Assembly: GCA_017940415.1 (NCBI GenBank)
Contig: JAGAYR010000016.1
Span: forward strand, 62,001 to 126,000
DNA: 64,000 nt
Direction: 5' to 3'
Source of the DNA: Lachnospiraceae bacterium
GTDB taxonomy: Bacteria; Bacillota; Clostridia; Lachnospirales; Lachnospiraceae
Shown here: piece by piece, positions 1 to 64,000 of the stretch
Layout of the letters: every line of letters begins with the position of its first letter
Numbering within the stretch: position 1 is the stretch's first letter
Program-made: the position numbers and the translations under genes
The notes under the pieces: model-generated
Databases searched by the model: none
What the model was told of the DNA's origin: nothing
The model's input: only the letters and a program-made list of their open reading frames with translations

Positions 1-206
1 CTTCTGAAATCGATCTGTCTGTACTTTACTTTATTTCCGCCGCCCTTGTGACGAACGGTGATCTTACCCTGGCTGTTACGTCCTGCGTTCTTCTTCTTGT
101 TGCTGATGAGACTCTTCTCGGGAGTCTTCTTGGTAACTTCAGCGAAGTCAGAACCTGTCATGTTTCTTCTGGACGCTGTATAGGGCTTGTAAGTCTTAAT
201 ACCCAT
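1..206 (-). CDS. rplB: 50S ribosomal protein L2, N-terminal part (runs off the window)
   Basis: Only the first 68 codons are present; the gene continues beyond position 1. The translation begins [18 protein letters not shown] and contains [12 protein letters not shown], the N-terminal signature of bacterial L2, which binds 23S rRNA near the peptidyl transferase centre. The ATG at 206-204 is preceded by an AGGAGAA-type ribosome binding site. It lies downstream of rplW in the normal S10 operon order. The 106-base gap to rplW holds a short perfect hairpin (CGGACC/GGTCCG, 236-249). Identity is certain; only the N-terminus can be assessed. Confidence 0.96.
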
Positions 207-312
207 TTTTCAGTTCTCCTTTTTTCTAAACTATCCGGACCTTGGTCCGTTTGCACAGACTGCGTATATTCGTTTGGGTTATCACGCTGCCTGTATACTC
301 TTCAAGGACGAA

Positions 313-612
313 TTATAATCCGCTGTAGATCTCAATGTCCTTGCTGTCATCGGTGAGCCATACGATTGCTTTCTTGGTCTTAGCGGTCTCACCAACGGTG
401 CGGCCTCTTCTCTTGGTCTTTCCATCAAGGTTGATGGTGTTGACTCTCTTAACCTTAGCGCCATCGAACATCTTCTCGACAGCTTCCTTGATCTGGCTCT
501 TGTTTGATTCGGGATGTACGAGGAATGTGTACTTCTTCTCAGCCATTCCGCTCATGCTCTTCTCGGTGATCACAGGCTTAAGGATCACGTCATAAAACTT
601 AATGTCAGCCAT
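313..612 (-). CDS. rplW: 50S ribosomal protein L23
   Basis: This is a 99-residue protein of normal L23 length. It starts [19 protein letters not shown], and the VITEKS motif near the N-terminus and the central [19 protein letters not shown] stretch are typical of L23. L23 sits at the exit of the ribosomal tunnel and docks trigger factor and SRP. Its start codon touches the last base of the rplD stop codon (612), so translation is probably coupled. The place between rplD and rplB is the standard S10 operon order. Confidence 0.97.
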
Positions 613-1232
613 TATGCGTACACCTCCTCAATTTTGCTAAGTGCATCTTTGGTAAGAACGAGCTTTCCTGCGGAAAGGATGTCGTAAACGTTGATTGCAT
701 TTACAACCTCGGTATTTACCTCAGCCATGTTTCTGGCGCTGAGCACTACATTCTGGTCATTGTCTGCGAGAACTACAAGTCCGTTCTCTACGTTGAGGTT
801 CTTCATAACCTTTGCGAACTCTTTGGTAGCGATCTCGTCAAGCTTGAGCTCATCTACAACTACGAGTGCATCATTCTGAACCTTATCGGTAAGCACGCTC
901 TTAAGAGCTGCCTGCTTCTCCTTCTTGTTAAGCTTGAAGGAATAATCTCTGGGAGTGGGAGCGAATACTACGCCGCCGCCGGTCCACTGAGGAGCTCTGA
1001 TGGATCCCTGTCTTGCATGACCGGTTCCCTTCTGTCTCCAAGGCTTACGTCCGCCGCCTGATACTTCAGAACGGGTCTTAGCCTTCTGTGTTCCCTGTCT
1101 GTTATTGGCAAGCTGCTGAAGTACAGCCATGTGTACGAGATGCTCGTTAATCTCAACTCCGAAGATTGAATCGCTAAGCTCGGTGGTACCGACTTCCTTG
1201 CCTTCCATATTGTATACGGATACTTTTGCCAT
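612..1232 (-). CDS. rplD: 50S ribosomal protein L4
   Basis: L4 of about 206 residues starting [15 protein letters not shown]. The central region has [19 protein letters not shown], the conserved basic loop that reaches into the exit tunnel and binds 23S rRNA. I chose the ATG at 1232, preceded by GAAAGGAGGACAGATAGAA, over the in-frame codon ten residues upstream, which would overlap the rplC stop region and lacks a comparable site. In some bacteria L4 also represses its own operon through the leader RNA. That activity has not been shown here, but the leader upstream of rpsJ makes it worth considering. Confidence 0.96.
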
Positions 1233-1258
1233 TTCTATCTGTCCTCCTTTCGCCGCGA

Positions 1259-1942
1259 TCAAACTTCTGCGATGGTAGTCTCTTTGATGGTGACGAGAGC
1301 ATTCTTAGCACCGGGTACTGCGCCCTTTACAAGAATGAGATTCTTCTCAGCATCAACTCTGACTATCTCGAGGTTCTGTACTGTTGCATTGACGCTTCCC
1401 ATGTGTCCGGGCATTCCCTTTCCCTTGAATACTCTTGAAGGGGATGAACAAGCGCCGTTTGATCCCTGATGTCTGTGGAACTTGGAACCGTGCTTCATGG
1501 GTCCTCTGTGCTGGCCGAGTCTCTTGACTGCACCCTGGAAGCCTTTTCCCTTGGTGATCGCAGATGCGTCGATGTGATCTCCGTTAGCGAAGATGTCAGC
1601 CTTGATCTCATCGCCTACGTTGTACTCAGCGCTGTTCTCAAAACGGAACTCTCTGACGTATCTCTTGGAAGTGGTGCCGGCCTTCTTGAAATGTCCTGCT
1701 TCAGCCTTGGTTGCACCGTTTCTGTGTGCGATCTTCTTATCGCCCTTGCCGTCCTTCTCAACAACCTTGTCTTTCATATCGACAAAGCCGACCTGGACTG
1801 CTTCATAGCCGTCGTTCTCTGCGGTCTTAACCTGAGTTACTACGCAGGGACCTGCCTGAAGTACGGTAACGGGGATAAGCTCTCCGTTATCTGCAAAGAT
1901 CTGAGTCATTCCGACCTTTGTTGTAAGTATTGCCTTTTTCAT
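1259..1942 (-). CDS. rplC: 50S ribosomal protein L3
   Basis: This is a 227-residue protein starting [16 protein letters not shown], the classic L3 N-terminus. It has the conserved [13 protein letters not shown] and GKGMPGHMG segments, which form the loop approaching the peptidyl transferase centre. A strong AGAGGAAAAGGAA ribosome binding site precedes the start. It is separated from rpsJ by 107 non-coding bases, somewhat long for this operon, in which no other gene is visible. It is the second gene of the S10 operon. Confidence 0.97.
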
Positions 1943-2049
1943 TTCCTTTTCCTCTCTTAATCAGTGCCCGGGCCTTATGGCACATAATTGTCTACATATT
2001 GGACCGCTTACGCGTTCGTGTATAGTAGAGATTGTTTTCGTTACTTGCC

Positions 2050-2367
2050 TTATTTGTTAAGCATCTTGAGATCGATGAAGACACCGGCAGGCATCTCAAG
2101 GCGCTGTAAGGACTCGATGGTACCGGGAGTAGGAGCGGAAATGTCGATAAGTCTCTTGTGGGTTCTCTGCTCGAACTGCTCTCTGGAATCCTTATACTTA
2201 TGAGTTGCACGAAGAATGGTAACTACCTCTTTCTTGGTGGGAAGGGGCACAGGTCCCGAAACCTTAGAGCCGTTCTTCTTAGCAGTCTCGATGATCTTTG
2301 CTGCGGATGCATCAACGAGTTCATGCTCATAAGCCTTAAGTGTAATTCTCATTACTGATTTTGCCAT
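2050..2367 (-). CDS. rpsJ: 30S ribosomal protein S10
   Basis: S10 of 105 residues starting [19 protein letters not shown], with the conserved [16 protein letters not shown] segment in the middle and the C-terminal [13 protein letters not shown]10 belongs to the 30S head and, as NusE, takes part in antitermination. The ATG at 2367 follows AAAAGGAGGCGAC. A later ATG (MRITLK) is possible, but the first has the better spacing. It is the first gene of the S10 operon, and an untranslated leader of about 290 nt precedes it. Confidence 0.96.
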
Positions 2368-2662
2368 AAAAAAAGTCGCCTCCTTTTCGCGATTTCGCAG
2401 GATCTCCTTTTATTAGAAGTTATCCCGCAATCTTGCGACAAGCGGTGACTGTACACTTGCCCGTGTGTTTCCTACCCGCTTACGCGGATGAAACCTTGGC
2501 CCCGGTTTCTTGCAGGCCACACGTCGTTTCTGCCTGAGGCAGACTGTAATGGTACAGTGACTTGTCGTCAGTTTTGTAACTTGACATTCGCTCCGCGGAA
2601 AAACCAGGTTCGGATCATTCCTTACCTGCAACCTCACGCTTCACAGCTATCACGTCACAGCA
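2368..2662 (-). promoter_or_regulatory. Structured 5' leader of the S10 operon
   Basis: Between the predicted transcription start near 2662 and rpsJ are about 290 untranslated bases rich in perfect hairpins. These are TCTGCC/GGCAGA (2529-2543), ACTGTA/TACAGT (2543-2558), GAAACC/GGTTTC (2490-2509), CCGC/GCGG with a four-base loop (2476-2487) and CGCA/TGCG (2426-2437). S10 operons of other bacteria carry leaders that bind L4 for autoregulation. I infer a similar role but cannot match this leader to a named family. No open reading frame with a good start was found here. Confidence 0.6.
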
Positions 2663-2668
2663 TTTGAT

Positions 2669-2697
2669 ATCATACACACCTTTTATAATAAATGCAA
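2669..2697 (-). promoter_or_regulatory. Sigma-70-type promoter of the S10 operon with UP-like A/T tract
   Basis: On the minus strand there is a -35 TTGCAT (2697-2692), a 17-base spacer and a -10 TATGAT (2674-2669). Just upstream (about 2698-2737) are phased A and T runs resembling an UP element, expected for a strongly expressed ribosomal protein operon. The start point is inferred near 2662. Confidence 0.7.
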
Positions 2698-2787
2698 CAA
2701 AAATTTTTAATTTTTTTCAGTAAATTTTTTTTGCACCAAAAAGATGCTATATATAGTGGTCGCATACGCCTGCTGCCACAACCGCAG

Positions 2788-3684
2788 TCAGACCTCCCAT
2801 CTTCCGCTGGCACCGCAGGGAAGATAAAGCCCCGTTCCCGATATGGGAAGTCCCACTTCGTCAGACTTACAGCTTCCTCCAAACTTCGGAGTGATGAGCT
2901 TGCCCATCATGTGATCCAAAACTCCTGCCTGAAGTCCGGTGGTGTAAGAATTTATTAGGAAGAAAAGCGGTCTGTCCGAAAGAAGCTGAACGCAGTTTTC
3001 CAGGAAAGGCCAGATGCTTTCTTCAATCTTCCAGATCTCGCCCTTGGGCCCTCTTCCGTATGAGGGAGGATCCATTATTATTCCGTCATATTTATTGCCG
3101 CGTCTGATCTCACGCTCTACGAACTTGCCGCAATCATCCACCAGCCATCTTACGGGTCTGTCCGAAAGTCCGCTTGATGCGGCATTTTCTTTGGCCCAGT
3201 TTACCATTCCTTTTGACGCATCCACATGGGCAACGCTTGCGCCCGCTGCCAGTGCAGCCATGGTAGCTCCGCCGGTATAAGCAAAAAGATTGAGCACCTT
3301 AACGGGATCACCCTCAGTTCTCTTTCCGGCTTCCTTCTTTATTATAGAAGAAGTCCATTCCCAGTTGGCCGCCTGCTCGGGAAAAACTCCCGTATGCTTG
3401 AAAGCAAAAGGCTTGAGATTAAAAGACAGCTTCTCATCAATGCTCTTAAGATCATAGGAAATGCTCCACTCGTTGGGGAGTCCTTTGAATTCCCACTCTC
3501 CTCCGCCCTTTGAAGATCTGTGGTAATGGCCGTCATTCTTTTTCCAGCCGGGATGTTTATGATCACACTTCCAGATGACCTGAGGATCGGGTCTTACGAG
3601 AATATAATCCCCCCATCTTTCCAGTTTCTCACCGTTCCCGGTATCAAGCACTTCATAATCTTTCCAGTTATCAGCTACGTACAT
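2788..3684 (-). CDS. RlmI-like class I SAM-dependent methyltransferase (COG1092 type)
   Basis: This 298-residue protein is probably an RNA methyltransferase acting on rRNA. The SAM-binding motif LNLFAYTGGAT lies at about residues 131-141, followed by an acidic VDAS strand end. The DPPSYGRG motif at 205-212 is typical of the COG1092 RlmI/RlmL-type family. The N-terminal 100 residues form the small beta-rich part of such enzymes. Its start lies inside the last codons of the epimerase gene (14-base overlap), so the two are probably co-transcribed and coupled. The exact target base cannot be read from the sequence. Confidence 0.82.
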   Translation of the reverse strand: MYVADNWKDYEVLDTGNGEKLERWGDYILVRPDPQVIWKCDHKHPGWKKNDGHYHRSSKGGGEWEFKGLPNEWSISYDLKSIDEKLSFNLKPFAFKHTGVFPEQAANWEWTSSIIKKEAGKRTEGDPVKVLNLFAYTGGATMAALAAGASVAHVDASKGMVNWAKENAASSGLSDRPVRWLVDDCGKFVEREIRRGNKYDGIIMDPPSYGRGPKGEIWKIEESIWPFLENCVQLLSDRPLFFLINSYTTGLQAGVLDHMMGKLITPKFGGSCKSDEVGLPISGTGLYLPCGASGRWEV

Positions 3685-4549
3685 AATTCTCCCAGGCTTC
3701 TTTCAAGCCTTCATTAATATCTGTGTATTCAAAACCCGTCTTTTCAAGTGCGCTTCCGTCGTACTTTTCGGATTCCGCCTTCATTATCGGATAAGGAAAA
3801 GGAACCTGCTGCATGAATGCTTCCTCAGGGGTCACCTTGATAACCTCAAAATCCTTTCCTGTCACTTCCCTAAAAATCCGGGTCAGATCTTCATATGTAT
3901 ATGTGAACGAAGGTGTCACATTAAATGCCCTTCCGGCAAAAGAAAACTCTCCGCAGGCCTTAAGTGCAGCCTTTGCCACGTCCGACACACTTACCATCTG
4001 GAAAAAGCCGTCGCTCGGTGCAGGTTCCAATATCTGCCCCGCCGCGCTAATCCATTTAAAATATATATTTTCCCTCGGAGCGTAATTTCCGGGACCATAT
4101 ATTATTGAAGGTCTCAGCACACAACGGTTTTCGATGCTTTCGATCTCTTTTTCAAGGGATACTTTTCCTAATATATATGCCCCCGCTTCTCCGCCAAAGT
4201 CTCTGGTCTCAAATTCCGCAGACTCATCAAGAAGCTCTCCGGTGCCTCTCCCATATACATCAACGGTACTGATAAAGACGTATCTGCCCGTCCTGTCACC
4301 AAGTGCATCCTTAACCCTTCGGATATCGCCTTTTACATAGGCACAGAAATCAACCGTCGCATCATATTCACCGGCTATCTTCGAAAGGTCTTCGGGTACC
4401 GATCTGTCACCTCTTGTCTCGGTGACTCCCTCCATATTAAGGGGTCTGGTTCCGCGATTAAAGACTGTGACCTTATGCCCTTCCGAAAGAGCAAGCTTCA
4501 CAAACCTGTATCCGAGAAAATAACTTCCGCCCAGAACAAGGATATTCAT
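3671..4549 (-). CDS. NAD-dependent epimerase/dehydratase family protein (extended SDR)
   Basis: This is a 292-residue Rossmann protein. The nucleotide-binding loop reads GGSYFLGY (residues 7-14), a variant of GGTGFIG, and NRGTRP follows the second strand. The catalytic YxxxK is YILGK (Tyr125, Lys129) and the upstream Ser/Thr is in STVDVYG. Such enzymes modify nucleotide sugars or related substrates; the substrate here is unknown. I chose the ATG at 4549 because the motif then starts at residue 7, as usual, rather than after an unrelated 42-residue extension. It is divergent from the DHH gene. Confidence 0.8.
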   Translation of the reverse strand: MNILVLGGSYFLGYRFVKLALSEGHKVTVFNRGTRPLNMEGVTETRGDRSVPEDLSKIAGEYDATVDFCAYVKGDIRRVKDALGDRTGRYVFISTVDVYGRGTGELLDESAEFETRDFGGEAGAYILGKVSLEKEIESIENRCVLRPSIIYGPGNYAPRENIYFKWISAAGQILEPAPSDGFFQMVSVSDVAKAALKACGEFSFAGRAFNVTPSFTYTYEDLTRIFREVTGKDFEVIKVTPEEAFMQQVPFPYPIMKAESEKYDGSALEKTGFEYTDINEGLKEAWENYVRS

Positions 4550-4634
4550 CGCAATCACCGCTTTCTCATAATACGCATGTATTGTATAATAACAGAAGTA
4601 ACTGCATTTTATCATATGAAAAGGAGACCGTAAA

Positions 4635-6158
4635 ATGAAACTGTCGGATCTGCTCAAATTTGACAACATTGTCATACAGTGTCACGACAACCCCGATGCG
4701 GATGCCATCGGATCAGGTTTCGCTCTCTATTCCTTTTTTCAGGAAAAAGGAAAAAATGTCCGTTTCATTTATTCGGGTAAGAAAACAATCTCCAAATCCA
4801 ATCTTGAATATCTCGTCGAGGCGCTCAAGATTCCCATTGAATATGAGCCTTCAAACATAGGCAATCCTGATCTTCTGATCACATGCGACTGCCAGTACGG
4901 TGAAAGCAACGTGACCATGTTTGATGCCAAAGAAATCGCCATCATCGATCACCACCAGGTTGCTCCCGGCAAAAAGCTCCCCAAGCTCTGCGAGATCAGA
5001 TCCGGTATCGGATGCTGCTGCACCGTTATCTGGGACATGATGAGAAAAGAAAAATATCGTCCCGGTCCCGAAGTTTCCTCAGCAATGTACTACGGCCTCT
5101 TTACCGATACAAATTCCCTTTCAGAATTATTCCATCCTCTTGATAAGGATATGCTGGAAGAGATCTTCGTTGACCAGGCACTTCTTCGCAGGCTGAACGG
5201 AATGAACATTTCCCTTGAAGAAGCCAAGATTGCCGGTATCGCTCTCCTCGGCGTGGAGTATCATCAGGACCATAACTATGCGATCCTCGAAGCCCAGCCC
5301 TGTGACCCCAACATACTCGGACTTATCAGTGATTTCTTCCTCTCCGTAGATTCGGTCAATGTATGTCTGGTCTTCTCGGTGCTTGATTACGGCATAAAAT
5401 ATTCCGTTCGAAGCGACTATGCGGAAGTCCGTGCGGATGAACTTGCCGCATATATCTCCGAACACATCGGAAGCGGCGGAGGACACACCAACAAAGCCGG
5501 CGGATTTATCCAGAACGAGCTTCTCTCCCAGGAATATAAGAGATATGCCGAATCCTCGGAAAAAGAAAAAACCGCGGCCGTCACTTCGATCCTCAGGGAA
5601 AGAATGCACGATTACTTCTCCAGCGTCGATGTTATCTATGCCGGCAAGACCAAGGTTTCAACCCGCGGTATGAAAGAATATGTAAAGATGCCGATCAAAC
5701 AGGGATATGCGATTCCCAAGGAATTCCTTCCCATCGGAACCAAGATCATGGTAAGAACCCTTGAGGGAGACCTGTATCTCACTGTTCAGGAAGATACCGT
5801 GATCATGATAGGAATAAGAGGCGAGGTATACCCTTCCACTCAGGCGGTATTTAAAAAGAACTACAAGAAACTAAAGGGAAAGTATGACCTTGATCTCGAA
5901 TACAGTCCCACAGTCAGGATCACCTCAACCACGGAGGTTATAGACCTGGTACCCGTAGCACATATGTGCGTCTCAACGGGAGGCAATCACATTCTTGCGA
6001 AGCCCCTTAAGAGAAGAGCCAAGGTATTTACCAAGTGGCTCAAGAACGATTACTTAAACGGAGAGATCGGCGATTATATCGCCATGAAAGCATCGGATCC
6101 GGATGATGTTTATATCATCGGAAAAGACCTGTTCAAAGAAAGTTATGAGCTTGTATAA
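4635..6158 (+). CDS. DHH/DHHA1 family phosphoesterase with extra C-terminal domain
   Basis: This 507-residue protein has an N-terminal DHH phosphoesterase core with HDNPDADAIGSG (residues 17-28), CDC (84-86) and DHH (105-107). A DHHA1 domain follows, with GSGGGHTNKAGG at 279-290. Relatives (NrnA and similar) hydrolyse oligoribonucleotides, phosphoadenosine phosphate or cyclic dinucleotide products. Residues from about 330 to 507 are an additional region I do not recognise. The start follows AAAAGGAGACCGTAAA. The gene ends next to a 21-bp palindrome shared with the convergent TIR gene. Confidence 0.85.
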   Translation: MKLSDLLKFDNIVIQCHDNPDADAIGSGFALYSFFQEKGKNVRFIYSGKKTISKSNLEYLVEALKIPIEYEPSNIGNPDLLITCDCQYGESNVTMFDAKEIAIIDHHQVAPGKKLPKLCEIRSGIGCCCTVIWDMMRKEKYRPGPEVSSAMYYGLFTDTNSLSELFHPLDKDMLEEIFVDQALLRRLNGMNISLEEAKIAGIALLGVEYHQDHNYAILEAQPCDPNILGLISDFFLSVDSVNVCLVFSVLDYGIKYSVRSDYAEVRADELAAYISEHIGSGGGHTNKAGGFIQNELLSQEYKRYAESSEKEKTAAVTSILRERMHDYFSSVDVIYAGKTKVSTRGMKEYVKMPIKQGYAIPKEFLPIGTKIMVRTLEGDLYLTVQEDTVIMIGIRGEVYPSTQAVFKKNYKKLKGKYDLDLEYSPTVRITSTTEVIDLVPVAHMCVSTGGNHILAKPLKRRAKVFTKWLKNDYLNGEIGDYIAMKASDPDDVYIIGKDLFKESYELV

Positions 6159-6164
6159 ATAAAT

Positions 6165-6212
6165 ATATGACAGTGGGGGCGCTTCCATATAGAAGCGCCC
6201 CCACTGTCATAT
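6165..6212. repeat. Long perfect palindrome (REP-like element A; possible bidirectional terminator)
   Basis: Two perfect 21-base arms (6165-6185 and 6192-6212) flank a six-base loop CATATA. The arm carries ATGACAGT next to GGGGGCGCTTC. It sits between the convergent ends of the DHH and TIR genes but lacks a T run. It shares the ATGACA box and the GGGGRCGNTTC core with the element at 12721-12764, and the core with the one at 51721-51771, which suggests a dispersed repeat family rather than a unique terminator. Confidence 0.75.
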
Positions 6213-6221
6213 TAATATCAA

Positions 6222-9200
6222 TCAAGTATCTTCTATTCCGTATCTCTTCTTCATATCGGCGCTCATGGCAGCATCACCGATAAATTCCATTCCCTCGGCA
6301 ACAAGTTCCTCTATACTCTTGACCTTAAAATAACCGAGTGATCCGGCGCCACCTACATCACCGTAGACCCTGACATAAAACTTTTCGTTGTCTTTATCAT
6401 ATGCCAGCAGGCCGATTATAATAACTTTGACCTTAAATTCATCCAGATAGATCACTGAAGAATAATCTTTCCTTTTAATGATCAGGATATCATCAACTAT
6501 CTCAAAAGATATATCCTCATGATTCACTATCGTTGTATCGATATTTCCGCGAAAAGCATCAAGGCTGTTAAGAATGTTCCCGTTCATATCATAAAGGCCC
6601 ACCATGCCGTTATTCATAAGTACGACAAGTCCTTTTTCACATACAAAAACATCATTAACCGTCGTTTCTAAATCAGATATCTCCGCTATCTTAGGCCCAT
6701 CCGCTTCATATATGCTTACCCTTTCTCCGTTTGATACCGCTACCCATTCCGAATCGGGACTCCAGCAAGCAAATGTCTCGCCGGTATAATCTAGAGCTAT
6801 CATATTTCCGGATTCAAGGCTTGTAAGGTATGTGGTACCGTTGGTAGTAAACTGATCCAGCATTATGGCATGTTTTCCGTCAGGTGAAACACGCAATTTA
6901 CATGTCGGGAAGTAGCCTTCTTCTTCCGGCTTCAGTTCGAACGTCTCACCGCTGCCGTCAGATGTATCATATTTATATATATAAGGAGCTTCGGAGTATC
7001 CTCCCGAGCAGCTGAAATAGATACAGCCGTCCACGTAATCGGTGTTATAAGTATTAATATCGGGAAGATCCGTGACTCTGGTAATGTTGCCGCCCGCAAT
7101 ATCTATCTTATACAGCTTGTCCCCATATTCACCGGAAATGTTATTTGAATTGTTCATATATACATTTCCGAACTCATCGGTTCCTATAAAGTTTACGGCG
7201 GTAAAGTATTCTCCTTCTACTTTGGCGGTCCATACAACATTAGCAGATGCCATATCCACGCAGTACAGATTCATATCACCGTCAAGTGCCAGAAGTCTTT
7301 TTCCGGACACGAAGGCAGTTTTTGCTCCGCCGCTTCCCGTTCCCTGAACGGCGTTATAGCTTCTGTCATAGAAAAACGAACTGTATTCAGCCAGATAATT
7401 GCTGTCGGAACATTTGATCAGATAATGATTCGCCCCATCGGCTCCGGTAAAGACCGCCGAATCGTCAATCATCTCTTCGAAATACATATATATTAATGTG
7501 CCGGTATCCGGTTCATCCAGCTTAACGATCGCATACTGTCCGTTTCTGAGGATCATATAAAGCCTTGTTTCCGAAGTATTCAGATACGCGTCAATATACT
7601 CCGATGCCAGTTCTCTTTCGGACAGAATTTCTCCGGTCTGAAGTTCTATGATCACACATTTGTTGGAAAAACCAACCGCTACCGCATCCGAAATATCATC
7701 TCCGGTTCCGTATTTAACAAACGTCATTCCGGAGTCATATCCGACCAGGGTGTGTGAAACTGCTGTGTTCCAAAGCAGTTTACCTGTTTCCGCATCATTA
7801 CACTCGGTCACCCGGCTGCCTTCCTTGAGTATCTGAACGCCGAACCAGTCAAGACTGCCATCTTCAACATCTTCTTCGTGCTCAATGAGCAGTTTTTCCG
7901 AATCAGGCGTAAAAGCCAGATCGGAGACATACCCATAGCCTTCTCCTACAGTTTTCCACTCAAGGGTTTCTCTGTCGTATATGATTATGCCCCTCACATC
8001 GATACCGGATGTATAGAGCAGGGCGATCTTTGACCCATCCGGAGAAAAAACCGCTTTGTTTATAGCAATATCCCAAATGCTATCATCGGGATTCTCCACA
8101 ATATCATTCAGATCATATTGAAGCTTTTCTTCTCCTGTAAAGAGATCCAGCACAACAAAAGCTCCGCGTGAAAAATACAAAAATTCAGAGCCGTCATACG
8201 AAATTCTGAAAGACTCAAAATTAGTATCGGCAGAGCTTTTATCCTCCCACGGCAAATTCCAAAGTTCGGTCTCCAGATCGCTGTCCATCACCCGGATCAT
8301 ATTCTTGTAGGCAAGTATAACCCTTCCTTCGGAATCAATGACAAAATTAGTCAGTTTCGAATCATCCGAAATAAACGTCCCAAGAAGCGTATGATCATTA
8401 AGACTCCATATATTCAGAGTTCCGAGGGTATCAAGAACGGCAACTCTCATATTCTTATAATCTACACGGAACTTATTAATATGATCGCCGGAACCGTAAT
8501 TCCAGATAACTGCGGTATCCGTAACTCCCGGAGACAGATACAATCCGAGAGCGGTGGAAAGAGCATATTCCGCATCACTTGTTACAGGTCTGTCCTTCCC
8601 CTCGGAAGGAAGTGCCGCCAAAGCAAGCTGTACCGCACCGAGCCTGTCGCCGGCTTCAAGAAGTTCTTCCGATTCCGAAGCCAGATACGCGGACTGATTG
8701 CGGAGAGCATCCATATAATTTGCCTGAGCCTGTGCATAGTTCTCCTCGGCAAGGGCCAGATTACTCTGCGCAAGAGCATAATTGGACTCTGCCCTTTCGT
8801 AATTCATCCTTATCTGAAGCAGACTCCAGGTCAGATATCCGATAATTGTCGCTATGGCAACTGCTGCGCAGCCACCTATAATGGAATTTCTGCGCCTTAT
8901 ATACTGCTTTCTTCTCTGAACAAGTTCATCATATGAACATCCGATAATGGCAGCGGCAAGGCGGGGAAGCTCATACTTACGCGCCTTTTTAATATCCATT
9001 CTGTAATCGCAGCTCAAGGGCTCGATCATTACATCCTTTGTCTCAAGCTGTCCGCCCGGAAGGTAATTTACGGTTGTGTCATGCATCAGGATATCAGGAA
9101 TGACCTCTTCGGGCTCTCCGTCTACAAGAACGGTAAATACATCCTTCTTATCATGATATTTCAGGAAGGTCTCGATCTCTTTTCTGACCCATATGGACTC

Positions 9201-9455
9201 ACCTGTCCTTGTGGAACAGATAACTATCAGCTTATCGGAGTTGGCCAGTGCCATGTCTATATCTTCATTAAGGTCACTGGTAATAGGAAGTTCTTCCTTG
9301 TCGCGGAAGATCCTCTCAATTCGTTTAACTCCTGTTTTTTTAACAATGGCTTTGGGAATGCGGAATCTCTCAAGGCGTGTCTGCACCTCAGCTGCAATTT
9401 TGCTGTCCGCTTCGGAATGTCTGTAAGAAATAAAAGCATTATATTTGAGACCCAT
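6222..9455 (-). CDS. Membrane-anchored TIR-domain protein with extracytoplasmic beta-propeller
   Basis: This 1077-residue protein has three parts. Residues 4-130 are a TIR_2-type domain (NAFISYRHSE at the start). The WVRKEIETF segment places Glu93 where the catalytic glutamate of TIR NADases lies. A basic RRKQYIRRR stretch leads into one membrane helix (about 191-213), followed by an Ala/Asn-rich coiled coil (217-258) and a helical segment. The rest, to the end, is a WD40/PQQ-like propeller with recurring DG/SPDG turns. By the positive-inside rule the TIR domain is cytoplasmic and the propeller outside. The family is common in Lachnospiraceae. Whether it hydrolyses NAD or is a sensor or adaptor is not known. 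A clear AAGGAGCTGTAT site precedes the ATG. Confidence 0.82.
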   Translation of the reverse strand: MGLKYNAFISYRHSEADSKIAAEVQTRLERFRIPKAIVKKTGVKRIERIFRDKEELPITSDLNEDIDMALANSDKLIVICSTRTGESIWVRKEIETFLKYHDKKDVFTVLVDGEPEEVIPDILMHDTTVNYLPGGQLETKDVMIEPLSCDYRMDIKKARKYELPRLAAAIIGCSYDELVQRRKQYIRRRNSIIGGCAAVAIATIIGYLTWSLLQIRMNYERAESNYALAQSNLALAEENYAQAQANYMDALRNQSAYLASESEELLEAGDRLGAVQLALAALPSEGKDRPVTSDAEYALSTALGLYLSPGVTDTAVIWNYGSGDHINKFRVDYKNMRVAVLDTLGTLNIWSLNDHTLLGTFISDDSKLTNFVIDSEGRVILAYKNMIRVMDSDLETELWNLPWEDKSSADTNFESFRISYDGSEFLYFSRGAFVVLDLFTGEEKLQYDLNDIVENPDDSIWDIAINKAVFSPDGSKIALLYTSGIDVRGIIIYDRETLEWKTVGEGYGYVSDLAFTPDSEKLLIEHEEDVEDGSLDWFGVQILKEGSRVTECNDAETGKLLWNTAVSHTLVGYDSGMTFVKYGTGDDISDAVAVGFSNKCVIIELQTGEILSERELASEYIDAYLNTSETRLYMILRNGQYAIVKLDEPDTGTLIYMYFEEMIDDSAVFTGADGANHYLIKCSDSNYLAEYSSFFYDRSYNAVQGTGSGGAKTAFVSGKRLLALDGDMNLYCVDMASANVVWTAKVEGEYFTAVNFIGTDEFGNVYMNNSNNISGEYGDKLYKIDIAGGNITRVTDLPDINTYNTDYVDGCIYFSCSGGYSEAPYIYKYDTSDGSGETFELKPEEEGYFPTCKLRVSPDGKHAIMLDQFTTNGTTYLTSLESGNMIALDYTGETFACWSPDSEWVAVSNGERVSIYEADGPKIAEISDLETTVNDVFVCEKGLVVLMNNGMVGLYDMNGNILNSLDAFRGNIDTTIVNHEDISFEIVDDILIIKRKDYSSVIYLDEFKVKVIIIGLLAYDKDNEKFYVRVYGDVGGAGSLGYFKVKSIEELVAEGMEFIGDAAMSADMKKRYGIEDT

Positions 9456-9493
9456 ATACAGCTCCTTTTCTACAAAAAAGCATTATCTCCTAA

Positions 9494-9502
9494 ATTATAA
9501 CA
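9494..9502 (-). promoter_or_regulatory. Extended -10 promoter of the TIR gene
   Basis: The minus strand reads TGTTATAAT, an extended -10 element, about 40 bases before the TIR start codon. No good -35 box is visible. A nearly identical element precedes the HD-GYP leader (61538-61546). Confidence 0.5.
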
Positions 9503-9543
9503 TATTCCTATTTTCCGTAATATTTCGAAAAATTTAATCATTT

Positions 9544-9573
9544 ATGACAAAGGCTTATAGTAATCGTTATAAA
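9544..9573 (+). promoter_or_regulatory. Possible promoter of the XRE/DUF5688 pair
   Basis: ATGACA (9544-9549) and TATAAA (9568-9573) are separated by 18 bases and lie about 65 bases upstream of the XRE gene. The match to consensus is moderate, so this is a suggestion only. Confidence 0.35.
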
Positions 9574-9638
9574 TCCTCCTTATCATCATTCATGTAACAA
9601 TCAAACGCCTATAAGGCATGTCCGGAGAGGAGGAAAAT

Positions 9639-10037
9639 ATGAGCAATATCTGTCAGAAAGTTATGTCACAGGTCAATAAGGCCAAAAGCAACGCAGACAT
9701 CACCGGGAAGATCATTGATTTCAAGGAATCCCAAACGATTAAAAAATCTCCAGCAGGATATGACATGGTAACCCGGGATTATCTGATCGAATTCGGCAAT
9801 AAGCTTAAAGAGCTTCGAACGGACAAACTCGGTTGTACGCAGGATAAGTTGGGAGACATCATGAACCTCTCCCAATCGGAAGTCTCACGATTAGAGCACG
9901 GCCAGCGCAAAATAAATATCATTCATCTATTTACTCTCAAACGTCTCAACCCAAATCTGGATCTGAACAATCTCGTAGACATCTGCAATACTCTCGAATT
10001 ACAAATGCCAAATAATACACGCAAGGAGGATTTATGA
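9639..10037 (+). CDS. XRE-family helix-turn-helix protein
   Basis: This 132-residue protein carries an HTH_3 motif at about residues 67-90 (TQDKLGDIMNLSQSEVSRLE). It has a 50-residue N-terminal extension without recognisable features and a short C-terminal tail. I chose the ATG at 9639, which follows GGAGAGGAGGAAAAT, over an upstream ATG without a site. It overlaps the next gene by ATGA, so the two are translationally coupled, and it is divergent from the TIR gene by 183 bases. The likely role is a DNA-binding regulator of this locus; the target is unknown. Confidence 0.8.
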   Translation: MSNICQKVMSQVNKAKSNADITGKIIDFKESQTIKKSPAGYDMVTRDYLIEFGNKLKELRTDKLGCTQDKLGDIMNLSQSEVSRLEHGQRKINIIHLFTLKRLNPNLDLNNLVDICNTLELQMPNNTRKEDL

Positions 10038-10879
10038 AAACCATCCCCGAAAGTGAAGACAAAAGCAATCCCGCCCTGTGGATAAACCGTGCCAAAAACG
10101 GATATCCCCGTGAAAAGAAAACGCTGATGATCACCGCAGCGTACAAACCACTGGAAAAAACATATTCCGGCGGCTATGTAACGGATAACCGCAATGGCAT
10201 CACCCTTACACTCAGCAGACTGATATACGAGTCCGGAGAAAAACTGGCCGTTCCTGTAAGCAGGGAGGAAGCCATATCGTGGAACGTCCCCATTAAGATC
10301 ATAATCGGTGAAGCTCTGGATAATACGCCTAAGCTTTTTCCCGTCTCCGTATTCGATGTCCGTAAAAACCGGTACATAGATATCCCGTTCCACTCCTACG
10401 TAGAATATGACTTTGATACAGATCCAATGTCTTCCGTAGCTGCAGAGAGCGGTGATTTCTACGATAGTGCCGAAAGCTCCGGACTGCGCTTCATCTTAAG
10501 CTGCGATAAGATCACAGGATGCGCGGTCATCTTCTATCCCGGTCTCATGCATGAAATTGCGCGAATGCTCGCCAAAAACCCGACAATCCTCATCTGTGAG
10601 CCGGGTAAAGTCTTCGTATTTGAATCAGGCAAAAGAAAAAAGAAGATCCGAGACTATATAGAAAGATACAGAAATTACATCGGTGATATGTCGTATGACC
10701 CGTATCTGTTCAGGTACATCAAAGAAAACAACGTTTTTCTGGAACTCGGGAAAGATGCGGAACTCAGGAGAAATCCCGTCTCAGAAGCACGCATCCCCCA
10801 AGGCAGTATAGCAAGTGCCTGGGGGGATGCGGATAGCAGACGCAAGCTGCTTGAATGGAAGCGAGGCATCAATCATTAA
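10034..10879 (+). CDS. DUF5688-like protein of unknown function
   Basis: This is a 281-residue soluble protein with no membrane segment or signal peptide. The pattern EALDNTPKLFPV, then GLRFILSCDKITGCAVIFYP, then LMHEIARMLAKN matches what I know of DUF5688 proteins of Lachnospiraceae, where a 'TN...GAA.LYP..L..IA' block is typical. The assignment rests on memory of that family and is moderate. It is translationally coupled to the XRE gene (ATGA overlap, with AGGAGG just before). No catalytic motif is visible, and I assign no function. Confidence 0.6.
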   Translation: MKTIPESEDKSNPALWINRAKNGYPREKKTLMITAAYKPLEKTYSGGYVTDNRNGITLTLSRLIYESGEKLAVPVSREEAISWNVPIKIIIGEALDNTPKLFPVSVFDVRKNRYIDIPFHSYVEYDFDTDPMSSVAAESGDFYDSAESSGLRFILSCDKITGCAVIFYPGLMHEIARMLAKNPTILICEPGKVFVFESGKRKKKIRDYIERYRNYIGDMSYDPYLFRYIKENNVFLELGKDAELRRNPVSEARIPQGSIASAWGDADSRRKLLEWKRGINH

Positions 10880-10891
10880 AGGAGGATTGAG

Positions 10892-12703
10892 TTAAGTAAA
10901 TGCGCTCAGCTGCGATTCACACAGGCGCCTGTAGTTACCGTTTTCTATTTTCATGAGTTCTTCATGGGTGCCTCTTTCTTCGATCATGCCATGGTCGACA
11001 TACATTATGCAGTCGGCATTTCTGATGGTTGAAAGTCTGTGGGCGATGATGAAACTCGTACGGCCTTTAAGCATCTCGGCGAGTCCCTTCTGAAGCAGTA
11101 TCTCTGTTTCGGTATCGATTGCTGCGGTGGCTTCATCGAGAATGAGGATCTTGGGATCCGCAAGTACGGCTCTGGCAAAAGAGATCAGCTGGCGCTGTCC
11201 TGCGGACAACCTGGATCCTCTTTCGTTTACTTCCGTTTCATATCCGTTTTCAAGTGACATGATGAAATCGTGGGCGCATACGGTCTTGGCTGCTCTGATG
11301 ACATCTTCATCCGTAGCATCCTTATTGCCGTAACGGATATTGTCCTTGATGGTTCCGGAGAATATGAATGAATCCTGCATCATGACACCCATCTGAGTAC
11401 GAAGCGATTTGATGGTGACATCTTCTATATTTACTCCATCTATGAGAACCTTGCCGGATGTGACATTGTAAAATCTGCTTATCAGATTAACTATCGTTGT
11501 CTTACCCGCACCGGTAGGACCGACTATCGCATAGCTTTCTCCGGGTTTTACTTTGAAGGACACACCGTGAAGTATCTCCACTCCGTCCTCGTAAGCAAAC
11601 TTAACATCTTTGTACTCTACTTCTCCGGTTATGGGAGGCATGACTCCTGCGCCTTCTTTATCCTTGACCAGTACCGGAGCATCGATGGTTTCAAATATTC
11701 TTTCAAGATATGACACAGCCGTCAGAAGTGAATTGTAGAAATTTGCAAGTGTCATGATGGGCTGCCAGAATCTGGATGCATATCCGATGAACGCTACCAG
11801 TAGTCCAACGGTTATATTTACATTTCCTCTCGAAAGCCAAGCTATTCCCAGAATGTAGATAACACAGTTCGAAAGAACGTTGATGTTATTGATCATGGGC
11901 CAGAGGATAAAATTGTATTTGACCGCCGTGAGCCAGGATTTACGTGCTTCCCCGTTCAAAACATTGAAATAATCGGTGTTGTATTCCTCTCTTACAAAGG
12001 ACTGTGTGACCCTTATTCCGTTGACGGATTCAGCGATATAAGCATTCAGATTGGACTGCTTATTGGACTGGATCTGCCATGCTTTATGCTGCCTTGATTT
12101 GATGAAGACTATAACAAATGCCAGAATTGGCATTCCGCATAAAACAATGAGGGTAAACTTCACATTCAGATAGAGCATAAATACCACTATGAATATCATT
12201 GAGAATATATCCGTTATGGTATTGACGATACCGTTGGACAAAAGATCCGAAAGATTGTTTACATAGTTAACAACTCTTACCTGAATCTTGCCATGAGGCT
12301 TGTCATCAAAATATGAAAAGGGAAGTTCCTGAAGATGAATGAATAATTCCCTTCGCAGATTATAGATGACGCCCTGTCCCACTTGAGATGTAAGTTTGAT
12401 CTTCTCTCTTGTAATGAGTGCACACACCACCGAGATAAGGAAAGTAAGCACAGCATACATCACTATCTTGCGGATAGCCTCACTCTGCGAGATGCTATCT
12501 CCGAAATTTGCCTCCGATATGACATCCATTACATTCTTCATAAAAATGGGAATGAGCATGGACAGAGCACTGGATATGATCATTATGAATACGGCTATCG
12601 AAAGCTTTTTCTTAAACGGACCAACATAGGATCCCAGTCTCTTGAGCTGTTCCAGGTCAAAAGACTCTTCCAGGTCTTCATCCTGATTTATCTTATTTCT
12701 AGC
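10892..12703 (-). CDS. ABC exporter half-transporter (permease-ATPase fusion), second of a pair
   Basis: About 603 residues. An ABC membrane domain with six predicted helices (about 35-330) is followed by an ATPase with Walker A GPTGAGKT, the Q-loop MQDSF, signature LSAGQRQ, Walker B ILILDEATA and the switch AHRLS. With the upstream half-transporter it probably forms a heterodimeric multidrug or lipid exporter of the LmrCD/BmrCD type. Both halves keep the Glu after Walker B or its Asp variant (see partner). I chose the ATG at 12703 (MARNKINQ), preceded by GAGGAGTAAATTA; the longer reading begins inside a palindromic repeat. Confidence 0.88.
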   Translation of the reverse strand, partial: ARNKINQDEDLEESFDLEQLKRLGSYVGPFKKKLSIAVFIMIISSALSMLIPIFMKNVMDVISEANFGDSISQSEAIRKIVMYAVLTFLISVVCALITREKIKLTSQVGQGVIYNLRRELFIHLQELPFSYFDDKPHGKIQVRVVNYVNNLSDLLSNGIVNTITDIFSMIFIVVFMLYLNVKFTLIVLCGMPILAFVIVFIKSRQHKAWQIQSNKQSNLNAYIAESVNGIRVTQSFVREEYNTDYFNVLNGEARKSWLTAVKYNFILWPMINNINVLSNCVIYILGIAWLSRGNVNITVGLLVAFIGYASRFWQPIMTLANFYNSLLTAVSYLERIFETIDAPVLVKDKEGAGVMPPITGEVEYKDVKFAYEDGVEILHGVSFKVKPGESYAIVGPTGAGKTTIVNLISRFYNVTSGKVLIDGVNIEDVTIKSLRTQMGVMMQDSFIFSGTIKDNIRYGNKDATDEDVIRAAKTVCAHDFIMSLENGYETEVNERGSRLSAGQRQLISFARAVLADPKILILDEATAAIDTETEILLQKGLAEMLKGRTSFIIAHRLSTIRNADCIMYVDHGMIEERGTHEELMKIENGNYRRLCESQLSAFT

Positions 12704-12720
12704 CATTAATTTACTCCTCG

Positions 12721-12764
12721 GATGACAACGGGGACGCTTCTGTTTTGTCATCCCCATTGTCATC
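12721..12764. repeat. REP-like palindromic element B between the two ABC genes
   Basis: Outer arms GATGACAA (12721-12728) and TTGTCATC (12757-12764) are perfect, and inner arms GGGGA/TCCCC continue after one mismatch. The left arm carries GGGGACGCTTC, which is the core of elements at 6165 and 51721. It lies in the short gap between two co-directional ABC genes and touches the stop codon of the upstream one, so it is not a typical strong terminator. Confidence 0.65.
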
Positions 12765-14541
12765 ATGCTGTTCTTGAATGCAGGTCTCCGAGCTGATGTT
12801 CATAAACGGTTCTGTAATATCCGTCCTGCTTTATCAGTTCCTCGTGAGTACCTTCCTGTACTATTTTTCCCTCTTCAACAACAAGGATCTTATCCGCGTC
12901 TCTGAGTGAAGAGATCCTCTGTGCTATTATGAATACCGTTTCATTTTCCAGAAGCTTAAGGTCTTTCTGAATCTGTGTTTCCGTTTCCATATCAACTGCG
13001 GAAGTTGTATCGTCGAGTATGACTATAGCGGGCTTTTTGAGTATTGCTCTTGCAAGGGCGATACGCTGCTTTTGTCCGCCGGAAAGTCCGATTCCTCTCT
13101 CACCGACAACCGTGTCATATCCGTCGGTCATCTCGTTAATGAAGCCGTCTGCATCAGCCATCTTCGCCGCCCACTTGACCTGATCCAGTGTACAATCCGG
13201 ATCTCCGTAAGCAATATTGCCTTCTATCGTGTCCGAGAAAAGGAATACATCCTGCATGGCAAGTCCGATGCCGTCGCGAAGAGTATGAAGTTCCATTTCT
13301 CTTACATCGATACCGTCTACCAGAACCTGTCCGTCCGTTACATCATAGAATCTGCATATCAGGTTCATGATGGTGGTTTTACCGGATCCGGTAGCTCCAA
13401 GGATTCCCACTGTCTCACCCTGTTTTACTTTGAAAGAAACATGATCAAGTATGGGCTCCCCTTCAACGTTGTAGGAAACATCCTTAAACTCAACTTCTCC
13501 CCTGATCTTCTTTTCACTCTTGGGGTTAAGAGGAGTTGTAATAAGAGGCTTTTCCGATACGGTCGCGTATATCTTAACCACTGATGTGGTAAATCTCTGA
13601 TAGTCATTGATAAGCCATCCGAACATTCGAAGAGGCATGTTCAGCATCCACAGATAGGAATTGATCATAACCATGTTGCCCAGAGACATCGCACCCTTTA
13701 TACACATAATTCCGCCTACAAGCATCAGCAAAACCGTAAGGAGTGATGAGAGAACTTCGAATATGGGCACATACTTGGTCCAAACCTTGGCAGCATCCAG
13801 CTCTGCCTGCCTGTATGCCTCGTTCTCGACATCAAACTTCTCTATTTCGTAGTCTTCTTTGGTAAACGCCCTGACCACACGGTTTCCGCTGATGTTTTCC
13901 TGAGCGAAGGCATTGAGCGAAGAAAACCTGTCTCTTATTTTCATGAAACGAGGCTTGATGATCTTGGACTGACGATATGTGGCAAATGCACTCATGGGAA
14001 GAACAAGTATCATTGCAAGTCCTATTCTCCAGTCAACGGAGAAGATCATCACAAGTGCGATCACGAAGAGAAGAACGTTCTCATATATGGAATAGATTAC
14101 GTAAGCCACGAAATGACGAATAGCCATCATATCGCCTGTCTGACGGCTCATCAGATCTCCGGTTCTGTTTCTGTTATAGAAGGCAAAATCCTTCTGAAGC
14201 AGGCTTCTGTAAACTCCGTCTCTCATGTCATAGAGCATATCCTGAGAGCAGGTCTCAAAAAACCACTGGGCCGAAAGACGGAAAACAGCACGGAGCAATG
14301 CCACGCCTATCATCATAAGAAGAGCCATGGGCAGAGCATCCATTCTGTCCGCAATACCGACTCCGTCCCCGATAATGTCGTCTACTATAAATCCCGCAAC
14401 TTTGGGATTTACTATGGTAAGGATTGAAGTGAATGTAATAAGAACAAGCCCCACTCCAAGCTTCCACTTGTATTTTGTGAGGTATCTGTAGAACCACTTA
14501 AGGGCTCTTTTCCATTCCGGATCGTTTAATCTCTTTCTCAT
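12763..14541 (-). CDS. ABC exporter half-transporter (permease-ATPase fusion), first of a pair
   Basis: This 592-residue protein has an N-terminal ABC membrane domain (about 20-310) and a C-terminal ATPase. Visible motifs are Walker A GATGSGKT, signature LSGGQKQR, Walker B IVILDDTTSAVD and the switch region AQRIS. The residue after Walker B is Asp instead of Glu, and the switch His is replaced by Gln (AQRIS). This is the degenerate-site pattern of one half of heterodimeric exporters; the partner has EATA and AHRLS. The gene is divergent from an AraC regulator that may control it. Confidence 0.88.
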   Translation of the reverse strand: MRKRLNDPEWKRALKWFYRYLTKYKWKLGVGLVLITFTSILTIVNPKVAGFIVDDIIGDGVGIADRMDALPMALLMMIGVALLRAVFRLSAQWFFETCSQDMLYDMRDGVYRSLLQKDFAFYNRNRTGDLMSRQTGDMMAIRHFVAYVIYSIYENVLLFVIALVMIFSVDWRIGLAMILVLPMSAFATYRQSKIIKPRFMKIRDRFSSLNAFAQENISGNRVVRAFTKEDYEIEKFDVENEAYRQAELDAAKVWTKYVPIFEVLSSLLTVLLMLVGGIMCIKGAMSLGNMVMINSYLWMLNMPLRMFGWLINDYQRFTTSVVKIYATVSEKPLITTPLNPKSEKKIRGEVEFKDVSYNVEGEPILDHVSFKVKQGETVGILGATGSGKTTIMNLICRFYDVTDGQVLVDGIDVREMELHTLRDGIGLAMQDVFLFSDTIEGNIAYGDPDCTLDQVKWAAKMADADGFINEMTDGYDTVVGERGIGLSGGQKQRIALARAILKKPAIVILDDTTSAVDMETETQIQKDLKLLENETVFIIAQRISSLRDADKILVVEEGKIVQEGTHEELIKQDGYYRTVYEHQLGDLHSRTA

Positions 14542-14667
14542 AATCAGAAACCTTTTGTGTTTTAGGAAATTTACTGTCTGCTTTGCTATACCTCAGATAT
14601 TAAGCTAATAAGCGGATTTTACAATGTTTTTTTCTGTCAGATACTTGACTTTTTCTGCTTTTAACCC

Positions 14668-14699
14668 CAATAATTGTTATAAACGGGTCAATAATTGTT
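14668..14699. promoter_or_regulatory. Tandem direct repeat, candidate AraC-type operator
   Basis: CAATAATTGTT occurs twice (14668-14678 and 14689-14699) with a period of exactly 21 bases, two turns of the helix on the same face. AraC-family proteins with two HTH motifs often bind such direct repeats. It lies between the divergent ABC exporter and AraC genes, just before the AraC ribosome binding site. Confidence 0.55.
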
Positions 14700-14724
14700 C
14701 GCAATTGATTATAAGGAGTCGGAT

Positions 14725-15552
14725 ATGATAGATGTCCCCTATGCCGGATATAATTACTACCATCAGGACGGATGGGAAATATACAGGCCGGACGGAATCA
14801 GACACTACAGCATCATCTTCATACGAAATCCCTTTTATTACGTTGTAAAAAACGTGGACAACCTGAGAACGATATATGTGGAAAGGCCATCATTTCTTTT
14901 CTACAGGCCTACGGACTATCAGCATTTTTATCTGAGAAATGCACCATATACCGATGATTGGATGCACTTCATTGATGATGACGGAGAATGTGAGAAACTG
15001 TTTGATGAACTCGGACTTCCGTTTTCAAAAGCCCTGACTCTTCACGACAGTTCCGAGCCTTCTTCCATAATGCAGATGATTGCCGCAGAAGCCAGGAAAA
15101 ATTCCGATCATCACGGAATGATAATGGACTCACTTATCCGTATTCTGCTGTACAAAATAAGCGATCTGTACAGCAAAAGCGAAGATAATAAGATTGATTT
15201 TACTTCCGGTGCGATTGAAAGCTACAGAAGAAGATTCAACATCCTCAGAAACAGAATCTATCAGGGCGGAGAAGCCGCAAGAATCAAAGAAGTTTCGGAG
15301 CTGGCAGATGAGATGAACATGAGTATTTCTTACTTCCAGCATGTTTATAAAGCTCTGTACGGGGTACCCGTATCCAAAGATCTGATCATATCCAGAATAG
15401 AATATGCATCCTACCTTCTTCTGAACCAAAACACAGGCATAGCGCAGGCGGCTGCCATATGCGGTTACGACAGCGTGGAGCATTTCAACAGACAATTCAA
15501 GAAAATAAAAGGAAGTTCTCCGAGCGAATATAAAAAATCCCACGACCGTTAA
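14725..15552 (+). CDS. AraC-family transcriptional regulator
   Basis: This 275-residue protein has an N-terminal cupin-like sensing region (about 1-140) and a C-terminal pair of HTH motifs (about 175-275). The AraC signature is visible: LADEMNMSISYFQHVYKAL, then IAQAAAICGYDSVEHFNRQF with SPSEYKK at the end. I chose the ATG at 14725 because ATAAGGAGTCGGAT precedes it. It is divergent from a heterodimeric ABC exporter, and a 21-bp-spaced direct repeat lies in between, so control of the exporter is the simplest idea. The effector is unknown. Confidence 0.88.
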   Translation: MIDVPYAGYNYYHQDGWEIYRPDGIRHYSIIFIRNPFYYVVKNVDNLRTIYVERPSFLFYRPTDYQHFYLRNAPYTDDWMHFIDDDGECEKLFDELGLPFSKALTLHDSSEPSSIMQMIAAEARKNSDHHGMIMDSLIRILLYKISDLYSKSEDNKIDFTSGAIESYRRRFNILRNRIYQGGEAARIKEVSELADEMNMSISYFQHVYKALYGVPVSKDLIISRIEYASYLLLNQNTGIAQAAAICGYDSVEHFNRQFKKIKGSSPSEYKKSHDR

Positions 15553-15559
15553 GTCGTGG
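15531..15559 (-). terminator. Intrinsic terminator of metF overlapping the AraC stop
   Basis: On the minus strand a perfect stem CCACGAC/GTCGTGG (15559-15540) with a six-base loop is followed by GATTTTTTA. It ends the metF transcript. The AraC stop codon lies within the hairpin, so the two convergent genes share this sequence. Confidence 0.8.
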
Positions 15560-15579
15560 AATTTGACATATGTGTCAGA

Positions 15580-16440
15580 TCAAATTACATTCTTGATTCC
15601 TTCGCATATTCTCTTGGCTGCCGCAGGATTGTTCATGGTGTAGATATGAACTCCGTCACATCCCGATGCCAGAAGATCGATTATCTGACTTATGGCATAA
15701 TACAGTCCCGCATCGAATAGTGCCGCCTTATTGTCTTCGTATCTGTCGATTATCCTGGCAAATCTTTCCGGAAGCTTTGCCCCGCATGTGGTCACCATTC
15801 TCTTAATGGTCTTTGCTGAAAGGCATGGCATTATTCCGGGGGTGATGGGAACCGTTATTCCGGCGATTCTTGCATCTTCAACAAAATTATAGAAATCATT
15901 GTTGTCAAAAAACAGCTGGCTTAATAAAACTTCAGCACCTGCTTCAACCTTTTTACGAAGATTTGTCATCTCATCTACCCGGCTTTTTGAATCAGGATGG
16001 TTCTCGGGATAACATGCACCTGCAATACAGAAATTTGTATGAGGCTTGATGTAAGTAATCAGATCCGACGCGTGATTAAAGACGCCTTTGGATGGTGCAT
16101 TTGGATTGACATCACCGCGAAGCGCAAGGATGTTTTCTATTCCGCTTGCTTCAAGCTGCTTACAGAATTCATCTATATCATTCTTGTCGTAGCAAAGACC
16201 GGTAAGATGTGCTACAGCTTCTGTATGATATTCTTCTCTTATCTTCTTACAGATTGCTATGGTTTTGTTATTGTTGGAGCTTCCGCCGGCGCCGAATGTT
16301 ACGCTGATGTAGTCAGGCTTAAGAGCACAGAGGATTCCAAGAGTCTCATCTATGTTATCAAGTTCATCCTGAGCCTTGGGAGGAAATATCTCAAAAGAAA
16401 CAACCTGTTCTTTGTTTTTATAAATGTCGGTAAGTTTCAT
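15580..16440 (-). CDS. metF: Methylenetetrahydrofolate reductase
   Basis: This 286-residue protein has the MTHFR TIM-barrel pattern: SFEIFPPK near the N-terminus, DYISVTFGAGGS (the catalytic Glu is in FEIFPPK), AHLTG, NILALRGD and PITPGIMP. It reduces 5,10-methylene-THF to 5-methyl-THF, feeding methionine synthesis or one-carbon metabolism. It is a single-domain bacterial enzyme of normal length. A GGAGAAAACA site precedes the ATG. It stands alone, divergent from the amt gene. No methionine-type riboswitch was recognised upstream. Confidence 0.95.
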   Translation of the reverse strand: MKLTDIYKNKEQVVSFEIFPPKAQDELDNIDETLGILCALKPDYISVTFGAGGSSNNNKTIAICKKIREEYHTEAVAHLTGLCYDKNDIDEFCKQLEASGIENILALRGDVNPNAPSKGVFNHASDLITYIKPHTNFCIAGACYPENHPDSKSRVDEMTNLRKKVEAGAEVLLSQLFFDNNDFYNFVEDARIAGITVPITPGIMPCLSAKTIKRMVTTCGAKLPERFARIIDRYEDNKAALFDAGLYYAISQIIDLLASGCDGVHIYTMNNPAAAKRICEGIKNVI

Positions 16441-16586
16441 TGTTTTCTCCGATTTCTTTATTGAAAATATACGAAGACATACGTCATATCCGATGTCAGT
16501 ACATTTGATATGATACCGCGAAACCGCATAAACAGCAAGTTTGATGGCATTTGTTAAAACCTGATAAAAAAAATTTTAAAATTTTC

Positions 16587-16615
16587 TTGACAAAAAAAAC
16601 ACACTGTCATAATAT
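16587..16615 (+). promoter_or_regulatory. Strong sigma-70-type promoter of amt
   Basis: A consensus -35 TTGACA (16587-16592), exactly 17 bases, and -10 TAATAT (16610-16615). Transcription should start near 16622, about 150 bases before the amt start codon, leaving a leader that contains a terminator. Confidence 0.8.
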
Positions 16616-16771
16616 ACGCACATAAGATTTTTACATTTGATGGCAATGGCGTCACAGATTTCTTTCTGTGACGCCTTTTTTGTTTTCAAAAACCGTATGT
16701 AAAAATCGTATATGCAAGCAGGAAGCATTTTCGGCCGGAATGCATAGCTTGTGATCACAGGAGGAAAGATT
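16616..16771 (+). promoter_or_regulatory. amt leader with internal terminator and long-range pairing
   Basis: A GGCGTCACAG/CTGTGACGCC stem (16648-16657 and 16666-16675) is followed by six T, a textbook intrinsic terminator (T run 16676-16681) lying between the amt promoter and the gene. GATTTTTACAT before it (16626-16636) is the exact reverse complement of 16697-16707 after it, so readthrough RNA can enclose the terminator in a long helix. A further hairpin (CAAGC/GCTTG with inner GCATT/AATGC, 16715-16751) precedes the ribosome binding site. This looks like attenuation control of ammonium uptake; the signal is unknown. Confidence 0.65.
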
Positions 16772-18541
16772 ATGGCACAAGAAATAATTAGTTTCGTCAC
16801 AGACGAAGTGTACGGCGTATGGTTTTTGATTGGCGCCGCACTGGTATTTTGGATGCAGGCCGGATTTGCAATGTGTGAGGCCGGATTTACAAGAGCCAAA
16901 AACGCAGGCAACATTATCATGAAGAACCTGATGGACTTCTGTATAGGAACCGTAATGTGGTTCATCTGCGGTGCATCACTTATGCTCGGGGATAACATCC
17001 TCGGCGGTTTCGCAGGAGGCTTCAGCTTCGACGTATTTACAAGTTACGGAAATTTCGATTATTCCGCATTCGTATTCAACCTTGTATTCTGTGCTACTAC
17101 AGCAACCATCGTTTCAGGATCCATGGCTGAAAGAACCAAATTCTCAAGCTACTGTATTTATTCAGCTGTTATCAGCGCAATTATCTATCCCATTGAAGCT
17201 CACTGGACATGGGGCGGCGGATTCCTCGCACAGTGGGGATTCCACGATTACGCAGGTTCCAACTGCATTCACATGGTCGGCGGTATCTGCGCATTCATCG
17301 GTGCATGGATGCTCGGACCCAGAATCGGTAAGTTCGAAAAAGATAAGAACGGTAAAGTTACCAAGGTAAATGCATTCCCCGGGCACAACCTTGTTATCGC
17401 AGCTCTCGGTGTATTTATCCTTTGGCTCGGCTGGTACGGATTCAACGGTGCGGCAGCTACCGATATCGCAACACTCGGATCCATCTTCCTTACCACCACT
17501 GTTGCTCCCGCAGTTGCAACTGTTGTATGCATGATCTTCACCTGGGTTAAGTACGGCAAGCCCGATGTTTCAATGTGTCTCAACGCTTCACTTGCAGGAC
17601 TTGTAGCCATCACCGCACCTTGTGATGTAACCGATTGTGCAGGAGCAACAATCATCGGTGCAGTCGCAGGACTTCTCGTAGTATTCGGTGTATGGTTCAA
17701 CGATAATGTTACTCATGTAGACGATCCCGTCGGTGCAGTTGCAGTTCACATGATGAACGGTATCTGGGGTACCATCGCAGTAGGTCTCTTTGCTACCTCT
17801 ACCGCTCCCGGATTTGAAGGAGCAGGAATCACCGAAGGTCTCTTCTACGGTGGCGGATTCGCACAGCTCCGAAAACAGTTCGGCGGTATGTTCGTAACTA
17901 TCGCATGGACAGTAGTAACAATTCTCATTGCATTCACTGTTATTAAGAAAACCATCGGTCTTCGTGTTACCGAGGAAGAAGAGATTCAGGGTCTCGATGT
18001 TAAGGAGCATGGTCTTCCTTCCGCATATGCAGGCTTCTCAATCATGGATACAACTACCATGACAATGGATATCAACGAGAACACCAACCTCGGATCCGAT
18101 TCTTATGAGGAAGCTTCCGATGCAAAGAAAAACGCAGCTGTTCCCGTTGTCAAAGAGCCCGAACTTCCTTTCCCTGAAATGGCAACCGGCATTTATAAGG
18201 TAGTCATCATTGCAAAGCTCTCACGTTACGACAAACTTCGTAAGGCTATGAACGATCTCGGTGTAACCGGCATGACCGTCACCCAGGTAATGGGATGCGG
18301 TATCCAGAAGGGCGCAGGAGAAAGATATCGTGGTGTTGAGATCGATGCTACACTTTTACCTAAGGTTAAACTTGAAGTCGTCGTAAGTGCTATCCCCGTT
18401 GATAAGGTTGTAGAGACCGCCAAGAAAGCTCTTTACACCGGTCACATCGGAGACGGTAAGATCTTTGTTTACAACGTACAGAAGGTTGTTAAGATCAGAA
18501 CAGGCGAAGAAGACTTCGACGCATTACAGGATGTTGAGTAA
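16772..18541 (+). CDS. amt: Ammonium transporter fused to a PII (GlnB-type) regulatory domain
   Basis: This 589-residue protein has an N-terminal Amt channel of about 400 residues with eleven predicted helices. Typical motifs are FWMQAGFAMCEAGFTR, the AHWTWGGGFLAQWGFHDYAG block and VAVHMMNGIWGTIAVGLF with the channel His. After a linker of about 70 residues, residues 472-575 form a PII domain: YKVVIIAKLSRYDKLRKAM, then GCGIQKGAGERYRGVE (the T-loop, without the usual modifiable Tyr51) and GDGKIFVYNV. PII normally blocks Amt in trans; here it is tethered in cis. I chose the ATG at 16772, which follows AGGAGGAAAGATT. Confidence 0.93.
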   Translation: MAQEIISFVTDEVYGVWFLIGAALVFWMQAGFAMCEAGFTRAKNAGNIIMKNLMDFCIGTVMWFICGASLMLGDNILGGFAGGFSFDVFTSYGNFDYSAFVFNLVFCATTATIVSGSMAERTKFSSYCIYSAVISAIIYPIEAHWTWGGGFLAQWGFHDYAGSNCIHMVGGICAFIGAWMLGPRIGKFEKDKNGKVTKVNAFPGHNLVIAALGVFILWLGWYGFNGAAATDIATLGSIFLTTTVAPAVATVVCMIFTWVKYGKPDVSMCLNASLAGLVAITAPCDVTDCAGATIIGAVAGLLVVFGVWFNDNVTHVDDPVGAVAVHMMNGIWGTIAVGLFATSTAPGFEGAGITEGLFYGGGFAQLRKQFGGMFVTIAWTVVTILIAFTVIKKTIGLRVTEEEEIQGLDVKEHGLPSAYAGFSIMDTTTMTMDINENTNLGSDSYEEASDAKKNAAVPVVKEPELPFPEMATGIYKVVIIAKLSRYDKLRKAMNDLGVTGMTVTQVMGCGIQKGAGERYRGVEIDATLLPKVKLEVVVSAIPVDKVVETAKKALYTGHIGDGKIFVYNVQKVVKIRTGEEDFDALQDVE

Positions 18542-18575
18542 TTTCTTATAGGATGATCTTTCCTACCTACATCAT

Positions 18576-18609
18576 AAGGCCCGGCAGATAATTTAGTCTG
18601 CCGGGCCTT
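18576..18609. terminator. Bidirectional terminator between amt and the fatty acid operon
   Basis: A perfect 13-bp stem (AAGGCCCGGCAGA and its complement) with an eight-base loop lies between convergent genes. Only weak T runs flank it. Confidence 0.75.
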
Positions 18610-18622
18610 AATCATTGATGGA

Positions 18623-20272
18623 TTATCTTTTTGCAAAATCTTTTCTGCGAATAGCCGCTCTGCTTATCTTACCGTTTGATGTTCGGGGAAGATCACTTAC
18701 GAATTCGATCCTTCTCGGATATTTATATATTGCAGCTCTTTCTTTGACAAAATCCTGAAGTTCGGTTTTGAGTTTTGTATCTTCCTCAAAGCCTTCCTTT
18801 AATATAATGCTTGCCTTGACTATCTCTCCTCTGTTTCCGGAAGGATAACCCGTCACCGCACATTCAAAAACCGCGGGATGCTTCATGAGTATATCTTCCA
18901 CCTCTGAAGGACCTATTCTGTATCCGCTGGATTTGATCACATCATCATTTCTTCCCAGGAAAAAGAAATTTCCGTCCGCATCCTTATAGGCCTTATCTCT
19001 GGTATGGTACACACCGCCTTCCCACACTTCATTATATAAAGAAGAAACTCCCAGATATCCTTTAAACACTCCGAGAGGAATACTGCCGTTATCGGGGACA
19101 ATTACTATCTCTCCTTCTTCGCCGCAAGGCACGCTCTTACCGGTATCATCTATCAGATCAATATGATACAGGGGTGAAGCTTTTCCTATGGAGCCTTTTA
19201 CCGATGTGCTTCCGACCGGAGTACATATCTGAAGAGCCGTCTCCGTTTGCCCGAATCCTTCTCTTATCTGTATTCCCACAGCCTCGGTGAATTTATCCGA
19301 AATTTCTCCCGGCATGGGTTCTCCTGCAGTGGTGACACATTTAAGCGCAGACAGATCGTAGGATTTCAGATCCTCCAGAAGAAAATATTTATATATGGTA
19401 GGCGGAGCGCAGAAAGTATTAACCTTCTCTTCCTCAAGAAGCTTAAGCATATCTGCGGCGTAGAAATTGTCATAGTCATAAACCATGATGGCTGCGCCCA
19501 TGAACCACTGTCCGTAGAGTTTTCCCCACGCGGACTTGGCCCATCCGGAATCAGCTACCGTAAGATGAAGATCCCCGTCCTGCATTCCGTGCCAGTTCTT
19601 GGCTGTATATATATGTGCCAGAGGATACGAATGATCGTGGATGACCGCCTTAGGAGATCCGCTTGTCCCCGAGGTAAAATAGTACAGCATGTCGTCGGTA
19701 ACAAATGTAGGAATCCTCTCAAATTCACTTGAAGCATTTTCCGTAAGTTCCCATATATCTATTGCTCCGGGATATTTGTCTCCGATGACAAGTTGCAGTG
19801 TATCCGATCCACTGACTGCATCTCTTACTTTGTCACAGATGTTTTCCGAATTAACACATATAACAGCCCGAGCTTTCGATACTTCGATTCTTTCCCTGAT
19901 ATCTTCCGAAGAAACCATATGGGAAGTCGGTATAGCAACCGCTCCGAGCTTATGAAGTGCAAGTATCAGTACCCAGTATTCGTATCTTCTTTTCAATAGA
20001 AGCATCACCGGGCTTCCTTTTCCGATGCCCAGATTCCTGAGAGCATTGGCCGCTTTATCGCTGAGCCTTTTCAATTCACCAAATGTAAGAACGGTTCTTA
20101 CTCCGGATGTGCTTCTGTGAACAAGAGCCTTTTTGTCAGGTGATTCACCTGCTATGGCATCCACCACATCATAGGCGAAATTAAAATTCTTGTCATAGGA
20201 TATATCCAACTTTGTGATATTTCCCGATGCATCTTTTATTTCCTTATAAAATCTTTCATATATATATGGCAT
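18623..20272 (-). CDS. Acyl-CoA synthetase (AMP-forming), last gene of the fatty acid synthesis operon
   Basis: This 549-residue ANL-superfamily enzyme resembles medium-chain acyl-CoA synthetases. The P-loop is YYFTSGTSGSPKAV, followed by the GFGQTET motif, GRNDDVIKSSGYRIGP and a C-terminal SNGKISR with the catalytic Lys. It activates a carboxylic acid to its CoA thioester. It starts nine bases after accA with its own AAGGAAGATAT site, so it is part of the operon. It could recycle fatty acids or make an acyl-CoA primer. No fabH gene is present in the cluster. The substrate cannot be fixed from sequence. Confidence 0.85.
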   Translation of the reverse strand: MPYIYERFYKEIKDASGNITKLDISYDKNFNFAYDVVDAIAGESPDKKALVHRSTSGVRTVLTFGELKRLSDKAANALRNLGIGKGSPVMLLLKRRYEYWVLILALHKLGAVAIPTSHMVSSEDIRERIEVSKARAVICVNSENICDKVRDAVSGSDTLQLVIGDKYPGAIDIWELTENASSEFERIPTFVTDDMLYYFTSGTSGSPKAVIHDHSYPLAHIYTAKNWHGMQDGDLHLTVADSGWAKSAWGKLYGQWFMGAAIMVYDYDNFYAADMLKLLEEEKVNTFCAPPTIYKYFLLEDLKSYDLSALKCVTTAGEPMPGEISDKFTEAVGIQIREGFGQTETALQICTPVGSTSVKGSIGKASPLYHIDLIDDTGKSVPCGEEGEIVIVPDNGSIPLGVFKGYLGVSSLYNEVWEGGVYHTRDKAYKDADGNFFFLGRNDDVIKSSGYRIGPSEVEDILMKHPAVFECAVTGYPSGNRGEIVKASIILKEGFEEDTKLKTELQDFVKERAAIYKYPRRIEFVSDLPRTSNGKISRAAIRRKDFAKR

Positions 20273-20281
20273 ATATCTTCC

Positions 20282-21070
20282 TTAATAAGATCTGTATCCC
20301 GCTCTTCTGAATTTAAGATATCTTTCTTCAAGAAGTTCTTCCGTCTTAAGCGTCCCCAAGTACTCAAATTCTTTCTTTAGTTCCTCAGACAGTTCTTTCA
20401 TCTTATTCTTCCTGCAGATCTTATCTATAAGACCAAGCTTATATAATTTATCCGCAGTAAGATTTAAAGCTCCCGCCACTTCACCTGCTCTTCCGGGATC
20501 TTTCCATAAAATGTTGGCACAACTCTCCGGAGATACGACACTGAAATACGCATCCTCAATCATCCATATCCTGTCCGTATGACAAAGCGCCAATGCTCCT
20601 CCGCTCCCGCCTTCTCCGATTACAACCGAGATCATCGGTGTCTTCAGATCGGCCATCTCATAAAGATTCTCCGCGATGGCTCTGCCCTGTCCGCGTTCTT
20701 CCGCATCTATTCCACAAAAAGCACCTGCAGTATCCACAAGGCAAAGCACGGGGCGTCCGAATTTTTCCGCCTGCTTCATAAGTCTTAGTGCTTTTCTGTA
20801 TCCCTCGGGATGAGCACTTCCGAAATTATGAAGAATCCTGCTCTCGGTATTTTTACCTTTTTCAATACCGATGACGGTAATAGGCATTTTGCCCAGGAAA
20901 CCTATGCCTGCAACCACAGCTTTATCGTCTCCGAATAATCTGTCCCCGCTAAACTCGGTAAAATCAGTTATCATTGAATCTATGTAATCGGATGCTGTAA
21001 GCCTCTTATCCGATCTGGCTTCAAGAACGATTGCGTAATCATCAGTTGTATTTACAGTATTTTTAAACAC
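20282..21070 (-). CDS. accA: Acetyl-CoA carboxylase carboxyltransferase subunit alpha
   Basis: This 262-residue crotonase-fold protein is shorter than E. coli AccA, as in many clostridia. Conserved parts are SGDRLFGDDKAVVAGIG, GSAHPEGYRKALRLM, LVDTAGAFCG, ERGQGRAIAENL, VIGEGGSGGALAL and VVSPESCANILWKD. With AccD it transfers the carboxyl group from carboxybiotin to acetyl-CoA. It lies 21 bases after accD in the operon. Confidence 0.95.
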   Translation of the reverse strand: MFKNTVNTTDDYAIVLEARSDKRLTASDYIDSMITDFTEFSGDRLFGDDKAVVAGIGFLGKMPITVIGIEKGKNTESRILHNFGSAHPEGYRKALRLMKQAEKFGRPVLCLVDTAGAFCGIDAEERGQGRAIAENLYEMADLKTPMISVVIGEGGSGGALALCHTDRIWMIEDAYFSVVSPESCANILWKDPGRAGEVAGALNLTADKLYKLGLIDKICRKNKMKELSEELKKEFEYLGTLKTEELLEERYLKFRRAGYRSY

Positions 21071-21091
21071 CCGGTCCTCCGCATTTTAAGA

Positions 21092-21925
21092 TCACATTCC
21101 GTGTATCTTAAGGAGCTTTGCTATATAAGTCTTCTGCTCACTTCGAGTAACTATCGCATCGATAAATCCGCATTCCAAAACCCTCTCTGCTTTTTGAAAA
21201 TCTTTGGGAAGGGATCTGTTAAGACTCTTTTCAATGACTCTCGGCCCCGCAAACCCTATTCGTGCCCCGGGCTCTGCAAGGGTAATATCCCCGAGCATGG
21301 CAAAGCTTGCATCCACTCCTCCGGTTGTAGGATTGGTAAGAAGTGTTATATACAGATTTCCCGCATTGGAATGTCTTTTTACCGCGGCGGACACTTTGGA
21401 CATTTGCATCAGGGATATCATTCCTTCCTGCATCCTTGCGCCGCCCGATACGGTAATGCCCAGAACGGGCAGATTACGAACAGTTGCATATTCGAATAAA
21501 GAAGTGATCTTTTCGCCGACCACTGCACCCATGGATCCCATCATAAAATTCGAATCCATGGAAAAAATACATATCTTATGACCGTCTACCTGTGCTTCGC
21601 CGCAGATAACGCCTTCATTTTCACGGCTTTTATCCATTGCACTGCGGAGCTTATCATCATATTCCGGAAATCCAAGTACATTGACGGATTTCATATCACG
21701 ATTCATTTCGATAAATGAGCGCCTGTCGGTCAGCATCAGGATCCTTCGCCTTGCCCTTACCTGAAAATAATGACCGCAGTCCGGACAGACAAAATTATTG
21801 TTTCGGATCTTGGTAACGGTATTTTTCTTCTGGCATTTTCTGCAGGTAACCTTTCTGTCCTTGCCACCCTGCCCCGAATTTTCCAATTCGTTGTTAGCCT
21901 TCAGGAATAATCTTTTTAATTCCAT
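21092..21925 (-). CDS. accD: Acetyl-CoA carboxylase carboxyltransferase subunit beta
   Basis: About 277 residues. An N-terminal four-cysteine zinc ribbon (CRKC and CPDC, about residues 28-52) is typical of AccD. It is followed by the crotonase-fold part with ISGGARMQEG, LTNPTTGGVDASFAMLGD and AEPGARIGFAGPRVIE. The subunit pairs with AccA. The start is uncertain: the ATG at 21925 is used here, but a GTG at 21931 overlaps the accC stop and lies four bases from AAAAGG. Either way the gene is tightly coupled to accC. Confidence 0.93.
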   Translation of the reverse strand: MELKRLFLKANNELENSGQGGKDRKVTCRKCQKKNTVTKIRNNNFVCPDCGHYFQVRARRRILMLTDRRSFIEMNRDMKSVNVLGFPEYDDKLRSAMDKSRENEGVICGEAQVDGHKICIFSMDSNFMMGSMGAVVGEKITSLFEYATVRNLPVLGITVSGGARMQEGMISLMQMSKVSAAVKRHSNAGNLYITLLTNPTTGGVDASFAMLGDITLAEPGARIGFAGPRVIEKSLNRSLPKDFQKAERVLECGFIDAIVTRSEQKTYIAKLLKIHGM

Positions 21926-21927
21926 TC

Positions 21928-23256
21928 TCACAGAACCTTTTCACATATATCGGCATCATAGTTTCCCACCAGGAACTTTCCGTCCTCGAGAAACTTCATA
22001 TGCATTTCTCTGTTATTGTCGACACCCACAAGAACGAACTCGGACAACGCGCTTTTCATCTTGCGAATCGCACCGTCTCTTGTATCAGCGCACACAATAA
22101 GCTTACCCAGCATGGAATCATAAAACGGAGTGACAATGCAGTTTTGATATAAGGCCGAATCGAATCTTACATCCACACCTCCGGGAATATGAAGCATCTC
22201 AACCCTTCCGGCTGCAGGTGTAAAATCTTTGGAATTCTCAGCACATATCCTGCATTCTATGGCATGTCTTCCGCTACCGATATCCGACTGTTTAAATGGA
22301 AGTCCGATTCCCGCAGCGGTTCTTATCTGCCACTCCACTATATCTATTCCGCATACGGGTTCGGTGACAGAATGTTCAACCTGGAGTCTGGTGTTCATCT
22401 CCATAAAATAAAATTCTTCGCCCTTCACCAGAAATTCAACCGTTCCCACAGTCACATATCTGACTTCCAGCGAAAGCTTTCTTGCCGCGTCATACATCTT
22501 CTCTCTGACAATGTCTGAAAGCACGGGAGCGGGGCATTCCTCTATAAGCTTCTGATTTCTCCTCTGAACGCTACAATCCCTGTCACCGAGTATCAGTACA
22601 TTGCCGGAATTATCGGCAAGTATCTGAACTTCAACATGCTTCACATGTTCCAGAAATTTTTCCATAAAGATGCCGCCATCACCGAAGGAATTAAGTGCCT
22701 CCTTGGTTACCTGCGAAAAACTGCTCTCCATGTCTTCGGGATTTCTGATTACTCTGATGCCTTTTCCGCCTCCGCCCGCTCTTGCTTTTAAGATAACCGG
22801 ATATCCGATCTTCTCTGCATTTTCGAGAGCCTCTTTCGCATCTTTTAATATTTCCGTTCCGGGGACTACGGGCACGTCGCACTTGATCGCAATGCTTCTC
22901 GCAACTTCCTTCTGTCCCATTTGTTCCATGACTCTTGAACCGGGGCCGATAAATACAATCCCGTTTTCTTCGCACTTCCTTGCAAACTCCGGATTTTCGG
23001 AAAGCATTCCATATCCCGGATGAACAGCTTCGGATCCTGTCTTTTGAGCAACGGTTATGAGTGCATCTATATTGAGGTAGCTGTCTTTGACCAGAGGACC
23101 GCCGATGCAATACGACATGTCTGCCATTTCCACATGAAGTGCATCACTGTCCGCTTCGGAATAAACCGCAACGGTCTCTATTCCCATTTCTTTGCAGGCC
23201 CTGATAACCCTGACCGCAACTTCGCCTCTGTTGGCAATGAGAATCCTGGAAAACAT
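21928..23256 (-). CDS. accC: Biotin carboxylase
   Basis: This 442-residue ATP-grasp enzyme has the biotin carboxylase N-domain (ILIANRGEVAVRVIRAC) and HPGYGMLSENPEFA. The ATP-binding glycine loop is KARAGGGGKGIRV, followed by the CSVQRRNQKLIEECPAP block, the MNTRLQVEHSVTE metal/bicarbonate site and a C-terminal domain. It carboxylates the biotin on AccB using ATP and bicarbonate. The ATG follows AAAGGAGAGTAGC, in which the fabZ stop codon lies, so translation is coupled. Confidence 0.96.
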   Translation of the reverse strand: MFSRILIANRGEVAVRVIRACKEMGIETVAVYSEADSDALHVEMADMSYCIGGPLVKDSYLNIDALITVAQKTGSEAVHPGYGMLSENPEFARKCEENGIVFIGPGSRVMEQMGQKEVARSIAIKCDVPVVPGTEILKDAKEALENAEKIGYPVILKARAGGGGKGIRVIRNPEDMESSFSQVTKEALNSFGDGGIFMEKFLEHVKHVEVQILADNSGNVLILGDRDCSVQRRNQKLIEECPAPVLSDIVREKMYDAARKLSLEVRYVTVGTVEFLVKGEEFYFMEMNTRLQVEHSVTEPVCGIDIVEWQIRTAAGIGLPFKQSDIGSGRHAIECRICAENSKDFTPAAGRVEMLHIPGGVDVRFDSALYQNCIVTPFYDSMLGKLIVCADTRDGAIRKMKSALSEFVLVGVDNNREMHMKFLEDGKFLVGNYDADICEKVL

Positions 23257-23257
23257 G

Positions 23258-23692
23258 CTACTCTCCTTTCTTTTTATCTAATATGGCAAAAGAAAAATCT
23301 CCGCTCATGCATTTCTTTCCTTCGACGGATACGGTTCCGCTCAGCTGATAAAGCGGATGACATCCGCGAATGATCTTTACATCTATTTTGATAAGATCTC
23401 CGGGAACTATCTGTTTTCTGAATCTGACCTTATCAAGTCCTGTATATACGGGAAGTGCATTTCCCGAATTCATTCTGTCCTTAAACAGAATGCATGCAGA
23501 CTGAGCCATCATCTCACACTGGATAACACCGGGCACGATGGGGTTCCCGGGAAAATGTCCCTGCAAAAAGAATTCGTCCCCGCGAACCTTATAATATCCG
23601 GTTGCACTTCCGTCTTCATTAAGTACCACTTCATCCACCAGAAGCATCGGATCCCTGTGGGGAAGTATCTCTTTTATCTCTTCTCTTTTCAT
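23258..23692 (-). CDS. fabZ: 3-hydroxyacyl-ACP dehydratase
   Basis: This is a 144-residue hot-dog-fold protein with the FabZ active-site motif LPHRDPMLLVDEV (catalytic His) and GHFPGNPIVPGVIQCEMMAQ (catalytic Glu in the central helix). It dehydrates 3-hydroxyacyl-ACP to enoyl-ACP. There is no FabA-type isomerase in the cluster, so how unsaturated fatty acids are made here is not visible. It lies between accB and accC, the usual clostridial order. Confidence 0.95.
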   Translation of the reverse strand: MKREEIKEILPHRDPMLLVDEVVLNEDGSATGYYKVRGDEFFLQGHFPGNPIVPGVIQCEMMAQSACILFKDRMNSGNALPVYTGLDKVRFRKQIVPGDLIKIDVKIIRGCHPLYQLSGTVSVEGKKCMSGDFSFAILDKKKGE

Positions 23693-23701
23693 AACCTGAC
23701 C

Positions 23702-24106
23702 TTATTCGATAACAAAAAGCGTTTGATGATATTCAACCAGCGAACCGTTCTCCGCGAGTATTTTGATAACCTTACCGTCCGTACTCGATCTGACTTCATT
23801 CATCATCTTCATAGCCTCTATCGAACACAGAACATCTCCTTTTTTTACTATGTCTCCTTCTTTTACCGGAATTTCATTGGAATAGAACACTCCGAGAAGA
23901 GGTGCTTTTATCTCGGTACCGCTAACCGTATCGGATACTGATTTTTCTTCAGCTTCGGCAGTCGGACTGCTTACAACCGGTTTCTTTTCAGGCGGCACTT
24001 TCATAGAATCACGTTTCATGGTCAGTTTAAGACCTTCTTCTTCAACGCTCAGTTCCGACAGATCAAGTCTTTCAAATAAATTGGCATATTCCTGTAATGA
24101 ACTCAT
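23702..24106 (-). CDS. accB: Biotin carboxyl carrier protein of acetyl-CoA carboxylase
   Basis: About 134 residues. A short N-terminal helix and an acidic/proline-rich linker precede the C-terminal biotinyl domain, whose EAMKMMNEV motif carries the lysine for biotin. I chose the ATG at 24106, preceded by GAGGAACGAT, over an upstream GTG; the protein then starts MSSLQEYANLFERLDL, like other BCCPs. It is located between fabF and fabZ. Confidence 0.94.
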   Translation of the reverse strand: MSSLQEYANLFERLDLSELSVEEEGLKLTMKRDSMKVPPEKKPVVSSPTAEAEEKSVSDTVSGTEIKAPLLGVFYSNEIPVKEGDIVKKGDVLCSIEAMKMMNEVRSSTDGKVIKILAENGSLVEYHQTLFVIE

Positions 24107-24126
24107 ATCGTTCCTCATTAACACTC

Positions 24127-25359
24127 TCAGATCTTCTTTAATGCGATAACAGCATTGTGCCCGCCGAATCCCAGTGAATTGCTGATGGCATATGATATAT
24201 CTGCTTTAACCGCTTTGCCCGGTGTATAGTCCAGATCACATTCTTCATCACGTTCTTTGTAATTAATGGTAGGCGGGATCACTCCGTTTGAAAGAGCAAG
24301 TACGGATGCGATTGCTTCAACGGCACCTGTTGCTCCCATCATATGACCCGTCATGGATTTGGTTGAACTTACATGAAGGTCATACGCCTTATTACCGAAT
24401 ACCTTCTTAAGAGCCTTAGTCTCCATAGCATCGTTTAAATGAGTTCCCGTTCCGTGTGCATTGACATAGATCTCATCGCTTTCGGAGATACCTGCTTCTT
24501 TTACGACTGCCTTAATCGCTCTTACCGCACCGTCGCCTTCGGGATCCGGAGCAGTGATGTGATATGCATCGGAGGTATTGGCATATCCCACAACTTCCGC
24601 ATAGATCTTGGCACCTCTTCCCTTAGCGTGTTCATATTCTTCAAGAAGAAGCACTCCTGCACCCTCTCCCATTACGAATCCGCCTCTTCTCTTATCAAAA
24701 GGAAGGCTTCCTTCTTCGGGAACATCGGAGAGATTAAGTGCCTGGCAGTTAATGAATCCCGCCATTGCAAGTTCATTTATGGACGCTTCACTTCCGCCCG
24801 CGATTATCGCATCCGCATACCCATGCTTTATGCATCTGTATGCTTCTCCCAAAGCGTGTGTTGATGTTGCACATGCCGTCACGACAGGAAGTGTGGGTCC
24901 CTTGGCTCCGAATTTTATGGATACCGCTCCCGTCGCCATATTACTGATCATCATAGGAACGAAGAAAGGAGAAACCATCTCCGGTCCTTTATCATCGAGT
25001 TTTCTTGTTTCTCTTAATGTGGAATTGATTCCGCCTATTCCGGATCCGATGTATACACCGAAGCGTTCCTTATCAAGGTCACTTTCCAGGATCTTACTGT
25101 CTGTGACAGCCTGTTTTGCTGCTGCCATGGCATACTGCATATACAGATCGGACTTTCTGATCTCCTGGACCGTATCGTAATAATCTTTAGGTTCAAAATC
25201 CTTAACCTCTGCATCAAGATTAACTTTCAAGCGTGAAGCATCAAATCTTTTGATATGATCTATACCGCAAACACCTTTTGTAATATTATTCCAAAAAGTA
25301 TCAATATCATTTCCAACAGGTGTGATAACCCCCATTCCGGTTACTACAACTCTACACAT
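24127..25359 (-). CDS. fabF: Beta-ketoacyl-ACP synthase II
   Basis: A 410-residue thiolase-fold condensing enzyme. The catalytic Cys is in VTACATSTHALGEA and the two His are in NAHGTGTHLND and KSMTGHMMGATGAVE; GFGGHNAV lies near the C-terminus. It elongates acyl-ACP with malonyl-ACP. I chose the ATG at 25359 (MCRVVVTGMG), which follows GGAGGAATGT; its first eight bases overlap the fabG end. It is the only ketoacyl synthase visible in this operon. Confidence 0.95.
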   Translation of the reverse strand: MCRVVVTGMGVITPVGNDIDTFWNNITKGVCGIDHIKRFDASRLKVNLDAEVKDFEPKDYYDTVQEIRKSDLYMQYAMAAAKQAVTDSKILESDLDKERFGVYIGSGIGGINSTLRETRKLDDKGPEMVSPFFVPMMISNMATGAVSIKFGAKGPTLPVVTACATSTHALGEAYRCIKHGYADAIIAGGSEASINELAMAGFINCQALNLSDVPEEGSLPFDKRRGGFVMGEGAGVLLLEEYEHAKGRGAKIYAEVVGYANTSDAYHITAPDPEGDGAVRAIKAVVKEAGISESDEIYVNAHGTGTHLNDAMETKALKKVFGNKAYDLHVSSTKSMTGHMMGATGAVEAIASVLALSNGVIPPTINYKERDEECDLDYTPGKAVKADISYAISNSLGFGGHNAVIALKKI

Positions 25360-26092
25360 ACATTCCTCCGTCAACTTTGATCACCTCACCGGTTATATAT
25401 TTCGATGCATTACCGGCCAGGAACAGAGCAAGCTGTGCCACATCCTCCGGCTCTCCCAATACTCCCAGAGGGAGAGACTCTGCTATCGCTTTTGTCATTT
25501 CCTCATTAAGTGCAGCGGTCATTTCCGTTGCGATATAACCGGGTGCTATGGCATTGCATCTGATATTTCTTTTACCATATTCCCTGGCCACTGTCTTGGT
25601 AAAACCAATGATACCGGCCTTGGATGCGGCATAATTTGCCTGTCCTTTATTACCCATAAGTCCAACTACGGAACTTATATTTATAACATTTCCGCTTCTG
25701 TGTTTTACAAAGCTTCGTATAAAAGCTCTGGTCACATACATGCAGCCTTTCAGATTAACATCTATCACATCGTCAATATCCGAATCCTTAAGCGCGGGAA
25801 GAATATTATCCCTTGTGATCCCGGCATTATTAACCAATATATCTATGCGTCCGTAATCTTTAAGGATCATTTCCGACATTCTTGTCACTTCCTCGGCATT
25901 TCTCACATCGCATACATAAAGCCTTGCATCGCTTCCGAGCTCCTTAAGCTGAGCCAGGGTCTCCCTTGCCGCATCGGACTCCGAGGTAGCTATTATCGCA
26001 ACATCCGCACCGTTTTCCGCAAACTTAAGCGCGATGGCTTTTCCTATTCCTCTTGTTCCGCCGGTAATAACCGCATTTTTATCAGATAACAT
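25352..26092 (-). CDS. fabG: 3-oxoacyl-ACP reductase
   Basis: This 246-residue classical SDR has the GGTRGIGKA cofactor loop, the NNAG motif, and catalytic Ser (NISSVVG) and YxxxK (YAASK). The C-terminus ends in IKVDGGMYV, as usual for FabG. It reduces 3-oxoacyl-ACP with NADPH. It begins immediately after the fabD stop codon, with a GAGGAA site inside the fabD end, and overlaps fabF by eight bases. Confidence 0.95.
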   Translation of the reverse strand: MLSDKNAVITGGTRGIGKAIALKFAENGADVAIIATSESDAARETLAQLKELGSDARLYVCDVRNAEEVTRMSEMILKDYGRIDILVNNAGITRDNILPALKDSDIDDVIDVNLKGCMYVTRAFIRSFVKHRSGNVINISSVVGLMGNKGQANYAASKAGIIGFTKTVAREYGKRNIRCNAIAPGYIATEMTAALNEEMTKAIAESLPLGVLGEPEDVAQLALFLAGNASKYITGEVIKVDGGMYV

Positions 26093-27016
26093 CTACTTAA
26101 GTTCCTCCAAAGTCTTCTTCAAAGACTCCCTGTCGCTTACGTTTAAGATCCTTACATCTTTAAGTGTTCTTTTCACAAATCCCGAAAGAGTATTTCCGGG
26201 ACCGCACTCTATAAAAGTATCCACTCCGTCATCCGCCATCTTACGGATGATTTCTTCCCACCTGACGCTTCCGGAAACCTGACCGGATATATTACCTGTC
26301 ACATCTTCTTTACGATCCGGATAAGGAGATGCGGTAAGATCCGAATACAGTATTCTTTCGGCTTTTGTAAATTCATATCCGCCTTCGGATAATTCCGATT
26401 TAAGTCCTGCGGATGCGGATTCCATATATGGAGTATGGAATGCACCGCCGACCGGAAGATTTATGAATCTTACTTTTCTATTCCCCAGTTCTTCGCAGAA
26501 TGCATCCATCTTCTCTTCACTTCCGGATACCACTATCTGACCGGGACAATTGTAGTTAACGGGATATACACCCGCTTTCCTGCACAAATCTTCCAGCTCA
26601 TCTTTATCCATTCGAAGGACAGCTGCCATCTTACCCTTAACCTTCTCCGCAGCCGTCTGCATAAGTCTGCCTCTTAAGGTTACAAGTCTGAATGCATCCT
26701 CCTTGGAAAGGATTCCACTCACCGCAAGTCCCGCTATCTCACCGAGAGAAAAGCCCGCAACCTCATCCGGCACGATTCCTTCTTCTTCAAGAGCGATCGC
26801 AGCCGCCATGTCAGTAAGAAACAGACAGGGCTGTGTATTGACTGTCTGTTTCAATTCATCTTCGCTTCCCTCAAACATCTGCTTAAGGGTTCCCGGGCGG
26901 AGCGCCTCAGCCGTGTCAAAAAACGACTTAACCTCCGGTATATCCTCATACAATTCTTTTCCCATTCCCGGATACTGGCTGCCTTGGCCTGCCATCAAAA
27001 ATGAAATCTTGCTCAT
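26093..27016 (-). CDS. fabD: Malonyl-CoA:ACP transacylase
   Basis: This is a 307-residue acyltransferase. The N-terminus has MAGQGSQYPGMGKEL and the nucleophile Ser is in GFSLGEIAG. The catalytic His is in GGAFHTPYM. It loads malonyl groups on ACP. I chose the ATG at 27016, which shares a base with the fabK stop (TGATG). The product feeds fabF; the gene sits between fabK and fabG as in other clostridial operons. Confidence 0.94.
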   Translation of the reverse strand: MSKISFLMAGQGSQYPGMGKELYEDIPEVKSFFDTAEALRPGTLKQMFEGSEDELKQTVNTQPCLFLTDMAAAIALEEEGIVPDEVAGFSLGEIAGLAVSGILSKEDAFRLVTLRGRLMQTAAEKVKGKMAAVLRMDKDELEDLCRKAGVYPVNYNCPGQIVVSGSEEKMDAFCEELGNRKVRFINLPVGGAFHTPYMESASAGLKSELSEGGYEFTKAERILYSDLTASPYPDRKEDVTGNISGQVSGSVRWEEIIRKMADDGVDTFIECGPGNTLSGFVKRTLKDVRILNVSDRESLKKTLEELK

Positions 27017-27966
27017 CACTTAACACCCATCAGTGAAAAAGCTTCACTGTAGATTCCTTTAATTATCTCTTCGCAGGTTCCTTCACTGTTAACAAGGCCC
27101 GCAATCTGTCCGCACATGCATGAACCGTTTTTGACATCTCCCTCGATGGCTGCTCTTCTGAGAGCTCCCGCTCCCATCTTCTCCAGATCTTCAGGCTTAG
27201 TCTGAGGATCCTGCTCCATCTTGTTAAATTCTCTGGTCATTCGGTTTTTGAGTGCTCTGACCGGATGACCCAGAGTTTTACCTGTTACTATGGTGTCCCT
27301 GTCACGTGCGGATAAAACTTTCTCTTTATAGTTCTCATGAACTCTGCATTCCTTGGCGGTCAGGAATCTGGTTCCCATTTGTACGGCGCAGGCTCCCAGC
27401 ATGAAAGCCGCCGCCATTCCTCTTCCGTCTGCGATACCGCCTGCCGCGATGACAGGAATGTTAACCGCATCAACAACCTGAGGAACAAGCGCCATGGTAG
27501 TAGTCTCACCCACATGGCCTCCGGATTCACATCCTTCCGCAACAACTGCGCTCGCTCCCATTTCCTCTACCATTCTGGCAAGTGCAACACTTGCAACCAC
27601 GCAGATGACTTTTACTCCGGCCGCCTTCAGTTTATCCATATACTTTGCAGGATTTCCGGCCCCCGTCGTAACCACCTTGATGTGCTCGTTGCATACTACA
27701 TCAACAGCTTCATCAATATACGGACTCATGAGCATCAGGTTCACTCCGAAGATCTTATCCGTAAGTTCTTTTGCTTTTACGATCTGCTCACGGAGCTGCT
27801 CTCCGTTGGAATTCATTGCTGCGATAAGTCCGAGGCCGCCCGCTTCCGAAACAGCTGCCGCAAGGTATGCATCCGCAATCCAGGCCATTCCGCCCTGAAT
27901 CACCGGATACTTGATCCCCAGCATTTCACAAATGGGATTCTTTTTCATGAGATCTTCTCTATTCAT
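27016..27966 (-). CDS. fabK: Enoyl-ACP reductase II (FMN-dependent)
   Basis: This 316-residue TIM-barrel flavoprotein belongs to the FabK/nitronate monooxygenase family. Typical blocks are YPVIQGGMAWIADAYLAAAVSEAGGLG, EGCESGGHVG with the active-site His, IPVIAAGGIADGRGMAAAF and GACAVQMGTRFL. Its place after acpP, with no fabI in the cluster, supports FabK. It reduces enoyl-ACP. Its ATG overlaps the acpP stop (TAATG). A later ATG six codons in is possible. Confidence 0.93.
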   Translation of the reverse strand: MNREDLMKKNPICEMLGIKYPVIQGGMAWIADAYLAAAVSEAGGLGLIAAMNSNGEQLREQIVKAKELTDKIFGVNLMLMSPYIDEAVDVVCNEHIKVVTTGAGNPAKYMDKLKAAGVKVICVVASVALARMVEEMGASAVVAEGCESGGHVGETTTMALVPQVVDAVNIPVIAAGGIADGRGMAAAFMLGACAVQMGTRFLTAKECRVHENYKEKVLSARDRDTIVTGKTLGHPVRALKNRMTREFNKMEQDPQTKPEDLEKMGAGALRRAAIEGDVKNGSCMCGQIAGLVNSEGTCEEIIKGIYSEAFSLMGVK

Positions 27967-28187
27967 TACTGTTCCTCAATGAACTTAGCGAGTTTTTCGA
28001 TGGAAGTTATCTCCTGAGAGAGCTCGATCTTGCAGTCAAGTTCTTCCTGAAGCTGCATTACAAGCTCCATGATGTCCAAAGAGTCAAGTCCGATCTCGGA
28101 AAAAGTATCGGTAGCCTGAATCTCCGAAGGATCCTTATCAAGATACTCTGCAATAACACGGATGATTGTTTCTGTTACGTCTTTCAT
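27966..28187 (-). CDS. acpP: Acyl carrier protein
   Basis: This 73-residue acidic protein has the phosphopantetheine attachment motif GLDSLDIMELVM (Ser36). It carries the growing acyl chain. It is the first gene of the fatty acid operon, preceded by AAAAAAGGAGAACAAAA and an apparent 130-base leader. The overlap TAATG couples it to fabK. Confidence 0.95.
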   Translation of the reverse strand: MKDVTETIIRVIAEYLDKDPSEIQATDTFSEIGLDSLDIMELVMQLQEELDCKIELSQEITSIEKLAKFIEEQ

Positions 28188-28234
28188 TTTTGTTCTCCTT
28201 TTTTGAGTTATTTCTAAAGCTCTTAAAGGATATC

Positions 28235-28253
28235 CCCGGGGGTAACCCCCGGG
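28235..28253 (-). promoter_or_regulatory. GC-rich hairpin in the acpP leader
   Basis: A 19-base perfect palindrome CCCGGGGGT-A-ACCCCCGGG lies about 50 bases before the acpP start in otherwise A/T-rich DNA. In RNA it forms a very stable short stem. There is no T run after it on either strand, so it may protect or pace the transcript rather than end it. Confidence 0.5.
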
Positions 28254-28324
28254 TCAATAATTATTTCCGATGATAAAACAGCATGTTTTTATCCGAATTT
28301 TGGCCATTTGCGAATGGAATGAAG

Positions 28325-28366
28325 ATTATAATACAAGAAACCTTGGTGTCAGCCCCAAGGTTTCTT
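28325..28366 (-). promoter_or_regulatory. Promoter of the fatty acid operon overlapping a 12-bp inverted repeat
   Basis: On the minus strand CTGACA (28352-28347), 16 bases, and TATAAT (28330-28325) form a good promoter for acpP. AAGAAACCTTGG (28335-28346) and its perfect complement (28355-28366) flank the -35 box, so a bound dimer would cover it. On the plus strand the same dyad is followed by TTTTGCTTTT, so it could also act as a terminator upstream of the MerR gene. It does not resemble the FapR or FabT boxes I know. Confidence 0.6.
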
Positions 28367-28443
28367 TTGCTTTTAGCTCTCTTTTCATATAAAATAGCCG
28401 TGGATTATATTAATTCACATACGTTAAAGAATACGTTATTTCT

Positions 28444-29286
28444 ATGAGCCGGAACATACATAACGAAAACAGCGAATACACTCTCCGTGTCTCCGAGTTT
28501 GCCTCTCTGTGCAACACAACCAGGGACACTCTAAGGTATTATTACGAGCAGAACATACTCGTTCCATGGAAAAATCCCAAAAACGGATATCACTATTATT
28601 CGTCTGCACAGATCGGTTCATTCTTTTTTATCACCACACTTCGCCAGACAGGCTGCTCAATATCGGAAATCGGCAAGATCATACATAACCTGTCGAGAGA
28701 CGGAATCGAAGAACTGGCCAATACCAAGATCCGTGAAATGCAGCATGAAGCATATCTTATCACCAAGAAGATCTCCGCACTCCAGCTCGGTATGTGGATT
28801 CTTGGAAAATACACTTCACACAAACCCGGTGTTCCCTTTACGGATGTAATGCCACCCATGAGCGTCTTTTCAAGCCCCATCAGTGACAAAGATTCATCCT
28901 TCCACACAGGAGACATCGCATCCGACATTTCGGCACACATAACCAGAACTTCCAGAGACGATTCTCTTCCCATGTTTCCCGCGGGAGTAACGATAGACTA
29001 CGAAGATCTGAAAGCAGGTAAATACGTTTACAACAAAATAATCAGCCTGTCGTTTCTGCCGGCCGATAATATAGGAACATTTCCGCTTCCGGGAAGCAAA
29101 GCTGTTTTGTGCTATCAGGACAATAACTCACCCGATATCGAGAAGACATATCGAAAAATGCTTTCCTTAATAAATAAAAATAATTACCGGGTCGTTTCGG
29201 ATCTGTATTCCATAAGCCTTATAAATCTTTATGATGATGCGAGGAATCACACATATTTCAAGTATCTCTTCATATGCGTAGAATAA
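28444..29286 (+). CDS. MerR-family transcriptional regulator with GyrI-like effector domain
   Basis: This 280-residue protein has an N-terminal MerR winged HTH (about 13-85: FASLCNTTRDTLRYYYEQNIL, then GYHYYSSAQIGSF). A dimerisation helix follows, then a C-terminal region of about 140 residues that resembles the GyrI/BmrR effector-binding fold. It is divergent from the fatty acid operon, with a long inverted repeat in between, and may control it; that is inference. The ATG has no clear ribosome binding site. A histidine kinase gene follows after 21 bases. Confidence 0.8.
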   Translation: MSRNIHNENSEYTLRVSEFASLCNTTRDTLRYYYEQNILVPWKNPKNGYHYYSSAQIGSFFFITTLRQTGCSISEIGKIIHNLSRDGIEELANTKIREMQHEAYLITKKISALQLGMWILGKYTSHKPGVPFTDVMPPMSVFSSPISDKDSSFHTGDIASDISAHITRTSRDDSLPMFPAGVTIDYEDLKAGKYVYNKIISLSFLPADNIGTFPLPGSKAVLCYQDNNSPDIEKTYRKMLSLINKNNYRVVSDLYSISLINLYDDARNHTYFKYLFICVE

Positions 29287-29307
29287 AATCTTTAGTCAGG
29301 TAAAATT

Positions 29308-32088
29308 ATGTCCGAGAAAAAACTGCTGAATTTCAAAAAACACATCACCAGCCACAGAGTATTCAGATTCATGCTCGCTGTATTTGCAGGTGTTGCAATC
29401 CTTGTATTCATATTCATTGCAATATCATGGGCCCGGTTTGACGGAGAAGACACCATCATCAGATGGTCCGGAGTTTATGACCAGCCCTGGGAAAGAGTAT
29501 TTCCCGACGGAACCCGTGTGGCACAGGATCTTCCGATTCTTGCCGAACAGGGCGAACTCGGAGTGTTTACTGTTGAATCCGTTCTTCCCGATGAGATAGA
29601 AGAAGGAACAATCTTCTGTATGTTTGCCTATAACGATTCCTTCATCTATGTAGACGGACAGCTCAGAGCATCTTTCACCAATGAAAACAACCCTCTTCCC
29701 GGCGAAAACCAAAAGCCTGTTTTTCTGCAGGTCAAGCTATATCCCACCGATGCCGGCAAAACCATCCGAATTGAAAAAATAAACAATGACACTTCCATGC
29801 AGGAAGGATTTGCAACCGTCTTTTACGGAGATTCCCTGGGAGTATTATCGGAAGTCCTTCGAATGGCAGGTCTTCAGTTTGTGCTGGCTTTTCTGCTGTT
29901 TTTCTTTTCCGCGGCCCTTGTTATATTCTCGCTCTTCCTCATCGGAAAATACGACGAATGGAAGCTCCTTCTTTCCATCGGTTTTGCGTTTGCACTTGTG
30001 ACATTTTGGCTTCTTGTGGATAACATCATCCCCCAGTACATAACCGGACTCTATTACGTGGACGGCGTATGGGGTTATCTTCTGGTTATGATCATGATTG
30101 CTCCCTTCCTGTATTTCATGAACGAAACCCAGAAGCGGCGTTACGAAAAAGTATATATTGCCATATTGATGGGTCTCTTTGTTTCGTTTGCTGTGATCTC
30201 ATATCTGCATGTTGCGGAAATATATGACTTCAGATATTCGACGGTGATCATCAACACCATCGTATCCGTGGCCATAGTATGCATGCTCACCACCATCGGA
30301 ATAGATATAGCAAACGGTCAGGCCAAAGAATATTTCTACGTACTTATCGGTATGATAGGTCTGTCCGCAGGAACCCTTGTGGAGGCGGTCATGATGATTC
30401 TTATCGCTGACAGAATCGACGGCCTATACATTCTGATAGGTCTGTATTTCATGATACTTATGATGCTCTGCCAGACCATCCGACAGATGAGACTCAGCAG
30501 AGACCAGATCCTGGAAGCAGTAAGAGCCAATAAATATAAATCCGAGTTTCTGGCCAACATGAGCCATGAGATCAGAACGCCCATCAATGCTATCATGGGC
30601 ATGAATGAGATCATTCTTCGCGAAGACATCTCCAAGGAAGTCAGGGAGTGTGCATCCAATATAAAAAGTGCAAGCGATTCACTCCTGTCACTCATCAATG
30701 ACATTCTTGATTTCTCCAAGATAGAAGCGGGAAGAATGGAACTGGTAAACGGTGATTATTCTCTTTCCATGCTCACCATTGATGTTGTTAAGATGATCGA
30801 AGTAAAGGCATCTCAGAAACGCCTGAAGATGAATCTCTCGGTTTCGGAAGATCTGCCCGACGGATTATACGGTGATGAAAATAAGATCAGACAGATAATG
30901 ATCAATCTCCTGAACAATGCTGTCAAATATACGGAAAAAGGAAGTGTATCACTTGATATCTCCGGAACGGTTAATGAAGATACCGTAAGTCTTGAGATCA
31001 AAGTAAGCGATACAGGTATCGGAATCAAAGAAGACGATCTTGGTAAGCTCTTTGAGAAATTCAGCAGGATTGATGAAAAACGGAATAAAGACATCGAAGG
31101 AACCGGACTCGGACTTGCCATCTGCGCGGGCATGGTCAAGTTCATGGGCGGAACCATTGAAGTTGACTCCACATACGGAAAAGGTTCCGTGTTTACCGTA
31201 AAGATCGATCAGACGATTAAAAATCCCGAACCTGTGGGAGACATCGAGGAGAAATACACCAAGGAACATTTGGTGATAGCGGATGATGACTTCACCTATA
31301 CGGCTCCTCTTGCTTCGATCCTTGTAGTCGATGACAACAAGATGAATATAGAAGTCGTAAAGGGACTTCTCAAAGACACCCTCATTCATATCAAGGAAGC
31401 ATTCAGCGGACGTGAGATGCTTGATATGATCACACATAATCATTACGACATTATCTTCCTGGATCATATGATGCCGGAGATGGACGGAATCGAGACTCTG
31501 GAGAAGAGCCGCGACCTTCCCGTAAACAAGTGCAGTGACACTCCGGTCGTAGCGCTTACCGCCAACGCAATAAAAGGTGCGAAAAAAGAATACATCGACG
31601 CAGGTTTTACGGATTACCTGAGCAAACCCATTAAAAGGGATGAGATGCTTGGCATGATCCTCCAATACCTTCCCGAGGGCATGGTAACAAAATCTCCCAA
31701 GGCAGGAAACAAACCCGTTATCCAGGAGCCCACCTACCTTAAGGCTGCAGATGTGCTGTCGATTGATTTTATTGATAAAAAGTCCGCAATGAAGTATTGC
31801 AATAACGATGACAGCTTCTACGACATGATCTGCGGAATCTTTGTCGAAGATCATGTCGATAATGTAGCCAAGATAAATGAACAATATGAAAAAGCAGACT
31901 GGAAAGAATACGGAGTTCTCTTACACGCACTGAAATCAAATTCCAGAAACATCGGTGCGGAAAACCTTTCGGAATTTGCCAAGCAGATGGAATATGCATC
32001 CAATGAAAGAAATGAAGATTTCATAAGAAAGCATCACGAAGAAGTACTTGAAGCGTACGAGAAAGTAGTTAACAAACTAAAAAAGTAA
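29308..32088 (+). CDS. Hybrid sensor histidine kinase with receiver and HPt domains
   Basis: This 926-residue membrane protein starts with a helix (about 22-43), an extracytoplasmic beta-rich region (to about 185) and a group of about seven helices (about 190-395), a 7TMR-DISM-like layout. The HisKA box MSHEIRTPINAIMGM places the phosphorylated His at 420. The ATPase domain has NLLNNAVKYT, DTGIGI and GTGLGL. A receiver follows with Asp719 (IIFLDHMMPEMDG), then an HPt-like domain with His873 (HALKSNSRNIGA). It can therefore run a full phosphorelay within one chain. No output regulator is adjacent. It probably shares a transcript with the MerR gene. Confidence 0.9.
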   Translation: MSEKKLLNFKKHITSHRVFRFMLAVFAGVAILVFIFIAISWARFDGEDTIIRWSGVYDQPWERVFPDGTRVAQDLPILAEQGELGVFTVESVLPDEIEEGTIFCMFAYNDSFIYVDGQLRASFTNENNPLPGENQKPVFLQVKLYPTDAGKTIRIEKINNDTSMQEGFATVFYGDSLGVLSEVLRMAGLQFVLAFLLFFFSAALVIFSLFLIGKYDEWKLLLSIGFAFALVTFWLLVDNIIPQYITGLYYVDGVWGYLLVMIMIAPFLYFMNETQKRRYEKVYIAILMGLFVSFAVISYLHVAEIYDFRYSTVIINTIVSVAIVCMLTTIGIDIANGQAKEYFYVLIGMIGLSAGTLVEAVMMILIADRIDGLYILIGLYFMILMMLCQTIRQMRLSRDQILEAVRANKYKSEFLANMSHEIRTPINAIMGMNEIILREDISKEVRECASNIKSASDSLLSLINDILDFSKIEAGRMELVNGDYSLSMLTIDVVKMIEVKASQKRLKMNLSVSEDLPDGLYGDENKIRQIMINLLNNAVKYTEKGSVSLDISGTVNEDTVSLEIKVSDTGIGIKEDDLGKLFEKFSRIDEKRNKDIEGTGLGLAICAGMVKFMGGTIEVDSTYGKGSVFTVKIDQTIKNPEPVGDIEEKYTKEHLVIADDDFTYTAPLASILVVDDNKMNIEVVKGLLKDTLIHIKEAFSGREMLDMITHNHYDIIFLDHMMPEMDGIETLEKSRDLPVNKCSDTPVVALTANAIKGAKKEYIDAGFTDYLSKPIKRDEMLGMILQYLPEGMVTKSPKAGNKPVIQEPTYLKAADVLSIDFIDKKSAMKYCNNDDSFYDMICGIFVEDHVDNVAKINEQYEKADWKEYGVLLHALKSNSRNIGAENLSEFAKQMEYASNERNEDFIRKHHEEVLEAYEKVVNKLKK

Positions 32089-32095
32089 TATAGTA

Positions 32096-32127
32096 AAAGA
32101 AGAGGCAGTAATAGCCGCCTCTTCTTT
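32096..32127. terminator. Terminator between the hybrid kinase and the ABC-2 operon
   Basis: The stem AAAGAAGAGGC/GCCTCTTCTTT with a ten-base loop is followed by TTA on the plus strand, with U-rich ends on both strands. It serves both convergent genes. Confidence 0.8.
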
Positions 32128-32937
32128 TTAATTTCCCGAGCTTTTGTAAAACTTTATGCTGTATCTCCAAAACGCATATGCGAGGATATACATCACGATT
32201 CCCAGAACGGGAGTGAGATACATAAAGATTCCGGGATATAATGACATGTCTTCTTTTCTCAATATAAACTGTGCGGGAAAATAATTAACAAATGCAAAAG
32301 GCACCACAAAGGTCATGCAAAACTGTATTGCCTTGTGGAATATGCTTATGGGATATCCCTCAAATTTTCTGGCGTTCCAGTAGAACACTTCCTTTAGGCT
32401 GTTTGTCTCCAGCAGATAAATATTAAGCGAAGCAAGGAATAAAAAAATGGCTCCCTGGATAAGAACTCCTCCGATTATGGAGAAGATATAATAAACGATT
32501 CTCCATGGTGTCCATACCACTCCTATCTTTGCCGCAGAGAGAAGAAAGAGCAGTATTCCGAGCCCACCGTGACCCACAGCCGCAAACCAGTCTGCATTGG
32601 CAAATATCAGCTGATACAAAAGTCCTCTGGGTCTGAGAATATACCTGTCAAAACTTCCGTTTTTTACAGTACTTCCGAAATCTCTGAGACCGGTAAAGAA
32701 GATTATCAGGATTCCGTATGTAACATATACAAGACTGAAGAGAAAGAGCATCTCATATATATTCCATCCGTTTAAGGAATCAAATTTCAAAAGAGTAAAA
32801 TACACTACTATAATGCTTGTGGCTTCTCTCGCAAAAACCGCAAACGACCTGAGGATTGCATCAACCCTGTACTGAAACCACGAGCGGAATATCATTTTGG
32901 TATAAACAGCCGAAAGGTGTAATGTATCGGATTTCAT
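32128..32937 (-). CDS. ABC-2 type transporter permease (COG3694-like)
   Basis: This is a 269-residue protein with six predicted helices. It contains the GLRDFGSTVKNGSFDRYILRP segment, which is characteristic of COG3694 permeases. It pairs with the upstream COG4587-like permease. I chose the ATG at 32937, two bases after the upstream stop, preceded by AGGGAGGCTGAT. It probably forms the heterodimeric membrane part of an exporter driven by the two upstream ATPases. The substrate is unknown. Confidence 0.83.
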   Translation of the reverse strand: MKSDTLHLSAVYTKMIFRSWFQYRVDAILRSFAVFAREATSIIVVYFTLLKFDSLNGWNIYEMLFLFSLVYVTYGILIIFFTGLRDFGSTVKNGSFDRYILRPRGLLYQLIFANADWFAAVGHGGLGILLFLLSAAKIGVVWTPWRIVYYIFSIIGGVLIQGAIFLFLASLNIYLLETNSLKEVFYWNARKFEGYPISIFHKAIQFCMTFVVPFAFVNYFPAQFILRKEDMSLYPGIFMYLTPVLGIVMYILAYAFWRYSIKFYKSSGN

Positions 32938-32938
32938 A

Positions 32939-33733
32939 TCAGCCTCCCTGTACAACTATCTTCTTCTGTCCCTTTTGCCATACCATGAAACCGAGAAGCA
33001 GCAAAGCAACTATCCAGATAATCTGCTTGGCAAATCCCAATATGATCTCACTGCCGGTGATCTTCCCAAGATAGATCTGAACCGGAGTAAAATATATGGA
33101 CTCAAAGGGAGTAAAACCTATCAGCGTTCTCATAAAACCCGGCATAAACCAAAGAGGGATCATGGAACCGGATAAGACGTTGATGAACACATTCTTAATA
33201 GTCATAACCGCCCACACATTCATCAGCCAGAAAGAGAACATCTGAAACAGAAAAGAAATGCTCCATAAAACTCCGTATCCCAAAAGAGCGCTGAGAATAA
33301 ACAGCCCGAACATTACCGGGCCTGCGGGAGCCTGTATTCCGATGAACAAACAAGCAACGATCATAGCCGGAACAAAATGAAATATGAGTTTGAACGCAGC
33401 TGTCCCCAGATTATCCGCAAGCATTCTGCCGTGGAAACTGACCGGCAAAAGCATTTCGGTTGCAATACTTCCGTCATACAGCCTTGATGACAGGTAATAA
33501 TCATTTACCACAAAAAAGGATTCAAGTCCCAGGGACAAAATGAAATTGGTGGTCACCATACTCATGGTTATACCGTCCACAGTTTCTCGCCCACCGTAAA
33601 GAGCTCTGTAAATCTCCACATAGATCACAAGTCTTATCAGTGTGTTAAGAATCCCCATCCAGTGTTCCAGACGGTATGCGCTTTTTTGCAGAAAGCTCTT
33701 TTTGGCAAAAGCCATATAAGGAGAAATCTTCAT
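32939..33733 (-). CDS. ABC-2 type transporter permease (COG4587-like)
   Basis: This 264-residue protein has six predicted helices and the pattern SSRLYDGSIATEMLLPVSFHGRMLAD, which matches COG4587 permeases. COG4586/4587/3694 genes usually travel together, as here. It overlaps the ATPase gene upstream by four bases and is followed directly by the second permease. Confidence 0.83.
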   Translation of the reverse strand: MKISPYMAFAKKSFLQKSAYRLEHWMGILNTLIRLVIYVEIYRALYGGRETVDGITMSMVTTNFILSLGLESFFVVNDYYLSSRLYDGSIATEMLLPVSFHGRMLADNLGTAAFKLIFHFVPAMIVACLFIGIQAPAGPVMFGLFILSALLGYGVLWSISFLFQMFSFWLMNVWAVMTIKNVFINVLSGSMIPLWFMPGFMRTLIGFTPFESIYFTPVQIYLGKITGSEIILGFAKQIIWIVALLLLGFMVWQKGQKKIVVQGG

Positions 33734-34716
33734 ACAAATGCCTCCCCGGTGTACATCTTCTGTATGATGCTCTCTATCTCGGGTTCCTTGACGGTGATAT
33801 CTCTTACGCTGTACTTACCAAGAATCTCATGCATAAGTTTATTTACGTCGGTCACATTATTGTCAAAAGTAAAACTTACTCTTCTGTCTTCCTTGTCCTC
33901 AATGATCACATCGTTTATGGGCTGTACCCTGGTTTCTTCATTAAATTCCGCTATCAGTTCTCTTGAGGTACCGTATTTATTTCTGATCTCATGAAGAGAG
34001 CCGTCATACATGATGGAACCTTTGTCGATGATTATCAGCCTGTTACATGTCTGCTCGATATCCTGCATATCGTGGGTTGTAAAGATCATGGTGACTTTGT
34101 CTTTTTCATTCAGCTCTTTTATAAAGCTTCTTATGGTTTCTTTTCCGATGATATCCACTCCTATGGTAGGTTCATCGAAAAACACTATCTCGGGAGAATG
34201 AAGAAGAGATGCCACTATGTCGGAACGCATCCTCTGTCCCAGAGAAAGCTGTCTTACAGGCTGATTGATGAATCCGTTCATATCAAGCATATCCGTATAA
34301 CGATCCAGATTCTTCTTATACTTATCCTCAGGGATACGATAGATTGCTTTCAGAAGTTCAAAGCTGTCTATTACCGGAAGATCCCACTGAAGCTGTGACT
34401 TCTGTCCGAACACCACACCGATATCAGCAACATATTCCTTCCTCTGCTTATAAGGAATATATCCGCCGACGCTTATCTTACCCTCATCCGGGCACAGTAT
34501 TCCCGAAAGCATCTTGATGGTTGTGGACTTACCTGCACCGTTCGGTCCGATAAATCCTACCATCTCTCCTTTTTCTATATTAAAGCTGATCTTCTTTACA
34601 GCTTCCTTATATTCAAACTTGGGAGCAAACATATTGGCGATCATCCCGGGAATTCCAGCTTTTCTCTTGTTAACCTTAAATGTCTTGGATATATCCTGTA
34701 CTTCAATAAAGTTCAT
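33730..34716 (-). CDS. ABC transporter ATPase (COG4586-like)
   Basis: This is a 328-residue ATPase with Walker A GPNGAGKST, the Q-loop VVFGQKSQL, signature LSLGQRMR, Walker B IVFFDEPTIGVD and the switch TTHDM. The FGQKSQLQWDLP block and the long C-terminal tail (about 235-328) are typical of COG4586. It energises the two permeases encoded downstream. It starts two bases after the upstream ATPase gene. Confidence 0.87.
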   Translation of the reverse strand: MNFIEVQDISKTFKVNKRKAGIPGMIANMFAPKFEYKEAVKKISFNIEKGEMVGFIGPNGAGKSTTIKMLSGILCPDEGKISVGGYIPYKQRKEYVADIGVVFGQKSQLQWDLPVIDSFELLKAIYRIPEDKYKKNLDRYTDMLDMNGFINQPVRQLSLGQRMRSDIVASLLHSPEIVFFDEPTIGVDIIGKETIRSFIKELNEKDKVTMIFTTHDMQDIEQTCNRLIIIDKGSIMYDGSLHEIRNKYGTSRELIAEFNEETRVQPINDVIIEDKEDRRVSFTFDNNVTDVNKLMHEILGKYSVRDITVKEPEIESIIQKMYTGEAFV

Positions 34717-34718
34717 CC

Positions 34719-35612
34719 TTACTTCCTCCCTGCTTCTGCGGTTTTTATGATCTCACCGAGTCCGGTTCTTCTTACATTAATGCTCTCTACCGTAGTCGTT
34801 TCGCATATCCTCTCAAGGACTTCTCCCGATGATACATGATTGGAGTTATACCAGATTTTCATCACGTTTTTTTCGATGGTAAGTTTTTCGATTTCTATAT
34901 CAGAGATATCAGGGCATCTTCCCGAATACTCAACTGTGCAGACTTCCATCGGAATAAGTCTCTTATGAAGTTCTTCCACGGATCCGTAAAAGAAAACCTT
35001 CCCTTCGTCCAGCACAAGTATCCTGTCCGCAATACCTGCTATTTCTTCCATGTCATGAGAACTCACAAGGAGCGTTGCCCCTTCCTCCTTTTTCTCATAA
35101 ACAAGCTTCTTAAAAGCTTCTTTTCCATTTTGATCGAGCCCGATGCAGGGTTCATCGAATATATAAAGAGATACATTTCTCAAAAAAGCCATACCAAGTT
35201 CCGCTCTTCTCTTCTGGCCAAGTGAGAGAGTCTTGGGTTTCGATCCGTACATTGATCTGAAGGAAAGCATCTCGGATACATGCTCAAGATTCTTATCAAA
35301 TTCCTCATCGCTCAGTCCGTATATGGATTTCGTTTCAAGGAGGCCCTCCATGACAGTGGATTTATCACTGTATACAGGAACATTTGCGAACAGTACGGAT
35401 ATCTCCTCAGATATTTCTTTTCTGGAGCGGACCGGATCTTTTCCGCAGATTCTTATATGTCCCGAATAAGGCTCCAGAAGACCGGAAGCAAGACGCAAAA
35501 ACGTAGTCTTACCCGACCCCGATGAGCCGATCACTCCGAGAACCGTCCCTTTGGGAATGTGAAGATCAACATCCAGCAGATTAAATTTCCAAACGTGATC
35601 AAATAAAACCAT
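34719..35612 (-). CDS. ABC transporter ATPase, second subunit
   Basis: This 297-residue ATPase has Walker A GSSGSGKTT, signature LSLGQKRR, Walker B LYIFDEPCIGLD and switch SSHDM. It is related to its neighbour but diverged, so the exporter probably has two different ATPases. I chose the ATG at 35612, preceded by GGAGGAAAGACA. Its ribosome binding site lies immediately after a terminator-like hairpin (35630-35666), so expression must pass through it. Confidence 0.85.
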   Translation of the reverse strand: MVLFDHVWKFNLLDVDLHIPKGTVLGVIGSSGSGKTTFLRLASGLLEPYSGHIRICGKDPVRSRKEISEEISVLFANVPVYSDKSTVMEGLLETKSIYGLSDEEFDKNLEHVSEMLSFRSMYGSKPKTLSLGQKRRAELGMAFLRNVSLYIFDEPCIGLDQNGKEAFKKLVYEKKEEGATLLVSSHDMEEIAGIADRILVLDEGKVFFYGSVEELHKRLIPMEVCTVEYSGRCPDISDIEIEKLTIEKNVMKIWYNSNHVSSGEVLERICETTTVESINVRRTGLGEIIKTAEAGRK

Positions 35613-35629
35613 TGTCTTTCCTCCGAGCA

Positions 35630-35666
35630 TAAAATACCCCCTGTACCTTACAGGTACAAGGGGTAT
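35630..35666 (-). terminator. Attenuator-like terminator in front of the ABC-2 operon
   Basis: On the minus strand a 14-bp stem (ATACCCCTTGTACC pairing with 35647-35634, one G-T pair) and a five-base loop TGTAA are followed by TTTTA. Only about 18 bases separate it from the start codon of the ATPase gene, filled by the ribosome binding site. There is no space for a promoter, so it acts either as an attenuator in the exporter leader or as a partial terminator of the upstream two-component operon. Confidence 0.75.
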
Positions 35667-35700
35667 GGGACGAACGATATTTAAACAGGGACAAACAGCC

Positions 35701-36417
35701 TTATTTCGGTATAAAAATGTTTACTATGAAATAACCGTCCTCTTCATAGAAGTCTGTCATTCCCTCATATAATTCTACTGTCTCTTTGATCTGCTTTACT
35801 CCGAATCCGTGCTTTTCATCATCTTCCTTGGTGGATCTCATATCAGGATTGACTTCCAGCACCGATGATGCGATCCGGTTTTTTACGGTAATCACATCGT
35901 ATCCTTTATTCTCATATACATCTATCACGATCTCTTTGTTTGCTTCGAATCTCTCGCATTCAATGGCATTATCTATTGCATTGGCAAAGACTGTGGAAAA
36001 ATCTATTCCCTTCATCTTGTCGAAAGCAGCTTTTCCGACGGATACTTTTACATCAATTCCGTCCTTGGAGCAGATCTCCAGTTTATCATTCAGTATGTGA
36101 TTAAGGAGAGGATTTGCGGTTTCCACATAACTTCTTACTGCGTTCAGTTTATCCAGGATTTCGGAAATATACTCTCTTGCATTTTCCATATCCCCGCTGT
36201 TTATATACGAAGCCAGCACCATCAGATGATTTCGCATATCATGCTTGAGTTTTCTGGTATTCTGATGAAGCGTCCTTATCTCTTCGTCCTGCTTGCTTAT
36301 TTCTTCCATCTGCCACTTGCAGGAATCAAGTTCATACTTCAGATCCTTATTCAGTGCCTCAAGCTCGTATATTTTATTATGCAGTTCATCAGACTCTTTT
36401 TTCTTTGATAAGGTCAT
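35701..36417 (-). CDS. GHKL-type sensor histidine kinase without membrane domain
   Basis: This 238-residue protein has an N-terminal coiled coil (about 5-55), the phosphoacceptor motif KLKHDMRNHLM (His59) and a GHKL ATPase domain with FANAIDNAIE and GFGVKQIKETVE. AgrC-like kinases of this type normally begin with several membrane helices; none is present, so it is cytoplasmic or docks to a partner. It overlaps the LytTR regulator gene by ATGA. Together they form a two-component pair upstream of the exporter. Confidence 0.87.
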   Translation of the reverse strand: MTLSKKKESDELHNKIYELEALNKDLKYELDSCKWQMEEISKQDEEIRTLHQNTRKLKHDMRNHLMVLASYINSGDMENAREYISEILDKLNAVRSYVETANPLLNHILNDKLEICSKDGIDVKVSVGKAAFDKMKGIDFSTVFANAIDNAIECERFEANKEIVIDVYENKGYDVITVKNRIASSVLEVNPDMRSTKEDDEKHGFGVKQIKETVELYEGMTDFYEEDGYFIVNIFIPK

Positions 36418-37097
36418 CGTCTCATATACTTCAAAATAACTCTTCTGGCCTCTTCCGAATATGACTTTCCTATGGGAAGAACCTCATCATTATCCAGCAG
36501 CAGTTCATCGGATTTCACGGTTTTGATATGTTCGAGATTTACCAGAAAACCTTTGTGGATCCTCAGGAAATCATTCTTCCCCAGTTCGCTTTCTACACCT
36601 GATATTGTAGACCTTGTTTTATACTCCAGAGTTTTTGTTTTTATCGTAAGATAATTGGCAAGACTTTCGAAATACAGAATCTCATCAAGTGACAGGCTGA
36701 CAGTTTCGGAACCTGTTTTAAACACATAATGTTTGTTTTTCTTATCGATCTTAAGCCTGCAATCTTTAAGCACCCCTGACAATTCATCCTGCAGGTATGT
36801 TTTCCTGACAAAGGCAAAGGGATGATACTTGAAACTGTCGTAAACAAGTTCATCGTGTGCAGTGACAAACACTATCAAGGCATCTGTCTCTTTCTCCGCA
36901 AGCTTTGATGCAACATCCATTCCGCTCATTCCGGGCATGTCTATATCAAGAAGCAGCACATCCGGTTTTTCACCGGATCCAAGAAATACCTCGCCACTCG
37001 AAAACAGATTCACATCATCCTCAGGATACAGTTTTAAGATGATACCCTTTATGTCCTCAAGTATTTTAGTTTCATCATCACAGACTGCAATCTTCAT
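36414..37097 (-). CDS. LytTR-family response regulator
   Basis: This 227-residue protein has an N-terminal receiver with phosphorylation site Asp51 (LLLDIDMPGMSG) and the T/K residues in VTAHDE and VRKTY. The C-terminal LytTR DNA-binding domain (about 125-225) contains LYFESLANYLTI and FLRIHKGFLVNLEHI. It pairs with the GHKL kinase and probably controls this operon or the exporter. Typical LytTR targets are pairs of short direct repeats; I did not identify any with confidence. Confidence 0.9.
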   Translation of the reverse strand: MKIAVCDDETKILEDIKGIILKLYPEDDVNLFSSGEVFLGSGEKPDVLLLDIDMPGMSGMDVASKLAEKETDALIVFVTAHDELVYDSFKYHPFAFVRKTYLQDELSGVLKDCRLKIDKKNKHYVFKTGSETVSLSLDEILYFESLANYLTIKTKTLEYKTRSTISGVESELGKNDFLRIHKGFLVNLEHIKTVKSDELLLDNDEVLPIGKSYSEEARRVILKYMRR

Positions 37098-37098
37098 A

Positions 37099-37752
37099 TT
37101 ACCAATTTACAAATCTCTTCTCTTCGCCTCTCCACAGTACGGTAAAGTCTTCTCTGGATCCGTATATGAACATTCCTTCAGTGAATGTCACCCAGCCTTC
37201 TCCGTTTATCCCGGTTTTGAAATCAAACAGAGCACTTGCAAGAGTAACGACATGGCTGTCATGTGAAATGATGACATCCAGAGCTTTATCCGTCTCGGGA
37301 ACTTCAAATATCTTATCTATAATGGGAGTCGCAGCTTCTTTAAGCGTGATTCCGCCGGTGAGTTCCGGTATTCCTCTTTGAAGTCCGTAATAAAATTCAT
37401 ACCAGCCTATACCCAGATCATTCTGTGCATGACCAAGTCCTTCAAGGTGAGCAAATTCTCTTACCTTCTCTACAACAGGCTGAGGTATACCGGTACCCTT
37501 TGCAATCTCTGTGGCAGTCTGCACGCATCTTTCAACAGGGCTTGAATAAAAATATCCCACCGGATAATCCAGTTCTCTTCCGATCCTGTTTGCTATCTCT
37601 ATTCCCTCGGGAGTAAGCAGAAGCTTTGAATAATCTCCGTCAGGCGGATTGTCGAACCTGATGGAATGTCTCATGTAGACTTTGACATTTCTGTCCGTGG
37701 GAAGCCTTAACGCATCTTCCCTCATTGCACTGCAAATAGAATTAAAAACCAT
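37099..37752 (-). CDS. Histidine phosphatase superfamily protein
   Basis: This 217-residue protein has the branch-1/2 histidine phosphatase core: YMRHSIRFDNP (the RH motif), SSPVERCVQTA and a second His in ISHDSHVVTLA. Family members include phosphoglycerate mutase-like phosphatases; the substrate cannot be read here. It begins with a weakly placed AAGG site 12 bases after trkA and ends one base before the response regulator gene, so it is in the same transcription unit. Confidence 0.78.
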   Translation of the reverse strand: MVFNSICSAMREDALRLPTDRNVKVYMRHSIRFDNPPDGDYSKLLLTPEGIEIANRIGRELDYPVGYFYSSPVERCVQTATEIAKGTGIPQPVVEKVREFAHLEGLGHAQNDLGIGWYEFYYGLQRGIPELTGGITLKEAATPIIDKIFEVPETDKALDVIISHDSHVVTLASALFDFKTGINGEGWVTFTEGMFIYGSREDFTVLWRGEEKRFVNW

Positions 37753-37764
37753 TACTTTATAACC

Positions 37765-39132
37765 TTATGCAAAAATCTCATTTAAATTCTCAATATGATT
37801 CTTCTTGTCGGAAACAATTATAACTTTGTCGCCTTTTTGAATACTTGAATTTCCACCCGGGATGATAAGTTCCCCGTCCCTGATTATGGATGCGACCAGA
37901 ACATTTTTCTTGAGTTTAAAGTTCGTATCCTTAAACTGCACACCTGATTTAATAAAATCATCGCCTGCCGTGAACTGAAGAACTTCAGCTTTATTATCCG
38001 CAACGGAGCAGTACTTCTCGATCTCATTGGGAGCATCGCCCGCCTCACAGTTATGCACGAAACGGATCAGTTTGTTAACCGAAATTTCCGATGAAGAAAG
38101 CGTGATATCCAGATTTACTCTGTGAAGAAGTTTCAAATGTCCGGGCTGTTCAACTCTTGTGAGGATCGAAGGAACATTTTTGGACCATGCATACATACTG
38201 GTTACAAGATTGGATTCATCATTATCGGTGAGAGAAACAACCGCATCCACATCACCTATTCCCTCGTCTTCGAGAACATCCGAAAGTTCTCCTTCGGAAT
38301 ACGCCACATGAACCGAAGGATATCTCTCCATAAGCTCTCTGCATCTTTCAAGATCCGCTTCCAGAAGAGAAATGTTCTTTCTTTTCTCAAGAAGCATGTT
38401 AAGCAGGTATTCAGCAGTGATACCGCCGCCGACAATCATGATTTTCTTGGCAGAATGCTTGATGATACCGATCTTCTTCAATATCATCTGAATATCATCT
38501 ATGCCCGCGGCAACTCCGATGCTGTCGCCGGCTTCTATCTTGAACATCCCGTCGGGAACATAAAGCTTTCCGTCCCTGAGAACGGTTCCCACGAGAATCT
38601 CCGCATCGAGTTCCTTACGTATGTCGATAAGACTCTTACCCGCAAGAGGTGAGCCGTCCATTACGGTTATGGTTATCATCTGCATGTTATCACCGAACAC
38701 GCCCTCCGGTCTTACGATACCCGGAAGTCCTATGCTAAGTGATGCAGCTTCAGCCATATCATATTTAGGATTAAAGATATAATCGATATCCTGCTCTTTT
38801 TCCAGAGTCTTTCTCTCAGCAGCAAAATCAGGCTGAAATACCCTGGCCACGGTTCTTAAAGCTCCGACGGCTTTTGCCTGCATGCAGCTGAGAAGATTGA
38901 TCTCATCCACAGGGGTCAATGCTATCAGAACGTCCGCAGTATCCGCACCTGCTTTTAAAAGCGTATCCTTGGATGCACCGCTTCCCACGACTCCGCTCAC
39001 GTTGTAATTATCCGTTATATCATCAACCAGGTTCTTTTGTTTATCGATTATTGTTATGTCGTAGTTTTTCTTGGCAAGAGCTTCGATGAGAGATCTTCCC
39101 GTACGTCCTGCTCCGACTATTATGACTTTCAT
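37765..39132 (-). CDS. trkA: TrkA-type potassium uptake regulator (two RCK modules)
   Basis: This 455-residue cytoplasmic protein consists of two RCK_N/RCK_C modules. The first Rossmann loop is VGAGRTGRSL (residues 6-15); the second, MIVGGGITAEYLL, begins near residue 231. TrkA gates TrkH/KtrB-type potassium transport in response to nucleotides. No trkH is adjacent; instead it follows a CPA1 antiporter gene, 14 bases away, and may regulate that carrier or a distant TrkH. Confidence 0.87.
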   Translation of the reverse strand: MKVIIVGAGRTGRSLIEALAKKNYDITIIDKQKNLVDDITDNYNVSGVVGSGASKDTLLKAGADTADVLIALTPVDEINLLSCMQAKAVGALRTVARVFQPDFAAERKTLEKEQDIDYIFNPKYDMAEAASLSIGLPGIVRPEGVFGDNMQMITITVMDGSPLAGKSLIDIRKELDAEILVGTVLRDGKLYVPDGMFKIEAGDSIGVAAGIDDIQMILKKIGIIKHSAKKIMIVGGGITAEYLLNMLLEKRKNISLLEADLERCRELMERYPSVHVAYSEGELSDVLEDEGIGDVDAVVSLTDNDESNLVTSMYAWSKNVPSILTRVEQPGHLKLLHRVNLDITLSSSEISVNKLIRFVHNCEAGDAPNEIEKYCSVADNKAEVLQFTAGDDFIKSGVQFKDTNFKLKKNVLVASIIRDGELIIPGGNSSIQKGDKVIIVSDKKNHIENLNEIFA

Positions 39133-39146
39133 GATTATTCCTTCCC

Positions 39147-40436
39147 TTACTTTCTGTTTTTGGTCATTCTTGCGGTTTTATGTTTCTCAAGTGCAAAATA
39201 TACATTCTTTACCGTAAGACCCTGTACCAGTACGGTAAAGAAGATCGTTACATAAGTTACATTTATGAAAATGTCATACACATCCTTAGGTAAGAATTCC
39301 TTGGTTCCGAATGCAAGCGCCAGTGAAAGACCGCCTTTAAGTGCAGACCATGTCATAAGTGTTACATACTCAAATCTGTTATAGTTGCCGGGGATATTCT
39401 TAATACCTGTCAGGAAGCAGCTGACCGAAACTCCGAATGCTCTTGCAAGTACATTTATCACTATGGCAGCAGGTGCAATGATGAATATGTATTTGCTCAC
39501 ATCCAGATTAAGAACAAGCAGTCCGATCATAACGAAAAGCACGGAATTCAAAAGGCTTTCCATGATATCCCAGAAATCCTTGTACAGATCTCTGGTATCG
39601 ATAACCTTTGCTCTTCTTTCTATCTTGGAATATGCTGCCGAGAAATACATTCCGCAGACTACAGACGCGATAACACCGGAAAATCCCAAATGTTCGCAGA
39701 TAATATATACAAGCGATACATCAAGAAGTGATATCAGGATATACTTGATCGGATCTCTTGTAACTTCCATGAGTTTAAATAGCAGGAACGAGACAACCAG
39801 TGCAACCGCCACCGCACCTACTATTTCTTTAAACATAAGTACTGCGAAGTTGCTGTCTCCGCTGTGTACAACAAGACTTCTTACGAATATGAAAAGTGTT
39901 ACGCCCGTACCGTCATTAAAAAGCGATTCGTTCTCTATTACGGAACAGACATTTTTGGAAAGACCGATCTTGTTGAGGATTCCCGTTGCAGCAATAGGGT
40001 CCGTGGGCGATACCACACATCCCAGAAGAATGCACGTCAGGATATCCATATTGAAATTGAAAAGTAAAGCGATCAGATAGAAACAAGCTCCGTAAAATAC
40101 GGATGATAGCATTGTTGTAAGAAGTGCAAGTAAACTGATGGCGCGGACGTTTTCGCGGAACTTCCTCATATTAACCTTGCTTGCGCCGGAGAAAAGCATG
40201 AAGCACAAAACTCCGTCCATCAGATATTCTTCGAATCCAAAATCCCCGAGGCCCGCCACAAAGCTGTCCAGAGATTCAATCTGAAGAAGCCTGCTTGCTA
40301 TAAGAAGCACCATGGAGATGATGAACGAAAAAAGAATCAGCGAAATATCCGACTGTATGTGAAAGTATTTTTCGTTCATTATTCCTATCAGAACAATGAA
40401 TATCAAAATGATGATCAGAAATAATAAAATACTCAT
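39147..40436 (-). CDS. CPA1-family cation:proton antiporter
   Basis: This is a protein of about 429 residues with about twelve helices. The CPA1 signature SPTDPIAATGILNKIGLSKN and ENESLFNDGTGV (the ion-binding Asp) are clear. It exchanges sodium or potassium for protons. The start is uncertain: the ATG at 40436 places the first helix at the N-terminus, while an ATG at 40466 adds ten polar residues; neither has a strong site. Pairing with trkA suggests potassium or sodium homeostasis. Confidence 0.85.
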   Translation of the reverse strand: MSILLFLIIILIFIVLIGIMNEKYFHIQSDISLILFSFIISMVLLIASRLLQIESLDSFVAGLGDFGFEEYLMDGVLCFMLFSGASKVNMRKFRENVRAISLLALLTTMLSSVFYGACFYLIALLFNFNMDILTCILLGCVVSPTDPIAATGILNKIGLSKNVCSVIENESLFNDGTGVTLFIFVRSLVVHSGDSNFAVLMFKEIVGAVAVALVVSFLLFKLMEVTRDPIKYILISLLDVSLVYIICEHLGFSGVIASVVCGMYFSAAYSKIERRAKVIDTRDLYKDFWDIMESLLNSVLFVMIGLLVLNLDVSKYIFIIAPAAIVINVLARAFGVSVSCFLTGIKNIPGNYNRFEYVTLMTWSALKGGLSLALAFGTKEFLPKDVYDIFINVTYVTIFFTVLVQGLTVKNVYFALEKHKTARMTKNRK

Positions 40437-40473
40437 AACCTGTAAACTTCTCTCTTCCGGATACATGTGTGGA

Positions 40474-41670
40474 TCATTTGATCAGCATCTGCACCCTGTT
40501 GTAATAGTTTAGCTTGGAACTGCTTGAATCCGTCTCCACCACCGCAATGTTGGTTCCGGGAAATTTCCTCTGAAGATGAGGATACAATCCTCTTCCCGCG
40601 CAGACATTTGCCATGCAGCCGAAGGGCGCTATACAAAGCACTTTCTTATATCCAAGATGCGCATAATCGCAAACTTCGGCACCAAGAAGCCATCCGTCGC
40701 CTATGGTAAGCGTGTGAGACACGTAGCCTTCCGACCCCTTGGCCATATCCTCGTATTTATTCAGACAGTGGAAGCCGTATTCATGAAGTACATCCACCAT
40801 ATCAGACTGACAGGAAGCCATGAGCTTCTTTACAACCTCAAATCCCAGCCTCTCGAGATTGTGCTTGGTGGGCTTATGTGAATCTATGTAATAGAGCATG
40901 TACCATGACACACCGTTCACATGAGCTTCCGCATTATTTTTCTCAAGATACTTCACAATATCCCAATTTCCAAGTCCGCAGTATTTGACATAGAACTCAG
41001 CCACAACACCGACAACCGTGCGCTTTTTGCCGTCTCTTTTTATTTTGGAAAATGACTCAACTATCTTGCGGAAATTCTTCTTCATCTTTCCGAGTGTAAG
41101 ATTATTTCCAAGCCTTAAATCTTCGGAAAGCTTTTCCTCCCACTTTTTTCGAAGAGCATCGGTTACGCCCTTATTTATCTCATAGGGTCTCACCTGATTT
41201 GTAAGCAGCATCAGGATATCCCCATAAAAGAGACCGAACAGTCCCCTTATGGCGGTATCAAGATTTATCTTGAGCTGAATGTCATCACGGACATGTCTTA
41301 CATTGATAGTCATTACACGAACATCTTCAAAATGAGACTTATCGAGAGATTTTCTCATAAGTCCCAGATAACACGCACCTCTGCATGCATCTCCCGCCGT
41401 GGGCATCAGTATAAAGGTCTTCTTTGGATCGTATTTTCCGCTTCTCAGAGCTCTGACCACCTGCCCGGCCATAAGCACAAAGGGATAACATATATCGTGA
41501 TTGGAATATTTAAGTCCTTCCTGCCGTATCTCGAATTCATCGCTTTCATCCAAGGGTATGACGGCATAGCCCTTACTCCAGAACATATACTTAAGGAGAG
41601 GGAAATGATCATCCAGTGTAGCGGGAATCAATATAGTATTCTCTTCCGTTTCACTCAGAATACGGTACAT
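40474..41670 (-). CDS. 2-hydroxyacyl-CoA dehydratase-related protein (COG3581 type)
   Basis: This 398-residue protein resembles COG3581, the stand-alone relatives of the BcrABCD/HgdABC 2-hydroxyacyl-CoA dehydratase system. Conserved cysteines are in NHDICYPF, GDACRGACYLGLM, KYCGLGNWD and APFGCMANVCAGRGLYP, and could bind an iron-sulfur cluster. In many clostridia this unit is fused to an activase in one long protein; here no activase is nearby. The substrate is unknown. It follows the GGDEF gene by 16 bases, with an AAGGAAG site. Confidence 0.75.
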   Translation of the reverse strand: MYRILSETEENTILIPATLDDHFPLLKYMFWSKGYAVIPLDESDEFEIRQEGLKYSNHDICYPFVLMAGQVVRALRSGKYDPKKTFILMPTAGDACRGACYLGLMRKSLDKSHFEDVRVMTINVRHVRDDIQLKINLDTAIRGLFGLFYGDILMLLTNQVRPYEINKGVTDALRKKWEEKLSEDLRLGNNLTLGKMKKNFRKIVESFSKIKRDGKKRTVVGVVAEFYVKYCGLGNWDIVKYLEKNNAEAHVNGVSWYMLYYIDSHKPTKHNLERLGFEVVKKLMASCQSDMVDVLHEYGFHCLNKYEDMAKGSEGYVSHTLTIGDGWLLGAEVCDYAHLGYKKVLCIAPFGCMANVCAGRGLYPHLQRKFPGTNIAVVETDSSSSKLNYYNRVQMLIK

Positions 41671-41686
41671 CGGAAATCTTCCTTTT

Positions 41687-43102
41687 TTAATTCATAAGTC
41701 CTGCCACATAATACAGGATTGCACTTTCATATTCCTGCCAGATCCTGTGACTTCTTTCTACCGCACATATCAGATAGCCTTTAACATCATCATGATCTCT
41801 TACCCGTGCGATCAAAGCAGAACCAAAGCCGTTTTCTTTTAACGAAGCACCAAATACGGGTGCTGTTTTTTTTATATTTTCTACCGAACCTTCCGCAACA
41901 ACATCCTCAGTCATAAGAAGTCCTATATCGGATGCTTCGCATTCAAACTCGGAATCGTTAACAGCTTTCATCCGCATCCCGGGGCGGATATAGTAAAGAT
42001 CTTCGATCCGAAGAACTTCTTTAAGTACGGGAAAAGCCGCTTTTATCTTGCCTTCATGGGTACTTTCTTTCTCCATGCTGTTTCTCAGATCCTGCATGTC
42101 GGCGAAGACTCCTCTTCTGGTCGCAACTGCCACCTCCAGAATGCTATGTTCGCCTTTATCATAAATGGTATAGCAATTTCTGCCTCTGCTCTTTCCCACA
42201 TACAGCATTTTATCTATAAGTTCAAAGAGCTTGTCATATTCATCCGCATCCTTGGGATATGATGCACAGCCCGAAGTAGCTGTGATCATGACAGCACTGT
42301 CACCAAAATGCATTTCTTTTCTGATCATGCCGGATTTGGTATAAAGCCTTTCAAAAAATCTGTTCTTGTCTCTGCGGGATGTATTTTTCAGGTCTATCAT
42401 AAGAAGCTCATCACCGCCGAAACGACCTACGACTCCAAATCCTTCCACAGATTTTGCCAGCGCCTTGGAAACCTCGACAAGCACCTTGTCTCCTGCGGAA
42501 TGACCGAACCCGTCATTAATAGACTTGAAGTTATCAAGATCCACCATGGTAAAAGTAAAGGGCTGGTTCTCGGCAATAAGCCAGTGAACCATCTTCATTG
42601 CATAGGTTCTGTTCAAAACTCCCGTCAAAGGATCCAGCATCTCTTCAAGACTTATCTCATCGATTATTCTGTCAAAGAAATTGAATCCCCTGAGTTTATC
42701 TATGGTATATACCTGCAGATTATCCGCTACTTCATTACGTCTTATGACATCCGTCACGTCTACGAAACTGCCCACCAGACCGACGATCATACCGTTTTCG
42801 TACAAGGGGCGTTTGGAGGCGATGATATCCCTCTCCTCGCCGCGGATAAAACACTTACCCTGTACCTTATATGTGCTTTCTCCGTTCAGTACCCTGAGTT
42901 CATCCTGTTTATAAGGCTCGGGATCCGAATGCCATCCCATGTCTTCATCAGTCTTTCCGACCAGAATATCCTCGGATTCAAAACCGTAGAAATCAAGAAA
43001 GGCCCGGTTTACCCCAATGAAACGTCTGTCCTTATCTTTCCAGAACACACAGTCCTGAGAGGTGTTTATGATACTATCAAAAAGCTCAACCGTCATTTCC
43101 AT
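41687..43102 (-). CDS. PAS-GGDEF signalling protein with C-terminal extension
   Basis: This 471-residue soluble protein has a PAS domain (about 5-120), then a diguanylate cyclase domain (about 155-315) with DPLTGVLNR, DLDNFKSIND and the active-site motif GRFGGDELL (Gly226-Leu234). The consensus GGDEF is GGDEL here, and no RxxD inhibitory site is visible five residues upstream. The C-terminal region (about 320-471) looks GAF-like. It may make cyclic di-GMP or act as a sensor. The ATG follows GAGGCAGATAAAGAC. It is the first gene of a long co-directional series. Confidence 0.85.
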   Translation of the reverse strand: MEMTVELFDSIINTSQDCVFWKDKDRRFIGVNRAFLDFYGFESEDILVGKTDEDMGWHSDPEPYKQDELRVLNGESTYKVQGKCFIRGEERDIIASKRPLYENGMIVGLVGSFVDVTDVIRRNEVADNLQVYTIDKLRGFNFFDRIIDEISLEEMLDPLTGVLNRTYAMKMVHWLIAENQPFTFTMVDLDNFKSINDGFGHSAGDKVLVEVSKALAKSVEGFGVVGRFGGDELLMIDLKNTSRRDKNRFFERLYTKSGMIRKEMHFGDSAVMITATSGCASYPKDADEYDKLFELIDKMLYVGKSRGRNCYTIYDKGEHSILEVAVATRRGVFADMQDLRNSMEKESTHEGKIKAAFPVLKEVLRIEDLYYIRPGMRMKAVNDSEFECEASDIGLLMTEDVVAEGSVENIKKTAPVFGASLKENGFGSALIARVRDHDDVKGYLICAVERSHRIWQEYESAILYYVAGLMN

Positions 43103-43243
43103 GTCTTTATCTGCCTCATATTTATGTCAAACCGATATTAATACGAAAACTCCGTGTTTTACCTTCCTACAGATGTATACAAATTCTTCATAATTTTACC
43201 ATATTTTGCCCTTATTAGGGTATAAGCCCGCCGGGTCAAAAAT

Positions 43244-44485
43244 ATGGGTAAAAGTGGCTTAAAATATGGAAAAAACGCCCGTTATACAGTAAAATATCCG
43301 TGTATGGGCAAAAATTCCGAAAGCAACAATAAAATACCCCGGAAAAGCAGCAAAAACGTCATCGAACGTATCAAAGAATCCCGCAAATTAACCACATTTC
43401 TGATCATTCTTACGGTTCTTATCGTATGCTACGCCTGCTACATCTTTTCCGATGCCAGAGAAAACGGACTCTCATTCTGGGATGTCTTCATATATAATAT
43501 GCTGGCCCTTGCAGGTAATGACTATGAGTTCACCGAAACTCCCGCCGGAAGACTTCTGGGACTTATAGTTCTCTCACTTGGAGTCCTGGCTCTCTCCACC
43601 ATAACAGGTTTCATATCATCATCACTTGTCGCCCATAATCTGAACGCCGGAAGAGGTCTTAAGAAAATGCAGAATATGAAAGAGCACATCATCATATGCG
43701 GATGGAAAAATGACATAAAGAGTCTCATCATGGGCATCCTCAGAAAAAACAAGAATCTGGACGCCTCGGACATCATACTTATAACAGGTGCGGATGACGT
43801 TAAGACACAGTCCCTGAAAGATGATCCGGATCTCAAAGATCTAAACATCCTGAAAGGTGATTTCACCGAAGAACAATCTCTCAAAAATGCCAATATTTCC
43901 TTCGCATCCAAAGTCCTCATCATCGGAGAAAACAGTGATAACCTCGATGACGAGCTTATAGATTCCAGAGTTTTCGTAACCGCTATCCTCGCAAGAAATC
44001 TCAATTCCAAATGTCACATATGTGCCCAGATACGTACCGAAAGATACCGCAATTATCTGAATGCACAGAATATCGCAGAGATCATCTATACCGAAGAATA
44101 CACCAGATACATCCTCACCACTTCCACCAACTACAGCGGCATGAGCAAAGTCATGAGTTCCTTCCTCGACAACGGCGACGGAACAAGCGTGCAGATCGAG
44201 CCCATACCGGAATCCAGAGTAGGTCATAAATACAGCGAACTGTTCGATTATTACAAGAAAGAAAAGAATATCCTGCTCCTGGGAATACTGGAGAACATGG
44301 GCGTCGAAAAAGAGATCAAGCATAACATCTTATCCGAAGCTCAAAAATCCACCAATTACGGTGAGATCATCCAGAAACTCAGAACCGTCAAATCCATGGA
44401 GACAAACGAACCCCGTTTAAATCCCGGTGACGATTACATTATCCCCTCGAACTCAGGTGCGATCATACTCGGAGAAGAAAAATGA
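43244..44485 (+). CDS. Two-helix ion channel-like protein with RCK-type domain and atypical filter
   Basis: This 413-residue protein (393 if it starts at the later ATG, 43304) has a basic N-terminus, helix 1 (KLTTFLIILTVLIVCYACY), a pore loop, helix 2 (RLLGLIVLSLGVLALSTITG) and a cytoplasmic RCK/TrkA_N-like part beginning EHIIICGW. The layout is that of a MthK-like channel, but the TVGYGD filter is replaced by LALAGND, and the Rossmann loop lacks GxGxxG. Selectivity is therefore probably not the usual potassium one. Neither start has a good ribosome binding site. It overlaps the cyclic-nucleotide-binding gene by four bases. Confidence 0.78.
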   Translation: MGKSGLKYGKNARYTVKYPCMGKNSESNNKIPRKSSKNVIERIKESRKLTTFLIILTVLIVCYACYIFSDARENGLSFWDVFIYNMLALAGNDYEFTETPAGRLLGLIVLSLGVLALSTITGFISSSLVAHNLNAGRGLKKMQNMKEHIIICGWKNDIKSLIMGILRKNKNLDASDIILITGADDVKTQSLKDDPDLKDLNILKGDFTEEQSLKNANISFASKVLIIGENSDNLDDELIDSRVFVTAILARNLNSKCHICAQIRTERYRNYLNAQNIAEIIYTEEYTRYILTTSTNYSGMSKVMSSFLDNGDGTSVQIEPIPESRVGHKYSELFDYYKKEKNILLLGILENMGVEKEIKHNILSEAQKSTNYGEIIQKLRTVKSMETNEPRLNPGDDYIIPSNSGAIILGEEK

Positions 44486-44967
44486 CTAATTATAAGGAAA
44501 AACTGAAATCATTTCCACTGTTCGGCAATATCTCTGACAAAGATCTAGATGATTTTGCAACCCTTCTGTCCGAAGTCAAAGCTCCCGCGGGAACGGATAT
44601 CCTAACGGAGGGTGAGACCGGTTCGGACATGTATTTCCTGATGGAAGGCAAAGTCGACATCATTAAAACCACCGTATTCGGCGAGAGGTTCATCTGTGCA
44701 AGTCTCGGAAGTGAGACCGGATGCGTATTCGGTGAAATGGCACTTCTCGACAGCGATGAAAGATCCGCAACGGTCAGAGCAAGAGAAGCCTGTGTCACGC
44801 TCAAGATAACGAGAAATGATTTTGACAAATTTGCGGAAACCCACCCTTCAGCAGGAGTATCACTCCTCAAATTTATCGGGATCAATCTTGTCCGCAACAT
44901 TAGGAGGGAAAACGAGAATTTAAACCTTGTCTATCAGGCACTGATAGAAGAAATAGAATCAAACTAA
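44482..44967 (+). CDS. Stand-alone cyclic nucleotide-binding domain protein
   Basis: This is a 161-residue cNMP-binding (CAP_ED) domain: a beta-roll with GTDILTEGETGSDMYFLMEGKVDI. The phosphate-binding cassette is FGEMALLDSDERSATV (residues 83-98), including the Glu and Arg needed for cyclic nucleotide contact. No DNA-binding domain follows, unlike CRP; there is only a short C-terminal helix. It is coupled by ATGA to the channel gene, so it may act as a detached regulatory subunit of the channel. The nucleotide is not known. Confidence 0.85.
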   Translation: MTNYKEKLKSFPLFGNISDKDLDDFATLLSEVKAPAGTDILTEGETGSDMYFLMEGKVDIIKTTVFGERFICASLGSETGCVFGEMALLDSDERSATVRAREACVTLKITRNDFDKFAETHPSAGVSLLKFIGINLVRNIRRENENLNLVYQALIEEIESN

Positions 44968-45008
44968 GATCTGCTTAATACATAAATAATTTCGGGGGTA
45001 TTTTTTTA

Positions 45009-47489
45009 ATGTACAGAGTTGATGAACTTCTTTTGATCGAACTTCTTACCTATATGCCGGGCACCGATCCGCTCATTTCCATTCTGGATGCGGAAGGCAT
45101 GACTGTAGGCGATTATCTCAGACAGATTGACCTGAATGCTCTTGATGACGAATTCACTTATTCTACCCAGATGAACGGATTCGATTTCAGAAACATCATT
45201 ATGGCCATTCTGAAAAATCCTTCGGTTTCCGAATCACGAATTCTCGAATCACACCTCGATAAAGCATACGGCGCAGGCGGTGGAATCTCCATTGTCGTCG
45301 TAAACGAAAAAGAAGAAGCGGATGAAAGCGGAAAGCACGAAGCCGTCGTAGCTTTCAGAGGAACCGCGGACAGAGAATGGACGGATGACTTTGAGGGAGC
45401 CGGACAGGTTGATTCACTTCAGCAGATAAATGCCCTCGAATGGTACAAACAGGCTTACGGCAAAAACAATCTCGATAAATATTTTGTGACTGTCATCGGA
45501 CATTCAAAGGGCGGAAACAAAGCAAAATATATCACCATCCTTAATGACACACCTGACAGATGTGTCTCTTTTGACGGACAGGGATTCTCCGATAAATTCA
45601 TCGATCATTATAAAAAGAAGATCATTGCCCGCCAGAGCCTTATCTCCAATCACAATATCGATTACGATTATGTCAACATTCTCATGAACGATATCGGCGA
45701 GAAGACTTATTACATCGGATACGATTACGGTAAGTTCGGCTTCTCCGAATCCCATGCTCCCAACACATTCTTCGATTTTGCGGAAAACGGAGAATACACC
45801 ATGCGCGTCAACCCGAACGGTCAGCGCCCCGAGATGCAGATCGTCGACCAGTTCATCAACAGCATGATCCGTTCCGCAGTCAGTGAAAAAGAAAGCGAAG
45901 AAACCAACAGGCTTGTTGGAATGATAGTCGAAAAAGGCTTTGCGCTTTCCAACGGCGCAAGCCTGTGTGATTTCATTGCTTTTCTGTGCGATATGATCGG
46001 CGATCCCAAGTACTCCGACAATGTTGCTTATCTGCTGGCATATTGCATCTTATACTCCCGCAAGAACCCGAATCTTCTCGAGTCTTTCAGAAGTATCATG
46101 ACCGCATTTAATGCTCTGGATATCCTGAAAGTCATCGATATGGTTGAAGATCTTATCAGTTCCAGAAAACTCAATGCACTCCTGGGACTCACGGACTTCC
46201 TGGTTGTTCATGTAAACAGACCCATCACAAAGAGCATCAGAAATTTCGTTAAGAAAAAATACGATGTTGACCTTAAACCCGAACAGATAGGCCGCATCCT
46301 TCAGATAGCTACCCTCACCCGTCAGATGGTTAATTCTCTTGAGATCAACATGGACGGTTCGGACATTACCATTGAAGATGCCTTCCTTACAGAAGACGAA
46401 CTCAAAGAATTTGTTCTCCCGGGCAATCTCAATATCGTTGTCCTTGCAGGCGGTCTTTCCAACGAAAGAAATCTCTCTCTCAAAACGGGAGTTACCGTGG
46501 CGGATATACTCAGAAACCGCGGAAACAATGTTATACTGCTCGATTCGTTCATGGGTTATTCGGAAAACGAAGAACTTCTCCCGGATGACGTATTTGATAA
46601 TGCTGAGAAATACACTCTCAATCCCGGCGATATCCCCAATGAGATCCCCGATCTGTGGGCAACCAGAAAAAGAAGAAAAGACCAGTCCAATGCATATTTC
46701 GGCCCCAACGTACTTCAGATATGCAGGCAGTCAGATCTCATTTTCATAGCTCTTCACGGTGCAGAGGGCGAAAACGGAAAAGTTCAGGCCGCATTTGATC
46801 TCCTGGGTCTCGACTATACCGGATGCGATTATTTCTCATCCGCGATCTCCTCCAACAAAGGAGCGGCTAAACAACTTATGCGCACAATGGGTGTTCCCGT
46901 ACCCGACGGCTATACCATCAAGAAAGGTTCATCCATCCCCAATCCCACGCAGCACGGACTTGAATTTCCTGTCATCGTCAAGCCCAACAACGGCGGAATC
47001 GGCGTAGGAATATCAATCGCAAGCGACATAACCGCATATGAAAAAGCAGTTAAAAATGCATTCAGATGGGATACCGAAGTTCTCATAGAGGAATATTTCA
47101 TGGGAAGAGAATTTGCCGTATGTACCGTGGAAGGAAAAGCCCTTCCCGTTCTTGAAAAGCTTCCCCTTGAAACAGCGGACAAAGAAAAAGGCCTCACCAT
47201 GAGCGGTGAGACTGCCAATAAATGTCCTGCCGAAATCCCCGACGAACTTGCCAAGGCACTTCAGAAAGCTGCGGAAGATGCAGCATTTGCATTGGGTGTA
47301 AATGCATACGCCAAGATGGATTTCATTGTTGCAGCCGATATGAAGAGCTTTGTCTGTCTGGAATGTGATTCACTTCCCCAGCTTTATCCCGATTCACATC
47401 TCGTAATATCGGCAAAGGCCGCCGGAAGAAGCTTCGGCGACCTCTGTGATAAGATTATGGAGATGAGTCTTGTTAAGAAATTCGGATGA
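45009..47489 (+). CDS. Lipase-like (DUF2974/Mbeg1-type) domain fused to a D-Ala-D-Ala ligase-like ATP-grasp domain
   Basis: This 826-residue protein has two halves. Residues 1 to about 300 are an alpha/beta hydrolase of the Mbeg1-like/DUF2974 type, with VVAFRGTAD and nucleophile motif GHSKGGNKA (Ser166). A helical region follows. Residues from about 475 to 826 are an ATP-grasp ligase similar to Ddl: VVLAGGLSNERNLSLKTG, HGAEGENGKVQ, FPVIVKPNNGGIGVGIS and EEYFMGREFAV. The usual metal-binding ExN near the C-terminus reads ECD (ECDSLPQL), and the ER replaces the usual EH. The product is therefore probably not D-Ala-D-Ala. It lies 41 bases after the cNMP gene, on the same strand. Confidence 0.8.
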   Translation: MYRVDELLLIELLTYMPGTDPLISILDAEGMTVGDYLRQIDLNALDDEFTYSTQMNGFDFRNIIMAILKNPSVSESRILESHLDKAYGAGGGISIVVVNEKEEADESGKHEAVVAFRGTADREWTDDFEGAGQVDSLQQINALEWYKQAYGKNNLDKYFVTVIGHSKGGNKAKYITILNDTPDRCVSFDGQGFSDKFIDHYKKKIIARQSLISNHNIDYDYVNILMNDIGEKTYYIGYDYGKFGFSESHAPNTFFDFAENGEYTMRVNPNGQRPEMQIVDQFINSMIRSAVSEKESEETNRLVGMIVEKGFALSNGASLCDFIAFLCDMIGDPKYSDNVAYLLAYCILYSRKNPNLLESFRSIMTAFNALDILKVIDMVEDLISSRKLNALLGLTDFLVVHVNRPITKSIRNFVKKKYDVDLKPEQIGRILQIATLTRQMVNSLEINMDGSDITIEDAFLTEDELKEFVLPGNLNIVVLAGGLSNERNLSLKTGVTVADILRNRGNNVILLDSFMGYSENEELLPDDVFDNAEKYTLNPGDIPNEIPDLWATRKRRKDQSNAYFGPNVLQICRQSDLIFIALHGAEGENGKVQAAFDLLGLDYTGCDYFSSAISSNKGAAKQLMRTMGVPVPDGYTIKKGSSIPNPTQHGLEFPVIVKPNNGGIGVGISIASDITAYEKAVKNAFRWDTEVLIEEYFMGREFAVCTVEGKALPVLEKLPLETADKEKGLTMSGETANKCPAEIPDELAKALQKAAEDAAFALGVNAYAKMDFIVAADMKSFVCLECDSLPQLYPDSHLVISAKAAGRSFGDLCDKIMEMSLVKKFG

Positions 47490-47495
47490 TCTTTT

Positions 47496-48422
47496 TCATC
47501 CTTTAAAATCTATATGACTTCCTACCATGCGCTCCGCATCCGTCATTACATGACCTGCGGCGCTGTCGTAGGAATAAGTCTGAACACTGCGGACTAAATC
47601 ACTGAGAGTATGTGACGAAATGGTTACATACTCTTTTTCTTCGGGAATAATATCTTCTTCGGAAGCCGCATCCGCAAGCTCTTCGCTGATACGCTCCTGA
47701 GCTTCCTTCTTCTCGGCTCTTCTTTCTTCCCTGTTTTTCTCTATGCGTTCTTTTTCAGCTTCCTTACGTGCCTTCTTTTCTTCAGCCTTCTTATGCGCCC
47801 TCTTTTCCTCAGCTTTACGCTCTATGCGCTCCTTCTGAAGATCCTGGGATTTTTCAACCGTAGCAAAGAATTTCTCTGTACCGTCCGATGACACGCTCAT
47901 GCCGAAGTTCTTAACCGCTGCACCGCTGCTTGCCAGGGAACTCTTGGCTTCAAGAAGCTTAGCCTGCGACATGGCGATTATGCCTTCGTATTTATTGCGA
48001 TAATCCTCGTCGGTGGCCATGCGCTCCAGCTTTTCTTCATCAATAAGCACAACCTGCTTGTTTGCATTACCGTACGCAGCTGCATTAGCCTGCACTTGTG
48101 CCTTCATATCCTTGCTGACAACTATGAACTCCATATTTCCGAATTTGGCCTTCAATTTGGAGTAATAATCCGCAGCTGTATCCGACAGTTTCACATCTCC
48201 GATGGTAAAACCGTAATCGGTCTTTCTGGGAATGAGGCTGCTTGTTTCACTCAAAGGATTCCAGGGCTTTAATGAAACCTTGGATGATTCACCGTCTTTG
48301 ACGGTTCCTGATTGTGAAGTTTTGTTACTTTCCGAGGTTTTGGCCGAATCGATACGTTTCTGCTCTGTTTTCCAGACTTCGGCACTTTGCTGATATGCAG
48401 AGATCTCGTGAATACCCGCCAT
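47496..48422 (-). CDS. DUF6033-like protein with Lys/Glu-rich coiled coil
   Basis: This is a 308-residue soluble protein starting MAGIHEISAYQQSAEVW. Parts are a low-complexity Ser/Thr/Lys linker (about 25-60), a globular region (about 70-190) with LSDTAADYYSKLKAKFGNMEFIVV, and a highly charged coiled coil rich in KAEEKR (about 195-250). It resembles the DUF6033 family of Lachnospiraceae as I recall it. Function is unknown. A sigma-28-like promoter lies upstream, suggesting co-expression with flagellar or motility genes. AAGGAGGT precedes the ATG. Confidence 0.65.
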   Translation of the reverse strand: MAGIHEISAYQQSAEVWKTEQKRIDSAKTSESNKTSQSGTVKDGESSKVSLKPWNPLSETSSLIPRKTDYGFTIGDVKLSDTAADYYSKLKAKFGNMEFIVVSKDMKAQVQANAAAYGNANKQVVLIDEEKLERMATDEDYRNKYEGIIAMSQAKLLEAKSSLASSGAAVKNFGMSVSSDGTEKFFATVEKSQDLQKERIERKAEEKRAHKKAEEKKARKEAEKERIEKNREERRAEKKEAQERISEELADAASEEDIIPEEKEYVTISSHTLSDLVRSVQTYSYDSAAGHVMTDAERMVGSHIDFKG

Positions 48423-48531
48423 ACTCTTCTACCTCCTTGTAGTTTTGACCGGGTTAAGCGCCCCTGACAAAATTCCGTTTCATCAGCCTCCGGCAGGCCG
48501 TATAAGGGCACTTTCAGTTATCTTACCTAGT

Positions 48532-48558
48532 ATATCGGCAGGGCCTTTCAAAATCTTA
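48532..48558 (-). promoter_or_regulatory. Sigma-28 (FliA/SigD) type promoter of the DUF6033-like gene
   Basis: On the minus strand TAAGATTT (48558-48551), 11 bases, and GCCGATAT (48539-48532). The -10 matches the B. subtilis SigD consensus exactly and the -35 matches TAAAGTTT at six of eight bases. It lies about 110 bases before the DUF6033-like gene. Confidence 0.7.
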
Positions 48559-48582
48559 ACCAAAAAATTTTAAATTAATGTG

Positions 48583-48611
48583 TTGACATACTTCATCTGT
48601 CGTAGTATATT
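48583..48611 (+). promoter_or_regulatory. Sigma-70-type promoter of the PadR operon
   Basis: TTGACA (48583-48588), 17 bases, TATATT (48606-48611). Transcription would start near 48618, about 125 bases upstream of padR, at the left edge of a long palindrome. Confidence 0.8.
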
Positions 48612-48619
48612 TACCCCAT

Positions 48620-48650
48620 CAGACATAGTACGACTGTCGTAGTACGTCTG
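48620..48650. promoter_or_regulatory. 31-bp palindrome, candidate PadR operator
   Basis: CAGAC...GTCTG with the perfect core TACGAC-T-GTCGTA, only two mismatched pairs in 15, lies just after the predicted start site. A partial copy of the right half (CTGTCGTAGTA) also overlaps the -10 box at 48597, 37 bases away. PadR proteins commonly repress their own operon from such sites. Confidence 0.65.
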
Positions 48651-48743
48651 ACGTGGTACTAAAACGAACCTGACGAGGTGAGTGAGCGGTCCGGCCGGTC
48701 GCAGTACCATGTAAAACATCAACCTATTAACAGGAGGAAGAAA

Positions 48744-49082
48744 ATGGTAGAGATCAGCAGTGATGTGATCCGCGGTTACAACGATACAATGATTCTCTGC
48801 ATTCTCATGAAGGGTCCTTCCTACGGCTACGAAATTTCCAAACAGATCAAAACGATCTCAGAAGAAAAATACGTCATCAAGGAAACAACCCTCTACTCGG
48901 CCTTCACGAGAATGGAAAAAAATGAATTCATCGAGTCATTTGTGGCAGACCCGGGGCCCGACGGAAACGGTAAAAAGAGAACATATTACCGGATTACCGA
49001 AAAGGGTAAAGAGTACTACAGGGAAAAATGTGAAGAATGGGCCCTGACAAAAGACGTGATCGAGAAGTTCATCGAACATTAA
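48744..49082 (+). CDS. PadR-family transcriptional regulator
   Basis: This is a 112-residue winged-helix protein: MILCILMKGPSYGYEISKQI, then ETTLYSAFTRMEKNEFIESF and RTYYRITEKGKEYY, the PadR signature. I chose the ATG at 48744, preceded by CAGGAGGAAGAAA; the longer reading would start in the operator leader. It is the first gene of a module with an HAAS-type membrane protein and a DUF4097 protein, a common set for cell envelope stress responses in Firmicutes. It is probably autoregulated. Confidence 0.9.
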   Translation: MVEISSDVIRGYNDTMILCILMKGPSYGYEISKQIKTISEEKYVIKETTLYSAFTRMEKNEFIESFVADPGPDGNGKKRTYYRITEKGKEYYREKCEEWALTKDVIEKFIEH

Positions 49083-49092
49083 GGAGAGAAAA

Positions 49093-50073
49093 ATGGAAAC
49101 TATAAAAAATTATCTGGAATCGATGTTTGCTTCCATGCCCAACACTCCGGAAGTGCGCAAGGCAAAGGCAGAACTCCTTCAGATGATGGAAGATAAATAC
49201 AACGAACTCATCTCCGAAGGAACAAGCGAAAATGCCGCCGTCGGAACCGTTATCTCCGAATTCGGTAATCTCGACGAACTTGCAGAGAGCTTAAGTCTCA
49301 CCAAAGAAGTCGAAGTCGCAAGAGGAATGGAGAGCGAGATGCCCCGAAGATTCATCTCCCTAGACGAGGCTAAATCATATCTCTCGAACAGAAACAAGAA
49401 AGCTCTCTTCAAAGCTCTCGGCATACTGCTTTGCATCATATCGGTATCATTTGTGATAATCATGGCTCCCCACGGAATGAAAGTATTAAGCGGCGTAGGG
49501 ATGATGATAATCAGCATCGCACTCGGAATCGGTTTTCTGGTATATTCCGGATTTGCGGATCACGAATGGAAGTTCATCGGCCATGAAGCCTGCAGCATCG
49601 ACATGAATACCGCAACTTATGTCAAAGAAAAAAGACGCAGCTTTGAACCCATAAGAGCACTGTGTGTATCACTGGGAGTAGTTCTGCTGGTAGTCTGCTG
49701 GACCCCCAATATCCTGATTCCTTTCAGATATATGCCCCTCGGCGCGGGAATCATGTTTCTTGTCATCGGAATCGGTGTTTTCCTCATTGTCTATCCCAAT
49801 TCAATAGCAAGAGGATTTGACAGACTGCTTAACGTTAACGAAAAGAGTACCATCAGCGGACAGTACGCAAACGGTGGTTCCTACACACGACCTGTTAAGT
49901 ATAAGAGCAAGACCGCACAGACAATCTGTGAAGTATATTGGCCTACCGTCACCTGCATCTATCTCATAATCAGCTTCCTGACTTTCAGCTGGGGCACAAC
50001 CTGGATTATCTGGGTTATAGCAGGTGTTTTCCACAGAGTTGTTATGATCAATTGTACAGAAGACGAAAACTAG
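49093..50073 (+). CDS. HAAS-domain (permease prefix) membrane protein
   Basis: This 326-residue protein has an N-terminal helical domain (about 1-70) of the HAAS/permease-prefix kind: NYLESMFASMPNTPEVRKAKAELLQMMEDKY with FGNLDELAESL. Six membrane helices in three pairs follow (about 100-150, 195-250, 280-320). Such proteins usually follow PadR and precede DUF4097 proteins and may pass a signal to PadR. It starts ten bases after padR. Confidence 0.8.
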   Translation: METIKNYLESMFASMPNTPEVRKAKAELLQMMEDKYNELISEGTSENAAVGTVISEFGNLDELAESLSLTKEVEVARGMESEMPRRFISLDEAKSYLSNRNKKALFKALGILLCIISVSFVIIMAPHGMKVLSGVGMMIISIALGIGFLVYSGFADHEWKFIGHEACSIDMNTATYVKEKRRSFEPIRALCVSLGVVLLVVCWTPNILIPFRYMPLGAGIMFLVIGIGVFLIVYPNSIARGFDRLLNVNEKSTISGQYANGGSYTRPVKYKSKTAQTICEVYWPTVTCIYLIISFLTFSWGTTWIIWVIAGVFHRVVMINCTEDEN

Positions 50074-50083
50074 GAGAAAAAAA

Positions 50084-50851
50084 ATGACCAAGATATATAT
50101 AACAATAATTTCAGTCATAACAGTCATCGCAGTTCTGTTCGGCTGCTTCATCCACATATTTAACAGAGGAAATTATTCCTGGAGTTTTTCAAGAAACAAT
50201 GTCTTCAGTAATGCAACGAGCAATTCGGTAGAGCTCTCCGGTGATGTGGATTCCATAGAAGTTGATGTTGACTTCGGAGGGATCACCATAGCTTACGGAG
50301 ATGATGTACATGTAGAATACACTCTTCCCGAAAACTATATTCCCGAGATCGAGCTTAAAAACGGAACCCTTTCCGTAAAACATAAGAATTCCGTAAGAAT
50401 CGGAGGAGACGGATGGGGTGATTATTCAATCCTGATCGTCATCCCCGCAGAAACCGAGTTGGATAAGCTGGACGTTAATCTTGACGCCGGAAATATCGAA
50501 ATCGCAGACATCCCCTGCAAGGATTTCACGGTAAAATGCGATGCCGGAAACATCGAGCTGGACAAGATCGAATCCGAGACCATGAGTGTTAATGTAGATG
50601 CCGGAAATATTGAACTGGCTGACTGCAGCGCTGATAAAGTGACCGTCAAAGCAGACGCCGGAAACATCGAGCTCGACAGATGCACCATAGATGAATTCTA
50701 TGCAGATGCGGATGCCGGCAACATAGATGCAGATAACTGCACCATAAACAGCGGTGAGGTTAAGACAGATATCGGAAACATCTCTCTTAACGGAGATATC
50801 GGAGATGTAAAAACCCATACATCCATCGGTCTCACCAATCTTGATGATTAA
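50084..50851 (+). CDS. DUF4097-type beta-helix protein with DAGNIE repeats
   Basis: This is a 255-residue protein with an N-terminal membrane anchor (about 5-25) and a beta-helical outer domain. The DAGNI motif recurs five times at intervals of about 19 to 20 residues, each on a turn of a right-handed beta-helix. It is typical of DUF4097 proteins. It completes the PadR/HAAS/DUF4097 module. The likely site of action is the outer face of the membrane; its ligand is unknown. Confidence 0.83.
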   Translation: MTKIYITIISVITVIAVLFGCFIHIFNRGNYSWSFSRNNVFSNATSNSVELSGDVDSIEVDVDFGGITIAYGDDVHVEYTLPENYIPEIELKNGTLSVKHKNSVRIGGDGWGDYSILIVIPAETELDKLDVNLDAGNIEIADIPCKDFTVKCDAGNIELDKIESETMSVNVDAGNIELADCSADKVTVKADAGNIELDRCTIDEFYADADAGNIDADNCTINSGEVKTDIGNISLNGDIGDVKTHTSIGLTNLDD

Positions 50852-50888
50852 ATAATATTAAACAGACATAAAGGATATTAGTTTTACA

Positions 50889-51713
50889 ATGGACAAAAGA
50901 AATAGCCTGCTCAAATGTATTGTAGGAATAGTAGCAGCGGAACTGCTCTCTGTAATATCATTTTCGTTAGCGGAACTCATTCCTCAGGGAAATTTGAGCG
51001 ATATGAATTACAATACTGTCACTTATTTTGCGATGACAGTGATCAACTTTATCGGAATGACACTTATCCTGGCATTCTGCAAAAGGCTCGATGTATTGAA
51101 GGATACCCCGAAAGGAAGCTTTATAAAAGGTATCAAAATAAGCATCGTATTACTCAGTTACAGTATTATCACATTTGCTATCAATATTATCTCTTGCATT
51201 CAGGCTCATTCGAACGCCGTTATGCAACCGAAATTTATAGCGATATACATTCTTGCTCTTTTTATAGGCGCAGGTATTGGAGAGGAACTCCTGTTTCGCG
51301 GTATATGTATGAGTCTGATACGCGGAACTGCCGGATATAAGTCACGTAAAGGTCTTATCGTAGCCATGACGGTATCCAGTTCGCTTTTCGGTCTGTTGCA
51401 CTTAGCAAACCTGCTTGTGACAGATGATGTCATAGGCACTGTCGGTCAGGTGATCTATGCGATCGGTATAGGATTCTATCTGGCTGCCATATATGCAAGA
51501 ACCGGAAATCTCTGGTTCAATATCGTACTTCATTTTATGGTTGATATAGCATCTCTCGTAAAAGAAATCTTTACATCATCCGAAGTTACGGTAAGCGAAA
51601 TCCTGGGCAACGGTCAGCTAAGTGTCATCCTGATATCAGTAGCCATCGGTATTATTTTCTTCCTCATGGGTTTGTTCATCATAAGAAAGAGCAAAATGCC
51701 GGAGCTGATATAA
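50889..51713 (+). CDS. CPBP-family intramembrane metalloprotease (CAAX/Abi)
   Basis: This 274-residue protein has about eight helices. The family motifs are GEELLFRG (Glu-Glu), FGLLHLANLL (His) and NIVLHFMVD (second His/Asp). CPBP proteases cleave within membranes or, in bacteria, serve in bacteriocin maturation or immunity. It follows the PadR module by 37 bases, on the same strand, and may be part of it. A long palindrome lies directly after its stop. Confidence 0.85.
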   Translation: MDKRNSLLKCIVGIVAAELLSVISFSLAELIPQGNLSDMNYNTVTYFAMTVINFIGMTLILAFCKRLDVLKDTPKGSFIKGIKISIVLLSYSIITFAINIISCIQAHSNAVMQPKFIAIYILALFIGAGIGEELLFRGICMSLIRGTAGYKSRKGLIVAMTVSSSLFGLLHLANLLVTDDVIGTVGQVIYAIGIGFYLAAIYARTGNLWFNIVLHFMVDIASLVKEIFTSSEVTVSEILGNGQLSVILISVAIGIIFFLMGLFIIRKSKMPELI

Positions 51714-51771
51714 AAAAAGCGGGGACGGTTCCCGGTGGGCAGTGAATCACCTCCCACCGGGAACCGTCCCC
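51712..51771. repeat. REP-like element C with terminator for the HD-GYP gene
   Basis: Two perfect 19-base arms (51721-51739 and 51753-51771) carry GGGGACGGTTCC. An inner GTGATTCAC-type palindrome fills the loop. On the minus strand the stem is followed by GCTTTTTTT, so it ends the HD-GYP transcript; it may also end the CPBP transcript. It shares its core with the elements at 6165 and 12721. Confidence 0.75.
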
Positions 51772-51785
51772 ATTACTTTATCTGC

Positions 51786-54152
51786 TTATTTTTTTATTCG
51801 TATATCCGTTAACGCTACCTGGTCACCGGTTATCGCAACATAGATCTTTTTGTTCTTATCATGAACCGTTGTAATGTTTGTGATCGATATGCCGCCGTTT
51901 ACGGTTTCGGTGATCAGTTTATTCTTGATCCATGCAAAGCCTACTGTACATTCGAATCCTTTTCTGTTCAGTTTCTTCCAGCTTTCCCAGTTGGTGAAAT
52001 CCTCCCCTTTTTCAACCTCTGTTTTATTATCCGCAAAGTCACCGCCGCCCTGCACCTCACCGTCAAGCCGTATCAGTGCATATTCTTTGTATCCTCTTCC
52101 CATTACCTTCATATCATCGGAAGTATATAGGAGAAGATAAGGGCAATGCCATACGAGATTTGCCGAAGGAAGACTCATCGTATGGAATATCATTCGCATT
52201 CCGTCTTTTATCAATACGCCTTCGGTGTAATCGCTTCTGACACTGTCCACCTGTACATTGGGAATATCACTCTCAAGTCTGTTGATATAATTGATCTCTT
52301 CGGCGATCCTGGGTATCTCATCTTCGGGAACACGCTTATTTGTTTTCTCAACTTCTATCGAAGAGATATGACAATTCTCGCCGGTAAGACCTATGTATGC
52401 GTATTTTGAACTGTCAGGAAGAGCCAGTACAACCTCGCTTCTATAGCCCTTGCCTTCCAACTTCAGCTGAACGTGATCCCTGTTTCTTGCAATCTCCATG
52501 AAGTAAGTTTCATCTTCATCCTGCTCGATCTTTTCCAGCGAGATAAGCTTAATGTTTCTTGCACCGGAACAAACAAAATGTCCGTCAAACCAGACCTCTC
52601 CGAATTCCACATATCTGGTATCTTTTATGGCTTTATCCGTATCATGTACTCTCTCATCCATGGAATCGAATACTATGATCGCAGGTGAAGAGAATGGCTC
52701 ATCTTCATTTATGGGCGTGGCGGAAAAAGCAATGATCTTCTTCTCGGGTCTTATCCTGATACCGTAAGAGATCGCACTTCTGAATTCATCACAGGAGAAT
52801 TCATTCTTAAAGATCGTATCAACGTTTTCCGTTTCTTCCTTCATCTGATAATCAACATCACTGTCGATCAGCTGAAGCATGATTCCGGTGTAGAGCGGAT
52901 CGTATTTATATCCCGATTCTTTTATGAATTCTTCTCTTACAACGGATTGGGGAAGAGGTTCTCTGTAACTGTTCCTTGTTGTCATGGAATCATAACATTC
53001 CGCTATTGCGATGATCCTTGCAGCCTCGGGAATCTCATTTCCTTTAAGCCCTACGGGGAATCCGCTTCCGTCATACCGCTCCATGTGATACTTGGCGCCA
53101 AGCAATAGACCGGGATATCCGGAAATACCCGACAGGATCCTTTCACCGATCAAGGGTTCCTGTCTCATGGTATCAACTTCTTCCTCCGTAAGATCACTGT
53201 CTTTTTTCAATATTTCATCAGGAATACCGATCTTACCGACATCATGTAAAAGTGCTGCCTGATATATATCCTTGCACTCCTCTTCAGATTTACCGTTCAT
53301 CTGTGCAAGCATGTAGGCATAATCCGCAACCCTTACGGAATGTCCTTCCGCATAATCAACTCTTGCATCGATGGCATTTACGAATGCTTTGATGGTCTGC
53401 TCAAACAAATTCTCTATCTTCGATTGATTGATCTTCAAATGCTCAACTTCGGAATCCTTGGCATCCACCACCTTATCATTTATGTCTTCATAGGCGAATG
53501 TGTACAGGAAGATAGAGACAACGGCAAGAGACATACTGATAAGTGAAACACCGTATTTTACGGCCTGAATGATTCCCGCAGCAATAGGAACTATGATAAA
53601 AAGCAGGAATGACTTCACCAGCTTTTTACTGATCTTTTTTCTGTACTGAACAACTACGGTAAGATCCAGTATGGGCCCCATAAATACAAAAAGGTAATTG
53701 ATTATGAACAGTGCACCCCTGTGATACATATTGGATGCATCAACACTGTATATCCATCCGGTAAACAGATTGATGATAAGAAACACTCCGCTTAAAATTG
53801 CAAAGACCGCTGCTGCCTTAAGTCTCTTCGGAGCATTCTCTCCGGCATCTTCAATCAATACCGTCCACACATACAGATTGAATACAAAGCTGAGTACGGT
53901 ATTTAAGAAAAAGACAACGAAATTACCAAGGCAAACCATTACGTAAGCCGTGGTCCCCGGTTCGCCCTCGTACATATACGCCTGATGTTCGAATATCAGG
54001 ATAAAAAATGTAGAAAGTTCAAGCGTTACCAAAAATGCTTTTCTCTTGGGAGTCAGCACTTTCGTCATGAGCAGCAAAAAGGCCATCGCACAGCAGATAC
54101 CGCTCAAAGCAAGCATTATGTTCAGTTGTAATGAGAGCCAAAACTCAGCCAT
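51786..54152 (-). CDS. HD-GYP-type phosphodiesterase with N-terminal membrane domain and C-terminal beta-rich region
   Basis: This 788-residue protein starts with about eight membrane helices (about 8-225), a linker helix and an HD-GYP domain (about 248-425). The HD pair is His303-Asp304 (LLHDVGKIGIPD); the GYP-equivalent reads DGSGFP, slightly changed from DGxGYP. This domain usually degrades cyclic di-GMP. Residues from about 430 to the end form two beta-rich segments with LamG/carbohydrate-binding-like patterns, an unusual place since they should be cytoplasmic. It is downstream of the response regulator gene, on the same strand. Confidence 0.85.
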   Translation of the reverse strand: MAEFWLSLQLNIMLALSGICCAMAFLLLMTKVLTPKRKAFLVTLELSTFFILIFEHQAYMYEGEPGTTAYVMVCLGNFVVFFLNTVLSFVFNLYVWTVLIEDAGENAPKRLKAAAVFAILSGVFLIINLFTGWIYSVDASNMYHRGALFIINYLFVFMGPILDLTVVVQYRKKISKKLVKSFLLFIIVPIAAGIIQAVKYGVSLISMSLAVVSIFLYTFAYEDINDKVVDAKDSEVEHLKINQSKIENLFEQTIKAFVNAIDARVDYAEGHSVRVADYAYMLAQMNGKSEEECKDIYQAALLHDVGKIGIPDEILKKDSDLTEEEVDTMRQEPLIGERILSGISGYPGLLLGAKYHMERYDGSGFPVGLKGNEIPEAARIIAIAECYDSMTTRNSYREPLPQSVVREEFIKESGYKYDPLYTGIMLQLIDSDVDYQMKEETENVDTIFKNEFSCDEFRSAISYGIRIRPEKKIIAFSATPINEDEPFSSPAIIVFDSMDERVHDTDKAIKDTRYVEFGEVWFDGHFVCSGARNIKLISLEKIEQDEDETYFMEIARNRDHVQLKLEGKGYRSEVVLALPDSSKYAYIGLTGENCHISSIEVEKTNKRVPEDEIPRIAEEINYINRLESDIPNVQVDSVRSDYTEGVLIKDGMRMIFHTMSLPSANLVWHCPYLLLYTSDDMKVMGRGYKEYALIRLDGEVQGGGDFADNKTEVEKGEDFTNWESWKKLNRKGFECTVGFAWIKNKLITETVNGGISITNITTVHDKNKKIYVAITGDQVALTDIRIKK

Positions 54153-54175
54153 ATCGGACTTCCTATGTCTGTTTA

Positions 54176-54934
54176 TTATCTGTGTCTTACGAAGAAATCT
54201 TTGAGTTGCTGTAACAGTTCTTCTCTTCCAATGGTCTTAAGAAAATAACCCTCAGGTCTCAGCGACAATACAGCCATTACACTTTCCTTATCGCTTTTCC
54301 CCGTAAGGAACATAACGGGAATGGATGCAGTATCCACATCGCTTCTGAGCATCTCCAGAACCTGAGGCCCGCTTGTTACCGGCATTTCATGATCCAGAAG
54401 TATAAGATCCGCTTTGTTTTTACCCAGCCACTTTATGGCCTGCAAACCCGAATTGGCCATGGATACTTTATAGGTTCCTTTGAGCCAGTCTCTGACAAGT
54501 CCCAGATAATTCGGATCATCATCAACGATGAGAATGCTCTTTTTGAATTCTCCGGTTTCCATCTTGTTCATCACTTCCTGAACATCTTTTATGAAAGCCG
54601 TCGCATCAATCGGTCTGACATATTCTTTGTAGATCAGATCCGCAGGAATTCTGTCGGTTATATATTTGATATCGGGCTTTTCACCGATCACGGCCAAAAG
54701 CCTTGAATCCTCGTTCAGCTTGTCCTTCAGAAAGATAAGTGCATCATCTCCCGGATGCTCTCTTTCTTCGGCATACAAAGCTATCATCGCAGATTCATCC
54801 CATCCCGCATTGATATCATTAATGTTCCACGGGGCAAAATATGCATCGTATCCCGCATCCTTCAGTTTCTTTACCAGGACTCTGATCAGGAACGATTCTT
54901 TTTCTCCTGCTACCATTATTCGATTCGACGGCAT
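54176..54934 (-). CDS. Response regulator with degenerate N-terminal and intact C-terminal receiver
   Basis: This 252-residue protein has an N-terminal domain (about 1-120) with a receiver-like fold but no conserved acidic pocket. A full receiver follows (about 130-250): VDDD at the start, phosphorylation site Asp181 (LILLDHEMP), the Thr in LTGKSD and the Lys in YFLKT. No output domain is present. It lies between the propeller kinase (eight bases upstream) and the HD-GYP gene, so it probably passes a phosphate signal within this block. Confidence 0.83.
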   Translation of the reverse strand: MPSNRIMVAGEKESFLIRVLVKKLKDAGYDAYFAPWNINDINAGWDESAMIALYAEEREHPGDDALIFLKDKLNEDSRLLAVIGEKPDIKYITDRIPADLIYKEYVRPIDATAFIKDVQEVMNKMETGEFKKSILIVDDDPNYLGLVRDWLKGTYKVSMANSGLQAIKWLGKNKADLILLDHEMPVTSGPQVLEMLRSDVDTASIPVMFLTGKSDKESVMAVLSLRPEGYFLKTIGREELLQQLKDFFVRHR

Positions 54935-54942
54935 TTCTTCTC

Positions 54943-57900
54943 CTATTTATCCTGAATCAGTTTTTCCATTTCATCCCAGTTCAATGCTTTAAGATATGTC
55001 TTAAGCTTTCCGAATACTTCCGCATCCTTTTCGGGAAGTTTAAATTCAAGAACCTGTTCGATTATCATCTCGGCAGAATCATAATCCATTTCGGGGATTA
55101 CTTCTCTCAAGGCCTTGTATGCATCCTTCAGTTCATCCTGATTTACCGCAGGTTTCTCCTCAACCTTACCCTCTCCCAATTTCGAGAGTTTATCGGAAAA
55201 TGCCCTGTGCGTATCAAGAAGTTTTTCACCGTTTTCAATTATGAATTCTTCATCAGATTTATTTCCGGCTTCTTCAAGTTTCTCGCACAATGCAGAAAGC
55301 TCTCCCGCACCCACGATCCTTGCCGATGTTTTCAGTGCATGAACCTTGACGGTAAACAGCTTAATATCCTTATCATTAAACGCATCCTCTATTACTTTGG
55401 AGGTTGCTTCAATGGTCTCATAGAACATATTAACAGCGGTTATATAAGAAGTAATTCCACCGGCAGCTTTAATACCCTCATCGAGATTTATTCCTTCAAC
55501 ATTCCTAAGCCACTTCATGTCTTCGGGAAGCTGAGCAGGTTCACTGACCGCATCACTTTCTCCGGGTTTCATCATGATCTCATCGGGCAGGTGCTTCATG
55601 ATTGCCTTTTCAAGTTCCCTGCTGTCGATGGGCTTTGCCAGATATCCGTTGAATCCCTTTGACATATAGAATTCCACACCGCCCGCCATTGCATTTGCGG
55701 TAAGTGCATAAACCGGAAGATCGGGTTTTAATTCACGTATCTTCTCCAAAGTCTCTATTCCGTCCATTCCGGGCATCATATGATCCAGCAGAACCACATC
55801 GAAAGTTTCAACTCTTACCTTATCGAGCGCTTCTTCTCCGCTTGCCGCCGTAGTAACAAATACTCTGGTTGCCTTAAGAAGTCCCTTGATAACGGTAAGA
55901 TTCATGGGATTATCATCTACAACAAGAACATTCGCATCGGGGGCTATGAACTGAGGAACATAAGGCTTACCCGATTCATCTCCGGCATGTTCATCGAACA
56001 CTCCGAGAAGTTCTTCTTCATCAAATTTCTGAGAGCATGTAAATGTAAATTCGGATCCCTCACCGTATTCACTCTTGCACTCGAGACTCCCCCCCATAAG
56101 TTCGGCGAATCTCTTTGATATATCAAGACCGAGTCCGGTTCCCTGAATTCCGCTGTTTTTCTCCTCATCGAATCTTTCATACGCATTGAAGAGTTTACCC
56201 ATATCCTCAGCCTTGATGCCTATGCCGCTGTCCTTAACGGAAAATGCGATCTTAACTTCTTTTTCTTCTCTGGACAGTACGGACACGCTGAGTGTAAGTC
56301 CGCCAAGATCCGTGTACTTGACCGCATTGGTGAGCAGATTCATGATGATCTGTTTTACTTTGGGTTCATCACCGTACATATGAGCCGGAAGTTTCTCATC
56401 AATGTCGTAATCAAAAGTAAGATCCTTTTCGTTACTTCTTATCCTGGTCATCTTAACCAAAGACCTGAGCATCTCTGATGTATCGTATCTCTTTTCGACA
56501 ATGTTCATTTTGCCGGATTCGATCTTGGACATATCCAGCAAGTCATTTACAAGACCAAGAAGCGATTCGGATGCATCCCTTATATCAAGAGCATAATTTA
56601 TTACCGACATAAAATAGGGCTTGGGTACATCGGCAGGATCTTCTCTCAGGATCATCTCATCCATTCCCATAATGGTATTGATGGGAGTTCTGATCTCATG
56701 AGACATGTTTGCAAGGAATCTGGATTTTGCGGAATTTGCACGCTCCGCTTCATCACGGGCTATCTGGATTTCCTTATACTGTCTTCTGATGACGGTTCCG
56801 GACATTATTCTCCAGACTATAAGTCCGCAGATCAATCCCACTATTGCGATAAAAAGAATCCTGATTCCGAGAAGTTCGAAAAGCCTCGGCTGCTTTATGA
56901 TTGAATATGTAGCCTCCTCGATGGCATTACCGGTAACGCCGTCGAGAACCTGGATATGAAGAGTGTAATTTCCGTATTTCAGACCCGTATATTCAAGGGA
57001 TGACAAACTGCTTCTGGGAACGGTTATTCCGTTATCTTCCGCACCTTCCAGATAGACACGTATCTGTGGATTGGCCATGGTATAATCCAGCACCGCCGGC
57101 ATGATCGTAATACGTCCGTTTGTGGAAGGAATGGTGTATACGCCTTCCGTATCCGGAAATATTTCTTCGTCTCCCACAAATATGGAACGGATACCGATTC
57201 TCAGATATGAAACAGATTCAAAGAAATGATTGATATTTACCTTGTTTACTCCGGTCCTTCCGGATATATACAAATTTCCGAATTCATCAAGACAGCTGAA
57301 TGAATTACTTGTAGGCACTGCGGTGATTCCGTTTGCCGTGGTATAGAGCTTATAGTCGGTGATGGTATCGTTGATCATGTCACTTGCCTTTACGGAAAAA
57401 ATACCGTAAGAGGAAAGAACCCATATATCACCGTACTTATCAAAGAACATGTCAAAGTTGTTATTATAAGGGAAGGATGTAACGGTATGAACTTCTCCGT
57501 TCCAAAGATACTGGATTGAATTGGAAGTGATGATCCACATAACGTTTCTGACAGTATCTCTTTTGATCCTCAGGATAACGTCACTTGATAAGCCCTCATC
57601 TCTTCCAATGTGAGTGATCTCGTTGCCGTTTATCACATACATTCCGTCGCCGTCGGTTCCGGCATAGACTTTTCCGTCCGAATCTCCCTCAACGGTAAGG
57701 AAGATCGTGTTATCTATTCCGTCATCAGCGGTCACGGTCTTTATTATCTTTCCGCCTTTGATCACGGCAAGTCCGCCGTTGGTTCCCACCAAAACAGAAC
57801 CGTCATCGGCTACAACCGCACATCTGACGGAATTATCAGGAAGTCCATTCTCTTCGGTGTAAGAAGTAATCTTACCGTCTGCATCAACGTTTACAATACC

Positions 57901-59202
57901 CATCCCGGCGGAATATGTGCATATCCAGAGATCATCATCAACACCTTCGATTATGCAACGTATTCTTGCTGTCCCGAAAAACTCCGATAAATCTTTCTTT
58001 ACAAACCGCATATATGGATTGATGACATGAAGTCCCGAATCGGTTCCTATATACAGATTGTTTTTGTAATAGCATGTTGTATTGACTACTTCTTCTTCAA
58101 GACCCGCCAGCTCATAGGTATCGATGAAATTGTTCGTAACAATTTTCATTACACCCTGTCTGGATGAAGCAAGCCACATATTTCCCTGATAATCCGAAGT
58201 GATCATCTCGATTGCATTGTGCATGGGGACGTTCTTAAGCTCGTGGAATTTGTAATCCACATCCAGATATCCTGTTGCGGAGTTGGTTACAACCCAGATA
58301 CGCTCGCAGGAATATGTGATATTTACAATACCTTTGTCAAAGGATACGTTGCTCTTTTTCATCCGGTCCATAAGATCACCGAATTTCCCATAAAAGACCG
58401 TTCCTTCTTCCGTTCCGAAATATGCATATCCCTCATTCAACGGATCCGCATAAACAACGGTGATATTTTCATCACCCAGTTCCCCGCTCCCATAGAAATA
58501 CTTGATACTTTCAGATTCCAGCATAAAGACATGGCCGGTCTTGGTTACACCATAGACGAAACCGGAAGGGGTTGAAGACAGATTTGTGATTATCTCATTA
58601 TTTATTCTCTCATCGTCAACAATTCGCAGGGTTCCGTTTTTATCTACATAAGACAATCCCGCAGTTGTTCCGATAAATATGTTTCCTGCGGTATCTTCCG
58701 CAAAACATCTTATGGATGAAGACTGCAGTCCGTCTTTATATGTATAATGAGTTCTGATATTCTTCTCAATTAAAACGACACCGTTGTCATTTGTCCCGAC
58801 CCAGATGCGTCCTTTTGAATCTTCAAAGATTGCTCTTCCGCTGGTAAGTCCGTCGGATGCATCAAGCCTTTCGAAGTTCAATCCGTCATATCGGATGATT
58901 CCGCTGTATCCGCCTATCCAAACATATCCGTCACTTGTTCCGAGAATACAGTTTGCATCCGAAGTAGGCAGTCCGTTTGTGGCATCATAAAGCTTCGCAG
59001 TATAACCCGCCCCGTCAAGCTGAGAGGAAGCAGCATAACCTCCGCCTATACGGCTTTCTGTCATCTCTGCGGACACCGATTCCGGAGAATGAATGGAGCC
59101 CGTTGCTGCAGATGAGGGAATATATATGGCAAATGCCGACAGAAAGACTCCTGTAAGTCCCAGACATATCCTCTTTCTGAATCTTTTGCTTAATGCGATC
59201 AT
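54943..59202 (-). CDS. Propeller-type hybrid sensor histidine kinase (Reg_prop, Y_Y_Y, HK, REC, HPt)
   Basis: This 1419-residue protein has a signal anchor (about 10-33) and about fourteen two-component-propeller repeats (DGLTSGRAIFEDSKGRIWVG and similar, about 60-690). A Y_Y_Y domain (about 700-785), one membrane helix (about 790-815) and a HisKA domain with His835 (MSHEIRTPINTIMGM) follow. After the ATPase are a receiver with Asp1140 (VVLLDHMMPGMDG) and an HPt domain with His1288 (HALKTSARIVG). The architecture matches hybrid two-component systems that sense glycans in Bacteroides, but it has no AraC output domain; the separate regulator downstream may replace it. TAACGGAGGATTACGTTA precedes the ATG. 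Confidence 0.9.
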   Translation of the reverse strand: MIALSKRFRKRICLGLTGVFLSAFAIYIPSSAATGSIHSPESVSAEMTESRIGGGYAASSQLDGAGYTAKLYDATNGLPTSDANCILGTSDGYVWIGGYSGIIRYDGLNFERLDASDGLTSGRAIFEDSKGRIWVGTNDNGVVLIEKNIRTHYTYKDGLQSSSIRCFAEDTAGNIFIGTTAGLSYVDKNGTLRIVDDERINNEIITNLSSTPSGFVYGVTKTGHVFMLESESIKYFYGSGELGDENITVVYADPLNEGYAYFGTEEGTVFYGKFGDLMDRMKKSNVSFDKGIVNITYSCERIWVVTNSATGYLDVDYKFHELKNVPMHNAIEMITSDYQGNMWLASSRQGVMKIVTNNFIDTYELAGLEEEVVNTTCYYKNNLYIGTDSGLHVINPYMRFVKKDLSEFFGTARIRCIIEGVDDDLWICTYSAGMGIVNVDADGKITSYTEENGLPDNSVRCAVVADDGSVLVGTNGGLAVIKGGKIIKTVTADDGIDNTIFLTVEGDSDGKVYAGTDGDGMYVINGNEITHIGRDEGLSSDVILRIKRDTVRNVMWIITSNSIQYLWNGEVHTVTSFPYNNNFDMFFDKYGDIWVLSSYGIFSVKASDMINDTITDYKLYTTANGITAVPTSNSFSCLDEFGNLYISGRTGVNKVNINHFFESVSYLRIGIRSIFVGDEEIFPDTEGVYTIPSTNGRITIMPAVLDYTMANPQIRVYLEGAEDNGITVPRSSLSSLEYTGLKYGNYTLHIQVLDGVTGNAIEEATYSIIKQPRLFELLGIRILFIAIVGLICGLIVWRIMSGTVIRRQYKEIQIARDEAERANSAKSRFLANMSHEIRTPINTIMGMDEMILREDPADVPKPYFMSVINYALDIRDASESLLGLVNDLLDMSKIESGKMNIVEKRYDTSEMLRSLVKMTRIRSNEKDLTFDYDIDEKLPAHMYGDEPKVKQIIMNLLTNAVKYTDLGGLTLSVSVLSREEKEVKIAFSVKDSGIGIKAEDMGKLFNAYERFDEEKNSGIQGTGLGLDISKRFAELMGGSLECKSEYGEGSEFTFTCSQKFDEEELLGVFDEHAGDESGKPYVPQFIAPDANVLVVDDNPMNLTVIKGLLKATRVFVTTAASGEEALDKVRVETFDVVLLDHMMPGMDGIETLEKIRELKPDLPVYALTANAMAGGVEFYMSKGFNGYLAKPIDSRELEKAIMKHLPDEIMMKPGESDAVSEPAQLPEDMKWLRNVEGINLDEGIKAAGGITSYITAVNMFYETIEATSKVIEDAFNDKDIKLFTVKVHALKTSARIVGAGELSALCEKLEEAGNKSDEEFIIENGEKLLDTHRAFSDKLSKLGEGKVEEKPAVNQDELKDAYKALREVIPEMDYDSAEMIIEQVLEFKLPEKDAEVFGKLKTYLKALNWDEMEKLIQDK

Positions 59203-59217
59203 TAACGTAATCCTCCG

Positions 59218-61350
59218 TTAACCTTCCTGATACTTCTTAAGTACAACCTTGATCTCAGGGAGTGCATCCATAAACGCTTCGACAACCTTGGGGTCGAACA
59301 TCTTTCCAGAGCCGTCATTGATTATTTCAAGTGCTTTCTCTATGGGGAAAGCAGGCTTGTATACTCTGGGAGAAGTAAGTGCATCAAAGACATCGGCAAC
59401 AGCCATTATTCTGGCAGCAAGAGGTATAACCTGCCCGTGAAGCTTTTCGGGATATCCTTTTCCGTCCCAGCGCTCATGGTGATATGCGGCCATATTTCTT
59501 GCTTCTTTCAGATAGTTCTCTCCGTTAACGGTATTGATAACCTTTTCGATTATCTCTCTTCCGTATACGGTATGAGACTTCATGATCTCATATTCGGCAT
59601 CATCCAGTTTGCCCGGTTTGTTAAGTACGTTGTCGGGAATACTGATCTTACCCACATCGTGCAAAGGTGCGGACTTAACAATATCCGCCATAAACTTGGA
59701 TGTGAGTTTCTCGGAATAATACCCCTTCTTTTTAAGAGATTCGGAAATTATCTTGACGTACTCCGCAGTCTTGGCGATATGTGCACCGGTATCGGAGTCT
59801 CTGTTTTCCACGAGGTCCGCCATGGTGATGATAAGACCGTTCTGCATCTTATCCGAACTCTCTGCCAGATATCTTACGCTTCGCATCTGCTCCGTTGTTT
59901 CGGAAGCCATCTTGCAAAGTGATGTATATAGTTTTTCAATCTCATTGTTCGTATGTATATCAAGCGCTCTGAGCTTTCTTACCTTCTCGTCCAGAGCTTC
60001 CTGATCGTTTTCACCCAATGTAAAATCGCTTATAGCCTTGGCCATGCTTCCGATGGGATAGATCATATGATATTCGGATACCCACAGTCCGTAGCTCAGT
60101 ATCAACGAGAAGAATCCGGAGAACAAAAGTATCGTCTTAAGAGCATATTTGCCCACATACTCGGATGCATAGGAAAGGGATGCATCCGCGCCCACATATC
60201 CCAACGTAACTCCGTCGGAATTTCTGACAGGGCAATATGAAGTGATGACCCATCCGAATCTGTCGTTGGATTCTATGGGTTCAACCGATTCGCCCGCAAA
60301 AAGAGAAGGAAGATACGGTATAAATGCATCTTCAAACTCAACCAGTTCTCCTGTTTCATAGGCAGGTTCATCCTCGGCATCAAGGTCAATGATAAAGATG
60401 CATCCTTCCTGTCTTACTTTAACCAGATACAGATACTTAACACCGGGAATACTGTCCCTGATCCTTGTGAATTCTTCTTTGGTCTCAAGATATCCGGGAG
60501 CATTCTCGCCGCTTGTCAGGAACTGATCTACCTTTTCGGGATCCAGAATTGAAGCAGCAAATTCGGAAGCATTTATGGCATTTTGTTTATATTCTTCTTT
60601 TTTATCCGTGAAATACTGGGAGATATTTATCGCACTGAGTCCGATGGTAAGGGAAAGCGCAGTAATGATAAGCATGTAGGTCAATCTTACTCTGAGAGAT
60701 GATTCTCCTTCCTTGGACTGCTTTCTTATAGCTTTTGATTCGGTTTTTGAAAGAGGCTTTTGTCTCCACTTACTGTTCCGGATCTCTTCTTTTCTCTCAG
60801 CCGGAACAAACCATAAGGCAAGTAACGCAAGAGCTATAGATATGCCCTTGTCCACCATATTCAGACCGATGCTGAAAAGAGCGGAATACATAAAGCAGGC
60901 TGCGGTGCTCCCTCCCCCAAGTGCCTGTGAAGCTTCCGCAACATCTTCGAACTGCGGACCGCCCATGAGAAGCCACTGGAAAATAATTCCAAGCAGGCCG
61001 GCCATGGCAGATATAGCCAGCCACAGGCCGATAAAGTGCACTTTCTTCTTGTGCAATTCATGCTTAATGAAATGAGATACGCCCACCGCAATGAGGACGC
61101 TGATGATCGTATAGTAAACCGAAAACTCGTTGAAAAACGAGCATAAGATATTTGTAAGGACCGCAGTCACGAGTCCCGGAAGCATTCCGGACAGTGCCGA
61201 GACAAATATAGTTCCTATCGTATCAAGATAAAGGGGAACCCCCGCAAGATTAACAAGATATGCAAGCAGTACATTTACGAAAATACCGCCGGCTATAGCT
61301 CCGAACCTGTAAAGGCTGTTTTTTCCGATTCTCAGCTTAGTAAATTTCAT
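59218..61350 (-). CDS. HD-GYP phosphodiesterase with membrane and Cache-like sensor domains
   Basis: This 710-residue protein has an N-terminal group of about six helices (about 10-185) resembling an ECF-type membrane module. Another helix follows, then an extracytoplasmic Cache-like region (about 245-400, with YLYLVKV), a helix, a HAMP-like stretch, and an HD-GYP domain with HDVGKISIPD (His564) and a canonical DGKGYP motif. It should hydrolyse cyclic di-GMP. I chose the ATG at 61350, preceded by GGAGGAACG. It starts the signalling block and has a 180-nt leader with a terminator-like stem. Confidence 0.88.
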   Translation of the reverse strand: MKFTKLRIGKNSLYRFGAIAGGIFVNVLLAYLVNLAGVPLYLDTIGTIFVSALSGMLPGLVTAVLTNILCSFFNEFSVYYTIISVLIAVGVSHFIKHELHKKKVHFIGLWLAISAMAGLLGIIFQWLLMGGPQFEDVAEASQALGGGSTAACFMYSALFSIGLNMVDKGISIALALLALWFVPAERKEEIRNSKWRQKPLSKTESKAIRKQSKEGESSLRVRLTYMLIITALSLTIGLSAINISQYFTDKKEEYKQNAINASEFAASILDPEKVDQFLTSGENAPGYLETKEEFTRIRDSIPGVKYLYLVKVRQEGCIFIIDLDAEDEPAYETGELVEFEDAFIPYLPSLFAGESVEPIESNDRFGWVITSYCPVRNSDGVTLGYVGADASLSYASEYVGKYALKTILLFSGFFSLILSYGLWVSEYHMIYPIGSMAKAISDFTLGENDQEALDEKVRKLRALDIHTNNEIEKLYTSLCKMASETTEQMRSVRYLAESSDKMQNGLIITMADLVENRDSDTGAHIAKTAEYVKIISESLKKKGYYSEKLTSKFMADIVKSAPLHDVGKISIPDNVLNKPGKLDDAEYEIMKSHTVYGREIIEKVINTVNGENYLKEARNMAAYHHERWDGKGYPEKLHGQVIPLAARIMAVADVFDALTSPRVYKPAFPIEKALEIINDGSGKMFDPKVVEAFMDALPEIKVVLKKYQEG

Positions 61351-61531
61351 CGTTCCTCCGTACATATATAAAAAATGCCCGGACGGGGACCTTCACTAAA
61401 ACAGCAAAAATCCGCTCCGGACATACTTTGATATCTGTCTATTCGGCATAATACTAAAAGCTATATTGAATTTCGAAACTATGGTACACATTCCCAGCTT
61501 CCCGCCTCAAAAACCGATCAGTGCATACTAC
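61351..61531 (-). promoter_or_regulatory. Structured leader of the HD-GYP operon ending in a terminator-like stem
   Basis: A transcript started near 61531 has about 180 untranslated bases. Near its 3' end ATGTCCGGA (61424-61416) pairs with TCCGGGCAT (61384-61376), extended inward by CGG/CCG after a bulge, and is followed by TTTTTTATAT. The ribosome binding site comes right after. The leader also contains purine-rich GGCGGGAAGCTGGGAATG. This layout is that of a riboswitch or attenuator. It does not match the cyclic di-GMP I or II consensus as I know them. Confidence 0.55.
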
Positions 61532-61537
61532 ACGTAA

Positions 61538-61546
61538 ATTATAACA
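61538..61546 (-). promoter_or_regulatory. Extended -10 promoter of the HD-GYP operon
   Basis: The minus strand reads TGTTATAAT in GTGTTATAATTTACG, with no clear -35 box. It resembles the TIR gene promoter. Confidence 0.5.
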
Positions 61547-61608
61547 CATTCTATAAACTTTGCACCTGTGACAAAACGGTGTATTTTGCGGGATTTGGGC
61601 TATTTTTC

Positions 61609-61643
61609 ATCAAAAAGCCCCGGATTTTATCCACCCGGGGCTT
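61609..61643 (-). terminator. Intrinsic terminator of the FtsX-type permease gene
   Basis: On the minus strand AAGCCCCGG (61643-61635) pairs with CCGGGGCTT (61623-61615) and is followed by TTTG. It lies just after the permease stop codon. The remaining bases up to the HD-GYP promoter hold no gene I can see. Confidence 0.75.
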
Positions 61644-61647
61644 GAGA

Positions 61648-64000
61648 TCAACAAATATCTTCTTTCAATACATCTATTATTTCATCATTTTTGATCTTAT
61701 TCATGCTCATCAGCATGCTTAAACCTATGACTCCGAAGACAGTAGCGATCACTATGGGATACATCCTGTAATTGGGAACAAATGCAAACAGATGACCTTC
61801 CATCTTGCTGTACATCAGATAACTGAGAAGTATCGAGACAGGAATCCCGAAAACTATGGCTTTAATACCGTACAAAAATGTCTCAAGTCTGATCATCTTC
61901 TTAAATCCGCGCTCATCCATACCCACGGACCTGTACATTGCGAACTCTTTTCTCCTGAGAAGGATTCCCGTTGAGATAGTGTTAATGATATTGGCAACGG
62001 CAACAAGGGTAAGAAGCGTGGTGAATCCGTACATACTGACTTTGAGTATCAATGTAACCGTGTTCATTATGGCAAGTGACTGGGTTATGTCAGCACTGTA
62101 GTAGTACTCATATTTGCCTTCGGCAAAAAGATCTTCTATATCCTGTTCCACTCTTGCCGCTTCATCCGTTTCAATGCCGAATGACACAACCTGCCTTACA
62201 TCCGGGAGCACCTCGGAAGCACTCTTATAATACATGGATTCGGGTACGATCAGCACAAAGCTTTCCTTGGGAACAATCTCAAAGGCGTAATATCCGCTCT
62301 CATATGGGATAAGATCGCCAACCTCAATCGCAGGAGGATTTCCCATGGCCTCATCATAAAACAGTGACTGTCCGATGACTCTTTCGTTAAAAACCGGCTT
62401 ATCATTTGTCTTATGAAAATAGGAATTGAGCAAAAGTCCATTAAGAGAGCCACCGAAGTATTTATCTTCGTCCAATCCGTTCCTATCCAGTATCTCTCTG
62501 AAATCATCGTCATCCACAACCAGGGCAGCCATGGCATCTATATTCAAATCCTTAAAATCGTCAGTTCTGAAGGACGGATCCGTGATCGATGCGTTGGCAA
62601 GTACGGTATCTTCGATTTCACCGTCTGCCCTGACCTTAGCTTTAAACCTGAAGGTTATAAAATCACAGATATATATGTCATTAATACCGTCAATCCCGGC
62701 CAGGTCTTCCATCAGCATGTCTTTCTCATCATAATAGCATGAGGCACATACCTGATAAGGCGATTCATAATCGTACTTATTTACCTTATCCGCACTTTCG
62801 CAGAAATAATCGATGGTAAGAAACAGGATAACCGATACGGTTATGGAAAATGAGATCACTTTGGATTTCATTCCGTTTCTCTTGATATTCTTCAGCGCGA
62901 GCTCTCCCTCATATCCGAGAAGCTTACGGACCAACGGATTTGTTCTGAGTTTTCTTGCTTTAACTTTGATTGTATTCACCTGTCTCAAAGCATCCACGGG
63001 CATAACTCTTGATGCTCTTATTGCAGGGGCTAAAAGAGAGATCAAAATGGTAAGGCTTGATACGATGGTCACAGCAAGTATGGCAAGAGGTGAGGTGTAA
63101 AGCGGAATTCCGCCGCTCATATTCTCTGCACCGTTAACCATACCGACTTCAAGCATTTTAGAGCCCAGTACCAGAAGGGTTATCTTGGTTCCCAGGATTC
63201 CCGCAAGTAATCCGAGAGGGATTCCGATAACACCGAGAATAAATCCTTCGAAGTAAACCGAAAATCTCTTCTGCTTTCCGGTCGCACCGACACTTGCCAG
63301 CATTCCCAGATATCTCATCCTCTCCGCAAGTGACATACCGAAAGAATTGACTATCAGGATAACTGAGGTCACAACCACAATGGCAAGCCCGACCAGCATC
63401 ATGGAGAAGAATGCGCCAAAGCCGCCAAAACCGCTTTCAAAAGAAAAACAGGCTATAAAATATTCGTTATTCTTGCTGCAATGCTCGATACCATGCAGCC
63501 TTACTATGTCATTAACCTGTGCGTTTGCGGTATGATCACATTTTTTCAGAGTAAAAATGATCAGTGCATTATCCTGCTCTGGAAAATAGCCTTGATCAAT
63601 ACCGCGCAAAACATCATTTCCTCTGGTGGGATAATTACCATGTAAAACAGCGGTAATTGTACAGGTTACGGTATCAAGAGTATCGAACGACTCCTCGGAT
63701 CTGTAATTTCCTGCCCAATATATCAGCTCACCGTCTGTGTCTACGGAATACCTGTTTCCCTCTTCAAAGGTAAGGGTATCACCAACCGACAGATTTAAAC
63801 CGTTGTCATCCAGAAACTTCTGTTCCACAGCAATTTCCGAAGACGATGTCGGAAGAGTTCCTTCATAATCGGATGTGACTTTAGCGCTTAAATATGCAGC
63901 ATCACCATGCACGACATTTCCGACCCTGAATCTGTCCTCTCCCTCACAGCACAGCCTCACGGCACTTATAGTAGGATCATTATCCAGAAGTCCCACAGAT
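61648..64000 (-). CDS. FtsX-like (MacB-type) ABC transporter permease, 5' end missing
   Basis: At least 784 codons are present and the reading frame is open to the window edge, so the start lies beyond 64000; the in-frame GTG at 63996 is probably internal. Two FtsX units are visible: three helices near residues 200-330 of the visible part with GMSLAERMRYLGMLASVGATGKQK, and three near the C-terminus with RRKEFAMYRSVGMDERGFKKMI. A beta-rich outer region lies between them. This is the BceB/MacB-like layout for antibiotic peptide resistance or lipoprotein export. The partner ATPase should be upstream, outside the window. Confidence 0.85.
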   Translation of the reverse strand, partial: SVGLLDNDPTISAVRLCCEGEDRFRVGNVVHGDAAYLSAKVTSDYEGTLPTSSSEIAVEQKFLDDNGLNLSVGDTLTFEEGNRYSVDTDGELIYWAGNYRSEESFDTLDTVTCTITAVLHGNYPTRGNDVLRGIDQGYFPEQDNALIIFTLKKCDHTANAQVNDIVRLHGIEHCSKNNEYFIACFSFESGFGGFGAFFSMMLVGLAIVVVTSVILIVNSFGMSLAERMRYLGMLASVGATGKQKRFSVYFEGFILGVIGIPLGLLAGILGTKITLLVLGSKMLEVGMVNGAENMSGGIPLYTSPLAILAVTIVSSLTILISLLAPAIRASRVMPVDALRQVNTIKVKARKLRTNPLVRKLLGYEGELALKNIKRNGMKSKVISFSITVSVILFLTIDYFCESADKVNKYDYESPYQVCASCYYDEKDMLMEDLAGIDGINDIYICDFITFRFKAKVRADGEIEDTVLANASITDPSFRTDDFKDLNIDAMAALVVDDDDFREILDRNGLDEDKYFGGSLNGLLLNSYFHKTNDKPVFNERVIGQSLFYDEAMGNPPAIEVGDLIPYESGYYAFEIVPKESFVLIVPESMYYKSASEVLPDVRQVVSFGIETDEAARVEQDIEDLFAEGKYEYYYSADITQSLAIMNTVTLILKVSMYGFTTLLTLVAVANIINTISTGILLRRKEFAMYRSVGMDERGFKKMIRLETFLYGIKAIVFGIPVSILLSYLMYSKMEGHLFAFVPNYRMYPIVIATVFGVIGLSMLMSMNKIKNDEIIDVLKEDIC

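Follow-up and report, generated by a model that had tools for sequence, protein, structure and literature searches.

The locus lies in the window, i.e. the whole 64,000 nt stretch of Lachnospiraceae DNA analysed here, and comprises three genes on one strand (Table 1). Genes 1 and 2 overlap by 4 bases (ATGA) and 41 bases separate gene 2 from gene 3. The ORF coordinates agree in this respect with an earlier, sequence-only reading. The channel ORF is readable from position 43244. Close orthologues begin at an MG.. methionine which aligns with residue 21 of this longer ORF, hence the start given in Table 1 is likelier. A GGDEF gene on the opposite strand (41687-43102, minus) was rejected as part of the system, since of the genus loci mapped, the window, L020 and L021 are the only ones with this gene beside the cassette.

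Table 1. Genes and sequence features of the locus (window positions).
Feature	Position	Strand	Basis
2TM-RCK channel gene (gene 1), 393 aa	43304..44485	+	orthologue starts, Pfam
Filter position of the pore, residues 67-73: LALAGND instead of TxGYGD	43502..43522	+	alignment with GYGD homologues
RCK_C segment, 48 residues (327-374), that includes a predicted hairpin of helices	44282..44425	+	alignment and AF2
Free CNBD protein gene (gene 2), 161 aa	44482..44967	+	Pfam
Phosphate-binding cassette FGEMALLDSDERSAT (residues 83-97), canonical	44728..44772	+	alignment
Conserved C-terminal helix/tail of the CNBD (residues 136-161, ..NLVYQALIEEIESN)	44887..44964	+	alignment
Fusion gene (gene 3), 826 aa: lipase-like alpha/beta hydrolase and Ddl-like ATP-grasp ligase	45009..47489	+	Pfam
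Ser166 of GHSKGG, predicted hydrolase nucleophile	45504..45506	+	identical in all 26 aligned fusions
Ddl-like ATP-grasp ligase part (residues 474-824), altered substrate pocket	46428..47480	+	alignment

For gene 1 Pfam reports a Slo-like RCK domain (PF22614) and TrkA_N, with Ion_trans_2 under the cut-off (E 0.59). The AF2 model is of moderate confidence (pLDDT 74.5, pTM 0.50). It consists of helices 26-48, 58-69 and 80-112 followed by a Rossmann-like fold, and the protein shows the two TM helices, pore helix and RCK lobes of the MthK-like 2TM-RCK architecture. The TxGYGD filter of 2TM-RCK K+ channels is replaced by LALAGND. The earlier reading had pointed to this replacement of TVGYGD, and in the alignment the corresponding columns of spirochaetal homologues indeed read TVGYGD or TTGYGD. 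Gene 2 yields cNMP_binding alone, so that Pfam agrees with the claimed absence of a DNA-binding part. Gene 3 had been described as a lipase-like/Ddl-like fusion; Pfam assigns to it Mbeg1-like together with the D-Ala-D-Ala ligase C and N domains (PF07478, 2.2e-23; PF01820, 3e-18), and the ATP-grasp fold is present.

All three genes are found in the same 15 of 143 related genomes, adjacent and in the same order, with differing flanks. This co-occurrence is far above chance and removes the concern, raised along with the first description, that the genes might be adjacent in this strain only. The next-most recurrent neighbours do not exceed 10/60 loci. In every one of the 15 positive genomes the free CNBD alone gives a PF00027 match that exceeds 50 bits. 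A PF00027 match above 50 bits in a system-negative genome (G005) was inspected; it has no adjoining channel and scores 30 bits to the CNBD profile. PF00027 matches above 60 bits are carried by another system-negative genome (G026). In two positive genomes the channel is broken, being a 62-aa remnant in G007 and a split ORF in G010, and CNBD and fusion are whole in both.

A CNBD gene lies directly 3’ of a 2TM-RCK channel in 59/60 loci from Bacillota, Spirochaetes and one Delongbacteria; at the sole unpaired locus (L139) the contig ends. A profile search finds the channel in 92/296 Spirochaetota. Sampling there covered 70 loci from 108 match rows, 30 of them given and 40 retrieved, mostly higher-scoring, plus 20 loci as a second set. 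The order channel, then CNBD is seen in 68 of the 70; L207, counted among the 70, coincides with L152 of the 60-locus set. The earlier view of the trio as a system thus stands insofar as the trio is conserved, but the conserved core is the pair of channel and CNBD, in which the K+ filter is mostly of the ordinary kind.

The pairing goes along with an extra segment of 45-51 residues in RCK_C, whose predicted hairpin helices span residues 335-348 and 352-364. We aligned 140 unsplit channels scoring above 150 bits, eight unpaired controls among them, with split and short ORFs left out. The segment is 46-51 residues long in 129 of these, and 127 of the 129 are CNBD-paired; one channel with segment (L258) has no CNBD within the stretch fetched. 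The other 11 have 11-17 residues at this position and none is paired. For the second set the prediction was written beforehand. All eight segment-bearing channels proved to be paired and none of the 12 others, four of which (L296-L299) are 650-aa proteins of other architecture for which segment length is meaningless. Seven high scorers matched the prediction and 12 of 13 low scorers lacked both features as expected; the exception (L302) has both segment and CNBD, with a channel ORF that is broken into two. Among the others, L300 has 32 residues at the segment position and L297 an unpaired CNBD ORF ~1 kb away on the opposite strand. In the tree, segment-bearing channels form a clade on a branch with 99% SH-aLRT, and unpaired relatives of the channel lack the segment.

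The RCK_C hairpin is a candidate docking site for the CNBD. Covariation between segment and CNBD tail was not above partner shuffles within clades, as an initial signal came back equal under such shuffles; the docking hence has no independent support from this side. The missing covariation would suit a CNBD that acts as a cAMP-dependent regulator of the fusion enzyme or of some other target, with the operon providing co-expression only and the channel not being gated, and so would the remnant channel of G007 beside its whole CNBD and fusion genes. However, distant loci retain channel and CNBD where the fusion is absent, hence the CNBD follows the channel and not the enzyme. As segment and pairing moreover go together in both sets, we regard a CNBD without a role in gating as quite unlikely and prefer a CNBD acting on the channel.

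Most Spirochaetota members retain the TxGYGD potassium filter, with GYGD present in 60/73 aligned channels from the 70 loci. The tree shows two losses of GYG, one of them in the Bacillota clade from which the LALAGND of the window derives. The odd filter, to which the sequence-only reading had drawn attention, is accordingly a derived state and does not define the family. Because the filter changed in this lineage, the LALAGND pore is likely to pass other or mixed cations, and the ancestral pore probably passed K+. The twofold loss might also mean that the LALAGND channel no longer conducts and serves as a membrane-anchored RCK/CNBD sensor controlling the fusion enzyme. Tandem spirochaetal loci, where the channels lack GYG and one of each pair also lacks the segment, point in the same direction. 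Yet of the 43 aligned channels from loci L095-L138, 42 keep GND at the filter and the remaining one has GQD, and within the genus no variation is seen in residues of the pore region and TM2. The pore thus appears to be under selection, which makes a non-conducting sensor unlikely in our view.

The filter also shares A-G-N with the AD(S/A)GNHA of the CASTOR/POLLUX-type Ca2+ channels, and the RCK N-lobe matches CASTOR chain 6o6j (E 3.9e-14), though BK and MthK match better. Where CASTOR has its critical D265 the window has Leu, and the Asp comes after GN instead. A tree built without CASTOR sequences puts the filter within the 2TM-RCK clade with GYGD relatives. The four 650-aa spirochaetal proteins mentioned above, CASTOR-like by eye, have no paired CNBD. 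We rejected a CASTOR relationship on filter, architecture and PDB ranking and deem it highly improbable.

The CNBD carries the G, E, R and A/S of a canonical phosphate-binding cassette (FGEMALLDSDERSA in the window). Across 126 CNBDs the pocket Gly is found in all 126, Glu and Arg in 123 each; three spirochaetal CNBDs (L240-L242) lost both. The domain is not part of the pore polypeptide as in CNG/HCN-type channels, but encoded by a separate, overlapping gene, and the paired loci likewise have it as an ORF of its own. A CHASE2 class III cyclase is located near the pair in three lineages (4/131 loci: L137, L148/L154, L289), whereby most Spirochaetota stretches searched for it reach ~2 kb per side. 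The genome of the window has one CHASE2-type class III cyclase, encoded elsewhere beside a FecR-like ORF. The cyclase profile PF00211 is present in 10/11 distant pair-bearing genomes, with none in that of L145, and in 13/15 positive versus 11/16 negative genus genomes, so that cyclase co-occurrence does not discriminate within the genus. Near-invariant pairing, intact pocket and cyclases nearby in three lineages lend inferential support to the ion flow under cyclic-nucleotide control that had been proposed initially.

PADLOC profiles match the CNBD protein as well (PycTIR 2.1e-17, TIR effectors, PycC model 4.3e-4), which would suggest a Pycsar-like anti-phage system. These matches are confined to the CNBD and extend at most over residues 25-146, and the protein has neither the TIR nor the cyclase domain of a PycC cyclase with TIR/TM effector. 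With its presence in almost a third of the Spirochaetota searched, the channel moreover resembles a household gene rather than a patchy defence gene. The Pycsar identity was hence rejected and is barely credible.

Gene 3 has a GxSxG nucleophile elbow (GHSKGG), as in alpha/beta hydrolases. S166, D228 and H249 are invariant in 26 fusions and may form a catalytic triad. The ligase half reaches 47% identity with stand-alone members of the family and stays below the cut-off of each of 25 NCBIfam models among the matches listed. The stand-alone relatives have YARxDF and E.NTLPGMT..SL, which we take to be the D-Ala pocket and which served as reference. In the fusion the EANTLPGMTPTSL region is changed to ECDSLPQLYPDSHL and YAR to YAK (YAKMDF), so that the pocket is not conserved. 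The genome of the window also holds a separate Ddl-like gene. Several stand-alone relatives adjoin ORFs resembling MurF by eye. The fusion joined the pair later, within part of the Bacillota clade. For the role of effector that had been ascribed to it this means a lineage-limited one, with a putative functional link that is suggested by gene order.

Taken together, gene order, conservation, pairing rule, motifs and tree form the basis from which we infer subunit number, cAMP binding, docking, gating, ion selectivity and enzyme chemistry. Genes 1 and 2 would encode a two-component cyclic-nucleotide-gated channel, whose pore of four subunits with two helices each sits atop an RCK gating ring. 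The separate CNBD protein would bind cAMP made by the CHASE2-type class III cyclase and dock on the ring, most likely via the RCK C-lobe hairpin and its own C-terminal helix. Gene 3, a putative duplicated cell-wall-type Ddl ligase joined to a lipase-like hydrolase, would probably make and break one bond of an amino-acid-containing compound and be subject to the same regulation. We consider this proposal as a whole, including the co-regulation of the fusion enzyme, somewhat probable. The chances seem about even that it represents a widespread, hitherto undescribed family of split cAMP-gated channels (Spirochaetota, Bacillota, Delongbacteria), each an RCK channel with docking hairpin and a free CNBD subunit. 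The pore of this family would have departed from K+ selectivity on two occasions, and in rumen Lachnospiraceae and their neighbours a ligase-hydrolase would have been connected to it, as a circuit from cyclase to ion to metabolite.

If true, cyclic-nucleotide gating also came about outside the fused CNG/HCN channels, by the pairing of a free sensor subunit with an RCK channel, and the family would be a natural system in which to study the driving of an RCK ring by a detachable CNBD. As the K+ filter was abandoned twice independently within it, the family would also provide a natural series for selectivity change. To our knowledge cAMP targets of spirochaetes and gut Firmicutes are poorly known; the channel would be a concrete, non-transcriptional one for many of them.

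No channel with a separate CNBD partner was recognised in a literature search of titles and abstract openings, chiefly outside the subscription journals. CASTOR/POLLUX/DMI1 combine a non-GYG AGN filter with an RCK-type ring; four TM segments are predicted for them, and their soluble part is larger (PMC6697748). The acid of their filter is positioned differently and, on present evidence, so is their ancestry. Ddl (D-alanine-D-alanine ligase) is homologous to the C-terminal half of gene 3, which differs by its fusion to a hydrolase and its changed pocket. SthK and MloK1 (mll3241), both among the PDB matches of gene 2, likewise link a canonical CNBD to a cation pore. They carry voltage-sensor-type helices and the CNBD in one chain, whereas here a 2TM pore with RCK is combined with the CNBD as a separate protein. 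MthK and Slo1/BK, the best PDB matches of the channel, share the pore with RCK gating ring and are gated by Ca2+ bound in the ring; we know of no partner CNBD for them. Their profile matches end before the 48-residue segment and their filter is GYG. A ligand-sensing part in the form of a separate cytosolic protein is found in KtrB-KtrA and in TrkH-TrkA. In those systems, however, it is the RCK ring that forms a protein of its own, with ADP/ATP as ligand, while here the RCK belongs to the channel and the CNBD is the separate protein.

Re-reading of the window confirmed the three ORFs, their common strand and their spacing (an overlap of 4 bases, then a gap of 41). In Pfam the channel matches Slo-like RCK (1.9e-12) and TrkA_N (1.9e-5), the second protein cNMP_binding (1.6e-18) with no further match, in agreement with its reading as a cyclic-nucleotide-binding domain (CNBD) without DNA-binding part, and the third Mbeg1-like (1.1e-7) and both Ddl domains. 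Among the NCBIfam matches listed all are below cut-off. The sequence-only reading had taken this trio as a possible new signalling system. Its co-occurrence is borne out in a sample of 143 genomes (31 in the genus, the window's own included): the channel (1e-10), the CNBD protein (7.4e-56 or better; weak matches in 13 others) and the fusion (in G020 two pieces on two contigs) are present in the same 15 of 143 genomes, in constant order with at least four different flank arrangements, and neither channel nor full fusion was found in the sampled genomes outside the genus. Against a conserved trio counts that the channel is reduced to a 62-aa remnant in genome G007 and split into two ORFs in G010, the other two genes being intact in both. 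In one sub-lineage (loci L023, L028, L032) the cassette adjoins a gene for a divergent protein of 478-488 aa, whose N-terminus looks channel-like by eye; the L023 copy matches the RyR domain (PF02026, 1.2e-6).

Coordinates of the features (aa, amino acids)
Feature	Location	Strand
Window channel (start at 43304 in close orthologues)	43304 (or 43244)-44485	+
Extra RCK_C segment	window channel residues 327-374	
Window CNBD gene	44482-44967	+
Window fusion	45009-47489	+
231-aa protein	L106:9739-10431	
RyR/channel-like protein	L023:3450-4916	-
Second CNBD-bearing protein (502 aa)	L137:5912-7417	
Stand-alone lipase-like protein	L282:1506-3182	-

With the channel alignment as query, a scan limited to a single genome for each species yielded 60 loci, hosted by rumen and gut Lachnospiraceae, four spirochaetes, one Delongbacteria and records titled Acholeplasmatales, Bacillales, Oscillospiraceae and Clostridia, titles which may err because most are metagenome bins. 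In 59 of the 60 loci the gene directly after the channel is that of the CNBD, the exception (L139) being a contig end. Of the 44 loci L095-L138, 43 have the fusion downstream (L126 is a contig end; in L120, near one, only the hydrolase part was found, and some others are cut). It occurs in none of L140-L154, although eight of these (L143, L145, L146, L148, L150-L152, L154) extend over 7 kb beyond the CNBD gene, and neighbour clustering revealed no other gene recurrent in more than 10 of the 60 loci. Hence the conserved core is the channel-CNBD pair, to which one clade has added the fusion. In 10/60 loci CNBD and fusion are separated by a 231-aa protein, for which Pfam gave no match at 0.01 with the copy from L106.

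A broad channel profile matched 92 of 296 Spirochaetota genomes (1e-20), and a CNBD gene adjoins the channel in 68 of 70 loci examined there, one being a repeat of L152. L258 has two channels, with no CNBD found in the stretch fetched, and L276 a short channel without the segment. L243 carries two pairs back to back. Among 391 genomes of the window's class (1e-20), seven matches besides the window's own were obtained, all of them ordinary 2TM-RCK channels that have a TVGYGD filter and lack a CNBD in ~1.4 kb of flank.

Pairing follows the length of the RCK_C segment, counted between two landmarks in 140 aligned channels. It comprises 46-51 residues in 129, of which 127 are CNBD-paired (all but L139 and L258), and 11-17 residues in 11, none paired: the seven controls from the window's class, L276 and, in three tandem loci, the upstream channel, which is followed by a second, segment-bearing one. 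In a second set of 20 loci, pairing was predicted before viewing. Segment bearers (45-51 residues) were paired in 8/8 cases and the others in 0/12, five of the latter not being clean controls (L296-L299, 650-aa proteins of other architecture; L300, 32 residues); L302, one of 13 expected to lack both segment and CNBD, had both. AF2 models the segment with moderate confidence as a helical hairpin (335-348 and 352-364). Our proposal is that the CNBD is held by this segment; covariation speaks neither for nor against docking. In the tandem loci L258-L260 the upstream member lacks the segment and both members lack GYG; heteromers are possible.

A tree of 110 channels without filter and segment columns (quick method, SH-aLRT only) separates the segment-bearing clade from eight controls on a 99% branch and requires two segment changes, one gain and one loss in tandem members. 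Two GYG changes are likewise needed: 12 spirochaetal rows (AGYFDY-like) account for the first, 34 rows from Bacillota loci (GRGFTD, FGADFA, FGQD, xGNDY) for the second; the GYG row nearest to this Bacillota clade, L246, is a long branch. When CNBDs are labelled by their partner's filter, their tree requires two changes as well, and 60 of 73 aligned Spirochaetota channels have GYGD. On this evidence the window's LALAGND is a K+-channel filter in a derived state.

The cNMP pocket is canonical in the window and the aligned set, except in three closely alike spirochaetal CNBDs, L240-L242 (E to K, R to H), and one cut sequence (L227). In these three the pocket is degenerate (FGKAALLGEDFHGSS) and the partner still a GYGD channel; given this pocket, the sensor may have changed ligand. 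In L137 and L148 a CHASE2 class III cyclase gene shares the strand of the pair and lies no more than ~6 kb away; one is also present, by identity to the latter in L154 (98%) and L289 (63%), with no match in the rest of 131 loci. A FecR domain protein (L148) or FecR-like ORF (L289, by eye) lies between cyclase and pair. In the window genome a single cyclase of this kind is encoded next to a FecR-like ORF and shares 48% identity with the one in L137; its catalytic stretch retains LDKF and GDTVNTAAR, residues typical of adenylate cyclases. Among 11 genomes that carry distant pairs, 10 have PF00211 (that of L145 has none). Within the genus no PF00027 match other than the free CNBD exceeds 50 bits in any of the 15 positive genomes, and cyclase presence does not track the cassette (13/15 positive versus 11/16 negative). 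L137 encodes a second CNBD-bearing protein between fusion and cyclase.

The hydrolase half of the fusion keeps GHSKGG (S166), D228 and H249 in 26/26 aligned sequences. The ligase half retains ATP-grasp residues and lacks the D-Ala pocket signature of those stand-alone relatives that adjoin MurF-like ORFs; the window genome has a separate Ddl-like gene. Our guess, modelled on glutathionylspermidine synthetase/amidase, a bifunctional enzyme, is that the fusion might make and break one amide or ester bond. The stand-alone lipase-like protein of L282 adjoins a kinase-like ORF and small WXG100-like ORFs (by eye).

The window's LALAGND resembles the CASTOR filter, AD(S/A)GNHA (PMC6697748), a likeness that is probably convergent. 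The literature searched, partial in coverage, yielded no published description of a channel with a separate CNBD; the component parts are already known, and their division between an RCK channel and a free CNBD, together with the segment, seems to be a novel variation.
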